Positions 1 through 64,000 of a stretch of 64,000 nt of DNA are shown here, in pieces. Each line of letters begins with the position of its first letter. Within the stretch, counting starts at the first letter, position 1. The DNA is taken from assembly GCA_030612765.1 (NCBI GenBank), contig JAUWNG010000002.1:1-64000 (forward strand), read 5' to 3'. The notes under the pieces were generated by a model. The model was not told where the DNA came from. It searched no databases and saw nothing but the letters and a program-made list of their open reading frames with translations. This DNA is from Planctomycetota bacterium (GTDB taxonomy: Bacteria; Planctomycetota; Planctomycetia; Pirellulales; Thermoguttaceae). The translations under genes and the position numbers were made by a program.

Positions 1-230
1 CGTCTTGACGGAAGAATCATGTTGTTCAAATACTCAATCGCCAAGTTTCAGACGACGCGAGGCAGTCTGGCACTTGCATAACAGCACCAACGAAACCTGC
101 TATCAATGACAGCATCGATCAATCTAGCGTTGTAGTATTAGGCGATCCCCTCCGTGGAATGTTCGCCGCCTATTGTCGCAAAAGCGGCCGTCGCGGGAAA
201 GAGCGATTTGATTTTGGCCGCGGCATTACA

Positions 231-1325
231 TTATAAACCACCCACGCCGACTTTTCTGGCCTTTAGCACCGGGTCCGCTTTCAGCGGCAGTTTCACGGCT
301 CGGCCGGTCTCGGCGGCCTTGTAAACGGCCAGGATCAGCTCCACCGAGCGGCGTCCTTCGGGGCCGTCGACCGACGGCTTCGTGCCATTCTTGATGGCCT
401 TCAGCACGTCCTGGAGTTGGCGTGTGTGGCCGTGGTGGCCGATGGCCTTCGGGTCCGCGGCCCCTCCTCCTCCGCTTTTTTGCCCGGCCATGGCGGCGTG
501 GATCGCGGCGTCGCGTTTCTTCTTCTTGGCGAAGTCCCACTTGACGATGTCTTCCTCCTCCATTACGGCCGATCCTTCGCTGCCGTGAATTTCGATGTGC
601 TTCAGATAGCCCGGATAGATCGCGGTGCTGGCCTCGATCATTCCGATGGCCCCGTTCTCAAAGGCGAGCGTTGCCTGGGCGACGTCTTCGACGGCGATTC
701 GCTTGTGGGCCAGAAGCCCGATCCGCGCGCGGACCTCGACCACCGGTCCCATCAACCAGAGCAGCAGATCGACGCTGTGGATGGCCTGGTTCATCAGTGC
801 CCCGCCGCCGTCGAGTTCCCACGTGCCGCGCCATGCGCCGCTGTCGTAGTAGCTCTGCGGCCGATACCACTTGACGATTGCATCGCCGACGGTAAGCCGT
901 CCGAAGCGACCCTGGTCCATTGCCCTGCGCAGCTCGACGCTCGAATCGTGGAACCGGGAGGGGAAGATGGTTGAGAGCGTCACGCCCGCCTTGCGACACT
1001 CGTCGATGATCCGATCGCAACGGCGGAGAGTGATTTCCAGGGGTTTCTCGACGATGACGTGCTTTCCCGCCCGCGCGGCGGCCACGGCCGGCTCGAGATG
1101 CGCCCCGCTGGGTGTGCCGATCATCACCACGTCGACCGCCGGATCGGCCAGCATCGCTTTCAGGTCGTGATAGGCCGTGCAACCGGTCTCCTCGGCCAAT
1201 TTGTCGGCGGCCGCGGGAACCGTGTCGCAGCAGGCCGCGAGCTTGGCCCCGCGAACGTCACCGATTGCCCGAGCGTGAAACCGGGCGATCATTCCGCAAC
1301 CGATAATTCCGAAACCGATGGGCAT
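231..1325 (-). CDS. Gfo/Idh/MocA family oxidoreductase
   Basis: N-terminal Rossmann GIIGCGMIARFHARAI and VEKPLEITLRRCD (EKP motif) typical of the family. Confidence 0.93.
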   Translation of the reverse strand: MPIGFGIIGCGMIARFHARAIGDVRGAKLAACCDTVPAAADKLAEETGCTAYHDLKAMLADPAVDVVMIGTPSGAHLEPAVAAARAGKHVIVEKPLEITLRRCDRIIDECRKAGVTLSTIFPSRFHDSSVELRRAMDQGRFGRLTVGDAIVKWYRPQSYYDSGAWRGTWELDGGGALMNQAIHSVDLLLWLMGPVVEVRARIGLLAHKRIAVEDVAQATLAFENGAIGMIEASTAIYPGYLKHIEIHGSEGSAVMEEEDIVKWDFAKKKKRDAAIHAAMAGQKSGGGGAADPKAIGHHGHTRQLQDVLKAIKNGTKPSVDGPEGRRSVELILAVYKAAETGRAVKLPLKADPVLKARKVGVGGL

Positions 1326-1469
1326 GGAAAGTACTCCTCTGGATTGGATACTGTCACGATGGAAGCCGTTATTATAAAGGCGGAGGGCCAGCCGCCAAGG
1401 GCTGGCCGCTTATAGGGCCAAGCCACTTCAACGGAGGGCTGGCCGCTTTAGCGGCCAGTTTAGCGATAC

Positions 1470-2399
1470 TCAGAGCGATCCCAACCAGGCCAGCAGGAAA
1501 CTCGTCGCGTTCAACGAGGCGTGAAGTACAATCGCCGGAACGATGCGATGCGTGCGATAGAAAAGCGTTCCCAACACGAGGGCGAGAAGGAACAACGCAA
1601 TCGGATCGGCCGCCACGTATTTCGGCAGTAGAAGGACCAGTGCGAACTGGACCGCATAGATCGGCACGGCAACGGCCGCGAAGGCCGTCAGCCCTAGCCG
1701 GACGTCGCCGGGAACCGTGCTTGGCGACCAGCCGAAATCGGCGGCGGTCGCTCCCACCCGCCAGCGCAGCACGAACACGGCCAGGGCTACCGTCAGCAGC
1801 CCCGCTACCGAGTTGCCCGCCATCATGAATATCAGAAAACGCTTGTCGATCGGCGGTCCATCGACGCGGAAGTGCATCATGGCGAACAAGAACGAAGCCA
1901 ACGCAATCGGCATGAAGGCCCTTGGCAGCAATCGACGCAAGGTCGGCATCCGTCGCCGGTAGCGCCCTTCGAGCGATTCCAGCCAGCCTTGCAACACCAC
2001 CCGAAAGAGAAACTCCTCGGCCACCGGCGCGGCGACAATCACCGAAAAACCGCACAGCAACAGCACCCAAGCGTCTGCCTCGGCCATCAATTGCAAGGCG
2101 GCGTGCAACGTGCTTTCTTTGTCGGGGTCGTAAACGGCGGGGGTATGCACGACGTCGGCGCCAAGATACTTCGCGGCGGAAAACAGAACGCACGCCTGGG
2201 CGGCCAGAAAAATCAGCATCACGAACGACAAGTCCAGCGCCCCCCACGGCACGGGCCGACGCGGTTGATACGGGATCACCGGCCGGTGTTGCCGCCACCT
2301 GGCGAACGCCGCCGCCCACACCGCCACGAACGCCCAAATAGCCAACGCTGCCGTCGACAGAAGGAAAACGTCCGGAGAGAGTTTGGCGAAAAGGGGCAT
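1470..2399 (-). CDS. CPBP family intramembrane metalloprotease
   Basis: Multi-TM protein with EEFLFRVVLQGWLE, SFLFAMMHF and HASLNATSF motifs of the CPBP/Abi family. Confidence 0.85.
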   Translation of the reverse strand: MPLFAKLSPDVFLLSTAALAIWAFVAVWAAAFARWRQHRPVIPYQPRRPVPWGALDLSFVMLIFLAAQACVLFSAAKYLGADVVHTPAVYDPDKESTLHAALQLMAEADAWVLLLCGFSVIVAAPVAEEFLFRVVLQGWLESLEGRYRRRMPTLRRLLPRAFMPIALASFLFAMMHFRVDGPPIDKRFLIFMMAGNSVAGLLTVALAVFVLRWRVGATAADFGWSPSTVPGDVRLGLTAFAAVAVPIYAVQFALVLLLPKYVAADPIALFLLALVLGTLFYRTHRIVPAIVLHASLNATSFLLAWLGSL

Positions 2400-2419
2400 G
2401 AAAAATTATTTCTCGGCGG

Positions 2420-3034
2420 TTATTCGGCCCGCAGCAGCCGCGCCGCCGCCCGCACGTAAACCCCGCCCGAATACACGGTCAACAGCACCGCCGACCAGAC
2501 GGACCCGACCATCAGCCACCAACACCACAGCGGCGCGTCGGTCTGGGGGGTTTCATACGACAGATAGAACAAACAAACGCCGCAGGCGACGCACTGCAAG
2601 ACCATCTTCAGTTTACCGGACATCTTCGCCGAGAAATCCCCTCCGCGCTGCTCGATGAAGCTTCTCAGGGTGGTAACCAGCAATTCGCGGCCGACGACGA
2701 TCACCACCATCCACGCCCTCAGACCCCACGGCGTTTCGATCATCGCGGGAATCGCCGCCAGAAGGATGAACGTGCCACAGACGATCACCTTGTCGGCGAA
2801 TGGATCGAGTATCCGGCCAAGCGTGGTGACCTGCCCATACTTACGGGCGTAATATCCATCCAGCCAGTCGGTGCTGGCCGCGATGATGAACAACCACAAG
2901 CTCGTGAAGTAATACTCTTGGACGATGAAACAGAACAGCACCACCGAAAGCAGCAGCCGCAGCGCGGTCAACTGGTTCGGCAGGTTGAACATCGCCTTTC
3001 GTACGTTGTCTGGACGCAGGCCGTTGGAGTTCAT
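2420..3034 (-). CDS. pgsA: CDP-diacylglycerol--glycerol-3-phosphate 3-phosphatidyltransferase (start may be 2992)
   Basis: LPNQLTALRLLL start and CDP-alcohol phosphotransferase motif DWLDGYYARKYGQVTTLGRILDPFADK. Confidence 0.93.
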   Translation of the reverse strand: MNSNGLRPDNVRKAMFNLPNQLTALRLLLSVVLFCFIVQEYYFTSLWLFIIAASTDWLDGYYARKYGQVTTLGRILDPFADKVIVCGTFILLAAIPAMIETPWGLRAWMVVIVVGRELLVTTLRSFIEQRGGDFSAKMSGKLKMVLQCVACGVCLFYLSYETPQTDAPLWCWWLMVGSVWSAVLLTVYSGGVYVRAAARLLRAE

Positions 3035-3083
3035 GCCGGAAATCGCTTTTCAGTCAGTGTTGGATCGGTTTAGCGGCCGCCGG

Positions 3084-3144
3084 GGGTGGCACTGGCGTCT
3101 CGCCAATGCTTGGCCGGAACACGGGCAAGATGCCCGTGCCACCC
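3084..3144. repeat. GGGTGGCAC...GTGCCACCC two-hairpin element
   Basis: CACTGGCG/CGCCAATG and CACGGGCA/TGCCCGTG hairpins; related copies at 27600-27657 and 62600-62659. Confidence 0.8.
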
Positions 3145-3177
3145 ATCGTAGTGATATCATCGGCGTGAAAGCCGGGA

Positions 3178-4527
3178 CTATGCAACCGCTATTAAATCAT
3201 AACCTTTCGCGGCGACAACCTCACAGGCGAGAATCTTCCCCGGCTCAAGCCCCTCGCCGGTCACGTAAACCTGTCCGTCCACCTCCGGGGCGTCGGCGTA
3301 TCCGCGACCGATATAGGCATGTTCCCGGCCCGGCACGCGGCGGTCGATTATCGCCTCCAACCGTTTTCCCACCCACGAAGCGTTCCACTCGAAGGTAATC
3401 TCCTGCTGCACGGCCATTAGCCGGTCGCGGCGGGCCACTCTTACGTCTTTTGGCACCTGCCCATCAAGCCCCTCGGATGGGGTTCCCGGCTCATCCCGGA
3501 AGTCGAATACTCCCAGCCGCTCGAACCGCCGCCGTCGGACAAACTCCACAAGCTCCTCGAATTGCTCCTCTGTCTCGCCCGGAAAACCGGTCATCATCGT
3601 GGTCCGCAAGACGAGCGACTCGATCCGCTCGCGCAGGCGGTCGATCAGTTTTTCGGTATCCTCGCGGCCGACGCGCCGTCCCATCCGCCGCAAAACCTCG
3701 TCGTTGATGTGTTGCAGAGGGATGTCGAGATACGGCAGGATTTTTTTCCCGCCGGCGATCGTTTCGATCAACTCATCGGTGACGTGCATCGGATACAGGT
3801 ACATCAACCGTATCCAATCCAAGTCCCGGACCTCGTCCAACCGGCGGAGGAGTTCGGCCAGCCGGGGACGGCCGTCGATGTCCAGGCCGTAGAACGTGGT
3901 GTCTTGGGCCACCAGGACCAATTCCCGCACGCCGTCGGCGGCCAACTCCTCGGCCTCGACCGCCACTTGATCGATCGACTTGCTGGAATATGGTCCGCGC
4001 ATACTCGGAATCGAACAGAAACCGCACGATCGGTTGCAGCCCTCGGCGATTTTCAGATAGGCCACGTGCGGCAATGTGATCCGCCGCCGATCGTTGTCCG
4101 GCAAGGGCGGGCTGGCCGGGGGGCGGAAAAGTGGTGAACAGGCCCCATTTTCTTTTTTCTCCAACTGACGCGCCGCCGCGGCAATCTCGTCCCGGGCGAA
4201 AACGCCGACCAACTGATCCAACTCGGGGTATTTCTCGAAAAGCGTCTCCCGATCGCGCTCGGCAAGGCAGCCGGCGACAATCACCCGCCGCAGCCGGCCC
4301 CGCTCCTTCAATCGCAACATCTCCTCGATCGTTTGATACGATTCAGCCCGGGCGTCGTCGATGAATCCGCAGGTGTTGACCACCGCCAGATCGGCGCCGT
4401 CCGCCTCGGCGACCATCCGGTATCCCTCTCGATGCAACAGGCCGGCCATTCGCTCGCTATCGACCAGATTCTTCGGGCAGCCGAGGCTTATCAGTGCGAA
4501 GGTGCGGCGGATATTTTCTTTTTTCAT
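3178..4527 (-). CDS. rimO: Ribosomal protein S12 methylthiotransferase RimO
   Basis: SLGCPKNLVDSERM, radical SAM EGCNRSCGFCSIPSMRGPYSS, C-terminal TRAM-like region. Confidence 0.96.
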   Translation of the reverse strand: MKKENIRRTFALISLGCPKNLVDSERMAGLLHREGYRMVAEADGADLAVVNTCGFIDDARAESYQTIEEMLRLKERGRLRRVIVAGCLAERDRETLFEKYPELDQLVGVFARDEIAAAARQLEKKENGACSPLFRPPASPPLPDNDRRRITLPHVAYLKIAEGCNRSCGFCSIPSMRGPYSSKSIDQVAVEAEELAADGVRELVLVAQDTTFYGLDIDGRPRLAELLRRLDEVRDLDWIRLMYLYPMHVTDELIETIAGGKKILPYLDIPLQHINDEVLRRMGRRVGREDTEKLIDRLRERIESLVLRTTMMTGFPGETEEQFEELVEFVRRRRFERLGVFDFRDEPGTPSEGLDGQVPKDVRVARRDRLMAVQQEITFEWNASWVGKRLEAIIDRRVPGREHAYIGRGYADAPEVDGQVYVTGEGLEPGKILACEVVAAKGYDLIAVA

Positions 4528-4690
4528 TTTTGTTTAGCCCCCGCGTCCACGCGGGATGAGAATAACGACGAGAGTATAAGATTACTATTGTTTAGCCCCC
4601 GCGTCCACGCGGGGTGAGAATAATGCAACTTCCTCTTGCCCAATATCCCGGTTGCCGACATACTACGTCATCCTTTTTGATGAGGTGGTA

Positions 4691-7300
4691 ATGGCATCCG
4701 CGACTGCTCAGAATAGTCAAGCTACGGCAAGTGGCGAATCATTCGCCGCCGTTCCTACCCGGGCGGTGGTGATCCTTGTGGCCGGCATGGCGGCCGCGTG
4801 GTTTGCCGCCGGATCGACCGGCCTGCTCGGCCATCCATTGCGGCACGCGCTGACCTGGATCGCGCTGGCCGTTGCGATCGTGGCCGCATGGCCGGTGGAG
4901 ATACGCACATTCAGAATCTGGGCGGTTTTGGCCGTCGGAGCGATACTCGGATTCTCCTTCACCACGTCGCCGTTGCCGGCCGTAAACGTGTTGGCCGTCG
5001 CGGTGGTTCTGGCGGCGATCGCACAGGTCAGCCGCGGGTTGACCGCGCGGGTGGTCCTGCTCGGCGCGCTGGCCGCTATCGTGTTGGGATGCTTTCGTTT
5101 CGCCTGCGTCTCGATCCCGATTGTCTGGCACGCCGCCGACGGAGCCGGTTGTGCGTTGGGGCGATTGGCCGGTTGGTTGGCCGGCAGCCGCCTGGAAGTC
5201 GGCGCGACCTTCGGTGGAATCGACTTCCTGGTCCTCACGGCGGTCGTTTACGTGGGCTGGCTGATCTGCACGCCTCCGCCGCGCCGAACACGCGCGATTT
5301 GGGCCGCCGCGGCAATCATCGTCGGACAGATTGCATACCTGATCGTGCTGGCCAATTCGGAAAAGCTCCTCGCTCTTTTGCCCGAGACGATCGCCCCGCT
5401 GCAAGAAGGCAATAACCACGTCGGCCTCTGGACGTTGAGCAACGGACTGCGAACATCAATCCCCTGGAACCTGCCGCTGTTGGCGATGGCGATTCAGGGG
5501 GCGATTGTCGCGGTGATGGTCGGCTCGACGCGGTGGCTGCCGGTGGTCGAACTCAATCCGCGGGAATTGAAAAAGCGGCAAGAGAAGGAAGAGAAAGAGG
5601 ACATCCCCGGCTCGGTGCTGGCGATGGACATGCTGTTCCGCTTCGGTCCGGTGTTGCTGGCCACCGCGGCGGCGCTGTTCGCCACGTTGGCCGTAAACGG
5701 CTCGGACCTCGGCGGCAAGACGGTCGTCGCCAACCAACAGGGATACATGCTCGACTGGCTGAAGCCGCGGTACGATTCCGACGCCGAAGGCGATTACGGG
5801 ATGTTGCCCGTGTTGGTGAAGAGCTTGGGCGGAAAATTCGTCGTGTCGAAGGATCTCTCGGAGCAGGACCTTGCCGAAGCCGACGTTCTGCTGCTGATCC
5901 ATCCGGACCGGCCCTGGCCGCGGGAAACGCTCCAGCGGATTTGGGATTACGTGCGCCGCGGCGGGTCGTTGTTGTTGGCGGCCGATCCGGCCGTCAGCGT
6001 GGGCGAATCGCGCAGCAGATTCAACGAGGTGTTGGAACCGCTGGCGATGCGGGTCCGCTTCGACACGGCCGTTGCCCGCGCCGCAAACTGGGAACAATCG
6101 CTCCAGCTCACCTCTCATCCATCCGCCGTCGGTCTAAACGACTCGCGGAATCCGTTCGGTATGCAAGCGGGTTCGTCGCTTGACGCCGGCTGGCTTGCCC
6201 GGCCCGTGCTGACAGGTCGCTGGGGATGGAGCGAGCCGGGTAGCGACGCCGCCGCCAGCGGCATTTCGTCGTACAACGCCGGCGAACGCCTGGGAGACCT
6301 GACGTTGGCCGCCGAGCAACCCTTCGGCCGCGGGCGGGTTGTGGTTCTCGGCGGAACCACTCCCTTGCACAACGAGACACTCGCAAGCAGCTATCCTTTC
6401 GTCGGCCGGTTGTTGGGATATCTGGCCAATCGGCAGTCGAACCCCTGGGCGCTTTGGCGGCAGTTGTGTGCGTTGGCCGCGTTGGCGGCGATGGTCGTGT
6501 TGTTGGCCTGCCGTCTGGAAGCGTGGCAAATGATCCTCACCCCCTCGGTGTTGGCCGTGGCGTTGATCTGGTCCACGGCGGCCGGATACTGGTCCGCGCG
6601 AGTGCTGCCGGACGGAAGCCACCGTTCGCTGAACAACGTCGCTTACGTCGATGCCTCGCACCTGGAATCTTACAGCAGCGACATTTGGGCCGATCACGGA
6701 GTGGCCGGCCTGCTGCGCACGCTGATGCGCCACGGCTATCTGCCGCTGATGGCGCCGGACCTGAAGGCGGATCGTCTGGAGCGTTGTGGGCTGTTGATTT
6801 CGATCGGGCCGAATAGGGCTTTCTCGCCCGCCGAGCGCGACGCCCTCAGCGGTTTCGTCGGAGACGGCGGGACGTTGATCTGTCTGGTCGGCGCGGAGCA
6901 GGCCCGATCGAGCGAGCCGCTGTTGAAGGATTTCGGGATTCGAGTTCCATATTCACCTGTCCCGCCGGGCGACGACGCCCGCGAACCGACGCCGTTCGGC
7001 GGTGGAATAGCCGGTCAAACGGACTTCGGAGATATTGGCTTCTCCCATGCGGCATGGCCGGTGGAATCGATCGACGATGGAGCCGAAGAACTCGTCTATA
7101 GGACCGAAGGCGAAAATGAGTGGGCTTTAGTTCTCAGACGGTCGAGAGGCGGCGGATCGTTCGTCGTCGTCGGCGACACGCACAACGCCTGCAACTTGGT
7201 CAACACATTAAACGAAAAGGCTTCGATCAACTTCTGGCGATGGCTGATCAGTCGCGTGGTCGCCGGCCAGGCGCCGTGGGAGCCGCCGGACGAAAAATAG
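4691..7300 (+). CDS. Large multi-TM protein; N-terminal region resembles an exosortase core, followed by DUF4350/GATase-like domains
   Basis: ORF 4652..7300; ATG at 4691 preceded by gaggtgg. Many TM segments; segments LLIHPDRPWPRETLQRIWDYVRRGGSLLLAADP and GRVVVLGGTTPLHNETLASSYPFVGRLLGYLANR. Confidence 0.6.
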   Translation: MASATAQNSQATASGESFAAVPTRAVVILVAGMAAAWFAAGSTGLLGHPLRHALTWIALAVAIVAAWPVEIRTFRIWAVLAVGAILGFSFTTSPLPAVNVLAVAVVLAAIAQVSRGLTARVVLLGALAAIVLGCFRFACVSIPIVWHAADGAGCALGRLAGWLAGSRLEVGATFGGIDFLVLTAVVYVGWLICTPPPRRTRAIWAAAAIIVGQIAYLIVLANSEKLLALLPETIAPLQEGNNHVGLWTLSNGLRTSIPWNLPLLAMAIQGAIVAVMVGSTRWLPVVELNPRELKKRQEKEEKEDIPGSVLAMDMLFRFGPVLLATAAALFATLAVNGSDLGGKTVVANQQGYMLDWLKPRYDSDAEGDYGMLPVLVKSLGGKFVVSKDLSEQDLAEADVLLLIHPDRPWPRETLQRIWDYVRRGGSLLLAADPAVSVGESRSRFNEVLEPLAMRVRFDTAVARAANWEQSLQLTSHPSAVGLNDSRNPFGMQAGSSLDAGWLARPVLTGRWGWSEPGSDAAASGISSYNAGERLGDLTLAAEQPFGRGRVVVLGGTTPLHNETLASSYPFVGRLLGYLANRQSNPWALWRQLCALAALAAMVVLLACRLEAWQMILTPSVLAVALIWSTAAGYWSARVLPDGSHRSLNNVAYVDASHLESYSSDIWADHGVAGLLRTLMRHGYLPLMAPDLKADRLERCGLLISIGPNRAFSPAERDALSGFVGDGGTLICLVGAEQARSSEPLLKDFGIRVPYSPVPPGDDAREPTPFGGGIAGQTDFGDIGFSHAAWPVESIDDGAEELVYRTEGENEWALVLRRSRGGGSFVVVGDTHNACNLVNTLNEKASINFWRWLISRVVAGQAPWEPPDEK

Positions 7301-7404
7301 TTTAGCGGCCGTCGGCACGACGGCCATGAAGTACGCCACGGACCGCCGTGCCGGCGGCCGCTAAACGGATACGACATTTATTGTCCGAGAGGGAAAATGG
7401 CATC

Positions 7405-10236
7405 GTGAATATTCGATTTTGGATCGCAGCGGCGCTGTTGGCCGGCTCCTGGCTGCTGGGGCTGAATTATTTCTATCCGATCAATCCCTGGGCGTGGTCG
7501 GTCGTGGTCGCGGCGGCCGTCTTGCTGTTGGGAAAGACCGACGGTGCATTGGGTGCCACTGCTGGCTTGTCCAGCAGTGCGGAAAACACGGTTGGGCAAG
7601 CCAACCGTGGCACCCGCGCGGCTTGGCCGATCGAGGCCCTCGCGCTGGTGCTGCTGCTGCCTGCCGCGTGGTTCGCCCCCTGGCCCTATCGAGCCGCGCC
7701 GCTGTTGATCGTGCTGGGGCTGGCTCTGCGGCTACTGCCGACCCGGCGGCGATGGGCCGACTGGCTGGCCGGCGGGGCCATCGCCGCCGGAGTGGTGATG
7801 TTCGTCCAGGCCCTGATTCTGGAAGTGTACATCACCCACACCGCCCGATCGCACGAGTTGCCTTGGCCGCTGCCCGACGCGCTGGCCGGAATCGCCACGC
7901 TGTTGGGTATCGACGCCGCGGCCGACGGATCGAACATCGTCATGCACTCGATGCGTCAGACACATCGGCTGGCCGCGACTTGGGAACTGTTGCTGGACCC
8001 GGCCACGCTGCTGTTTTTTGTCGGCGCGCTGGCGATGCTGCCAATGATAAAGCCGCGACCGGCGGTAGCGACCGGCGGCGCGACCGACGGTCGCGGCTTT
8101 ATGGCGGAGTGGCGAATATGGATCGGCGAACTGCGGATATTGACCCTGGTGGTGCTGGTCTGGCTGCCCGTGCGGGCGGGATTGTTGATGGCACTCTATC
8201 TGAACCGCGTGTTGCGCAGCGACGCGGATCGACCGCTGCACGCGATGAACCATTTCTTCTCGCCGTGGATGCTGCTTTTGCTGTTGGTCGTGCCGGTGTT
8301 GTTGGCGTGGCGGTTCGTGCGGCGTGTGGTTTCCTTGGAAGAACCAGTTTCCGACCACGCCGGGCAAGCCCGGCCGCTACACGAACAGCCTTCACACCCT
8401 TCCTCCCCTTCACACCCTTCACACCCTTCCTCCCCTTCATACCCTTCACACCCTTCACACCCTTCACACCCTTCCTCCCTCTTTCCCCTTTTCGCCTCCG
8501 CCGGGTTGATTGCGCTGGCGGTGGCGATCTTTACGGCGGCGATTTACTGGGATCCGCCGGGACGACGCAAGGACGGCCGCGTAATAGTCGTCGAACGGCA
8601 CTCCCAGTGGGAACCGACCACGAAGCCCTATGACACCACCTGGTTCGTCGAGCCAAAACTGTTCGACGAGGGGTCGGGCTACAACTACGCTCGCATCTAC
8701 CGCCACCTCGAACAGTTCTACGACGTGTCGCGGCTGTTGGAGACCGGCAAGATCGACGACGAAACCTTGGCCAAATGCGACGTGTTGATAATCAAAACTC
8801 CCACCGAGCGTTATAACCCCGAGGAAATCGAAGCGGTGTGGCGGTTCGTCAAGCAGGGGGGCGGGCTGCTGTTGATCGGCGAGCACACGAACTACGAGCG
8901 ATCGGCCACGGTCATCAACGACATCATCCGCCCGATGGGTTTCATCTTCCGCGACGACTTGCAGTTCAGCTTCAATCAGTCGCCCTACGAGCAAAGTTAT
9001 CTCGCGCCGACCGTCCCTCATCCGGTCGTACAGCACGTGCCGCCGATGGATTTCGCGGGGGCCTGCTCGATCGATCCGGGCGATAGCCGAGGCCGGCCGG
9101 TAATCGTCTGCACGGGGCTGTGGAGCATGGGGCCTGAATATCACCATAGCAATTTCTTTCCCGTTCCACAGCATTGTCCGGAAATGCGATACGGGGCCTT
9201 CGTTCAGGCGTGGGCGACGCGCTACGGACGCGGCCGAGTGTTGGCCTTCACCGACTCGACGATCTTCTCGAACTTCTGCGTTGGTCAGCCGGGCAAATCG
9301 GAGTTGATGCTGGGTATGGTTGAATGGCTCAACCACGCCAGCCCCTGGGCAGATCCGCGGCCGTGGCTGATCCTGCTGGGTATCCCGCCGCTGGCCGTCG
9401 GCGCGTGGATGGCGCGCGGTTTCGGTCGGGAGTGGCTCGCGCTGCTGGCCGCCGGTTCGTGCGGCTGGGTCGTTGGCTCGCTGGCGGTCATCGGTGCGCA
9501 CGGTTGGGCCATGCCCATCCCCAAACGCATTCACCCCGAGTGTCTCGTGGTCATCGATCGCACCACCTCGAACGTCCCCTTGGCCAAAGGGATGTACCCT
9601 CAAGGCAACGATGAGGGATACGGGATGTTGGAGGCATGGCTCTCCCGGCTGGATTGCCAATCCGTGCGCAAGGAAGGCCCCGAGGCATTCTCCGGCGACG
9701 TGCTGGTGGCCATTTGCCCGAGCCGGTCGGTGCCCGAGGAGTTCCGCCAGGCATTGGAAAAATACGTCGCCGAAGGCGGCCGACTGCTGGTAATCGACTC
9801 GCCCGAAAACTACGGTTCGACGGCCAACAGTCTACTCTGGCCGTTCGGATTGACGATTCATCGCGATCAGGCATGGATGGGAAAGCTAAGCACGGTCTTG
9901 CCGCTGCCGACGGTGGACATCGAGCAAGCCTGCGAAATCTCCGGCGGACAACCGCTGGCAAAGCTCGACAAACTTCCAGTGGCAACCCTGGTCCGCCACG
10001 GCAAGGGATCGGTCATGGCCGTCGGCTTCGGTTCGCTGTGGAACGACACACGGATGGGCGAGACCTGGGACGTCGAGCCAAACGCCACGGTTAAGGACCG
10101 CTATGATGTCCTATTCGGTCTGTTGCGGCCGTTTTTCCAGGGGCGCGAGTTTCCCTCCAAACAGTCGCCGAAGGCCGACGAAAGCGATGCCGAAATCCCC
10201 TCGATCCTAAAAGAATCAGGCCCGGCGGAGTTGTAA
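7405..10236 (+). CDS. Large multi-TM protein, paralogous in architecture to the preceding gene; exosortase-like TM core plus DUF4350/GATase-like domains
   Basis: ORF 7348..10236; GTG at 7405 (MNIRFWIAAALLAGSW) is a more likely start than the ATG inside the upstream palindrome. Contains LIIKTPTERYNPEEIEAVWRFVKQGGGLLLIGEH. Confidence 0.6.
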   Translation: MNIRFWIAAALLAGSWLLGLNYFYPINPWAWSVVVAAAVLLLGKTDGALGATAGLSSSAENTVGQANRGTRAAWPIEALALVLLLPAAWFAPWPYRAAPLLIVLGLALRLLPTRRRWADWLAGGAIAAGVVMFVQALILEVYITHTARSHELPWPLPDALAGIATLLGIDAAADGSNIVMHSMRQTHRLAATWELLLDPATLLFFVGALAMLPMIKPRPAVATGGATDGRGFMAEWRIWIGELRILTLVVLVWLPVRAGLLMALYLNRVLRSDADRPLHAMNHFFSPWMLLLLLVVPVLLAWRFVRRVVSLEEPVSDHAGQARPLHEQPSHPSSPSHPSHPSSPSYPSHPSHPSHPSSLFPLFASAGLIALAVAIFTAAIYWDPPGRRKDGRVIVVERHSQWEPTTKPYDTTWFVEPKLFDEGSGYNYARIYRHLEQFYDVSRLLETGKIDDETLAKCDVLIIKTPTERYNPEEIEAVWRFVKQGGGLLLIGEHTNYERSATVINDIIRPMGFIFRDDLQFSFNQSPYEQSYLAPTVPHPVVQHVPPMDFAGACSIDPGDSRGRPVIVCTGLWSMGPEYHHSNFFPVPQHCPEMRYGAFVQAWATRYGRGRVLAFTDSTIFSNFCVGQPGKSELMLGMVEWLNHASPWADPRPWLILLGIPPLAVGAWMARGFGREWLALLAAGSCGWVVGSLAVIGAHGWAMPIPKRIHPECLVVIDRTTSNVPLAKGMYPQGNDEGYGMLEAWLSRLDCQSVRKEGPEAFSGDVLVAICPSRSVPEEFRQALEKYVAEGGRLLVIDSPENYGSTANSLLWPFGLTIHRDQAWMGKLSTVLPLPTVDIEQACEISGGQPLAKLDKLPVATLVRHGKGSVMAVGFGSLWNDTRMGETWDVEPNATVKDRYDVLFGLLRPFFQGREFPSKQSPKADESDAEIPSILKESGPAEL
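7551..7615. repeat. Family A internal two-hairpin cassette inside CDS 7405..10236
   Basis: GGGTGCCACTGCTGGCTTGTCCAGCAGTG...CACGGTTGGGCAAGCCAACCGTGGCACCC. Confidence 0.8.
8391..8482 (+). repeat. 9-bp tandem array (TTCACACCC/TTCCTCCCC) inside CDS 7405..10236
   Basis: Encodes SHPSSPSHPSHPSSPSYPSHPSHPSHPSS. Confidence 0.88.
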
Positions 10237-10434
10237 AGCGACTCGATGTGTAATAAATTCCGTTTCGTTTAACCTGGAGCCAACTCGTTTAACCTGGAGC
10301 CAACGGCGACAGGAAAGGTATTGCCTTACCCGCCATCGCCACCCTCCCGTCGCCGTTGGCTCCGGGTTAAACAACCCTCCCGTCGCCGTTGGCTCCGGGT
10401 TAAACGAGATATGTGCTACATGAGGGACATTGTT

Positions 10435-11394
10435 ATGCAAACCGCCGATTCCGGCCGCGTTTTCGACGACATTACCCAGTGCATCGGCAATACGCCGCTG
10501 GTGCGGATGCGACGGATCACCGAAGGTTGCGCCGCCACGGTGGCAGGCAAACTGGAAAACCTCAACCCGCTTTGGAGCGTCAAGGACCGGATAGCCCGGG
10601 CAATGATCGACGCGGCGGAACAGGATGGGAAGATCACGAAAAACACCGTAATCGTCGAGCCGACCAGCGGCAACACCGGCATCGGACTGGCCTACGTCTG
10701 CGCCGCCCGCGGATACCGGCTCATGGTCACCATGCCGGAGAGCATGAGCATGGAGCGGCGTCGGCTGTTGAAGGCTCTCGGGGCGGAGATTGTACTGACG
10801 CCCGCCGCCGAAGGAATGCCCGGTGCGGTCCGCAAGGCCGAGGAATTGGCGGCGCGGAACCCGGATTACTACATGCCGCAGCAGTTTAAGAACCCCGCCA
10901 ACCCGGAAATCCATCGCCGCACGACAGCCGAGGAAATCTGGCGCGACACCGGCGGCCGGGTCGATCTGGTGGTCGCGGGCGTGGGTACCGGAGGGACTAT
11001 TACCGGCATCGGCGAGGCGCTCAAGCCGCGCAAGCCGACGCTCCGCATGGTGGCCGTAGAGCCGGCGGCCAGTCCGGTCATCAGCCAGCGGCTTGCCGGT
11101 GAGCCAATTCAGCCGGGCAAACACGCCATCCAGGGAATCGGCGCCGGATTCATTCCCGAAGTGTTGAATCTGGCGGTGATCGACGAAGTGATCCAGGTCC
11201 GCGACGGGGACGCGATGGAAACTGCTCGGCAACTGGCTCGGCTCGAGGGCTTCATGTGCGGAATAAGTTGCGGGGCGGCCGCTTGGGCGGCGCTGCAACT
11301 CGCCCGACGAAAGGAAAACGCCGGCAAACTGATAGTCGTCATCCTGCCAGACCTCGGCGAGCGATACCTCTCGACGAAACTGTTTTCCGAATGA
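10435..11394 (+). CDS. cysK: Cysteine synthase A
   Basis: [47 protein letters not shown]; start at 10411 or 10435 uncertain because the ORF upstream runs through repeats. Confidence 0.93.
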
Positions 11395-11414
11395 TGGTAT
11401 ATTGATGCTGCCTT

Positions 11415-11490
11415 AACGCCCCGCGACTGCGGTCGCGGGGGAATGGATTGCGGCATTTGGCGTCCCCCGCGACCGCAGTCGCGGGGCGTT
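11415..11490. repeat. Double-palindrome element AACGCCCCGCGACTGCGGTCGCGGGG..CCCCGCGACCGCAGTCGCGGGGCGTT
   Basis: Each arm is itself a hairpin; single arm recurs near 50043-50068. Confidence 0.8.
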
Positions 11491-11648
11491 TGCCTTTTTC
11501 CGCATTGGATTTCCAACAATCAATAATCAATCCCAAGAAACGACAAAACGGCCCGATCGACGTTCGACCGGGCCGCTTGTAATTGTGATAAAGGAGCTTG
11601 CTTAAAACTCGGATCGGGGGTGAGTCCAAGCGGTGCTCGATTATTCGC

Positions 11649-12065
11649 TCATTTGCAGGCGACCGGCGCGCAAGTCTTCACTTCCTCGCAGCACTCGACC
11701 ACACAGCAAGTCTTCGGACGGCAGGTTCGGGCCTTGCGGCAACGACGCGGCTTGCAAGTCTTCGGGCAGCACGTGGCTGGCTCACAGGTGACCGGAGCGC
11801 AAGTGGCCGGCGCGCAAGTCTTCGGACGGCATGTCCGGGCCTTGCGGCAACGACGCGGCTTGCAGGTCTTCGGGCAGCACGTGACTGGCTCACAAGTGGC
11901 CGGAGCGCAAGTGACAGGCTCGCAGGTGGCCGGAGCACACGTGGCAGGCTCGCACGTGGCCGGAGCACACGTTTTGTTAAACAGGCCCGCTTGGGCGTTG
12001 GAGACGCCGACCACCACCACTAAGGCGGCTACGGCCAACGCCGGCAACAAAATACGACGCAACAT
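11649..12065 (-). CDS. Secreted cysteine-rich repeat protein (CxPxT pentads)
   Basis: Signal peptide MLRRILLPALAVAALVVVVGVSNAQA followed by TCAPATCEPATCAPATCEPVT and two copies of CCPKTCKPRRCRKARTCRPKTC. Confidence 0.75.
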   Translation of the reverse strand: MLRRILLPALAVAALVVVVGVSNAQAGLFNKTCAPATCEPATCAPATCEPVTCAPATCEPVTCCPKTCKPRRCRKARTCRPKTCAPATCAPVTCEPATCCPKTCKPRRCRKARTCRPKTCCVVECCEEVKTCAPVACK

Positions 12066-12328
12066 GGGAGGTACTCCTTTGTTAGGAAAGACCTTGTGGG
12101 ATACTCACGAAAAAACACACATGTAATGGTATCTGAGTCCAATCTACGTGTTGCTATCGACGGACGGCCCAAAAATCCTTAGCCATATCCCCTATTCCGT
12201 CCACAGCCCTCATATTTTCCATTACGTTTATAACGTCCATTCCGTGTATATCGCCTGCGGCGACATTATCCGCTCCCTTACGTGTGTCGGATGACGAAAA
12301 ATCGCCCGCCGAGCGGCATGGAAAAAAC

Positions 12329-12438
12329 GCTGCGGGAAGGGGACAGGTCCATGTTTTCGGCCAACCGTTTGCCCGCGAAATGCGTTTTTCGGCCGAAAAA
12401 TGGACCAGTCCCCAGCCAACCCGTGAACGCTTACAATT
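12329..12438. repeat. GGACAGGTCCATGTTTTCGGCC palindromic element, copy 1
   Basis: Near-identical to 18388-18495; ends in CCCGTGAACG. Confidence 0.8.
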
Positions 12439-12533
12439 GGAGCCATCCTCCGGCATAACCTATGCTTATATGTTGTTCGGTCAAACAATCATGGTTGGGA
12501 ATCCAGCCAACCACACTATTGGGGCATATCAAA

Positions 12534-12875
12534 ATGATTCAGAAAAAGACCATTGAGGAGTGCATCTACTCTCGACTGGGGGGCAATCCGGAATTTGCGG
12601 ACATTCTCTGTTTGTTTGTCGAGGAGATGCCCGCCCGCGCGGCAAAGCTGCTCCGTCATCTGGACGAGGGAAACTGGGAGGAGTTGCGGCGAACCGCTCA
12701 TCAACTCAAAGGCACCGCCGGCAGCTACGGCTTCGAGCAGCTCTCACCGTCCGCGAACCGGGTGGAACGCGCCGTTCGCGACAACGAGCCGGAAGAACAG
12801 ATACGCGAGTCGGTACTGGAGTTGGTCGATCTATGCGGTCGCGTTCGGTGCGGCGTGCCGGCGCAAGATGAATAA
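12534..12875 (+). CDS. Hpt domain-containing protein
   Basis: MIQKKTIEECIYSRLGGNPEFADILCLFVEEMPARAAKLL..RRTAHQLKGTAGSYGFEQLS (H-x-LKGxAxxxG phosphotransfer motif). Confidence 0.88.
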   Translation: MIQKKTIEECIYSRLGGNPEFADILCLFVEEMPARAAKLLRHLDEGNWEELRRTAHQLKGTAGSYGFEQLSPSANRVERAVRDNEPEEQIRESVLELVDLCGRVRCGVPAQDE

Positions 12876-13101
12876 GGCCCTCCCAAAAACGCTGTGCAGC
12901 CGCCCCCCGGCTGCGCAAAATCCCCCAGCATAGCCGAGGGCGGCCGTGCTACAAAAAGTATTCCGGGGATTGAGAACTCCGCCGCCGGCTGGTAGACTCG
13001 CGTTCGCGCACCATTGGTCTTATTGCGGTCGATTGCCCTTTTTGTGGTTTGCCTGCGACAAATCTTGCGAAGCGGGGCGTTGCGTACAGTGAGGTGGCAA
13101 C

Positions 13102-14145
13102 TTGAGTCCAGCCTTTGGCTTCCTCTTGGTAATCTTGGCCGGCGTGCTCAACGGCAGCTTCGCCTTGCCCATGAAACGCACCACGAAGTGGGAATGGGAA
13201 AATACATGGCTGGTGTATTCAATCGTGGGTATGATGGTAGTCAATTGGGGCGTAGCTTTCGAGACCGTGCCCCAACTTGGCGAGGTCTATGCCCGCGCCG
13301 GTCTGGCCGCGATAGGCATGGTGTTTGTCTTCGGCTGCATCTGGGGCATCGCCAATATGCTCTTCGGCATAGGTATCCATCTGATCGGGATCGGTCTGAG
13401 TTTTCCGATCTGCATTGGGCTAAGCGCCGCGTTGGGGGCCCTTATCCCGATGGCGATGCATCCGGCGGTGTTCCGAACCCCAGGCGGCATCGCCATCACC
13501 CTGGGCGTAGTTCTGGTTTTGCTGAGCGTCGTTATCTGTGCGTTGGCGGGCATCCGGAAGGACGCGCAGATCGCGGGCGACGCGGCGAAGACCGGTCCTC
13601 GCAACGCGTCGGCCTCGCGTCGGCGGCTTGTGCAAGGGCTTATCGTGGTGACGTGTGCGGGACTGTTCGATCCGATGCTGAACTACGCCTTCGTCTTCGG
13701 CGAGGAAATCAAACGGCAGGCCCTGGCCTTGAATGCCGTCCTAGGGGCCGAGGCCGACGCGATTTGGGCCTTGGCTTTGACGGGGAGCTTCTGCGTGAAT
13801 GCCGTCTATTGTGGATATTTGCTGCATCGCAATGCCACTTGGTCGCGGTATCTCCGGAAAGGGACGCTAAGCCATTGGTGGTTGGCGGCGCTGATGGGGG
13901 TGATCTGGATGTCCTCGATTACCATTTACGGACGCGGCGCGACGATGATGGGTCCCTTGGGTGGCTCGATTGGCTGGGCCGTGTTCTACGGTTGCATCAT
14001 TCTCTCATCGAGCATGTGGGGAATCGTCTCGGGCGAGTGGCGCGGTGGAGAAGGACGGCCGTTGCGGACCATGTTTGCAGGACTTGGGGTGTTGCTGGTC
14101 GCGGTGGCCATCCTCGGCTGCGCGAACGCCCTGTCCACGGAATAG
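13102..14145 (+). CDS. rhaT: L-rhamnose/proton symporter RhaT-like transporter
   Basis: About 10 TM segments; GVLNGSFALPMKRTTKWEWENTWLVYSI and CIWGIANMLFGIGIHLIGIGLSF. Confidence 0.82.
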   Translation: MSPAFGFLLVILAGVLNGSFALPMKRTTKWEWENTWLVYSIVGMMVVNWGVAFETVPQLGEVYARAGLAAIGMVFVFGCIWGIANMLFGIGIHLIGIGLSFPICIGLSAALGALIPMAMHPAVFRTPGGIAITLGVVLVLLSVVICALAGIRKDAQIAGDAAKTGPRNASASRRRLVQGLIVVTCAGLFDPMLNYAFVFGEEIKRQALALNAVLGAEADAIWALALTGSFCVNAVYCGYLLHRNATWSRYLRKGTLSHWWLAALMGVIWMSSITIYGRGATMMGPLGGSIGWAVFYGCIILSSSMWGIVSGEWRGGEGRPLRTMFAGLGVLLVAVAILGCANALSTE

Positions 14146-14169
14146 CTTGCAAGTAAAGGAGATAAAAAA

Positions 14170-15393
14170 ATGAAGATTTGTTGGCCGGACCCGTTTCCAG
14201 GCATTCACTGGTTGGACGAGCAGGAGGAGCAGGCGGTTTCCGACGTGCTCCGTCGCGGCTCGCTTTTCCGATATTACGGACTGCACGCGCCCCATCACGT
14301 TGAGACGTTCGAGGCCGTGGCCCGCCGGTTCTACGGCGCCAAACACGCCCTGGCCGTCAACAGCGGGACCGGCGCCTTGATAACCGCAATGACGGCCCTG
14401 GCGCTGGGGCCCGGATGCGAAGTCATCGTGCCGAGTTTCTTCTGGGTGGCCACCGTCGGCGCCGTGGTGCAGGCCAACGCCATACCCGTGTTGTGCGAAG
14501 TAGACGACTCGTTCACGATGGACCCCAAGGATCTGGAACGAAAAATCACGTCGCGGACCAGATTGATTATGCCCGTGCATATGGCCGGCGCGCCGTGCGA
14601 CATGGAGGCCATCATGGCCATTGCCGACCGGCACGGCATTCCGGTGCTGGAAGACTGTGCCCAAGGCAACGGCGGCGAGTTTCACGGCCGCAAGCTCGGC
14701 ACGTTCGGCAAGCTCGGCATGTTCAGCATGCAAATGAACAAGAACGTAACCGCCGGCGAAGGCGGTCTGCTGATTACCAACGACGAGAAGCTCTACGAGC
14801 GTTGCGTGTCGGCACACGATCTCGGCATTCCCTGGGTCAACGGGGCGCCGTGCGAAACCGGCTCCGACGCCGTCACGTGGGGTTGTGGGCGGCGGATGAG
14901 CGAGTTGTGCGGCTCCGTGGCCGCCGTCCAGTTGAAGAAGCTCCCGAAGATCGTCGACCAGATGCGGGCGTCCAAGCGGCGGATCAAGGCCCTGTTGCAG
15001 GGGACGGCGGGAATTCAGTTCCGCCGCCTCAACGACGAAGCCGGCGACACCGGACCGTTCCTCATCTTGACGCTCGACGACCCGCACCGGGCCGAAAAAG
15101 CCGCCGAACGACTGCGGGACGCCGGACTCGCAAGTGCCGTCCGCATCGCCGACTACGGCCTCCACGTCTATTATCATGTCCCAGGGCTGGTCCGCAAAGT
15201 GCCGCTGTCGCCGGCCGGGAATCCGTGGAGCCTGCCGCAGAATCAGGCGTCGGTTTACGACTATGAAAAGGGCGCCTGCCCGCAAAGCGACGCTCTGTTC
15301 GCCCGTTCGATCCTCATTCCCGTGCCGTCACGGCTCACGCTCGAGCAAGAACAGCAGGCCGCCGAAGCCATCCGAGCGGCGGTTGCTCCGTAA
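14170..15393 (+). CDS. DegT/DnrJ/EryC1/StrS family aminotransferase
   Basis: ALAVNSGTGALITAMTAL, VPSFFWVATVGAVVQANAIPV, VLEDCAQGNGGEFHGRKLGTFGKLGMFSMQMNKNVTAGEGG. Confidence 0.93.
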   Translation: MKICWPDPFPGIHWLDEQEEQAVSDVLRRGSLFRYYGLHAPHHVETFEAVARRFYGAKHALAVNSGTGALITAMTALALGPGCEVIVPSFFWVATVGAVVQANAIPVLCEVDDSFTMDPKDLERKITSRTRLIMPVHMAGAPCDMEAIMAIADRHGIPVLEDCAQGNGGEFHGRKLGTFGKLGMFSMQMNKNVTAGEGGLLITNDEKLYERCVSAHDLGIPWVNGAPCETGSDAVTWGCGRRMSELCGSVAAVQLKKLPKIVDQMRASKRRIKALLQGTAGIQFRRLNDEAGDTGPFLILTLDDPHRAEKAAERLRDAGLASAVRIADYGLHVYYHVPGLVRKVPLSPAGNPWSLPQNQASVYDYEKGACPQSDALFARSILIPVPSRLTLEQEQQAAEAIRAAVAP

Positions 15394-15416
15394 TACACCC
15401 CAATCATGACCGATAG

Positions 15417-15544
<128 letters not shown>

Positions 15545-15560
15545 ATAAAGGAAACATCAA

Positions 15561-16799
15561 ATGAACTCTCGCGATCGAATTCGGGCCGTACTCGACGGCC
15601 AATCGCCCGATCATGTGCCGCTGACGACGTGGTGTTTCGGATTCCGTCCGCCCCAGCGGCTGCGATGGCAAACCGACGGCCGCGAGATCGAGTACTGGTA
15701 TACGCAACGGCTGGAGCACATCCACACGCTGCCGCAGCCGTGGGGCCTCGACGATGAACTGAGGCGGGCCAATGCCTGGCTGTCGCTGGGAATCGACGAC
15801 GTGCTGGATATCTCGGTGCCTTGGGCCTGCGATCCGGAAGTCTCGTGGGTCGATTCGGTGATCCCGCCGGGCGGCGCCGGCGGCGACGCCACGACGCCGG
15901 TCATGGTACGCGAGTACCAGACGCCGGCCGGCACGGTGCGGCATGCCGTCAAGAAGACGGCCGAGGGTCAGCCGGGATGGGTCGTTCAGCCCGACCACGT
16001 GCCGATCATCGAGGACTACAACATACCGCGGGCCGTCAAGCACGCCGTAACGGCGCCCGGCGACGTGCCCGCCATCAAGCACCTCTTCGCGCCTCCGAAT
16101 GCCGAACAACGCCGGCAATTTGCCTACCGTATGGCGACGATGAAAAAGGCCGCCGACGAGATGGGCTTGCTCGTACAGGCGTGGACGTCCTTCGGCATGG
16201 ACGCCGCCGTGTGGTTTACCGGCGTCGAAGGAGCCGTGCTCATGGCAATGGAGGAACCGGAAGCCTTCGGCCGGCTCCTCGACATCATCCGCGAAACCGA
16301 CTACGCGCGGACCGAGCTGGCGGCCGCTATGCCCGGGGTCGATATGGTCTGCCAGCGCGGATGGTATTCGTCGACCGACTTCTGGTCGCCGCGGCTGTTC
16401 GACCAATTCGTTTATCCGCAAGTGGCCGAGTTGGCCGCGCTGGCCCATCGACACGGAAAGAAGTTCGGCTACGTCATGACCACGGGCGTCAAGCTCCTCG
16501 GGCCGCGGCTGGCAGACGCCGGCGTGGACCTGCTCTACTTCGTCGATCCGATCCAAGACCAGATCACACTCGAGGAAGCCCGTGATTTGCTGGGCGACCG
16601 GATGACGCTCGTCGGAGGCACCAACGCCCTGAGCCTGACCGATGGCAACGCCCGGCGGATTCGCGACGAGGTCGAACGGGCCGTCGAGATTCTCGGCCCG
16701 ACCAACCGATTCATCCTGCATCCGGTGGACGCCGTCTTCCCGGATACGCCTTGGGAGGGAATCGAGTGTATGATCGAGGCATGGAAACAGTGCCGATAG
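15561..16799 (+). CDS. Uroporphyrinogen decarboxylase (URO-D) family protein
   Basis: MNSRDRIRAVLDGQSPDHVPL start and C-terminal LVGGTNALSLTDG..FILHPVDAVFPDTPWE typical of URO-D/methyltransferase-like proteins. Confidence 0.8.
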   Translation: MNSRDRIRAVLDGQSPDHVPLTTWCFGFRPPQRLRWQTDGREIEYWYTQRLEHIHTLPQPWGLDDELRRANAWLSLGIDDVLDISVPWACDPEVSWVDSVIPPGGAGGDATTPVMVREYQTPAGTVRHAVKKTAEGQPGWVVQPDHVPIIEDYNIPRAVKHAVTAPGDVPAIKHLFAPPNAEQRRQFAYRMATMKKAADEMGLLVQAWTSFGMDAAVWFTGVEGAVLMAMEEPEAFGRLLDIIRETDYARTELAAAMPGVDMVCQRGWYSSTDFWSPRLFDQFVYPQVAELAALAHRHGKKFGYVMTTGVKLLGPRLADAGVDLLYFVDPIQDQITLEEARDLLGDRMTLVGGTNALSLTDGNARRIRDEVERAVEILGPTNRFILHPVDAVFPDTPWEGIECMIEAWKQCR

Positions 16800-16958
16800 G
16801 GTTTGCGGCGCCGCTGGAGCAACTGAGTTTAGTAGTTTCAAGTTCTTGTGAGATTTGGCGTTCGTCGTTCTGAGCGTAGCGAAGAATCTCCTTGGCTGCC
16901 GATATCCTTCGCTACGCTCAGGATGACTTGCTGAGGGAAAAAACCAGGAGTCGGAGAC

Positions 16959-18287
16959 ATGTCGGACGATAAAAACGCGTTGATTCCGCGGGTAGGCGTG
17001 GCCTCGCTTTCCAGCCCTCTGGAAGTCGGCGCGGATCGGGCTCCCCAGGCCGCCGCCGATCTGGCCGGCCTGCTCCGGGCCGCCGGCTGCCAGGTCGTTG
17101 AACTGGGGATGGTCGATCAGCCCGACAAGTCGTTGGCCGCGGGCAGGAAGCTGGCGGAGTCGCGCGCCCAGGCCGTCGCCGTCGTGGCCACAAGCTGGTT
17201 TGAAGACTACCTGGTCCTCGATCTCCTGGAGGAATGTGAACTCCCCATCCTCCTGTGGTCGCTACCCGGCATGGAGACCGGCGCACTGTGCGGCTGCCAA
17301 CAACTGACGGCCTACCTCCGTCAGCTTGACGTGCCGTGTCGTGGCGTTTACGGGCCGCTCGACTCGCCGGAAGGTCGAGCCGACGCAATACAGTTCCTCC
17401 GCGCAGCCGCGCTGCGGGCCAGACTGCGGCGGGCCCGAATCGGTCTGGCCGGACATCGCGTGGCCGGAATGACCGAGGTCTCGGTCAATGAGATCGGTCT
17501 AAAGAAGACCATCGGACCGCGGATCGTCCCTCTCGACCTGCCGCAGTTGCTCGCTCGGGCCAAAGAAATCCCCGACGAGCAAGTGCGGTCGCAATGGCAG
17601 GACATGGTGGCCTGTAGCGGTCGCTGCACAGTGGCGGAAGACGAGGGCCTGGACTGCATGAAAGTTCACGCCGCCGTGAAGGAACTGGTCGACCGGCATC
17701 GCCTCGACGCCCTGACTATCGGCTGTTATCCGCACCTGATGGGTCGCGTCTGCCTGGCTGCGTCGCTCTTGGCGGACGTGGGCGTTCCGCTGGCGTGTGA
17801 AGGGGATGCCAACGGCGCCGTGGGCCAACTCCTGCTGACCTGGTTGACCGGCCGGCCCACGCACAACACCGACTGGCTCGAACCGCTCGAAGACGGCAGT
17901 GTCGTATTCACCCACTGCGGATCGGGATCGTTCAGTCTGGCGGAACGCCGCGAGGACATCGTGCTTGGCCCGGTGCGGCTGATGAACCGCGGCGTCTGTG
18001 CCCTCTTCCCGGCTCGCCCCGGCCCCGTGACCCTGCTGAACCTTCTTCCACGCGACAGCGGCTACCAGGTCGCCGTCCTCGAGGGCGAGGCTCTGTCGAC
18101 CGGCATGGTGTTTCCCGGCAATCCCTTGCGGGTCCGCTTTCCCACGCATACCTCGCGGATCATCGACTGGATTTTCCAAGAGGGGATCGGCCACCACTGG
18201 ATGGCAGGCTATGGACACGTCGGGGGGGAAATTAGACAGTGGGCCCGGCTCTGCGGACCGGATTTGCGACTGGTCGATATTTCGTAG
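16959..18287 (+). CDS. L-fucose/L-arabinose isomerase-like sugar isomerase family protein
   Basis: Overall layout and motifs (CxxM/VNEIGL, EGDANGAVGQLLLTWLTGRPTHNTDW, THCGSGSFSL). Confidence 0.7.
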   Translation: MSDDKNALIPRVGVASLSSPLEVGADRAPQAAADLAGLLRAAGCQVVELGMVDQPDKSLAAGRKLAESRAQAVAVVATSWFEDYLVLDLLEECELPILLWSLPGMETGALCGCQQLTAYLRQLDVPCRGVYGPLDSPEGRADAIQFLRAAALRARLRRARIGLAGHRVAGMTEVSVNEIGLKKTIGPRIVPLDLPQLLARAKEIPDEQVRSQWQDMVACSGRCTVAEDEGLDCMKVHAAVKELVDRHRLDALTIGCYPHLMGRVCLAASLLADVGVPLACEGDANGAVGQLLLTWLTGRPTHNTDWLEPLEDGSVVFTHCGSGSFSLAERREDIVLGPVRLMNRGVCALFPARPGPVTLLNLLPRDSGYQVAVLEGEALSTGMVFPGNPLRVRFPTHTSRIIDWIFQEGIGHHWMAGYGHVGGEIRQWARLCGPDLRLVDIS

Positions 18288-18303
18288 TCTACTTGCGTTC
18301 ACA

Positions 18304-18383
18304 GGGGACTGTCCCAATTTTCGCGGCGCGAGGGACGTTGCCAGGCGAATTGACTTGACCGCCGCGAAAATGGGACTGTCCCC
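18304..18383. repeat. 80-bp palindromic element, GGGGACTGTCCC family, copy 1
   Basis: GGGGACTGTCCCAATTTTCGCGGC...GCCGCGAAAATGGGACTGTCCCC. Confidence 0.88.
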
Positions 18384-18387
18384 TTGG

Positions 18388-18495
18388 CGCCGCGGGAAGG
18401 GGACAGGTCCATGTTTTCGGCCAACGGTTCGTCGGCAAAATGCGTTTTTTCGCCGAAAAATGGACCAGTCCCCGACCGGCCCGTGAACGGTTGCA
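18388..18495. repeat. GGACAGGTCCATGTTTTCGGCC palindromic element, copy 2
   Basis: Near-identical to 12329-12438; ends in CCCGTGAACGGTTGC. Confidence 0.8.
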
Positions 18496-18506
18496 TATTT
18501 CGTAGT

Positions 18507-19922
18507 CTACTTGTGCGGCGCGGGCCCCATACCCTCGGCGGCCATGCTGAGCGCCACCAGGTAAGGCACCGGCTCGCTGCCCAGGGCGCCGAGCACCGTG
18601 CCGCCGGCGGTGAAGCAATAGGCGACCCAGTCCGCCTGGCCGTATTTTTCCAATGCCTTGCCCCCCTCGCCGCCGCCGACGTACACCTTGATGCCGGCGT
18701 CGGTCATGCGTTTCAACTGGGCAATGAACCGCCGCGTTCCTTCCTCGAAGCGCGGATCCTCGAACATGCCGAATACGCCGTTATGAAAGACCACCGCCGC
18801 GGGGCGATCAGACTGGTGCGCGGCGATGAAATCGCTCACCGCCTTCTCGTATAGCTCGCTGGAGGCGGGACCGACGTCGAACTGTTGGTTGCCCGGCCCG
18901 ATAGCTTCCGAAACCCGGCCGTCCTGGAGCACGAAATCGACCGGCATGACGAACTCGATCCCCTTCGCCCGACCATCGGAGATCATCCGTTCGGCCTGTT
19001 CGATCCGCTCTCGGGGAATATAATACGGCTTGTCCCGGTGTTCGGGGTCTTCGGACAGTCCGATGTTGAAATCCGTGCCGTCGAGCCGGGCGGCCGCCTT
19101 TTTCAACGCTACCGCCAGCGAGCCGGCCGCAAGCACCGTGCGAATCGTTCCCCGGTCGATCATCGCTTGCAGATCGTCGAGCTTGTCGATCTTCAATCCG
19201 CTGAATACGACCATCCGCGCGCCCAGACATTCCTTCAAGTGGTCCTCGAATTGCTCCGCCTCGTACTTACCCAGCGCGACCTTTTCCATCGCGGCGGGCA
19301 CGACCACGCTGGAGACGTCGAGGCTGCCGGCCGAAAACGCCTCGTGGACGTACGCCTTGGCCACCTTCTCGGCAAACTGGTTGGCCAGCCGGGCCAACGC
19401 CGCGGCCAGCCGGGCCACGTCGTCCGGCTTGGCCTTCCAAAGCGCCCGCTCGATGTCGTACTTGCGGGTATTTTCCAGGACGATCACGCCGCCGGCCGGG
19501 CATCGGGCTATCGCCTCGGCCGCTTCATCCTTGATTGTCGTGCTCTCGGGATCGAGCCAGTCCGCGATGAACTCGACCCGGCAACCGAGGATTTCACCGA
19601 TCCGCGCGGCGACTTTGTCGAGCGATTTTTGCGGATCGCGGCCGATGTGCCCAAAGACGATCTGCTTCCATCCCCGCCTCCGGCCGAACTCCAGGGTCTC
19701 TTTCATCGACCGCAGGCGGATGTCTCCATCGCCGACGGCCGGCCCCGGTTTGGCGTCCACGTCGCCGCGTACCAGCACGGGCGTACCGGCGGGGAGCTTG
19801 CCCAAACATTCCAGACGCGGGATTTCGGCCAGATACTGTTCCAGGGTCAACTGCGGCTCGTTCGGCTCGCCCCCCAGCAGTTTGCGGCACCAAGCCGCCA
19901 TCGCTTCGGTCGTGATGGTCAT
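18507..19922 (-). CDS. pgk: Divergent phosphoglycerate kinase
   Basis: PGK-like blocks RGDVDAKPG, FGHIGRDPQKSL, VLENTRKY, FHNGVFGMFEDPRFEEGT, FTAGGTVLGALG, all in order. Confidence 0.75.
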   Translation of the reverse strand: MTITTEAMAAWCRKLLGGEPNEPQLTLEQYLAEIPRLECLGKLPAGTPVLVRGDVDAKPGPAVGDGDIRLRSMKETLEFGRRRGWKQIVFGHIGRDPQKSLDKVAARIGEILGCRVEFIADWLDPESTTIKDEAAEAIARCPAGGVIVLENTRKYDIERALWKAKPDDVARLAAALARLANQFAEKVAKAYVHEAFSAGSLDVSSVVVPAAMEKVALGKYEAEQFEDHLKECLGARMVVFSGLKIDKLDDLQAMIDRGTIRTVLAAGSLAVALKKAAARLDGTDFNIGLSEDPEHRDKPYYIPRERIEQAERMISDGRAKGIEFVMPVDFVLQDGRVSEAIGPGNQQFDVGPASSELYEKAVSDFIAAHQSDRPAAVVFHNGVFGMFEDPRFEEGTRRFIAQLKRMTDAGIKVYVGGGEGGKALEKYGQADWVAYCFTAGGTVLGALGSEPVPYLVALSMAAEGMGPAPHK

Positions 19923-19971
19923 GATAGTATTCTCTGTGGTTTATTTTGTTGGTTGCTGATCGTTGGCGGCA

Positions 19972-20059
19972 AGTTATTGATTGCGAAACCGCAAGCGGCA
20001 CGGCTATACTTTTTCCACTACCCACTACCCACTACTCACTATCCACTATCCACTATCCA

Positions 20060-20065
<6 letters not shown>
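19972..20065. repeat. Composite repeat: GCGAAACCGCAAGCGGC unit plus CCACTACCCACTATCC tandem array
   Basis: Reverse-complement-related copy at 24866-24990; further arrays near 31172-31215 and 31539-31590. Confidence 0.8.
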
Positions 20066-22675
<2,610 letters not shown>

Positions 22676-22829
22676 AATGTTCGGTGAAGTGTCGCGGACG
22701 CACCATTATTCGCAAACCGACGCTCCCCGTAAAGCTCGACTTCTTGACGGCATCTCGATTCGACGGAATAATAAAGGGCGATGTTCGCGTCCTCTTTGCC
22801 CAATCGACTTATTTTCACCAGTGTGCCCA

Positions 22830-24050
22830 ATGGCCGTCTTACGTTACGGGAACAATTCGAGCGTGGTGATTGAGCCGGCCGAAGGCCCCGGGCCGGATGT
22901 GCCGGAAACGCCTCAAGGCACTCCGCTGGCCGATCCCGGCGAGGCTACGTCGGCCGCGCTGCTGGAACCGCTCGATTATCCGCCGTTGGCAAAAAGCACG
23001 ACGCCCGGCGACCGCATCGTGCTGGCCCTGGACCGCGGAGTGCCCAAGGCGGAGGAGGTCACGGCCGCCGTCGTCCATGCGCTGGTCCGCTCCGGCGTCG
23101 GCGCCGACGGTATTACCGTCTTGTTTTCCCAGGCGGACGGAGACGTCGAGACGGAAGACCCTTGCCGGCTGGTCGACGCGGATCAACGCAGTCGCATTCG
23201 GGTGCTGGCCCACGACCCGGCCGACCGGAAACCGTTGGCGTATCTTGCCGCCGGCGAGGCGGGCGAGGCGATCCTCGTCAGCCGGGCCTTGCACGATGCG
23301 GACATGGTGCTGCCGATCGGCTGTTTACGCGACGATCTGTCGGCCGGATACTTCGGCATACACGGCGCCGTTTACCCGACGTTTTCCGACACCAAAACCA
23401 TCCAGCGGTTCCGCGGACTCGGATCGCTGCACACTTCGGGCGACCGCAAGCGGGAACTGACCGAGCGGGTCGATCACGTGGCCTGGCTGTTGGGCGTGAA
23501 TCTCACGATCCAGATAGTTCCGGGCGGCGGTGGGCGGATCATGCACGTCTTGGCCGGCCAGAGCGACTCGGTACGCCGTCGGGGGCGCGAACTGTACGAT
23601 GCCGCCTGGAGCCGGACGGTTTCGCGCCGGGCCGGTCTGGTCGTCGCGGCGATCGAAGGCCCCGCCGCCGAGCAGACGTGGGAGAACCTGGGGCAAGCGC
23701 TGCAGGTCGCGGGCAGTTTTGTCGAGGATGATGGCGCGATCGCCGTCTGTTGCGATCTGTCCACCCGGCCAGGCCCGGCAATGCGGCGTTTGGCGAGCGA
23801 GTCGTCGCGAGCCGAGTCCATGCGACACGTCAGCCGTCATCGTCAGGTAGACGCCCTGCCCGCCGCCCAACTCGCACACGCGCTGGACCGCAACAAGGTC
23901 TACCTGTTGAGCCGGCTCGCTCCCTCGACGGTCGATGATTTGAACATGGTGCCGCTCGAAAAGCCGGAGGAGTTGTCCCGTCTCGCCCGGCAACACTCCT
24001 CCTGCACCCTGCTGTCAAACGCACAATACATCACGCCCGTGATGGGATGA
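22830..24050 (+). CDS. LarA-like lactate racemase domain (DUF2088) protein
   Basis: In-frame ATG 22830 (MAVLRYGNNSSVVIEP); TPGDRIVLALDRGVPKAEEVTAAVVHALVRSGVGADGITVLFS. Confidence 0.75.
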   Translation: MAVLRYGNNSSVVIEPAEGPGPDVPETPQGTPLADPGEATSAALLEPLDYPPLAKSTTPGDRIVLALDRGVPKAEEVTAAVVHALVRSGVGADGITVLFSQADGDVETEDPCRLVDADQRSRIRVLAHDPADRKPLAYLAAGEAGEAILVSRALHDADMVLPIGCLRDDLSAGYFGIHGAVYPTFSDTKTIQRFRGLGSLHTSGDRKRELTERVDHVAWLLGVNLTIQIVPGGGGRIMHVLAGQSDSVRRRGRELYDAAWSRTVSRRAGLVVAAIEGPAAEQTWENLGQALQVAGSFVEDDGAIAVCCDLSTRPGPAMRRLASESSRAESMRHVSRHRQVDALPAAQLAHALDRNKVYLLSRLAPSTVDDLNMVPLEKPEELSRLARQHSSCTLLSNAQYITPVMG

Positions 24051-24168
24051 AGAGAAACGCCATTTAGCCCCGGGTGAATACACCCGGGGTACAATGTGTT
24101 GCACGCAACCGCCCGTCCCCGCCGTGTATTCACGGCGGGCTAAATAATAACGGCGAAATGTCATACTG

Positions 24169-24867
24169 ATGCAACTCAAAACGATTGCCGAAAACGTGGC
24201 TTGCATCCGCGAGCGGATCGCCCGTGCCGCCCAGCGAAGCGGCCGAGCGCCCGAACGGATCACATTGGTGGCGGTGACCAAATATGTTTCGGCCGAGATA
24301 GTCCGCCCGTTGGTCGCGGCCGGCTGTCTGGAACTTGGCGAGAGCCGCCCGCAACAGCTTTGGGAGAAGGCCGCCGCGCTGGCCGATCTGCCGATCCGCT
24401 GGCACATGATCGGCCATCTACAACGGAACAAGGTCCGCCGCACGTTGCCGCTGGTGACGATGATCCAGTCGGTGGACAGCCCACGGTTGCTCGCGGCGAT
24501 CGACGAAGAAGCGAGCGGAAAGGGACCGATCCCCGTTTTATTGGAAGTAAACGTCTCCGGCGAGTCGGCCAAGCATGGTTTCTCGCCCGACGAAATCGAG
24601 CCGCTTCTGGCGGAGTTGCCGAATTACGCGAACGTGTCGGTTCGCGGTTTGATGTGCATGGCCGCGTTGGAGGGCGGGCCGGAGCGAGCCAGGCGCGATT
24701 TCGCCGCACTCCGCCAACTCCGCGAGAACTTGCGACCGAGTTGCCCGCCGGGCGTCACGCTCGACGAGCTTTCGATGGGCATGAGCGGCGACTTCGAGGC
24801 GGCGATCGAAGAAGGGGCGACGATCGTGCGCGTCGGCTCCGCGCTGTTCGAGGGAGTGGATTATTAG
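24169..24867 (+). CDS. YggS family pyridoxal phosphate-dependent protein
   Basis: ITLVAVTKYVSAEIVRPLV, LGESRPQQLWEKA, WHMIGHLQRNKVRRTLP, LSMGMSGDFEAAIEEGATIVRVGSALFEG. Confidence 0.95.
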   Translation: MQLKTIAENVACIRERIARAAQRSGRAPERITLVAVTKYVSAEIVRPLVAAGCLELGESRPQQLWEKAAALADLPIRWHMIGHLQRNKVRRTLPLVTMIQSVDSPRLLAAIDEEASGKGPIPVLLEVNVSGESAKHGFSPDEIEPLLAELPNYANVSVRGLMCMAALEGGPERARRDFAALRQLRENLRPSCPPGVTLDELSMGMSGDFEAAIEEGATIVRVGSALFEGVDY

Positions 24868-25005
24868 TGGGTAGTGGGGAGTGGATAGTGGGTAGGGGAT
24901 AGTGGGTAGTTGATAGTGGGTAGTGGATAGTGGGTAGTGGGTAGTGAAATAAGTATCTCCGCCGCTTGCGGTTTCGCAACCATTAACTTTTCATCATCGC
25001 AATTG

Positions 25006-25305
25006 ATGCTCAATCTCGAACCCCATCCCGACGGCACGATCCTCCCAGTACACGTCCATCCCGGCGCGCGTCGAAACGAAATCCGCGGCGTGCGGAACGG
25101 TCGATTAAAAATCGGCGTAACCCAAGCGCCCGAGAAGGGCAAGGCCAACAAAGCGGTGATCGAACTGCTCTCGAAGTCACTACGGCTGCGGAAATCGCAA
25201 ATCGAATTGCTTTCCGGCGAAACCTCGCGTCAGAAGCGTTTTGTCGTCGGCCTAAGTCCCCGGGAATTGTCCGAGCGGATCGAGCGTTGCTCAAAACCCG
25301 AATAG
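25006..25305 (+). CDS. DUF167 (YggU) family protein
   Basis: In-frame ATG 25006; VHVHPGARRNEIRG...GRLKIGVTQAPEKGKANKAVIELLSKSL. Confidence 0.9.
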   Translation: MLNLEPHPDGTILPVHVHPGARRNEIRGVRNGRLKIGVTQAPEKGKANKAVIELLSKSLRLRKSQIELLSGETSRQKRFVVGLSPRELSERIERCSKPE

Positions 25306-25594
25306 CCCGCCGCGCGGCGTCAATCTGCCGACCTCCATGCCGGAAACGGCGTGAGGAAGAATCATATTGATCGATAGATAATCATTGGACTTATCCTCCC
25401 CTTCCGCACGGTGTCTTGACAGACCATGACAACCCTCTAGATTGAGGGAGACCAAGAAGGGCCAGCAGTCACAAAGTCGAGTGGCAACTGATTACACGGA
25501 ATATACATGCAGGCTATGTCGAAACAATGACACCCGATCCCTTACAACTCCTCCCTTAAAACTTCCCTCACCGGAGATAGGCAAGACAAAAGTC

Positions 25595-27037
25595 ATGGCC
25601 GTACCGCAGAAACGATTCCAAGTTGCTTTGTCGTTCCCTGGGGAGAAACGGACAATTGTGAAACCGGTGGCTGACCATCTCGCAGCGATTTATGGAAAAG
25701 AACGGGTTCTGTACGACAAGTACCATGAGGCCGAATTCGCACAACCCGATTTGGATGTCCTCCTTCAGGAACTTTACCACGATCAATCCGAATTGATCGT
25801 CGTGTTCCTGTGCGCTGTCTACAATCAAAAGGATTGGTGCGGCCTGGAGTGGCGTGCTATTCGCGACCTTATCAAGCAACGGCACTTACATTGCGTCATG
25901 CTTTTGCGATTTGACAACTCAGATATCCCTGGACTGTATTCAATCGACGGTTACGTTGAGATTGGTGATCGCTCTCCGGAGGAAATCGGCGAACTCATAA
26001 TTCAACGCTTGCGCATCAACACAGAACGCAACGATTCTATTGGCGCTTCGTCTGCTACATCGGAAGCAGGTATTCCGCCTCTAGCGGTAACACGCGGAGA
26101 TTCAAAGGAAGAAACCGAGAGGGCAATGCATCATGGAATAACCTCACCCTCCACTTCCGACGATTATGAAGATGGTACTAACATACCTCGCGGTACGCCT
26201 TTTTATTTCCAGAGCTCCAGGACGACGGATTGGTATCTTCCGAGTAAATCGAAAGCTTCTACGGGGTGGAAAGAGCGGTGGGCGCGGCTGCGGGAACGAT
26301 TTGAGCAGATCATTGACCAGTGCCGTCCCATGTCGTGCGTTTTGATCGAAAAACGGATTCCCGCATATCCCAGAAACAACATCCAGTCCTGGCTGGATGT
26401 TGTTCCTGGAGGAGAGTTTGTTCAGTGTGGAGGTGGTCTAAGATGTGAGCCAAGCTTCTTATACACGCGCGAGCGTATGCCATTGTTTGGCAAATTCCCG
26501 ATTCGAGATGCTTATGGTACGCCCATCAGAAACAGTGCAGGAGAAGCGTTTGGCTTCCGTTTTGGCCTTTCTCGTCAGATTTTCTTTTATTCAGAGCAAA
26601 ATGACCTCCGGGAATCGCGCACATTTCCCGAGCCTCACTTATTCGAGTTGGCTAGTGATGGCACGGGACTCATTTATCAACTACCATCCAATGTGGCGAC
26701 TTCTTTGTGGCGTAACTGGCGGGTCGGCTTCTCTCGTGGGGACCATTCGGATGAGTACCTTTGGCTTGACGTACTCTTCGAGTTATCGTGGCAGCGCAAG
26801 CCAGGAGATGTGCTTTATACAACACGGCACGCATGGTTGGAGAATAGGTCGATTCAACTCGAAGGACAAGGACTTTTTCCCCGGTTGCCAGATATGTCGG
26901 TTTCCCCGGCATCGGTATCGTCGATACCAGCGGATAATGGCTATCCTGTGACATGGAAAGCTACAATTTCAGATGTGGCCAGGGCTTCGGTTATAGCCAT
27001 TGACGAGTTGCTCGAACGGGCAGGGGATACTTCATAA
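25595..27037 (+). CDS. TIR domain-containing protein with uncharacterised C-terminal region
   Basis: In-frame ATG 25595; QVALSFPGEKRTIVKPVADHLAAIYGKERVLYDKYHEAEFAQPDLDVLLQELYHDQSELIVVFLCAVYNQKDWCGLEWRAI. Confidence 0.75.
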   Translation: MAVPQKRFQVALSFPGEKRTIVKPVADHLAAIYGKERVLYDKYHEAEFAQPDLDVLLQELYHDQSELIVVFLCAVYNQKDWCGLEWRAIRDLIKQRHLHCVMLLRFDNSDIPGLYSIDGYVEIGDRSPEEIGELIIQRLRINTERNDSIGASSATSEAGIPPLAVTRGDSKEETERAMHHGITSPSTSDDYEDGTNIPRGTPFYFQSSRTTDWYLPSKSKASTGWKERWARLRERFEQIIDQCRPMSCVLIEKRIPAYPRNNIQSWLDVVPGGEFVQCGGGLRCEPSFLYTRERMPLFGKFPIRDAYGTPIRNSAGEAFGFRFGLSRQIFFYSEQNDLRESRTFPEPHLFELASDGTGLIYQLPSNVATSLWRNWRVGFSRGDHSDEYLWLDVLFELSWQRKPGDVLYTTRHAWLENRSIQLEGQGLFPRLPDMSVSPASVSSIPADNGYPVTWKATISDVARASVIAIDELLERAGDTS

Positions 27038-27083
27038 AGGGTTGAGACAGTGTTTCACCCTTCCTTTCCCCCCTAGCTGGCAA

Positions 27084-27167
27084 TCATCTGCCTGCGTCAG
27101 CGTCACAATCGCCGCTTTTTTGACAAGAAACCTTGCCGAAGTTTTCAATCGCTCGAGGCTCGCTCAT
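27084..27167 (-). pseudogene. Possible HEPN (HI0074-like) remnant following the nucleotidyltransferase, 27 codons
   Basis: ATG overlaps the nucleotidyltransferase 3' end; translates MSEPRAIENFGKVSCQKSGDCDADAGR then stop. Confidence 0.25.
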
Positions 27168-27483
27168 AGAGTATGATCCCTTCCTTGCGGATTTGTTCTC
27201 GCAGCGGCGCCGAGGCCTCGTTCCAATCGACCAGATCGACCGGCCGCAAGGTCAGCGCGGCGTCGTCCAGGTCGGCCAGGAACCTGATCCACGCGCCGTG
27301 TTGCGCTTCGGGGAAAACGAATGCCAGATCGAAGTCCGAGTTTTCTCGCGCGTCACCCCTGGCACGTGATCCGTAGAGAACCACCCGCTTAGGATCGACG
27401 GCGCGGACCCCCTGCTCCACCACCCGCCCGACGCTGACGGGAAGGATCGATTCGACAGCCAAGATGTCCGCCCGATTGCTCAT
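27145..27483 (-). CDS. Minimal nucleotidyltransferase (MNT, antitoxin-like)
   Basis: VVLYGSRARGDARENSDFDLAFVF (GSRARGxxxxxSDxDL motif); start at MSNRAD. Confidence 0.88.
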   Translation of the reverse strand: MSNRADILAVESILPVSVGRVVEQGVRAVDPKRVVLYGSRARGDARENSDFDLAFVFPEAQHGAWIRFLADLDDAALTLRPVDLVDWNEASAPLREQIRKEGIILYERASSD

Positions 27484-27771
27484 GCCGCGCCCCCGCCTTG
27501 CCGACACCCTTACCATTCTGCAAGTCTATCACATAAATGGTCTTGAAAAAAGCCGGGAGAATCACGACGATCCAGCATCGCTTGCGGCGGTGTCAGGCTG
27601 GGTGGCACGGGCATCTTGCCCGTGCTCCAGCCAACACTGGCGAAACGTCGGCGCCACCGCAGCCAGTAGGACAGGTTGCCAACCCGTCCTACAGAGACCG
27701 GAGTCGATCTGGCATTCTTCGCCGTAGGGGGCTACAATCCACCGTCCCTTATTCTTTTCTGGAGGCGGATC

Positions 27772-30700
27772 ATGGCTGGCGATATTAACATTCGACCACC
27801 CCACCAAGCCGCCGCGATCGGATACCAACCCGTCAAGCGAAAAAAACGCCGACCGTGGCGGATTCCGGCGATGCTGGCAATGCTGGCGGCGCTGGTCTGG
27901 TTGCTGCCGGGCATCGTCGCCCATTCGCCACTGCTCGGCTGGATCGTCCGCAAGGCCACCGCCGACCTGAACGGCACGGTCTCGATCCAGTCGGTCTCGC
28001 TCGGTTGGTTCTCGCCCGTCACGGTCTCGGGCGTCGAGGTGAAAAACATCGAAGGCAAGACGGTCTTTTCGGCGCCCTTTCTCGGCAGCGAACGGTCGTT
28101 GACGGCGATGCTGCGCGATTCCAAAAATCTCGGTCGGTTCTACGTCCGCGGCCCGAAACTCTCGCTCGTGCTCCGCGACGACGGCAGCAACGTCGAGGAC
28201 TTGCTGGCAAAGTACCTGGCGCCGAAAGAAGAACCGCCGGACGAAGAATCTTTGGCCGATATCGGCTTCGCGTTGCGGATCGACGACGCCGGCCTGTTGA
28301 TTACCGACCAGCAAAGCGGCCGGAGTTGGCAGGTGGAGAAGCTATCGCTGGAGATCGACATGTCCGAAGGCCGCTGGGGAGCGATTTCGGCGAAGGTCTC
28401 GGCCGAGTTGCCCGACGCCCAGCGCCCCGGAAAGCTCGACGGCGAGGCGCGGATGGCATCCGGCGTGGGCGAGGCAACGCTGAATGTCACGGACGTTCCG
28501 CTGGCGATGTTCCGCGCGTTGGCGGCCCGGTTCGCGCCGGGAACGACGTTGGCCGGCCGGCTCTCCACGTCGGTGCGCGCGTCGTGGGGCGATAAATCGC
28601 CCGGCGGCAATCGACTGCAAGCCGACCTCAACATGGAATCATTCTCGCTGACCACGCCCAAACTCAAAACCGATCTGGTCGCGCTCGACCGCCTGCACGG
28701 CGTCTGCGAGGTCTCGTGGACTTCCGACCGCGTGGAGATCGAGAAGACGACGCTCGACTGCGACGTGGGCAGCTTCCTGTTTTCGGGCACGGTCCCGCTC
28801 GGCGACGCGGACGGAATCACGTTCAGCTCACTCATCCGTCAGCGGCAGGAGTTTGACGGCCGGTTGGACCTTGCCCGGCTTGCCCGTTTGTTGCCCGCCA
28901 CGCTCAATCTTCGCCAGGGGATGCGGATCGACTCGGGCCAGGTCCACTTGACCGCCAGCAGCCGGCCCGAGGCGCAGGGGATGGTCTGGCATGGACAATT
29001 GCAGGCCGCCGGGCTGGCCGCGGACGCCGGCGGGCGGCGAATCGCCTGGCAGCAGCCGATCCTGGCAATCTTCAAAGCGCACGATGGACCGCGGGGACCG
29101 GTGATCGACTCGCTGCGGTGCGAATCGGATTTCCTGAAGGTACACGCCGCCGGAACCGTGGATCGGTTGGACGCCTCTTTCACGTTCAGTCTCAAGCGGT
29201 TGGCCGAGCAGTTGGGCCAGTTCGTCGATCTCGGCGGCCTGCATCTTTCCGGCGAAGGTTCCGGCAACCTGAATTGGACGCGAACGCCGCAACAGCGGTT
29301 CAATGCCGGCGCGGAACTGCAAATCAACGACTTCCAACTGGCCACCGCCGGCCGACAAGCGTGGCGTGAGCAGAACTTGTCGGTCTCGCTGTCGGCCAAT
29401 GGTCAAACCGATCTTGGCAAAAAGACCCGCATCGACGCCGCCGCCCTGACGCTGAAAACCACGAGCGACCAGATCAAAGCGAGACTGACCGGGGCGGTCG
29501 CCGATCTGACCGACGGCGGCACGTGGCCGGTCCGCGTCGATATGCGGGGGCAGTTGCGGAACTGGCCGGCAAGGCTGGCCCCGTGGCTGCCGACCGGCGG
29601 CTGGCGGATCGGCGGCGGCTACACGCTGGAGGCCGAAGTGACGGCGGCGAAGGACAACGTTCAACTGCGGCAAATGAAACTCACGGCGGCGCCCCTGACC
29701 GTGGCCTCGAAATCGTTCAACGCCAACGAACCGCGGCTCAACGTGACAGCGGCCGGATCGTGGGACCGGCAACAGCGGCGTTTGCGGATCGACCGGGCCA
29801 ACCTCGACTGCGCGACCGTGGCCGTCGGGGCAAACAACCTGCTCGTCTCCATGCCCGAGTCGGGGGCGATGGAAATGGCCGGCTCATTCCACTATCAAAC
29901 CTTCGTGGGTCGGTTGAAGCAGTGGTTTTCCGACCCGGCCAAGCCGCCCTCCTGGCGCATTGCCGGGCAACTCAGGGGGACAGTCCAATTACAGCACTCG
30001 GACGGCACGATTCGCGGCAACACCGACGCCGAACTGCTCAATCTGGCCGTGATCGACTCCTCGGGCCAGCAGTTCCAGGAGCCGACCATTAAACTTTCGG
30101 CCGCCGGCGATTACGACGGCCGATCGAAAGTGCTGCAACTGGTGAATTTCAAGATCACTTCCAGCGCGCTGGCCGCCAGAGCGACGGGCCGCCTCGGACC
30201 GGTCGGCGACCATAACGAGGCGCAGATCGACGGAAAACTCCGCTACGACGTCGAACGGCTGGCCGGGCTGCTGCGGCCATACCTCGGCTCGGGCGTCGGA
30301 ATCACCGGACACGGCGAGTCGCCGATCTGGTATCGAGGACCGTTCTCGCTCGCCGCCGGCTCGGCCGCCGCCGGAATAAGCTGGGATTGGGCAAACGTGT
30401 ACGGGTTTCAGATCGGCCCCGGCGAGTTGAAGGCTGCGATGGCCGACGGCGCCGTGCGGATCGAACCGCTAGAGCTGGCCGTCAGCCGCGGCCGGATGCG
30501 CTTGGCCCCGCGCGTCCGATTGACGCCCGAGCCGATCGAGTTGACCCTGCCCGCCGGCCCGCTGATGGAGAAAGTGCAGATCGATCCGGCAATGTGCTCG
30601 TCGCTGTTGAAGTACATCGCCCCGGTGCTGGCCGACGTGACCAGCGCCCGGGGTTCGTTCTCGATCGTGCTGGACGCCTGTCGGATACCGCTGGCCGAGC

Positions 30701-31173
30701 CGAAGAAAAGCAACCTGGCCGGGCGGTTCCTGATCCATTCGGTGCAGATCGGTCCCGGGCCGCTGGTGCGCGAGTTGGCCATGCTGTTGGGCCGCGAGTC
30801 GCCCGCTCGGCTGCGACAGGAATCGGTCGTGGCGTTCCAGATGAAAAACGGCCGGGTATATCACAACAATCTGGAGTTGATCTTTCCCGACCTGACGATC
30901 CGTACCCAAGGCTCCGTCGGCTTTGACCAGACGTTGGACCTTTTGGCCGAGATGCCCATCCCGCCGAAATGGCTGGCCGGCAATCCGCTGGCCTCGAAGG
31001 CCCTGAGCGGCCAGGTCATCCGCATCCCCTTGAAAGGCACGCTCGGCAAACCGCAACTCGACCGCCGAGAGATTGAAAGGCTCAGTCGGCAGTTCATCAA
31101 AAAAGCCGCCGGAAACCTGCTCGAAGACGAATTGAACAAGCAACTGGACCGATTGTTCAGACCGCGGAAGTAA
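27772..31173 (+). CDS. AsmA-like/DUF3971-type large membrane-anchored protein
   Basis: Single N-terminal TM, long low-conservation beta-rich sequence, C-terminal QGSVGFDQTLDLLAEMPIP...ALSGQVIRIPLKGTLGKPQLD. Confidence 0.75.
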   Translation: MAGDINIRPPHQAAAIGYQPVKRKKRRPWRIPAMLAMLAALVWLLPGIVAHSPLLGWIVRKATADLNGTVSIQSVSLGWFSPVTVSGVEVKNIEGKTVFSAPFLGSERSLTAMLRDSKNLGRFYVRGPKLSLVLRDDGSNVEDLLAKYLAPKEEPPDEESLADIGFALRIDDAGLLITDQQSGRSWQVEKLSLEIDMSEGRWGAISAKVSAELPDAQRPGKLDGEARMASGVGEATLNVTDVPLAMFRALAARFAPGTTLAGRLSTSVRASWGDKSPGGNRLQADLNMESFSLTTPKLKTDLVALDRLHGVCEVSWTSDRVEIEKTTLDCDVGSFLFSGTVPLGDADGITFSSLIRQRQEFDGRLDLARLARLLPATLNLRQGMRIDSGQVHLTASSRPEAQGMVWHGQLQAAGLAADAGGRRIAWQQPILAIFKAHDGPRGPVIDSLRCESDFLKVHAAGTVDRLDASFTFSLKRLAEQLGQFVDLGGLHLSGEGSGNLNWTRTPQQRFNAGAELQINDFQLATAGRQAWREQNLSVSLSANGQTDLGKKTRIDAAALTLKTTSDQIKARLTGAVADLTDGGTWPVRVDMRGQLRNWPARLAPWLPTGGWRIGGGYTLEAEVTAAKDNVQLRQMKLTAAPLTVASKSFNANEPRLNVTAAGSWDRQQRRLRIDRANLDCATVAVGANNLLVSMPESGAMEMAGSFHYQTFVGRLKQWFSDPAKPPSWRIAGQLRGTVQLQHSDGTIRGNTDAELLNLAVIDSSGQQFQEPTIKLSAAGDYDGRSKVLQLVNFKITSSALAARATGRLGPVGDHNEAQIDGKLRYDVERLAGLLRPYLGSGVGITGHGESPIWYRGPFSLAAGSAAAGISWDWANVYGFQIGPGELKAAMADGAVRIEPLELAVSRGRMRLAPRVRLTPEPIELTLPAGPLMEKVQIDPAMCSSLLKYIAPVLADVTSARGSFSIVLDACRIPLAEPKKSNLAGRFLIHSVQIGPGPLVRELAMLLGRESPARLRQESVVAFQMKNGRVYHNNLELIFPDLTIRTQGSVGFDQTLDLLAEMPIPPKWLAGNPLASKALSGQVIRIPLKGTLGKPQLDRREIERLSRQFIKKAAGNLLEDELNKQLDRLFRPRK

Positions 31174-31292
31174 GTAGGATAGTGGATAGTGGATAGTGGG
31201 TAGTGGGTAGTGGAGAGGGGAGAGAGGAGAGGGGAGAGGGGAGAGTAGCTGCCGCTTGGCTTTTTTACCACGATGTTGTGGGAGGTCCACGA

Positions 31293-31511
31293 ATGGCTTT
31301 GATTCAATGCCCGGAGTGCCAACATAACGTAAGTGATTCCGCTCTCGCTTGTCCGTCGTGTGGATACAAGCTCAAGGAATCGCATAGCGACGGATTCGCC
31401 AGGGAAGTGCGATCTGTTATTCGTTGTTTAAACATCGCGGTCTGGAGCCTTGCGATTGTCGGTGCAATTGGGCTCATTCTCGGCATCTGTTTTCATGCGT
31501 TAATGGACTAA
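31293..31511 (+). CDS. Small zinc-ribbon membrane protein
   Basis: MALIQCPECQHNVSDSALACPSCGYKLK (two CxxC) followed by one TM segment. Confidence 0.7.
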   Translation: MALIQCPECQHNVSDSALACPSCGYKLKESHSDGFAREVRSVIRCLNIAVWSLAIVGAIGLILGICFHALMD

Positions 31512-31599
31512 CTGTTGTCCCAAACATCTTGATTCTCACTACCCACTACCCACTACCCACTCTCCATTATCCACTACCCACTATCCACTGACCACCACC

Positions 31600-32340
31600 A
31601 TGAAACTAATCCTCCTCGGAACCACCGGCTATCACCCAAACGACCGGCGGCATACGCCGTGCCTGCTGCTGCCGGAGTGCGGAGTGATGCTCGACGCGGG
31701 CACGGCCGTTTATCGAGCGGCGGAATACCTAACCACCGCGGAACTCGACATCTTTATCACCCACGCCCACATCGACCACGTCGTGGGCCTGACGTATCTG
31801 CACAGCGTCAATCGGGTCCATCCGCTGCGGCGGATCACCGTTCACGGGCTACCGGAGAAGTTGCGCGCGGTCGAGGAGCACCTGTTTTCCGAGTCGTTGT
31901 TTCCCACCCGTCCGCCGTTCGAGTGCCGGCCGTTGGCCGAGAGTTTTTCTTTATCCGAGGGTGGAAGGCTGACCCATTTTCCGCTCGAACATCAAGGCGG
32001 CTCGATCGGCTATCGTCTCGACTGGCCCGGGCGTTCGATGGCCTACGTGACCGACACCACGGCCGATTTGGACGCGGCCTACGTGGAAAAGATACGCGGC
32101 GTCGATCTGCTCGTGCATGAGTGTTATTTTTCCGACGATCAAGCCGAATGGTCGCGCAAGGTGGGCCACAGCCACACGACGTCGGTGGCCGAAGTCGCCC
32201 GGTGTGCCGGCGTCGGCCGCTTGGTGTTGGTCCATCTGAATCCGCTCTCGACGGCCGACGACCCGGTGGGCCTGGACGTTGCCCGCTCGATATTCCCCAA
32301 CACCATCCTCGGCGAGGACCGGCTGGAGTTGGAGTTTTAG
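31600..32340 (+). CDS. MBL-fold metallo-hydrolase (RNase Z-like)
   Basis: MLDAGTAVYRAA..IFITHAHIDHVVGLTYL, LTHFPLEHQGGSIGYRL, GHSHTTSVAEVARCAGVGRLVLVHLNP. Confidence 0.9.
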   Translation: MKLILLGTTGYHPNDRRHTPCLLLPECGVMLDAGTAVYRAAEYLTTAELDIFITHAHIDHVVGLTYLHSVNRVHPLRRITVHGLPEKLRAVEEHLFSESLFPTRPPFECRPLAESFSLSEGGRLTHFPLEHQGGSIGYRLDWPGRSMAYVTDTTADLDAAYVEKIRGVDLLVHECYFSDDQAEWSRKVGHSHTTSVAEVARCAGVGRLVLVHLNPLSTADDPVGLDVARSIFPNTILGEDRLELEF

Positions 32341-32450
32341 CGGCATCAACGTAGGGTGGGTCAACAGATCCCCGCGCGGTGAAAAACCGTACGCCTCCAA
32401 CACGGCGGCGTCCAACGCGGCGTGGGTGTCGTGGTTCGCCGCAATAGTCG

Positions 32451-32861
32451 TCAAGCCAGAAATTTTGCGATTCGCCGACGAAGCCGCTCCCGTTTTTGGG
32501 GCGTCGTTTGACATTCCCAGACGACCAACACATGCCAACCCTCTTGGCGCAGCTTACGGCTGGTTTGCTTGTCGCGTTCCGCGTTGCGGTGCAGCTTCGT
32601 CGTCCAGTAACGGCGTCGCGTGGACGGAACACGGCATCGCGGACACCCATGCAGATGCCAAAAGCAGCCGTGGATGTTGATGATTTTCCGCAAACGCGGA
32701 AAGACCATATCCGGCGTTCCCGGCAAGCCGCGAACGTGCAGACGATAGCGGTATCCCATCGCATGGACCAATCGCCGGACAACCATTTCCGGCATAGTGT
32801 CCTTCCCCTTCACCGCCGCCATGATGCGGGATCGCTCGGATCGGGATACCGTGTCGGTCAT
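32451..32861 (-). CDS. vsr: Very short patch repair endonuclease (Vsr)
   Basis: DTVSRSERSRIMAAVKGKDTMPEMVVRRLVHAMGYRYRLH..LPGTPDMVFPRLRKIINIHGCFWHLHGC. Confidence 0.95.
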   Translation of the reverse strand: MTDTVSRSERSRIMAAVKGKDTMPEMVVRRLVHAMGYRYRLHVRGLPGTPDMVFPRLRKIINIHGCFWHLHGCPRCRVPSTRRRYWTTKLHRNAERDKQTSRKLRQEGWHVLVVWECQTTPQKRERLRRRIAKFLA

Positions 32862-32870
32862 GGCGGGATG

Positions 32871-33506
32871 TCACTCGGGCGGAATATCAACCAGAATCGC
32901 CTTATCACACGCCGCATCAATGACTCGCTGGTTATATCGACGGAATAAGTCAAGTACCACGTGATTGCGAGTGTAGTTGTGGTCGGCCTCCGTGAAGGAT
33001 GTACGCATCGAGATGTAAGTATCGAGAGGAAAAATCAAAGGCATTCGGCGGTCTGTTGATGTCTGCTTTGCCAACGACCGAAGTCGCGGCGTTTTTTTGC
33101 GTATTCGTCGGTTTCCCGTTGGTTGACCTGAGTTCATTGGCTCCTCAAGGGTCAACAACCTATGTTTGCACGCGTTCCGAAGTACCTCACTGTAGCCTGA
33201 AGGCACGATGATGATAATAGTGGATGAAAAGGAACTGAAGTCAACGGCTTTGTCCATTGCAGCGTCGTCTACGTCATGAAAATACACGTAGATGGTTTCA
33301 TGGAGACGCCACAGAACCTCGCCGCTCGTCTCCTCCAATATAAGTGTGAGAGGATGCTTGCATCCTGCCACGAGGAGTTCAAGTGCTGCACTGATTATGT
33401 GTTTGGCAAAATCCCTTTGGAGCGGAGGGGATGGTGCTAGCTCAAACAACTCGGTGACAATTGCGCCAGTAGCATACTGACTCCAATCTGGTCGCATTAC
33501 CAACAT
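32871..33506 (-). CDS. Hypothetical protein of unknown family inside a restriction-modification-like island
   Basis: Uninterrupted ORF (32871..33575); ATG 33506 (MLVMRPDWSQYATG) lies just inside the divergent operator region. Confidence 0.6.
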   Translation of the reverse strand: MLVMRPDWSQYATGAIVTELFELAPSPPLQRDFAKHIISAALELLVAGCKHPLTLILEETSGEVLWRLHETIYVYFHDVDDAAMDKAVDFSSFSSTIIIIVPSGYSEVLRNACKHRLLTLEEPMNSGQPTGNRRIRKKTPRLRSLAKQTSTDRRMPLIFPLDTYISMRTSFTEADHNYTRNHVVLDLFRRYNQRVIDAACDKAILVDIPPE

Positions 33507-33511
33507 ATTGA

Positions 33512-33530
33512 TGCTCCTGATTTGGGAGCA
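33512..33530. promoter_or_regulatory. Palindromic operator candidate 1: TGCTCCTGATTTGGGAGCA
   Basis: Perfect TGCTCC..GGAGCA inverted repeat in the divergent intergenic region. Confidence 0.55.
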
Positions 33531-33538
33531 TTCTAACA

Positions 33539-33557
33539 TGTTCCGATAATGGGAACA
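33539..33557. promoter_or_regulatory. Palindromic operator candidate 2: TGTTCCGATAATGGGAACA
   Basis: Perfect TGTTCC..GGAACA inverted repeat, same spacing as candidate 1, 27 bp away centre to centre, abutting the XRE start codon at 33558. Confidence 0.55.
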
Positions 33558-33842
33558 ATGGAAAAATCGACCCACACAACCGAATACATGGCCCTCCGAG
33601 CAGAACTATTCGCGGCCCGAAAGAACGCCGCCCTGTCCCAACGGGATTTGGCGGCAGTTCTCAAAGTCCCCCATAGTTGGGTGGCAAAGGTCGAGTCCGG
33701 TGAACGTCGGATTGATTTTGTCGAGTTTTGCTGGTTCCTCTCGGCCTGTGGGCTTGATCCAATCGCCGTGACGGAACGCTTGATGCATAAGTGGCGTATG
33801 CCCCGCTCCAAAGTTCGCGGCAAGGAGGGTGGGACAAAGTGA
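33558..33842 (+). CDS. XRE-family HTH regulator, controller (C) protein-like
   Basis: YMALRAELFAARKNAALSQRDLAAVLKVPHSWVAKVESGERRIDFVEFCWFLSACGLDP. Confidence 0.88.
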   Translation: MEKSTHTTEYMALRAELFAARKNAALSQRDLAAVLKVPHSWVAKVESGERRIDFVEFCWFLSACGLDPIAVTERLMHKWRMPRSKVRGKEGGTK

Positions 33843-34441
33843 CCGCCACTGACGACGATTTTAGGCGCAAGATGCTGGCGACGGCCTTTCGGATGCCATC
33901 GTTCCAAACGATGGTGACTCGCAAATCAAGCATCACCAATGCTTTTGTGAATTCGGTGATTCCGGTTATTCCACCAACCCTCGACGAAATCGAGGAAGCG
34001 CTGTCCATACTCGGTATGGATCCGTCCAATGTGCGATGCGCGTATTGCGGGGACAAAAAATCAGAGTGGGACCATCTGCGGCCGTTGGTATTAAAACATC
34101 GACCAACCGGCTTCATTTCCGAGATTGCCAACCTTGTGCCGTCTTGCGGCAAGTGTAACCAAAGCAAGGGCAATAAGCCTTGGCGTACTTGGATGCAAAG
34201 TAGCAAGGGACTCTCGCCAAGTGCCCGTGGCATTGCTGATGTTGCAACTCGGATCACCCGCCTCGACAACTACGAAAAATGGCGGTCCCCTACAATCATT
34301 GATTTTGAAGATGTTCTAGGACGTGATGCGTGGGAACAGTATTGGTTGCTCTGGAAAAATGTCAATGACGAGTTGCGCAATTGCCAGGAAGTTGCTGATT
34401 CCATACGCGATAAGATAATTGAGGCATTGAGAAGCAAATAG
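33839..34441 (+). CDS. HNH endonuclease
   Basis: GTG start overlapping the XRE stop codon; NVRCAYCGDKKSEWDHLRPLV...ANLVPSCGKCNQSKGNKPW. Confidence 0.88.
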   Translation: MTATDDDFRRKMLATAFRMPSFQTMVTRKSSITNAFVNSVIPVIPPTLDEIEEALSILGMDPSNVRCAYCGDKKSEWDHLRPLVLKHRPTGFISEIANLVPSCGKCNQSKGNKPWRTWMQSSKGLSPSARGIADVATRITRLDNYEKWRSPTIIDFEDVLGRDAWEQYWLLWKNVNDELRNCQEVADSIRDKIIEALRSK

Positions 34442-34480
34442 TCACAGTGAACATTCTACAATAATTAAGGTCGTAAAATT

Positions 34481-36187
34481 ATGTGTGCTAAGAATATCCG
34501 AACAGACCTGGATCGTATTGATATTAAGCTGCGCGGGATTGGTGATGCCATGAAGTCGTCCTGGCTTCAGGTGCCGCCATACCAGAGAGACTACGCATGG
34601 GAAAAGGATCAAGTAGAAGAACTTCTGGGTGACCTTGCGGAAGCCATTCGTGCTAATGAGCCCGAATACTTCTTAGGATCCATCGTCGTCTCGTCTGGAA
34701 CCTCGGAACGACTTCACGTGACTGATGGCCAACAGCGGTTGGCCACGGTGAGCATCATCATTGCGGCAATTCGAAATTATTTTTTTGCGAACGGAGAAAC
34801 GGAGTTGGCAACAGACTTAGAGAAGGAATTCCTGCTAAGTCGCCACCGCCGAACCCGGGAGCCGATTGCCCGACTTCACCTGAACACTCATGACAATGAC
34901 TACTACGATTTGGCAGTTCTGAGAAGGCCAGGCATTAAGGGGCCACCAACACCAGACGCGAGTTCGCACAAGAGGCTGCAGAAAGCTGTCGTGACCATAT
35001 CGGATTACATACAGAATCTCGCCAAGGTAAACCCCAAGACACCCGTGGACACGCTGCATGATTGGGTTGACTATCTTGAAAAACAGTGCAAGGTTATTTG
35101 GGTTACAGTCCCCGACGAGGGAAACGCTTTTACGATCTTCGAGACGCTCAATGATCGCGGGCTGGATTTGGCCATTTCGGACCTTCTGAAAAACTTTCTG
35201 TTTCAAAAAGCGGGAAGCCGTCTTGCGGAAGCGCAAGATCACTGGACCACAATGACTGGTATATTGGAGGCAACGAGTGAAGACGAGGTGCTAGTAACAT
35301 ATTTGCGACATTACTGGTCCTCAGTCCAAGGGCTTACTAGAGAACGAGATCTGTATAAGCGTGTCAAGCGGGGCGTGACCACAATTTCGGGAGCGGTAGA
35401 CCTTACGCGAGATTTAACTTCAAGTGCGGCCCGATACGCAGCTCTTTCCAACACCAGCCACGAGTTGTGGCGCCAATATGGTCCAACTACGCAAGGTCAT
35501 ATTGCGACCCTTAACCTGCTACGCATGATCCAGATGCGACCACTCCTTTTAGCAATCTTGGACGTATTTATCACGGCTGATGCAAAAAAGGCGATCAAGC
35601 TCTTGGTTGACTGCGCCGTTCGGATACTGATTGTTGGGGCTCGTGGTGGTAAAGTGGAGGTTGCATATTGTGACGCAGCTAAGAATATCAGAAATCAATC
35701 AGTGAAGAAAGCTTCGCAACTTCGCAAGCAGTTGGCCCAGATATTTCCCGCAGACGCCGCGTTCAGGGAGGAATTCGCCGTTGCCACTGTGTCAAAGACC
35801 TATCTTGTGAGATACTATCTGCGAGCTTTGGAGCAAGCGGCGAATAATAAGTCGCAACCGGAATTCGTGCCGAATCCAAATGTCGAGGACATCAATCTTG
35901 AGCATGTGATTCCTTTGCGCCCTGGAAGCAACTGGAATCATCTCAGTGACGACGTATGCCAGTCCCTGTACCGACGAATCGGCAACATGGCACTCCTGCA
36001 AAGCGATGCTAATTCAACCGCCGGGAACGCATCTTTTGCAGAAAAGAAGCAAGCATTGGCACAATCCGAGTACACATTGACAAAAAACATTGCTAAAGAG
36101 CCCTCGTGGACAGCGGACGAAGTAGCGAGCAGACAGAAAAAGCTTGCAGACCTAGCTGTTAAAACATGGTCGGGAAAGTTTTCTTAA
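34481..36187 (+). CDS. DUF262/DUF1524 (GmrSD-like) protein
   Basis: VPPYQRDYAWEKDQVEELLGDL, HVTDGQQRLATVSIIIAAIRN; C-terminal EDINLEHVIPL...IGNMALLQSDANSTAGNASFAEKK (HNH-like DUF1524). Confidence 0.92.
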   Translation: MCAKNIRTDLDRIDIKLRGIGDAMKSSWLQVPPYQRDYAWEKDQVEELLGDLAEAIRANEPEYFLGSIVVSSGTSERLHVTDGQQRLATVSIIIAAIRNYFFANGETELATDLEKEFLLSRHRRTREPIARLHLNTHDNDYYDLAVLRRPGIKGPPTPDASSHKRLQKAVVTISDYIQNLAKVNPKTPVDTLHDWVDYLEKQCKVIWVTVPDEGNAFTIFETLNDRGLDLAISDLLKNFLFQKAGSRLAEAQDHWTTMTGILEATSEDEVLVTYLRHYWSSVQGLTRERDLYKRVKRGVTTISGAVDLTRDLTSSAARYAALSNTSHELWRQYGPTTQGHIATLNLLRMIQMRPLLLAILDVFITADAKKAIKLLVDCAVRILIVGARGGKVEVAYCDAAKNIRNQSVKKASQLRKQLAQIFPADAAFREEFAVATVSKTYLVRYYLRALEQAANNKSQPEFVPNPNVEDINLEHVIPLRPGSNWNHLSDDVCQSLYRRIGNMALLQSDANSTAGNASFAEKKQALAQSEYTLTKNIAKEPSWTADEVASRQKKLADLAVKTWSGKFS

Positions 36188-36240
36188 TTCCATACGCTGG
36201 TCAATCGCAACCATGTTCCGCTAATTGCAGACAGACAGTG

Positions 36241-36843
36241 TTAAAGGCCGCATGTCGGCATGTCGTCCACCTTGAGCGTATGAATGTCGCCGACTACGAG
36301 GTGATTGTCTTTCGGCCAATTGTGCCGATACATCTCCGCTTTGTTGGGGTCGATGTCGTTGGCGAAAGCGACGCGGAAACCCTGTTTTTCCAACGCCAGA
36401 CGCACCAAACCGATACCCGCGAAAAACTCGCCGACCGCGAACGCCGACGAACGCTCGGCGGATCGGCGTTCGATGCAAAGGCGATATTTGCGCGTTCCCA
36501 GCCGTTCCAGGGCAAGAATATCGCCGTCCTCAACATGATGGCGCCGATAGAATCGTCCGATCCATTTTCGTTCGCGAAAATGGCTGCGCCGCCGACCGGT
36601 TTTTTTGTCGGTGGGGATGTCGGTGCGAATCGTTTCGTTCAGTCCGTCGAGAAACACCTCGAACTCGCCGCCGCCGTTTTTCGCCGAACGCCGGGACGGG
36701 CCGATGCAATCGGGCGGAAAAAAATCGTAATGTCCGTTGACATACAGATGGCTGTTCCGCAGATTTCCCGCCGTCACGCGAAGCAATCGTTTATTATCTC
36801 CAATCGTGCCGCTCACGGCCCCTGGCCCTCCCGGTGGCAACAT
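36241..36843 (-). pseudogene. Truncated DNA (cytosine-5-)methyltransferase with N-terminal recognition-like domain
   Basis: Motif I FAGIGLVRLALEKQGFRVAFANDIDPNKAEMYRHNW, then stops at VDDMPTCGL before the catalytic PC motif. Confidence 0.8.
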
Positions 36844-37117
36844 CGCTATCCATGTCGAACTCCGTACATGCTAATTAGCGGCGTCCCCGCCGTCAATCCG
36901 GGAGAACCCGCAAAGTACCGTAGGGCGCGTCCGCGACACACCTAAATTCCAACTCTGGAAAGCCTGACCTGTTTGTCCGTGGTGTATCGAGGACACACCC
37001 TACGGATTACTGTGGTCAACCGATGGCCTCTATTTTTGCGCTAACTTTCCAGAAAAGCATCCAAACCGGTTTTCGCGCGCTCAATTGGTTTTTCGGGGCC
37101 AATTCAACCCGGCGCAT

Positions 37118-37156
37118 CCAGGTTGATCAACCTGGCGCTTCAGGTTGATCAACCTG
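37118..37156. repeat. Tandem palindromes CCAGGTTGATCAACCTGG / TCAGGTTGATCAACCTGG
   Basis: 37118-37135 and 37141-37156 are perfect palindromes; centres 22 bp apart. Confidence 0.8.
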
Positions 37157-37551
37157 GGGTTGAACAGCACTTACGTTTTAAGCGCAGTCTCGTTGCGAAA
37201 TGAATAGCCCTGGTTTTAAGCGGTTCGAGAACATCGGCGGACGGCGGCGAATCGACGTAAGAGTTAACTGGCGAAATTGGGAATTTTTTCCAGTTAATTC
37301 CAACCGAAAAATCGACCTTAACCTTAATAACAACATCGGCTTGCGGCGACGATGCAAAAACTTTTGCAATCACCCCTCCTGCGGGGTATGCGCGACGAGG
37401 TCATTCTACCAGCCGAAAACGCCTGAAAAAAGGCTGTTTTCTGGCCGCCGGTATTTATGCACTTTTTCGCCTGGGGCTATGGCGGGTGCAAAAACCGCTT
37501 TTCACGCCCGAAATCAGCGGTCAGCGGGCATCCGCCACCTAATCACCCCGC

Positions 37552-37934
37552 GGGTGCATTCCGCACTTTGTAATGTGTAATGTTGTTTGCGGTGATTACT
37601 CTTTACCATCCGTTTTTCTCCGTATGCGGTACATGCCGAAAAAAATGACTGAAAGCATTATGTTTCCTTGGGCCGAAGGCCCTCCGGTTCTCCCAGCCCC
37701 GGGCAACGCCCTGTGGAAGGGTGGACGGCGCATCTGATTTTCCGGCCCCACGGGCCCACCGTTCCGCGCGGCGCACCCTTGGCCCGGTGGGCCGCCGCGC
37801 CCGTCTCGCGCGTCCGCTCCCCCGGGCGTTGCCCTGGGCTGGGTGAACGGCCGCCCCTTTGGGGCAACAATACACTAATGTCACGTAATGGAGAATGAAC
37901 CTCGAAACGTCCATGCAAAGTGCGGAATGCACCC
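37552..37934. mobile_element. MITE-like segment with 19-bp perfect terminal inverted repeats
   Basis: GGGTGCATTCCGCACTTTG (37552-37570) and CAAAGTGCGGAATGCACCC (37916-37934); internal long inverted GC-rich segments. Confidence 0.55.
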
Positions 37935-39386
37935 TCACCCCGCCGTCAGACGACACTCGACTTGACGAATGGCGTCGTCTACCGGCCAGCGACGCTCGGC
38001 CAGATCCATCGGTGAACCGGACGCCATCCAGCCGTCCACGCGCTTCTGCGCCGAGACGACCGTGCTGTGGCTGCGGCGGCCGAAGAAGTGGCCGATCTCG
38101 CTCAACGCGGCGCGGGTGTGCTTCCGGGCAAGCCACATCGCCAACATCCGCGGATGGCTCACCCGCTTCCCCCTGCCGCCCGATTGCAGACTGGACGGCT
38201 CGATGCCGAAAACCTCGCAAACGGCCTTTTCGATGTCGGGCAACCGCACGACGCGGGCGCTGCCGCGGATCAGATCGGCCAGCGCCTCTTCGGACATCTT
38301 CAACGAGATCGGCCGGCCCAACGCCTCGCCGGTCGCCTGCAACCGGCAAAGTGCGCCGGAAAGCTCTCGGGCGTGGTTCGTAAGCCGCGAGGCGACGTAC
38401 TGCTGGACCTCCGGCGGAACGTCGATCTTCATCCGCCGGGCCATCTGGGCAACAATCCCCAATCGCGTGGCGTAGTCGGGCGGCTCGATCCGGCAGACCA
38501 GCCCGCTCGATAGGCGAGTGGTCAGCTCCGGCCCCAGTTCGGCCAGTTCGGCGGGCGAACGGTCGGCCGCGAAGACCAACTGCCGCCCATCGCGGAGGAG
38601 ACCGTCGATCGTGTGCAGCAGTTCGATCTGCGTGGCACGTTTGCCGACGAAGAATTGCAGGTCGTCGAGTATCAGCACGCCAACGCCGCGGTACTTGCGG
38701 CGGAAGCTGGGCAGACCGCTGCCGCGCAACGCCTCGAGGAAGTAACTGGTGAACTGCTCGGCCGAAAGGTAGAGCGTGGACGTGCGGTTGTGCAACTTTC
38801 GGGCCGCCGACCAAATGCCCTCCAACAGATGGGTCTTGCCCACGCTGGTCGATCCGTGGAACATCAACGGGGTCAACTGGCCGGGTCGATTGACGATCAT
38901 CCGCGCCGAGGTGATTGCCAGCCGATTGGTTTCGCCCGTGACGAAGGTATCCAAGCTGGCGAATCGGCGTCGCGTCGTTGCGGGGGCCGCCGCGTGCAAC
39001 GGTGGGTTGGCGTGCCGTTGCTTGGAACAAGCAGTGCTTCTTTTGACGCCGTTTCCACACGGCTTCCGCGAAGCCGTGGCACACTCGCTGTCAGTCTGGT
39101 CAGGTTGCGTGGAATCCTCATCGCCGTCGCTGCCGGCGTCGTCGATATGAAACTCCAGCGACGGGGACTTGCCGAACACTTCGCGACACGCGTCCTCGAT
39201 ATGACGGCGGAAGTTCGTACGGATCCACTCCAAAAAAAACCGGCTGGGCGCGCCGATCCTCAACGCGCATCCGTCGAAGTCCAGCCGCGTCGCCGCGCCG
39301 AACCACAAATCGAATCGATCTTGCCCGACCTTATCGGCCAGCGAAGCTCGCAAAGCCGACACGATCTCCTTATCGTCCTTGGTCAC
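37935..39386 (-). CDS. dnaA: Chromosomal replication initiator protein DnaA
   Basis: ATPase region FHGSTSVGKTHLLEGIW, VGVLILDDLQFF; C-terminal DnaA domain SHPRMLAMWLARKHTRAALSEIGHFFGRRSHSTVVSAQKRV. GTG at 39386 (VTKDDKEIVSALRASLADKVG) is a likely start. Confidence 0.93.
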   Translation of the reverse strand: MTKDDKEIVSALRASLADKVGQDRFDLWFGAATRLDFDGCALRIGAPSRFFLEWIRTNFRRHIEDACREVFGKSPSLEFHIDDAGSDGDEDSTQPDQTDSECATASRKPCGNGVKRSTACSKQRHANPPLHAAAPATTRRRFASLDTFVTGETNRLAITSARMIVNRPGQLTPLMFHGSTSVGKTHLLEGIWSAARKLHNRTSTLYLSAEQFTSYFLEALRGSGLPSFRRKYRGVGVLILDDLQFFVGKRATQIELLHTIDGLLRDGRQLVFAADRSPAELAELGPELTTRLSSGLVCRIEPPDYATRLGIVAQMARRMKIDVPPEVQQYVASRLTNHARELSGALCRLQATGEALGRPISLKMSEEALADLIRGSARVVRLPDIEKAVCEVFGIEPSSLQSGGRGKRVSHPRMLAMWLARKHTRAALSEIGHFFGRRSHSTVVSAQKRVDGWMASGSPMDLAERRWPVDDAIRQVECRLTAG

Positions 39387-39844
39387 TACAGGTGCATCCT
39401 TGGCACGAACGGCCTCAGTTGTTTTCAGAGAAGACCTGATTCTACAGATGCTAGCACCGCTGTCAAACGGGCTGGAAAGACCCGGCGATGGATTTTTTTC
39501 TCTTGCCGGTCCGACACGGTAAAATCCTCGGATTATGCCGTGTAAGAACCGATCGCAACGGGGGAAATATTTTTCGCTCGACCTCGGGCAACCGTGGAAA
39601 ACCTGTCGAGACGACGCCCGACGATAGGCGATAAACCCCTTGTCCGAACGGCACTTCCGCAAGACGGCCCAGGCAAGCTCACGAAAGGCAGGTTCCACGG
39701 GCCGTGCCGGACAATCTAAGGTCACATCATCGAAACAGCCGGGGGCTAACAGCCCCCGGCTATTTTCTTATCCAAAACTCAGGTTGACACATTAATATCG
39801 CCGCCTATGGGGGTGTGTCCATCAATATAGTCCCGCGTCGCAAG

Positions 39845-39924
39845 GGGGACAGTCCCATTTTCGCGGCGGTCAAGCGATTCTCCAAGGCAACGTTCCTCGC
39901 GCCGCGAAAATTGGGACAGTCCCC
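39845..39924. repeat. 80-bp palindromic element, GGGGACTGTCCC family, copy 2 (reverse orientation)
   Basis: Reverse complement closely matches 18304-18383, loop included. Confidence 0.88.
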
Positions 39925-40050
39925 TCCGTCGGAAGAATTTGCCTCGTCTGCACAATTTGGGCAAACTCTTGACAGGTGTCATAATCCCCTGCTATAATTA
40001 CCCCTGCCCTGATTGGTTTTGTCCCTTCCATCGGCGTTGCCATCCCTGCC

Positions 40051-40446
40051 ATGTTTCGTGCCCTTCGTAAACCGATCGCTTGGTTCTTGATCGCCTCGAT
40101 GGCGATGATAGCTGGTCTGGGCGAGGGGCTGCACTACATCCCCGGCTGCGGTCACGGCACCCCGGCCGGCAACCGGTTTTTTCTGTTGGGCATCAACTCG
40201 CCGGCTGCCAGCCATCCGACCGATGACGGGCAGCATTTGGAACGGCCCCAATCGGCGGGCATTCCGATCTACGACGAGAACCAGTGTGCGATCTGTTCCG
40301 CCGTCGGACAAAGATCCATAAAAGCCGACTTCTTCCAGTTCATATCGGTCGTGCCTCTGGTGCATGACCTGCCGGCGGTAGTGCTTCACGACGCGCCCAC
40401 CGCGACAGTATTTTTCTTCCAGGCCCGGGCGCCGCCGCTCGCCTAA
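40051..40446 (+). CDS. Small hypothetical membrane/secreted protein with CAIC motif
   Basis: N-terminal hydrophobic segment IAWFLIASMAMIAGLGEGLHYIPGCGHG; DENQCAICSAVGQ. Confidence 0.5.
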   Translation: MFRALRKPIAWFLIASMAMIAGLGEGLHYIPGCGHGTPAGNRFFLLGINSPAASHPTDDGQHLERPQSAGIPIYDENQCAICSAVGQRSIKADFFQFISVVPLVHDLPAVVLHDAPTATVFFFQARAPPLA

Positions 40447-40713
40447 TTTAATTTATTGCCCGTCGGCGTGGCGGTCTGCGCGCACCGCGCATCTTACCCG
40501 GCCGTGCTGCAGCCATGCCTTTCCGACGTGGGTATCCGACGGTTTGCCGCGCGTTTTGCCGCAAACCGATCATACAGCCGTTTCCAACCTTGAGTTGGTT
40601 CAACGGTGGACATTTTTATTGCAGCAAAACATGAAAACATGTCGGACTGCACTTGATTGTTTTCATCCGGAAAATCATTTGAGATTATCAACCTTTATTA
40701 GAGGAACTAGATA

Positions 40714-41367
40714 ATGAAATCCTTGCTGACTTTACTAAGCATCGCCGTGGCTTTGACCATCTTGCCTTTGGTCGCCGAAGCCGAAGTTGTCAACGGCGTG
40801 AATTGGGCGGACGACGTGACCGCCTATGCTTCATACATCCAAAACTACGACGGCGCCTTAATGGACGTCGAAACCGAGTTTTGGGTCATCGGGGCACCAG
40901 ATGCCGACGTGAATGGCAACGGGTATGCCTGGGACTGGGGCACAGGCGACCTGGACTATGTGGCCGGCTGGCGAGGAGGCGCTGCGGACGAGTACATCAT
41001 CGTGTATTTCGACACCGGTTTGGTGGACGTCTTGGGCGATGATCTGACCATTTGCCTCTACAGCGGGCCGAAAGCCGATTGCACGGTGCTGGCCAGCACC
41101 AACGGCGCCAACTATACCTGGATCGGCTCGATCGGCGGCGGAACACCCGGATATCTCAGCAACGAGACGTTCGATTTCGACGGCCAATTTACCGGGGACG
41201 TGCATTATGTAAAAGTCCTCCGCGCTGAGAAAGGAAAGGACACTGGTATGTTCTTCGATGCCTTCGGCGGCACGGCCGTTCCCGAGCCGGGGACCATGAC
41301 GCTATTGTTTGCGGCCTTGGGGTTCGTCGCCGCGTGGCGGCGGAACAGGTCTCGAAAACCGCGATGA
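40714..41367 (+). CDS. PEP-CTERM sorting domain-containing secreted protein
   Basis: Signal peptide [24 protein letters not shown]-terminus [29 protein letters not shown]. Confidence 0.93.
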
Positions 41368-41473
41368 GTGTTTGTTTTTCAGCCTTATATATCCAGGCCC
41401 GCCCGGCACGAAACGTGCCGGACGGACCCGAGACATTTTTCCGATTGATTCCGCCATGGAAAGGGACGTGGCA

Positions 41474-42598
41474 ATGATGCATGCAACGACGATCAGTTAT
41501 GCCTCGGTCGGAACCTACAGGCCGGACATCCCGCCCGACACCGCGTGGACGCGGCGGCTAAACGGTTTTACCTTTCGCCGGCGGCTAAACGGTTTTACAC
41601 TTGTGGAACTATTGGTCGTGATAACGATCATCGGCATTCTGATCGCATTGCTGCTGCCGGCCGTGCAAGCGGCGCGGGAGGCCGCCCGGCGCGTCCAGTG
41701 CAGCAACAATCTCAAACAGCTCGGGCTGGCGCTGCACAATCGCGTCAGCGCCCGGGGCGATTTTCCCGGCCTTGGGGCCAAGCCGCCGGTGAGTTTCTCG
41801 ATCCTCGCGCGAATCCTGCCTTACGTGGAACAGGAGTCGTTGAACGATCTGATCGACTTCGACAAGCCCCTTTTGTTGGGCGGCGGCGGCAGCGCAGTCG
41901 TCAATCCGAAGCAGGCAAACGCGGCGCGGACGGTGGTCTCCATTTTCCTATGCCCCAGCGACTGCGGCAACACCCATTTCTCCAGCGTCATGAACTTTTC
42001 CGAAGACGATTATCTTTCGGCCGGCGCCAACTATGTGTCCTGCGGCGGCTCGGGAACGGGAACCAACTATGACCTCCGCTATCCCAGCGACGGGATGTTT
42101 TGGAGCAATTCGGCCGTTCAGTTCAGGGATTTGACAGACGGCACAAGTTGCACAATAATGATGTCCGAATCGCTGCGTGGCTCCGATTACGATTCTTTCG
42201 GCCCGGAACCTCAGGAAGCGGACCGCCAAATGGCCAACATGTGTAGCCAGTTCACGCTGAATTCCGATGGCCCGGGGTTGCAGGGAGTTTCCAACCCGGA
42301 CCTCGAAAGCATTGTATCCGGCGCGACCTACTGGCGAGGCATCCGGGGCGGGGCTTGGATATGGGGACGCGAGCCAATCACCACTTTTTCGGCCTACATG
42401 CCACCCAACACGCCGGTCCCCGACATGCATGCCAAAGGAACCGGATTCTTCGCCGCTCGGAGCTATCACCCAGGCGGCGTGAACGTGCTGTTCGCCGATG
42501 GCAGCGTTCGCTTTGTCAACGACACAATTCCACCGATCCTTTGGCGGGCGCTAAGCACCCGCGGCGGAGGCGAGATTACCAGTGGCGAGGCGATGTAG
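41474..42598 (+). CDS. DUF1559 domain-containing prepilin-like protein
   Basis: [52 protein letters not shown]-terminal [15 protein letters not shown]. Confidence 0.95.
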
Positions 42599-42682
42599 CC
42601 CAGCCGCGCCCCCGGCTGGGAACAATTTTACGACCGAACACGGCCGAGGGCGGTCGTGCCACATGGAACAGAGGCGATATAG

Positions 42683-42779
<97 letters not shown>

Positions 42780-42811
42780 ATAAGCAATCGAGCACAAAAC
42801 AAGGAACCAAC

Positions 42812-43486
42812 ATGAAATTTCACAAAAAAGGCTTTACGTCGCTGCTGCTGTTTTTCGGCTTCTTGGCCCTTATTGTTTCGGGCGCCGTACTGTTCTCAAG
42901 TCCGAAAGGAAGGGTTGCGCATTGGACGAATTGGACCATGCTCGGACTGGACAAGGACTGCTGGGGATCGATACACGTCAATATCTCCGTGTTGATTCTC
43001 GTCGCCTCGGGGTTTCATTTGTATTTCAATTGGAAGCGATTCTGGGGATACGTCAAGAAGAACTCTCGTTGGGCGTTGAATCTTAAAATGGAACTTGCCG
43101 CCACCGCGTCGATTGCCGCTCTGATCGTTCTCGGGGCCGCATTGGTCGTCCCTCCTTTCAGTTCGATCATGGAACTCAATTCAGATATCCAGGCGTATTG
43201 GGAACGGACGTCGCCGCGGGCGCCAGCGCCCCACGCCGAAGATTTTCGTCTTACTCGCCTCGCCAAGACTATCGGACTGCCGGTCGAAAAAATCGTCGCG
43301 GTGCTTCGGCAAGAAGGATTCGATGTCAAGAATCGTTCAATGACCGTGCGCCAAATCGCCGAAAGTCGGGGGGTAGCGCCTAGCGACGTATACGAGGCGA
43401 TCACGAAGCACTTCAAAAAGCTGAAAAAATGCGGCGGCAAACGAGGCGAATGTCAAAGAAACCAAGATGAAAACGAGGCAAAATAG
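42812..43486 (+). CDS. DUF4405 domain-containing membrane protein
   Basis: LLFFGFLALIVSGAVLF.., IHVNISVLILVASGFHLYFNWKRFWGY. Confidence 0.82.
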   Translation: MKFHKKGFTSLLLFFGFLALIVSGAVLFSSPKGRVAHWTNWTMLGLDKDCWGSIHVNISVLILVASGFHLYFNWKRFWGYVKKNSRWALNLKMELAATASIAALIVLGAALVVPPFSSIMELNSDIQAYWERTSPRAPAPHAEDFRLTRLAKTIGLPVEKIVAVLRQEGFDVKNRSMTVRQIAESRGVAPSDVYEAITKHFKKLKKCGGKRGECQRNQDENEAK

Positions 43487-43521
43487 ATTGCCGATTAGAA
43501 TTAGTTTCCGTTGCGGAAAGT

Positions 43522-43604
43522 AGGGTGGGTCAAGCGAAGCGCAGCCCCACCACGGTTTATCCTGCTGTTGGTGGGACTGCGCTTCGCTTGTCCCACCCTA
43601 CGCG
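43522..43604. repeat. Inverted repeat GTAGGGTGGGTCAAGCGAAGCGCAG.../...CTGCGCTTCGCTTGTCCCACCCTACG
   Basis: Two long near-palindromic arms downstream of the DUF4405 gene. Confidence 0.8.
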
Positions 43605-43661
43605 GGCTTTTCCGCAACGGCAACGAATTAGCAGCCGAAACGATAGTGTTTCAACGAGTTG

Positions 43662-43928
43662 CTATCGCTGTTTCCGCTTCAACTCGGCGTCGTGCTCTTT
43701 CAAGAACGCCTGCATTTCGTCGGCGAACGCCAGCAACCGCTCCCACTGCTCGACGTAGAGCGTGACCGGCATCCGTTGGAGTCCATAGAGACTCATTCCG
43801 CCTTTTAGGCTGACCTTGCAGTAGAGCGTGCTGCGTTTGGACGTTTCCAGTTCGGCAAGCAGCTTGGCGGCCTCATCGACCGACAGCTTTTTTGCCGCCA
43901 CCTTCGCCAGAATTTCTTCCTTCGTCAT
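43662..43928 (-). CDS. Small hypothetical protein with N-terminal MTKEEILAKVAAKKLSVDEAAKLL
   Basis: ORF with internal ATG 43928; composition coherent. Confidence 0.55.
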   Translation of the reverse strand: MTKEEILAKVAAKKLSVDEAAKLLAELETSKRSTLYCKVSLKGGMSLYGLQRMPVTLYVEQWERLLAFADEMQAFLKEHDAELKRKQR

Positions 43929-44200
43929 GCTTGTTCTCCAGGGATTGTGCCGCGCGGCCTTCCGTGTGCCCAAGATAAGTCGGCCCGTCGGCTGCCCCAT
44001 CCTAGCGAAATCGTCGCGAATTCAACAGCACCCCTACGATCAACATTCGCTCGGCAAAACGAGGGCGAGAATTTTTCGCCCGCACACCCCCCCTCTGGTA
44101 AAAAATGGTGTATTCGACGGGATATTCAGCGGCGAGGGGAGGTGATTGGGTGGGCTGCGTAGAATACCGCACACTTTGCTAGTATAGTCATATATAAGCA

Positions 44201-45121
44201 ATGGACTCAGGTTATCGACTACTCGCCGCGAAATATATCCGCCGGCAGGCAAGACAACTCGCCGGACAATTGGACGGTGTCCGCGCGGCCGACGACATCG
44301 AGTTCGTCCATCGCGCTCGAGTCGCCACGCGACGGCTCCGCGCGGCGTTGGAAATGTTTGCCGACTGCTTTGCTCCCAAGTGGGTTAAGCGATGGCGGAA
44401 GGCAATCCGTCGGACGACCACCTCGCTGGGCGACGCCCGCGATCGGGACGTGCAAATCGAGTACCTTTGCGGCGTTCTCGCCGCGCTCGACTCGAAGGAG
44501 TGCGTGCCGGGCATCGCCGCCGTGATGGTCCGGTGGGAGCACGATCGACGGCGGTTGCAGCCCAAGGTCGTCAAGGCGATGGACCGCTTGCAGGCCAAGG
44601 GTATCTTGCGGGAGATGCGGCGAGAGACAAAGGCAATCCTGCGGCAATCGAAAACGGCGGCACAAGGTCCGCAAACTCCCGAGACCATAGCGCGGGCCGG
44701 ACGGCACATCCTCCGACGCATGGACCGGCTGCTTGAGCTTCAAGACAGCCTGGCCGATCCATACGACCGCGAGCGTCATCACGCCATGCGGATAGCCCTG
44801 AAACGGCTCCGTTACACCATGGAAATCTCCCAGCCCTTGTACTCCGGGCGGCTCGACGAGGCCATCAAGGCGATCAAGAGAGTGCAAACCCTGTTGGGCG
44901 ACGTCCACGATTGCGACGTTTGGCTGGAACACCTCGATGAGTTCGTTTCCGCGGAGCGCGGCCGGTTCCAGCGTTTGCGGCCGGGCATCGAGTATTTGCA
45001 AGAGGATCGGCGGAGCCGCCGTCGGCAGGCGTTTCGGGAGTTGGTGGAGTATTGGGCCGAGTTGGACGGACGGCGGTTTTGGGAAGAGTTGGCGTCCATA
45101 ACCGGCGGGAAACCTTTCTGA
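44201..45121 (+). CDS. CHAD domain-containing protein
   Basis: VHRARVATRRLRAALEMFADCF...RKAIRRTTTSLGDARDRDVQIEYL; HHAMRIALKRLRYTMEI. Confidence 0.93.
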   Translation: MDSGYRLLAAKYIRRQARQLAGQLDGVRAADDIEFVHRARVATRRLRAALEMFADCFAPKWVKRWRKAIRRTTTSLGDARDRDVQIEYLCGVLAALDSKECVPGIAAVMVRWEHDRRRLQPKVVKAMDRLQAKGILREMRRETKAILRQSKTAAQGPQTPETIARAGRHILRRMDRLLELQDSLADPYDRERHHAMRIALKRLRYTMEISQPLYSGRLDEAIKAIKRVQTLLGDVHDCDVWLEHLDEFVSAERGRFQRLRPGIEYLQEDRRSRRRQAFRELVEYWAELDGRRFWEELASITGGKPF

Positions 45122-45145
45122 ATCCAATTGCCGCATTAGACCTAA

Positions 45146-45273
45146 CAGCCCGTGGAAAAAGGGTGCCACGGCTGGCTGGGCCAGCAGTGCATGGGGAAAA
45201 CTCCCGGGAAAACACTGCTGGACAAGCCAGCAGTGGCACCCAAACTCCCAAATCCGACTTTTTCAACGGGCTG
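45146..45273. mobile_element. 128-bp MITE-like element, family A copy 3 (CTAA duplication)
   Basis: CTAA at 45142-45145 and 45274-45277; same ends. Confidence 0.88.
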
Positions 45274-45366
45274 CTAATGATTGGACCAGCCGGTCACGCA
45301 ATCGTGGGTTATGGTGGAGAGAATGTTTTTTCCCCGCCATAGAGCCATAACCATGAGGACTGGTCC

Positions 45367-45740
45367 ATGTGTAAGAGTTTACGTTTCATCGGCTTGGATG
45401 TCCACAAGGATTGTGTGCGGCCAGATTTTCTGGCAGGTTCGGTCATTCTGAGCGCAGCGAAGAATCTCGCCGACGCTGCCGGAAAAGCGAGATTCTTCGC
45501 TGCGCTCAGCAGTGACAAAAATGGCATAGCCGCCAGAAAATCTTGCCACACACCAAGGATTCGATCTTGATTGCCGTTGCCGAGGCCGGACGCGAGTCGG
45601 CGTATGTGCATGGTGAGATTGCCAACGACTGGGGTATTTTCGGAAAAACGCCGAGACGCTTGGCGAAAGGCCGCTTACTCCAATGCTGCCATGAAGCCGG
45701 GCCTTGCGGATATGCCCTCTGCCGAAAGATGAAAAAGGAC
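45367..45740 (+). pseudogene. IS110-family transposase N-terminal fragment, interrupted by a 141-bp palindromic element
   Basis: RFIGLDVHKD (45367-45411) continuing as SILIAVAEAGRESAYVHGEIANDWG..HEAGPCGYALCRKMKK after the insertion. Confidence 0.8.
45413..45553. mobile_element. 141-bp MITE-like element flanked by 8-bp CAAGGATT duplication
   Basis: CAAGGATT at 45405-45412 and 45554-45561; ends GTGTGCGGCCAGATTTTCTGGCAGG / GTGTGTGGCAAGATTTTCTGGCGGC (inverted, 21/25). Confidence 0.8.
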
Positions 45741-46040
45741 GGACAACGGAACGTGCAACGGCGAGGCCGGAAGGAGGAATCCTCGCCCCCGGCTATTTGT
45801 ATGGCGTCGGCAGTGCAACAGCGGCTGTACCCCCTCCGTGGCGCTGTATTGCTGCGAACATGCGGCATTTTCCGCATTTCCGCCTCCTCGACCGCGATTG
45901 GTAAAGTGGAAATTGCTGGAAAAATTTGTCGCTTCCGTGGATAATAAGGGTTCAGCCATCCGCGGAGTTCGCGTGGGACAGGTTGGCAACCTGTCCTACA
46001 AAGGGCGAAGGACAAATCAGTACAGCAGGTTGTTGCGACA

Positions 46041-49000
46041 ATGATCCACAAACGATCGAGAAAACGGACCCGTGAAATCGGCGGAACCCGAAACCCGGCC
46101 CGGCGTAGACTTCCTTTCCACCGAGGGCTGTTCATCGAACCGCTCGAGTCCCGGCAGTTGCTCTCGGTAACGCTTTCCTCGATCGGCGGCCAATCGGTGT
46201 TCGCCGGCGCGCCGTTGAACGTCGCCCTGGACGGCGAATCGGAAAACCCGCTGAGCTACACCGTCGAGGTGAGCAACGCCAACCTGACAGCGACCGTTTT
46301 CGAGGACAACCCGAGCATTCGGATCGCCATCGACGACGACGCCAACGACATCCACGGAAACGTCACGATCCAACTGTTCGAGGATCTCGTGCCGGATACG
46401 GTCGACCGGATCATGGCCCTGATCGACAGCGGCTACTACGACGGTTTGACTTTCCATCGGATCATCGACGACTTTATGATCCAGGGCGGCGATCCAGACG
46501 GCGACGGGACCGGCGGCCCGGGCTTCCAGTTCGACGACGAGTTCACTTCCGAGCTGCAATTCACCAGTGCCGGCCTGCTGGCAATGGCCAACAGCGGCGA
46601 CGACACGAACGGCTCACAGTTCTTTATCACCCTCGCCGAAACCCGCTGGCTAGATTTCCAGCACACGATCTTCGGAATGGTCACCGAGGGAATGGACATC
46701 GTCGAGCAGCTTAGCGAGGTTTCCGTCGATGTGAGCCACGCCCCGCTGAGCGACGTTATTATGACCTCGGTCACGGTCGTCGACGACGTTGAGGACGCGG
46801 TCTTGCGGCTTTCCGCCTCCGACGGCGCCACCGGAACGGCCGACGTTACGGTTACCGTCACCGACACGGTTACGAGCGAAACGACCACCGAAACGTTCCA
46901 GGTTACGGTCGCCGCGGACACGACGAACAACTTGCCGTATCTGGAACAGATCGCTCCGATCATCACCGGCGTGAACACCCCGGTCACCGTCGACATACCC
47001 GCCACGGACGTGGAGGGTGACGAGATTACCTACTCGGCGTCGGTTTCTCCCGTCAATGCCAATCTTACCGTCTCGATCGACGAAAACACCGGCGAATTGA
47101 CCGTCACTCCGTCGAACGGCGTTTACGGCGTATTCAGCATTCTCGTGGGCGTGAGACAATCGACCAGCAACAACTGGGATACGCAGTACGTGCCCGTCTA
47201 CGTCAATCCCGCCCCGCCGACCGGCGTTGCCTTGGTCTCCACGTCCGACACGGGCGGGAGCGATTCGGACGCCGTCACGAATCTGAACAACTCGGCGGGC
47301 CAAACCCTGGAGTTCGAGATAGAAGGCGTTGCCATAGGCACGCTGGTCGAGTTGTTCGCCGACGGCGAACTGATCGGCCAAACCACCGCCGTGGGAACCA
47401 CCTTGACCATCGTCACCGACGGCACGACAACCCTGACCGACGGTACGCACGAGTTCACGGTCAAACAGACCCTATTGGACGAGGCGGTCGACGTCGGCAA
47501 CCTGGAAACGACCATCGATCTGGAAAGCGACTTCTCCACGCCCCTGACCGTTACGATCGATACCGTTGGGCCGGTTATCACTTCCAATCCGGTGACGACC
47601 GCCTACGAGGAAGAAACGTACATCCATCAAGTGTCGGCCGAGGACGACACCGGCGACGTTGCATTCAGTCTGGATCAGGCGCCGACCGGAATGACTATTG
47701 ATCCGGACACCGGACGGATCACCTGGACCTCCATCACCGGCGCGGGAACGACCGAACAGGTGGTCGTTAAGGTCGCCGACACGGCGGGCAACGTCGCCGA
47801 GCAGACCTTCGATCTCACGATTGCAGGCCCCAACACAACGCCGGTACTAACCCCCGCCGCTCCGGAAATCGGCGCTACCGATCAAAACACGACCACGACA
47901 TTCAGCTTGACCGCCACGTTCATCAACAACGGCGAAGGCACAACGATCATCACCGACGCCGACCAATCGGACGCCGTGGGCGGAATCGCCGTGGTCGGCC
48001 TTGCCGGCAACGGCGTCTGGTCATATTCGCTCGACGGCACGACGTTCACGGACATCGGCGACGTATCGGAGACTTCGGCGTTGTTGCTGCCCGCCGACGC
48101 CTCGTTGCGTTACACTCCGGACGGCGAAAACGGCGAAACGGCGACCATCAGCTACGCGGCCTGGGACGGGACCACGGGGCACGACGGCATTTCCGCGGTG
48201 GACACGACCTCCGGCGGCGATCATTCGGCCTTCAGCCTCGAGTCGGACACCGCCTCGTTGACCGTCACGACGGCCACCGGAAGCATCTCCGGCTTCGTCT
48301 ACGTCGACACCGACAACGACGGCCTGCGCGTCACGCCCGGCGGACAATCACACCTGGCAATGCAAGGCGTCGTCGTGCGGCTCCTGGCGGCGGATGGGGA
48401 AGGAAATTGGACGCAACTCTCAAGCGTATCGTCCGGGGCCGACGGCTCCTACCGCTTCGACAACCTGACCCCCGGAACCTACCGGATGCAAGAGGTTCAG
48501 CCGGCTGGATACCTCGACGGCAAGGATACCCTGGGAACAATCGGCGGCACGGTCCGCGGCGCGCTCGCGCAAGACCAATTCGAGATTCAACTGGGAGCGA
48601 ACGAAAACGCCGTCGAATACAACTTCGGTGAGCGAGGGCTGTTGCCCGGCTCTATCTCCTTGCGGTTTTGCCTGGCGTCCGCTCCCGCGATGCCCCAGAA
48701 CGTCACGCCCGTCGATACGGATCAGACTCCTCCGGCCGGATATTCGATTTCGGCCGACGATGGTCTGATCTCCGCCGCCGAGGCCGCGACTACCGGATTC
48801 ACATTCAGCGGCGCCGAAGTGGGCACGACCTACAACTACACGGTTGCCAGCAGCGGCGGAGCCGGCACGGCGAGCGGAACCGGCACGATTGTCTCCGCGA
48901 CGCAACAGGTTGCGAGCATCGACGTTTCCGCTCTTCCCGACGGCGAACTGACCTTCAGCGTGACTTTGACCGACGCGATGGGCAACACGGGCTTTGCCGC

Positions 49001-49937
49001 AACGGCCGCCGCCACGCTCGACCAGACCGCCCCAGCCGGTTATTCGGTCGGACTGAGCGACGACCGGATCGATGAAACCGAAGCCCCAAACACTTTCTTC
49101 CAAATCAGCGGCGGGGAAGTAGGCGCGGCTTTCAGCTATACAATCACCAGCGACGGCGGGGCCGGATCGGTCGCCGGCAACGGAACAATCACGTCCACGG
49201 CGCAAGTGATCTCCGGCATCGACGTCTCGGGACTGCCCGACGGCACGTTGACTTTCAGCGTCATCTTGACCGACGCGGCGGGCAACGTGGGCGCGGCCGA
49301 AACGGCCGCTACCACGCTCGACCAGGACGCACCGGCCGGCTATTCCATTACGACCGACGACGACCTGATCGGAGCCGCCGAGGCCGCCACTACCAGCTTT
49401 ACCTTCGCCGGCGCCGAGCCTGGCACAACCTACAACTACACCGTCACCAGCGCCGGCGGCGATGGAGAAGTTACCGGATCCGGGACGATTACTTCGGCCG
49501 ACGAGCAAGTGATGGGCATCGACGTCTCGAATCTGCCCGACGGAATCCTGACCTTCAGCGTCACACTGACCGACGCCGGCAACAAGACCGGCGCCGCCGT
49601 GACGGCCGCCGCCATGCTGGACAAGACGGCCCCGGCCGGTTACACCATCGCGCCCTACGACGACGTGGTCGATGCGGACACGGCGACGGACACCGGATTC
49701 TGGATCATTGACGCCGAGCCGTTCACAACCTACGTCTACACCATCACCAGCGACGGCGGCGAGGGATCGGTGACCGGATATGGAACGACTACCCTAAGCG
49801 ATTATCCCGTGAATGACATCGACGTATCTTCCTTGCCCGACGGGTTGTTGACCATCAGCGTCACGCTTATGGACGCCGCCGGCAACGTCGGCGTCGCCGC
49901 CACGGCCACCGCCACACTGGACCAAAGCGGCAGTTGA
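46041..49937 (+). CDS. Large surface protein: LEPxxLLS-type N-terminus, cyclophilin-type PPIase, Ig/cadherin-like and SdrD-B-like domains, four ~100-aa repeats
   Basis: [90 protein letters not shown]. Confidence 0.85.
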   Translation: [1298 protein letters not shown]

Positions 49938-50125
49938 CGTTCGCACGGAGAGGTGTTTGCCGTTCATTGGGGCACGGAATAATAGTGTCTGGCAAACGCC
50001 CGCCGGCTGCGCCCGGCGGGGTGGAAAACAGCCGCAATTTCTCCCCGCGACCGCAGTCGCGGGGCGTTTCATCTCACCGACATTGGTTGTCTGAGAGTCA
50101 ATGAATGATTTTCGATACGCGTTCT

Positions 50126-51577
50126 TTAGTACCGATAGTCCAGGCCGAAGTTGAGTCCTTGCGCCCAGTAATCGGACACGATGAACTTGGCCTCTGGCGC
50201 CGGGTATCCGACCAGTGCGCCGGGCGGAAATTGAGACGGATTCAGATTCATGTCGATCTGATCGGCCGGCCGGGCAACCCGGCTCCAATAGAGGAACGTG
50301 TATCCGAAAGTGGCCTTCAGACGGGGCGTAAGATCGTAGCCGACGTTGATGCCCAATTCGGGGATTGCCGAGAAGCTGCTCTGCCGGCTCGTGCCGGAGT
50401 TGGTCGGAAGGGCCAACATCCCGTCGTTGTAAGTGACCGGTGCTTGCTGTGGGACCGCAACCGTCGTGGCGCCGGCGACGCGGAGACGGGATCGGGTGCC
50501 GCCCAAGGCGAGCTTGGCCAGAAACTCAAACGACAAACGGCGATGTCGGGTCTTGGCCGATATCCCCAACTCGCCACCGTGGAACTCGTTCTCGGCGCCG
50601 AACCAATCGGACGTGCCGATGACGGTCCCGATCGGAATGACTCCTACCCTGCCGATGTACGTCGTCGAGGAATCAACGGCCAGATTCTCGGCGAATCGGC
50701 TGTATCGGTAGCCGGCCAGAAAGTCCAACTGGCCGTTGCACCCGCGCACCACGACTTTCCGGTACAGCAACGCCAGCGACGTCAATTCATTGCTCACGGC
50801 GGCGTCCAGCCAGCCGGTTTGCTGGTTGGGGTAGGCAAGGATCACGGCGTCTTGTTGAAAGGCTTGGGCGTTGTAGAACGGTCTCGCCAGGATCGAATGG
50901 TCATTGCTGGTTTGCCGGTAATTCATCTTGCCGCTGCCGAAAAACAGGTAGGTTGCCTCGAACGCCTCGTCCCTGTAGGGCGACATCCAGCAGCCGAGCG
51001 TAAACCGGGCGCCGGATCGAATGCCCAGATCGACGCCGCGTCCGCCGATTAAAGTGCTTGTTCCCGGTAGCCCGAGGACGCCGGCTTGGTTCCGCGCCGT
51101 GCCGGCGACGCTGGTGGTCGCCAGCGGCGGCAGATTGGACGATTTGCCCCACCACATCAGATATTCGCCGCTGAACCAAAACCGACTGCGGAATGGATCG
51201 GGGCAGACGCCGATTTCGCACTCGCTCGGACAGCCCCATTCCTCGCTGCACGTTTGACTAAGACCGGCGACCGCGCCTTCCTCGGACCATTGGCCGATGC
51301 CTTCGTAGACCGGCGGCTCCGCTATTTGCCCCATCGGCCGAGCGATACGCTCGTATTGGCGCGGCGGTTGTTCCGTAGTGTAGCCGACCGGCTGCATTTC
51401 ACGGTGGACTTGCCACGGCGCGAGCGAGGCAACGTCGGATTCGGCCCGGAGCGGCGTCCCGCTAAGTATGCCGACAAGCGACAACACGCAGACAAGGCGT
51501 TGCGATCGAAATCGCAAACGGTCCGTCGCCGAGCGCGTACCGGCGGTGGGGGAAGTGCAAAACAGGGAGAACTGCAT
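50126..51577 (-). CDS. BBP7 family outer membrane beta-barrel protein
   Basis: FWFSGEYLMWWGKSSNLPPLATT, GGRGVDLGIRSGARFTLGCWM, C-terminal DYWAQGLNFGLDYRY. Confidence 0.85.
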   Translation of the reverse strand: MQFSLFCTSPTAGTRSATDRLRFRSQRLVCVLSLVGILSGTPLRAESDVASLAPWQVHREMQPVGYTTEQPPRQYERIARPMGQIAEPPVYEGIGQWSEEGAVAGLSQTCSEEWGCPSECEIGVCPDPFRSRFWFSGEYLMWWGKSSNLPPLATTSVAGTARNQAGVLGLPGTSTLIGGRGVDLGIRSGARFTLGCWMSPYRDEAFEATYLFFGSGKMNYRQTSNDHSILARPFYNAQAFQQDAVILAYPNQQTGWLDAAVSNELTSLALLYRKVVVRGCNGQLDFLAGYRYSRFAENLAVDSSTTYIGRVGVIPIGTVIGTSDWFGAENEFHGGELGISAKTRHRRLSFEFLAKLALGGTRSRLRVAGATTVAVPQQAPVTYNDGMLALPTNSGTSRQSSFSAIPELGINVGYDLTPRLKATFGYTFLYWSRVARPADQIDMNLNPSQFPPGALVGYPAPEAKFIVSDYWAQGLNFGLDYRY

Positions 51578-51773
51578 GGACTCGATCCTGCATTTGTAGT
51601 CCCCCCCATTGAAGACAACATAGATACGGACTGCACGGTTATCGGCAGTTTTCGGCCCGCACTTGAGACTTTTTCAGAGAAGTAGGCCGGGTCGCGACCC
51701 GGCACATTTTGGTAAACAACGCCGAGCAAATGCAAACAGTCGCTGGGGTGCAACCCGGCCTACTCATTCAGGT

Positions 51774-52562
51774 TCAGAGGCTCGAACACCAGCGGACGTG
51801 TTCGACCAAAGCCGCGTCGGGCCGGGCGAACATTGTCGCCAGACGGACCGAAAGCGGCGTCGCGACCCCGTTTCGTCGCAATTCGCCCAGATAGCTCCGC
51901 AGCAACTCCAAACACTCAGGCCGCGATTCCATCAGGAAATGGACCCACGCCCACGACTGCGCGTAATCGTCTTGCGTCATGTCTTGCGCGGCCGCAAGCT
52001 GCTCCAGACGCCGCAGGTCGGGCCGCCAGTTCTCGCGCTCGATACGCTCGGCAAGCAGTTCGAGGTGCGGGCGGTTGAGGCCCCGCCGGCCACGCGGAAC
52101 CTCAAAATACTCGGCGATTCCCTCGTCGAGCCACAGCGGGACGTTCGGCGCGACCGAGTGCAGATAGCCGTGCGTGACCTCGTGCCGCAAGTCCTCGGCC
52201 ATCCGGTCGCCCCACTGGGCGTAGACCGTCAGCCGTACGTCGGTCTCGACGAAAAACGCCCGGCGATCGGGAAATCCCGGATGATTCAGCCGCATGAACT
52301 TGTGAAACCGGTCGGGATTCTCGAACAAATACACGTGGATCGGCTCGTCGGAACGCGGCAGCGAAAGCCGCCGACACAATTCCGTCCGCTGCGCGGTCAG
52401 TTCCTCGAACAGCCGATGATGCGCGGAGAGCGGGAAATCACTGTGTATTTCCAGTTGTTCGCGGACCAGCGTGTTCCTCTCGGGCAGCGTCAGCCGGCCG
52501 GCCGGAGTCCCGGCGCAACCACCCGCTAATAGCACGGCAAGTATGACAGAAACCGATCGCAT
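51774..52562 (-). CDS. Putative lipoprotein with gluzincin-like metallopeptidase motif
   Basis: Lipobox-like LLAGGCAG; LRHEVTHGYLHSVAPNVPLWLDEGIAEYFE (HExxH...E). Confidence 0.75.
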   Translation of the reverse strand: MRSVSVILAVLLAGGCAGTPAGRLTLPERNTLVREQLEIHSDFPLSAHHRLFEELTAQRTELCRRLSLPRSDEPIHVYLFENPDRFHKFMRLNHPGFPDRRAFFVETDVRLTVYAQWGDRMAEDLRHEVTHGYLHSVAPNVPLWLDEGIAEYFEVPRGRRGLNRPHLELLAERIERENWRPDLRRLEQLAAAQDMTQDDYAQSWAWVHFLMESRPECLELLRSYLGELRRNGVATPLSVRLATMFARPDAALVEHVRWCSSL

Positions 52563-52693
52563 GGGGGGAGGATAGTAGCAGATTCCCCCGCCGGTCGCCA
52601 TGCCGAAAAGTCATTTAGCCCCCGGTTAATACACCGGGGGCACGTCTGGCGCCCTTTTTCAACGGGCTAAATGATGAACGTGCTCGATCCAAT

Positions 52694-53848
52694 TTACCCT
52701 CGATGGGCAATCAACTCGTCCAGTTCCGCCTTCAGCCGGTCGATTACTTCGTCGAAGGAGAACGCCCCGAGCGACGTTGTGCCGCGTTTCAGATTGACCG
52801 AGTTCGGACCGCACCAAAGTCCCAGGTCGGCGTGATCGGTCTCGCCGGGGCCGTTCACCCGGCACCCCATCACGGCGATGGTGATTGGATGCTCGGCCGC
52901 GTATCGTGTCGCTTCCCGCACGCGCATGGCAAGCTCGACGAACGCCTCGTTCTCGACCCGCGAGCAGCTCGGGCAACTGATGATGTTCAGTTTTGTAGGG
53001 TGCGTGAAACGCACCGCTTGGCTTCGATCGCCGCCGCCGGCCACGTCGGCCAAAATCTGCCGGCCGGCGGTGATTTCCTCGTGCTTCTGGGCCGCCGGGA
53101 CGGTCAATGAGACGCGGATCGTGTCGCCGATGCCCTCGGCCAGTAGCGGTTCGAGCGCGGAGCGGGTTTTCAGAATCCCTTCGGGCGGCATTCCGGCCTC
53201 GGTCACGCCCAGGTGCAGCGGCACGTCGGGCCGCCGGGCGGCAAAACGCCGGTTCACTTCCACTACCCGCGCTGGATCGGAATCCTTCAGCGACACGCAA
53301 TAGCGGACGAATCCCAGCCGGTCGAGTAGTTCGCAGTGTTCCAAGGCGCTTTCGAGCATCGCTTCGAGCGGGTCGGCGGCGTGCTTGTCGCGTTGATCGG
53401 GATCGACCGAGCCGCAATTCACGCCGACCCGCATCGCGCAATCATGCTCTCCGGCCACGTCTGCCAGGAAGCGGACCTTGTCCCGCCAAGGCCGCTCGCG
53501 CTGATAGTGATAGAGATGGCCCGGGTTGTAGCGAATCTTGTCGACCAGCGGAGCGACGTCGGCCGCCAACCGGTAGTTTTCTTGTAAATCGACGGAGAGA
53601 TTCACGTTCGGACAGCGGCGTCGGATTTCGGCCAGCGCCTCGCAATCGCGCTCGGAATCGGCGGCGATCCGCACGATGCCCGCCCCCGCCTTGGCCAACT
53701 GGCTGACCTGTGCGACGGTCGCCTCGACGTTGGTCGTTTTCGTGGCGCACATGCTCTGCACCACTACGGGATTGCCGCTGCCGATCGTCACCGAGCCGAC
53801 TTTCACGGATCGGGTGGGATTGCGGTCAGTTTTGGGGTCAGAGCGCAT
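52694..53848 (-). CDS. ispG: 4-hydroxy-3-methylbut-2-en-1-yl diphosphate synthase (flavodoxin)
   Basis: [77 protein letters not shown]. Confidence 0.96.
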
Positions 53849-53932
53849 TTAGGGGAATTTGAGGGGAATTTGGGGTCAGAGCGCATTTAGTCAATAGCGA
53901 AACCGCACTAATGACTAATGGCGCTCTGACCC
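53833..53932. repeat. GGGGTCAGAGCGC repeats (two direct, one inverted)
   Basis: 53833-53845, 53871-53883 direct; GCGCTCTGACCCC 53920-53932. Confidence 0.88.
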
Positions 53933-53940
53933 CAAGTCCA

Positions 53941-54186
53941 TCACGTGACAGCCATTTCCTTTGCGTTTTGGACGACGATTTTCGGGTTGGGATTTTTCGG
54001 CGGCACGGGCAGCCCTTTTTCCGCCAGAAGCGCCACGTGTTCCTTCATGCCCCACTTGGCCTGGTAAAGACAGTCTTCAATCGAGTGTCCGATGCCGGTG
54101 AAGCCCTCGATTTCCGTGGAATAGAAGCCGAAAAAGCTCGGGTCTTCGGTGGCTTCGATTACGAGCGAGTACGGTAGTTCGATCAT
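53941..54186 (-). CDS. HicB family antitoxin
   Basis: YSLVIEATEDPSFFGFYSTEIEGFTGIGHSIEDCLYQAKWGMKEHVALLAEKGLPVPPKN. Confidence 0.8.
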   Translation of the reverse strand: MIELPYSLVIEATEDPSFFGFYSTEIEGFTGIGHSIEDCLYQAKWGMKEHVALLAEKGLPVPPKNPNPKIVVQNAKEMAVT

Positions 54187-54226
54187 AACATCACCTCACA
54201 GCATTCATTATGTGAGGTTGGCGGCT

Positions 54227-54271
54227 TTACCCGTCTTTTTCAAGGAGACGCACAACTTCGCTGAATTTCAA
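54227..54271 (-). pseudogene. HicA toxin remnant (14 codons then stop)
   Basis: GGAGG then TTG AAA TTC AGC GAA GTT GTG CGT CTC CTT GAA AAA GAC GGG TAA = (M)KFSEVVRLLEKDG*, matching the typical HicA N-terminus. Confidence 0.65.
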
Positions 54272-54298
54272 TTGCAGCCTCCCTTTTTTATTGTTGTC

Positions 54299-57200
54299 CT
54301 ACTCCTCTTTGTTCGATGGCGCTTCCTCGTCGATGAACAAGCCCTCCAGCGAGGTGACGGCGGTTTGAGGCGCGGCCTCGGCAATCGAGCCGTTGCCCTG
54401 ATCGACCGGCGGCGGGGCGGCCGCGACTTGCTCGACTTCCGGTTTTTCGGGCGTTTCCAAGAGCGGGAAATGACGGGCCAAAACGTCTTCCTTCTCGGCC
54501 GTCAAGGTTTCCAACGCCTGCGGACGGATGCGGACCTCGGATTGCTGGAAGGTGTGGAAGCCGGTACCGGCCGGCACCAGGTGGCCGAGGATCACGTTCT
54601 CCTTCAGGCCCACCAGCGGATCGACCTTGCCGGCCAGCGAGGCCTCGGTCAACACCTTGGTGGTCTCCTGGAAGCTGGCGGCCGATATGAAGCTCGAGCT
54701 TTGCACCGCGGCCTTTGTGATGCCCAGCAGTTGGGTGCTGGCGGTGGCCATTGTCGGCTTGCTCCCCTTAACCGTCTCGCCGTCGAGGGCCTCGATCTGA
54801 GCGTTGACCTGTTCCACGACGTTGATCGGAACGATCGCTCCCAGCTCGAAATCGCCGTCCCCCTTCTCGGTGATTTTCAGGCACTTGGCCAATTCCTGGT
54901 TGACGGTGCGGAACTCGAACTTGTCCATCACGCTGCCGGGCAGCAAGGTAGTGTCGCCGATCGACTCGACGTAGACCTTCCGCAGCATTTGGGAGGCGAT
55001 GATCTCGATGTGCTTGTCGTTGATCTCCACCCGCTGACTGCGGTAGACGTTCTGGATTTCGCGGGTGAGGTATTGTTGGACGGCCTCCTCGCCGGAGATG
55101 CGTAGGATGTCGTGTGGCACCAGCGGCCCGTCGACCAATGCCTCGCCCGCCCGGACGAAAGTACCCGAGTGGACCCGCAAGTGTTTGCCGTGGGCGACGA
55201 GGTGTTCGCGTTCGATGCCGGCCTCGCTTTTGACGACAATGGTCCGTTTTCCGCGGCGTTTTTCGCCGAGGATTTCCACCACCCCGTCGATCTCGGCGAT
55301 CACGGAGGGATCCTTTGGCTTGCGGGCCTCGAAGATTTCCGTTACCCGCGGCAGACCGCCGGTGATGTCCTGGGTGCCGGAGACCTCGCGGGGCGTCTTG
55401 GCCAACACGATGCCGGCCGAAATGGTCCTCCCTTCCTGGACCTCGATATTGGCCTTTTCGGGCAGGTAGTAGAAGTCGAGAATCTTGCCGTTTGGGTCTT
55501 CCAGGACAATCTGCGGGTGCAGGTCGCCCTTGTATTCCGTGATGATGACGCGGACGTGGCCGCTGGGATCCTTTTCCGTGCGGATGGTTTCGCCGTCGAT
55601 GATGTCCTCGTAGCGTACCTTTCCGCCCACTTCAGCCAGGATGGGGATGCTGTGCGGATCCCATTGGCAGAGCACCGTTCCGGGTTGGACCTCCTGGTTT
55701 TCCTCGGCCAACAGGTTTGCACCCGCGGGGACTTCGTACTTTTCGAGTTCCCGACCTCTGGGATCGAGCAGGAGGACTTCGCCGTTGCGGGTCAGCACGA
55801 CTTGCTGTCCTTCGTCGTTGCGGACGACTTTCATGCGGGTGAACTGGACCACGCCGCCTTTCTTGGCGCGGATTTCGCTTTCCTCGACGGCGCGGGCCGC
55901 CGTGCCGCCGATATGGAACGTACGCATGGTCAACTGCGTGCCAGGCTCGCCGATGCTCTGGGCGGCAATGATTCCCACCGCCATGCCTTGCTCGACCAGC
56001 GCGCCGGTGGAAAGGTCCATGCCGTAGCACAGCGCACAGACGCCAAGCGAGGCGTCGCAGGTCATCGCGCTACGGACTTGGATCTTCTCCAGGCCCATCT
56101 CTTCGATCTTCCGGGCGATCTCCATCGTGATCAGTTCGTTTTCGCGGACGATCACCTCGTCGGTGATTGGGTTGACGATGTTAGTCCGGATTACGCGGCC
56201 CTTGATCGAGTCCGCCAGGCTGACTTCGACCTTCTCGCCGCGGTAGATCACTCCCTTGGTGAGTCCTTGGGTGGTGCCGCAGTCATGCAGGGTGATGACC
56301 ACGTTTTGGGCCACGTCGGCCAGTTTGCGGGTAAGGTAGCCGGAGTCGGCCGTTTTCAAGGCCGTATCGGCCAGACCCTTCCGGGCACCGTGGGTGGAAC
56401 TGAAGTATTCCAGAACGGTAAGCCCTTCGCGGAAGTTCGCCTTAATCGGCGTTTCGATGATCTTGCCCGAGGGCTTGGCCATCAAACCGCGCATGCCGGC
56501 CAACTGACGGATTTGCTCCACGCCGCCGCGGGCACCGGAGTGGGCCATCAAGAAAATCGGATTTACATAGCCGGGGAAGCGGCGGTCGTTCTCCAATTCC
56601 TGCATCATCTCGGTGGTGATCTGTTCGCGGGCGTGGGTCCAGGCGTCGAGCACCTGGTTGTAGCGCTCACCCTCGGTGATGATGCCGCGCTGGTAGAGCT
56701 TAAGTATCCGAAGGACCGATTTTTCGGCCGTCGCGATGATCTTCGTCTTGTTCGGCGGCGTGATAAGGTCGTCGGTGGCGAAGCTCAAACCGGAAAGTGT
56801 GCTTTGGCGGAAACCGACGCGGTTGAGAATGTCCAACAGGTCGATGGTCTTTCGCCGGCCGAGGATCTCGTGGCAGTCGGAGATCACCCCGGCCAAATCG
56901 CTTGACCGCAACGGGGTGTTGTAGTAGGGCATGCCTTCGGGGAGCGAACTGTTGAACAGCACGCGGCCGACGGTGGTTTGCACCAGTCCGCCCGGCTTGA
57001 CGCTCTGGTCTCCCTTGACGCGGCAGTTCTTCGGCAAACGCAAGGTGATCGAGGTGTGTGTGCCGACCACGCCCAGCGAATGCGCCAGCAGCACCTCTTC
57101 GACCGAGGCGAACTTCATGCCTTCCCCCTTGCTGCTGGGCAACGAGGCGGTGATGTAGTAGCAGCCCATCACCACGTCCTGCGAAGGGCTGATGATCGGC

Positions 57201-58687
57201 GCGCCGTTGGCGGGACTGAAAATGTTGTTCGTCGACATCAGCAAGGTGTGGGCCTCGACTTGGGCCTCGATCGACAGCGGCAAATGGACCGCCATCTGGT
57301 CGCCGTCGAAGTCGGCGTTAAAGCCCTTGCACACCAGCGGGTGGAGCTTGATGGCGTTTCCCTCGACCAGCACCGGCTCGAACCCCTGGATACCCATGCG
57401 GTGCAGCGTCGGGGCGCGATTCAGAAGCACGGGGTGGTTCTGGATCACCTCCTCCAGAATGTCCCACACCTCCTCGTCCTTCCGTTCCAACATCTTCTTG
57501 GCGCTCTTGATGGTGTCGGCGTGGCCGAGTTCCTTCAGACGGCGGATGATGAACGGCTGGTATAGCTCCAGCGCGATCTTCTTGGGCAGACCACACTGAT
57601 GCAGTCTGAGCGCCGGCCCGACGACGATCACGCTACGGGCGGAGTAATCGACGCGCTTACCCAGCAGGTTTTCGCGGAACCGGCCCTGCTTGCCCTTAAT
57701 CATGTCGGTCAGGGATTTCAACGGACGGTTGCTGCTGCCCAGCACCGGCCGCTTGCAGCGGTTGTTGTCGAACAAGGCGTCGACCGACTGTTGCAGCATC
57801 CGCTTCTCGTTGCGGATAATCACCTCCGGGGCATTCAGATCGACCAGCTTTTTCAGCCGGTTGTTCCGGTTGATGATCCGCCGATAGAGGTCGTTCAGAT
57901 CGCTGGTGGCGAAGTTGCCCGAGTCCAACAGGACCAGCGGGCGGAGATCGGGTGGAATCACCGGGACTACGTCGAGCACCGTCCACTCCGGCCGGTTGTC
58001 GCTGTCGCGGATCGCCTCGACGATCTTCAGCCGGTTGGTCAGGTCTTTCCGCTTTTGCTTGGAGTTGGTCTCGGCCAAATCCACGCGCAGGTCTTGCGAG
58101 AGTTTCACCAGGTCGAGGGCCACCAGCAGTTTGCGGATGGCCTCGGCACCCATGTCGGCTTCCCAACCGCCGTCGGGATATTGGGCGCGGGCGGCGCGGT
58201 ATTCCTCTTCGGTCAGCAACTGGCACACCTTCAGCGGCGTGCTGCCGTCGCTGCTGGTGACCACGTAGTCCTGAAAATAAACCACCTTTTCCAGGCTGGT
58301 GGTCTTCATGGCCAGCAGCGCGCCGAGCCGGCTGGGCATCGCCTTGAAAAACCAGATATGCACCACCGGCGCGGCAAGTTCGATGTGGCCCATCCGCTTG
58401 CGCCGTACGCGGCTGTGCGTGATCTTCACGCCGCAACGGTCGCAGATCATCCCCTTGTACTTCATCCCGCGGTACTTGCCGCAAGAACACTCCCAATCTT
58501 TTTCCGGTCCGAATATCCGCTCGCAGAACAGTCCGTCCTTCTCCGGCCGGTAGGTGCGGTAGTTGATCGTCTCCGGCTTCTTCACCTCGCCGAACGACCA
58601 GCTACGGATGTCGTGCGGCCGGGCGAGACTGATCTTCACCGACTTGTAATCGTTTATCCGATCGTATGTGCTTTCGCCGATACTCAC
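54299..58687 (-). CDS. rpoC: DNA-directed RNA polymerase subunit beta'
   Basis: [57 protein letters not shown]. Confidence 0.99.
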
Positions 58688-58720
58688 TGGAAATACTCCT
58701 TGGGGGCGGAGGCTATGTTA

Positions 58721-58796
58721 GGGGCTCGGGACTCGGGGCTCGGGACTCGGGAAAGCAACTCATTCCCGAACCCCGAGTCCCGAGTCCCGAATCCCC
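58721..58796. repeat. Long inverted repeat between rpoC and rpoB
   Basis: GGGGCTCGGGACTCGGGGCTCGGGACTCGGGAA / TTCCCGAACCCCGAGTCCCGAGTCCCGAATCCCC. Confidence 0.85.
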
Positions 58797-58797
58797 C

Positions 58798-62511
<3,714 letters not shown>

Positions 62512-62599
62512 AAGGGATCGCCCTCCTCGGGGGAATTTCAGCGCGAACTCGACGCACGGCCGCGACCGGCGGTAGCGGAGAACCGGCAGTCGCGGGTTT

Positions 62600-62659
62600 G
62601 GGTGGCACTGGCGTCTCGCCAGTGCAGGCCGGAGCACGGGCAAGATGCCCGTGCCACCC
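62600..62659. repeat. GGGTGGCAC...GTGCCACCC two-hairpin element between rpoB and rplL
   Basis: CACTGGCGTCTCGCCAGTG and CACGGGCAAGATGCCCGTG hairpins. Confidence 0.85.
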
Positions 62660-62719
62660 ATCCGCGTTTATACAGGCCGCGACTTTTTGGCCACGGTTTT
62701 ACAGCGGAACGAGCAACGA

Positions 62720-63127
62720 TCACTTGAGAGAAACCGTGCCTCCAGCTTCCTCCAGTTCGGTCTTCAGTTTTTCGGCGTCTTCCTTGGAGAGTCCTTCCTT
62801 GATTTTGGCGGGCACGCTCTCGACCAGATCCTTGGCCTCCTTCAGCCCCAAACTGGTCACGGCGCGGACCACTTTGATGACGCCGATTTTCTTGTCGCCG
62901 AATCCTTCCAGGACCACGTCGAAGTCAGTCTTCTCGGCCGCGGCGCCGCCGCCGTCTTCGGCCGGAGCGGCCATCATCACCGCGCCGCCGGCGGCCGGTT
63001 TGATGTCGTGGACCTCTTCGAGATAGTCGCTGAGTTCCTTGGCTTCCTTAAGGGTCAAGCCGACGATCTTCTCGCCAAGCTCTTGGGATAACGCGGAAAA
63101 TTCGCGGGGTGCTGCGTCTGTCGCCAT
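62720..63127 (-). CDS. rplL: 50S ribosomal protein L7/L12
   Basis: [71 protein letters not shown]. Confidence 0.98.
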
Positions 63128-63221
63128 GACAACATCTGTCCTTTCTCACACTCGGATCAATTTGTAGGTAATACGAACTTGCCAATAGCCGGCGGCTAAC
63201 AGCCGCCGGAGTGTATTCATG

Positions 63222-63346
63222 GTAACCGTTCACGGGGCAACCGTCATTCTGAGCGTAGCGAAGAATCTCGTACGAGATCGCGGCGCATGCGAGATTCTTC
63301 GCTACGCTCAGCAGTGACGATGTTTTCCCTACCCGTGAATGGTTAC
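63222..63346. mobile_element. 125-bp MITE-like element between rplL and rplJ, 9-bp duplication GTATTCATG
   Basis: GTATTCATG at 63213-63221 and 63347-63355; ends GTAACCGTTCACGGG / GTAACCATTCACGGG (inverted); internal TTCTGAGCGTAGCGAAGAATCTC inverted pair. Confidence 0.85.
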
Positions 63347-63372
63347 GTATTCATGTCTGAAATATGTCGCCG

Positions 63373-63924
63373 CTACGCGGCGGCCGGCTCTTCAACGTCG
63401 CCGGCGTCCTCTTCCTCGCCTATTTGTTCGATTTGGCTTGCCAAGGCGCCGCCGACTGAGTCCAACTGACCGGCCAACGTCGCGCCCGGAGAAAGTATCT
63501 GCCCCGAAATGATACTCAATTGCTCTTCGCGGCTGGGCCATTTGCTGATCTGTTCGACGCGGGCGGCGTCGAGGCACTCGCCGTCCATCATCCCGCCACG
63601 CGCTTGGAAGGGGGAATACTCCTTGTCCTTGGCCAGCTTGGCGACTTCCTTGGCCAGGCTGACGATGTCCTCGGCGCCCCAGCAGATCGCCGCGGTGTTT
63701 TCCAAGCCGGCAAACAGGGGAGCCAGCGGAGTGCCTTCGGTGGCTCGTGCCGCCAGGCTGTTCTTCACCACCATCACATGGATGTTTTTGTCGCGCAACG
63801 ACGCCCTCAACCGCGAGTTGGCGTTGGCGTCCAACCCGATCATGTTCACCAACAAAGCGTCTTGGACGTTTCCCAGCCGCCCGCGGAGGTGTTCCGAAAC
63901 CAGATTTTTTACGTACTTGCTCAT
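63373..63924 (-). CDS. rplJ: 50S ribosomal protein L10
   Basis: MSKYVKNLVSEHLRGRLGNVQDALLVNMIGLDANANSRLRASLRDKNIHVMVVKNSLAARAT; position upstream of rplL. Confidence 0.95.
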   Translation of the reverse strand: MSKYVKNLVSEHLRGRLGNVQDALLVNMIGLDANANSRLRASLRDKNIHVMVVKNSLAARATEGTPLAPLFAGLENTAAICWGAEDIVSLAKEVAKLAKDKEYSPFQARGGMMDGECLDAARVEQISKWPSREEQLSIISGQILSPGATLAGQLDSVGGALASQIEQIGEEEDAGDVEEPAAA

Positions 63925-64000
63925 GGTAGTCAGTTGTCAGTAGTCAGTTGTCAGCGGCGTGGACACCCGGAGCTAAACGGGAATGATTTATATTTGCATT

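Follow-up and report, generated by a model that had tools for sequence, protein, structure and literature searches.

Results

The window, that is, the whole stretch of 64,000 nucleotides analysed, carries on its forward strand the remnant of an IS110 transposase gene, within whose N-terminus lies a non-coding element of 141 bp. The part of the remnant preceding the insertion (MCKSLRFIGLDVHKD) spans positions 45367 to 45412 and was delimited by protein alignment; the part past the insertion, found by tblastn, runs from 45555 to 45746. The element occupies positions 45413 to 45553, with no strand assigned to it, and lies between the two copies of an exact 8-bp duplication, CAAGGATT, of which the left (45405 to 45412) and the right (45554 to 45561), both on the forward strand and based on sequence and flank comparison, start 149 bp apart. 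An earlier note on this DNA had placed the two copies, and a 141-bp element between them, at these very positions, and they were found there. The repeat finder delimited 22-bp terminal inverted repeats, the left one (GTGTGCGGCCAGATTTTCTGGC) at 45413 to 45434 on the forward strand and the right one (GTGTGTGGCAAGATTTTCTGGC, read on the reverse strand) at 45532 to 45553, which are complementary at 20 of 22 positions (91%); if they are lengthened by eye to 25 bp, 21 of 25 positions pair, the same as had been reported for imperfect inverted ends of that length. Much of the middle of the element is occupied by a palindrome with perfect 23-nt arms (left arm, 45448 to 45470, forward strand; right arm, 45487 to 45509, reverse strand; 100% complementarity according to the repeat finder and folding), so that a single strand folds as one long hairpin, with a fold z-score of -9.6 as DNA, relative to dinucleotide shuffles, and of -10.6 as RNA. 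At 141 bp, the element is too short to accommodate a transposase gene. Its matches in Rfam were confined to microRNA hairpin families, far below the gathering scores, and were taken as hairpin noise. The window also harbors a repeat of about 128 bp with CAGCCCGTTGAAAAAG ends, one copy of which (45146 to 45273) precedes the IS110 remnant by some 100 bp, the others being located at 15417 to 15544 and 20557 to 20684, with single ends at 42683 and 52669.

Once 149 bp are removed, ...GLDVHKD continues in the same frame into SILIAVAEAGRESAYVHGEIANDWG (the joined flanks read MCKSLRFIGLDVHKDSILIAVAEAGRES...), in keeping with the frame restoration claimed earlier. Since a Pfam search with the short joined IS110 N-terminus gave no match, the frame was compared by means of tblastn and pairwise BLASTP. 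With the flanks joined, a Sphingopyxis IS110 transposase (residues 1 to 79) aligned in a single segment that is ungapped at the junction (E = 2.6e-16; 47% identity); with the insert left in place, the alignment of the same protein to the window falls into two pieces. The flank-joined frame was also matched by 684 plasmid records, and for 670 of these the match extended over 80% or more of the frame. Together with the Sphingopyxis alignment, these matches bear out the empty site at the protein level, against IS110 transposases that lack the insert. Similarity covers approximately 79 of the 371 residues and stops at about position 45746, which agrees with the downstream truncation that had been described for this IS110 copy. 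Given its location within a transposase gene, the 141-bp segment might be regarded as native to the IS110 lineage, for instance as a regulatory or RNA-coding segment. However, the IS110 transposase aligns fully without any insert at that place, the plasmid records match the frame in its flank-joined form, and the same element is found elsewhere at unrelated loci. The copies at unrelated loci, together with the IS110 alignment restored by joining the flanks, refute a native origin, to which we attach a negligible probability.

The genome from which the window derives (G000; 3.97 Mb in 228 contigs, about 88% complete) contains 13 full-length copies of the element, in addition to several partial ones, and further copies were detected in a genome of the same genus (G002). 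The copies measure 139 to 141 bp, occupy unrelated loci and, for 15 of them drawn from both genomes, align with a mean column identity of 95%. Among 16 copies with both ends, exact duplications of 8 bp (n = 7), 9 bp (n = 3) and 7 bp (n = 1) flank 11, and a clean duplication is absent in the other 5, while in a control, in which left flanks were matched at random with right flanks, none of 20,000 mismatched pairs had an exact 7-9 bp duplication. Because it is multi-copy, and because 11 of the 16 copies display exact duplications as opposed to none of the 20,000 control pairs, the 141-bp element is a MITE. The 13 full copies in G000, the majority of which have 7-9 bp duplications of their own, uphold, along with the inverted ends and the 8-bp duplication, the transposition footprint with precise borders that had been put forward. 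Judged by eye from the reading frames of joined flanks, the insertions mostly look intergenic or near gene starts. Two half-copies, one in each genome (G000:C40 and G002:C60), have flanking sequence in common, implying that part of the MITE family is older than the split of the two species. Unpaired ends in G000, on contigs C8, C50, C149, C155 and C192, turned out to belong to partial or longer non-autonomous derivatives devoid of a transposase. Elements of 336-338 bp with the same type of ends, likewise without a transposase, were seen at L153:2196-2533 (G000:C156) and L223:1010-1345 (G002:C153); no target duplication was seen at either, and they are perhaps longer non-autonomous relatives.

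The arms of the core palindrome are not confined to this family. A second MITE family of similar size (124-126 bp), with GTAACCGTTCACGGG ends and a duplication that is 9 bp where exact, is built around the same arms; its terminal repeats, in contrast, are unrelated to those of the 141-bp MITE and similar to the ends, GTAACCGTTCACG, of a complete IS66-family element of G000 (L160). One 125-bp member of the second family lies within the window at 63222 to 63346, with the same core palindrome arms and the 9-bp duplication GTATTCATG. At about 16841 to 16930, the window displays the core palindrome between other flanks (AGTTCTTGTGAGATTTGGCGTTCG), and at L017 (G000:C14) the left part of the 141-bp MITE family is joined to the flanks of this 16841 to 16930 copy. 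The 27-nt core arm, GTCATTCTGAGCGNAGCGAAGAATCTC, further occurs in 46 stretches of viral-collection contigs of varied origin (L334 to L379), as a single arm in 45 of 49 occurrences. Within PLSDB plasmids and INPHARED phages no copy of the MITE was found, the only matches being to a 26-bp core piece, which is present exactly on the Calothrix plasmids AP025020.1 and AP025021.1. A full-text literature search for the core arm strings retrieved no paper. The association of one palindrome with ISKra4-type and IS66-type ends, and the chimera L017, could mean that the core is a separate module that MITEs with unrelated transposase systems have recruited, perhaps since the hairpin itself aids the spread of the element, protects it or makes the host tolerate it, a suggestion that we regard as tentative and rather doubtful.

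The presence of the core in many places without the MITE ends, and of its arm in varied contexts, could also be taken to mean that the core is itself the mobile unit (REP-like or another palindromic element), with the outer ends as passengers. Against this, it is the GTGTG ends, rather than the core, that the duplications directly flank. Moreover, elements with the same type of ends and 8-bp duplications, of which that of G042 has one mismatch, were identified in three further genomes (G007, G042 and G071), where they enclose different palindromic cores with an equal duplication length; a matching end was also present on one Sedimentisphaerales contig (L140). As like ends with 8-bp duplications surround differing cores, the transposition unit is defined by the ends and not by the core, and a mobile core is already largely refuted and, in our view, very improbable. 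In G071, a MITE end on contig C113 adjoins an ISKra4-family gene; it faces away from the gene, and this locus was rejected as an autonomous copy.

A degenerate end pattern was run over 397 genomes of the order and led to a multi-copy element in G372, the left end of which runs into an ORF; its right end was located on another contig, next to the C-terminus of a transposase. With the protein encoded by this ORF as query, complete elements with both ends were recovered from G350 (1,594 bp), G371 (1,595 bp) and G398 (1,558 bp), several copies in G350 and G371 being flanked by exact 8-bp duplications. Their transposases matched NF033572 (ISKra4 family; E values of 1e-36 to 1e-41), with scores that fall under the NCBI curated cut-off of 205 bits, and also PF06782. 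A query made by joining both ORFs of the G372 element with a guessed residue had no match in ncbifam or in the plasmid tblastn, and no conclusion rests on it. In the likely partner elements, the transposase is encoded by two ORFs, with ORF2 shifted to the +1 frame relative to ORF1. At L249:1477-2962, L253:1492-2971 and L235, the two ORFs of the ISKra4-family transposase overlap, and the overlap features a run of T followed by C, a potential slippery site.

The right end of the MITE matched both G372 ends at 19 of 22 positions, a match that is not independent, as this element was picked first by its ends, which moreover lie on different contigs. The elements of G350, G371 and G398, having been found via protein similarity and not via their ends, provide an independent test: the MITE right end matched the right ends of G350 and G371 at 16 of 22 positions, and the MITE end of G071 matched these same right ends at 18 of 22. 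Weaker matches to the MITE ends were recorded for the left ends of G350 and G371 (12-14 of 22) and for the ends of G398 (13-15). In 20,000 trials, composition-preserving shuffles of the MITE right end scored no higher than 15/22 with any of ten IS ends. From the end sequence, the duplication length and the existence of such elements in related genomes, we infer that the transposase moving the MITE is probably an ISKra4-family enzyme (p-MULT 4, Mutator superfamily), and that the MITE would be mobilised by it in trans.

It could be argued instead that some other family (IS66, IS256, ISL3 or IS1595 type) supplies the transposase for the MITE and that the likeness to ISKra4 ends is coincidental. 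Transposases of these four types likewise produce 8-9 bp duplications, and G000 itself yielded, in place of an intact ISKra4-family element whose ends match, just a C-terminal fragment of this family on contig C204, lacking such ends. This absence is not firm, given an assembly of about 88% completeness with breaks at repeats. On the other hand, the end match to the ISKra4 elements found by protein lies above every shuffle, and the complete IS66 element of G000 has ends of the GTAACCGTTCACG type. Furthermore, the search for other partner families, which covered IS66 (PF03050) and DDE_Tnp_1 (PF01609) loci in the five MITE-bearing genomes, showed no end pairs of the right type, and these two families were discarded as partners. 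A mover from another family is improbable on our reckoning, and an ISKra4-family transposase remains the preferred candidate.

Discussion

Overall, the data are best read as a MITE that was inserted into an IS110 remnant by a DDE transposase, most likely of the ISKra4 family, and whose hairpin core displays no coding function that we could see; we assign to this reading a probability of about 0.88. The transposase would recognise ends of approximately 22 bp, GTGTG(C/T)GGC(C/A)AGATTTTCTGGC, cut the target in a staggered manner, 8 bp apart, and insert the element, and repair of the staggered cut would then give rise to the 8-bp target duplication. Insertion of the MITE along these lines corresponds to what DDE transposases do. 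The transposase itself would come from an ISKra4-family element acting in trans. 

The family resembles the bacterial MITEs reviewed in PMC10969869 in being short, non-coding and multi-copy, in its inverted ends, target duplication and hairpin, and in its mostly intergenic location, but differs from them as a new sequence family; the text of that review contains neither the word ISKra4 nor planctomycete. With the ISKra4 family (p-MULT 4, consisting of the ISAzba1, ISMich2 and ISKra4 groups; PMC3942029), which is recorded in Planctomycetes among other phyla, it shares the 8-bp duplication, and its ends are similar to those of ISKra4-family elements in related planctomycete genomes, although the MITE lacks a transposase. 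Unlike the ISMich2 group, in which the two transposase ORFs are joined by a -1 frameshift (PMC3942029), the elements described here have ORF2 in the +1 frame relative to ORF1, and no subgroup of the ISKra4 family is assigned to them.

These results define a precisely bounded MITE family of the Planctomycetota and point to a likely transposase family as its partner, to the benefit of annotation. They also indicate that ISKra4-type ends are borne by short elements with differing cores in several planctomycete genera. Conversely, the finding of one core palindrome in MITEs with unrelated ends is unexpected, and poses a testable question on the role of the core.
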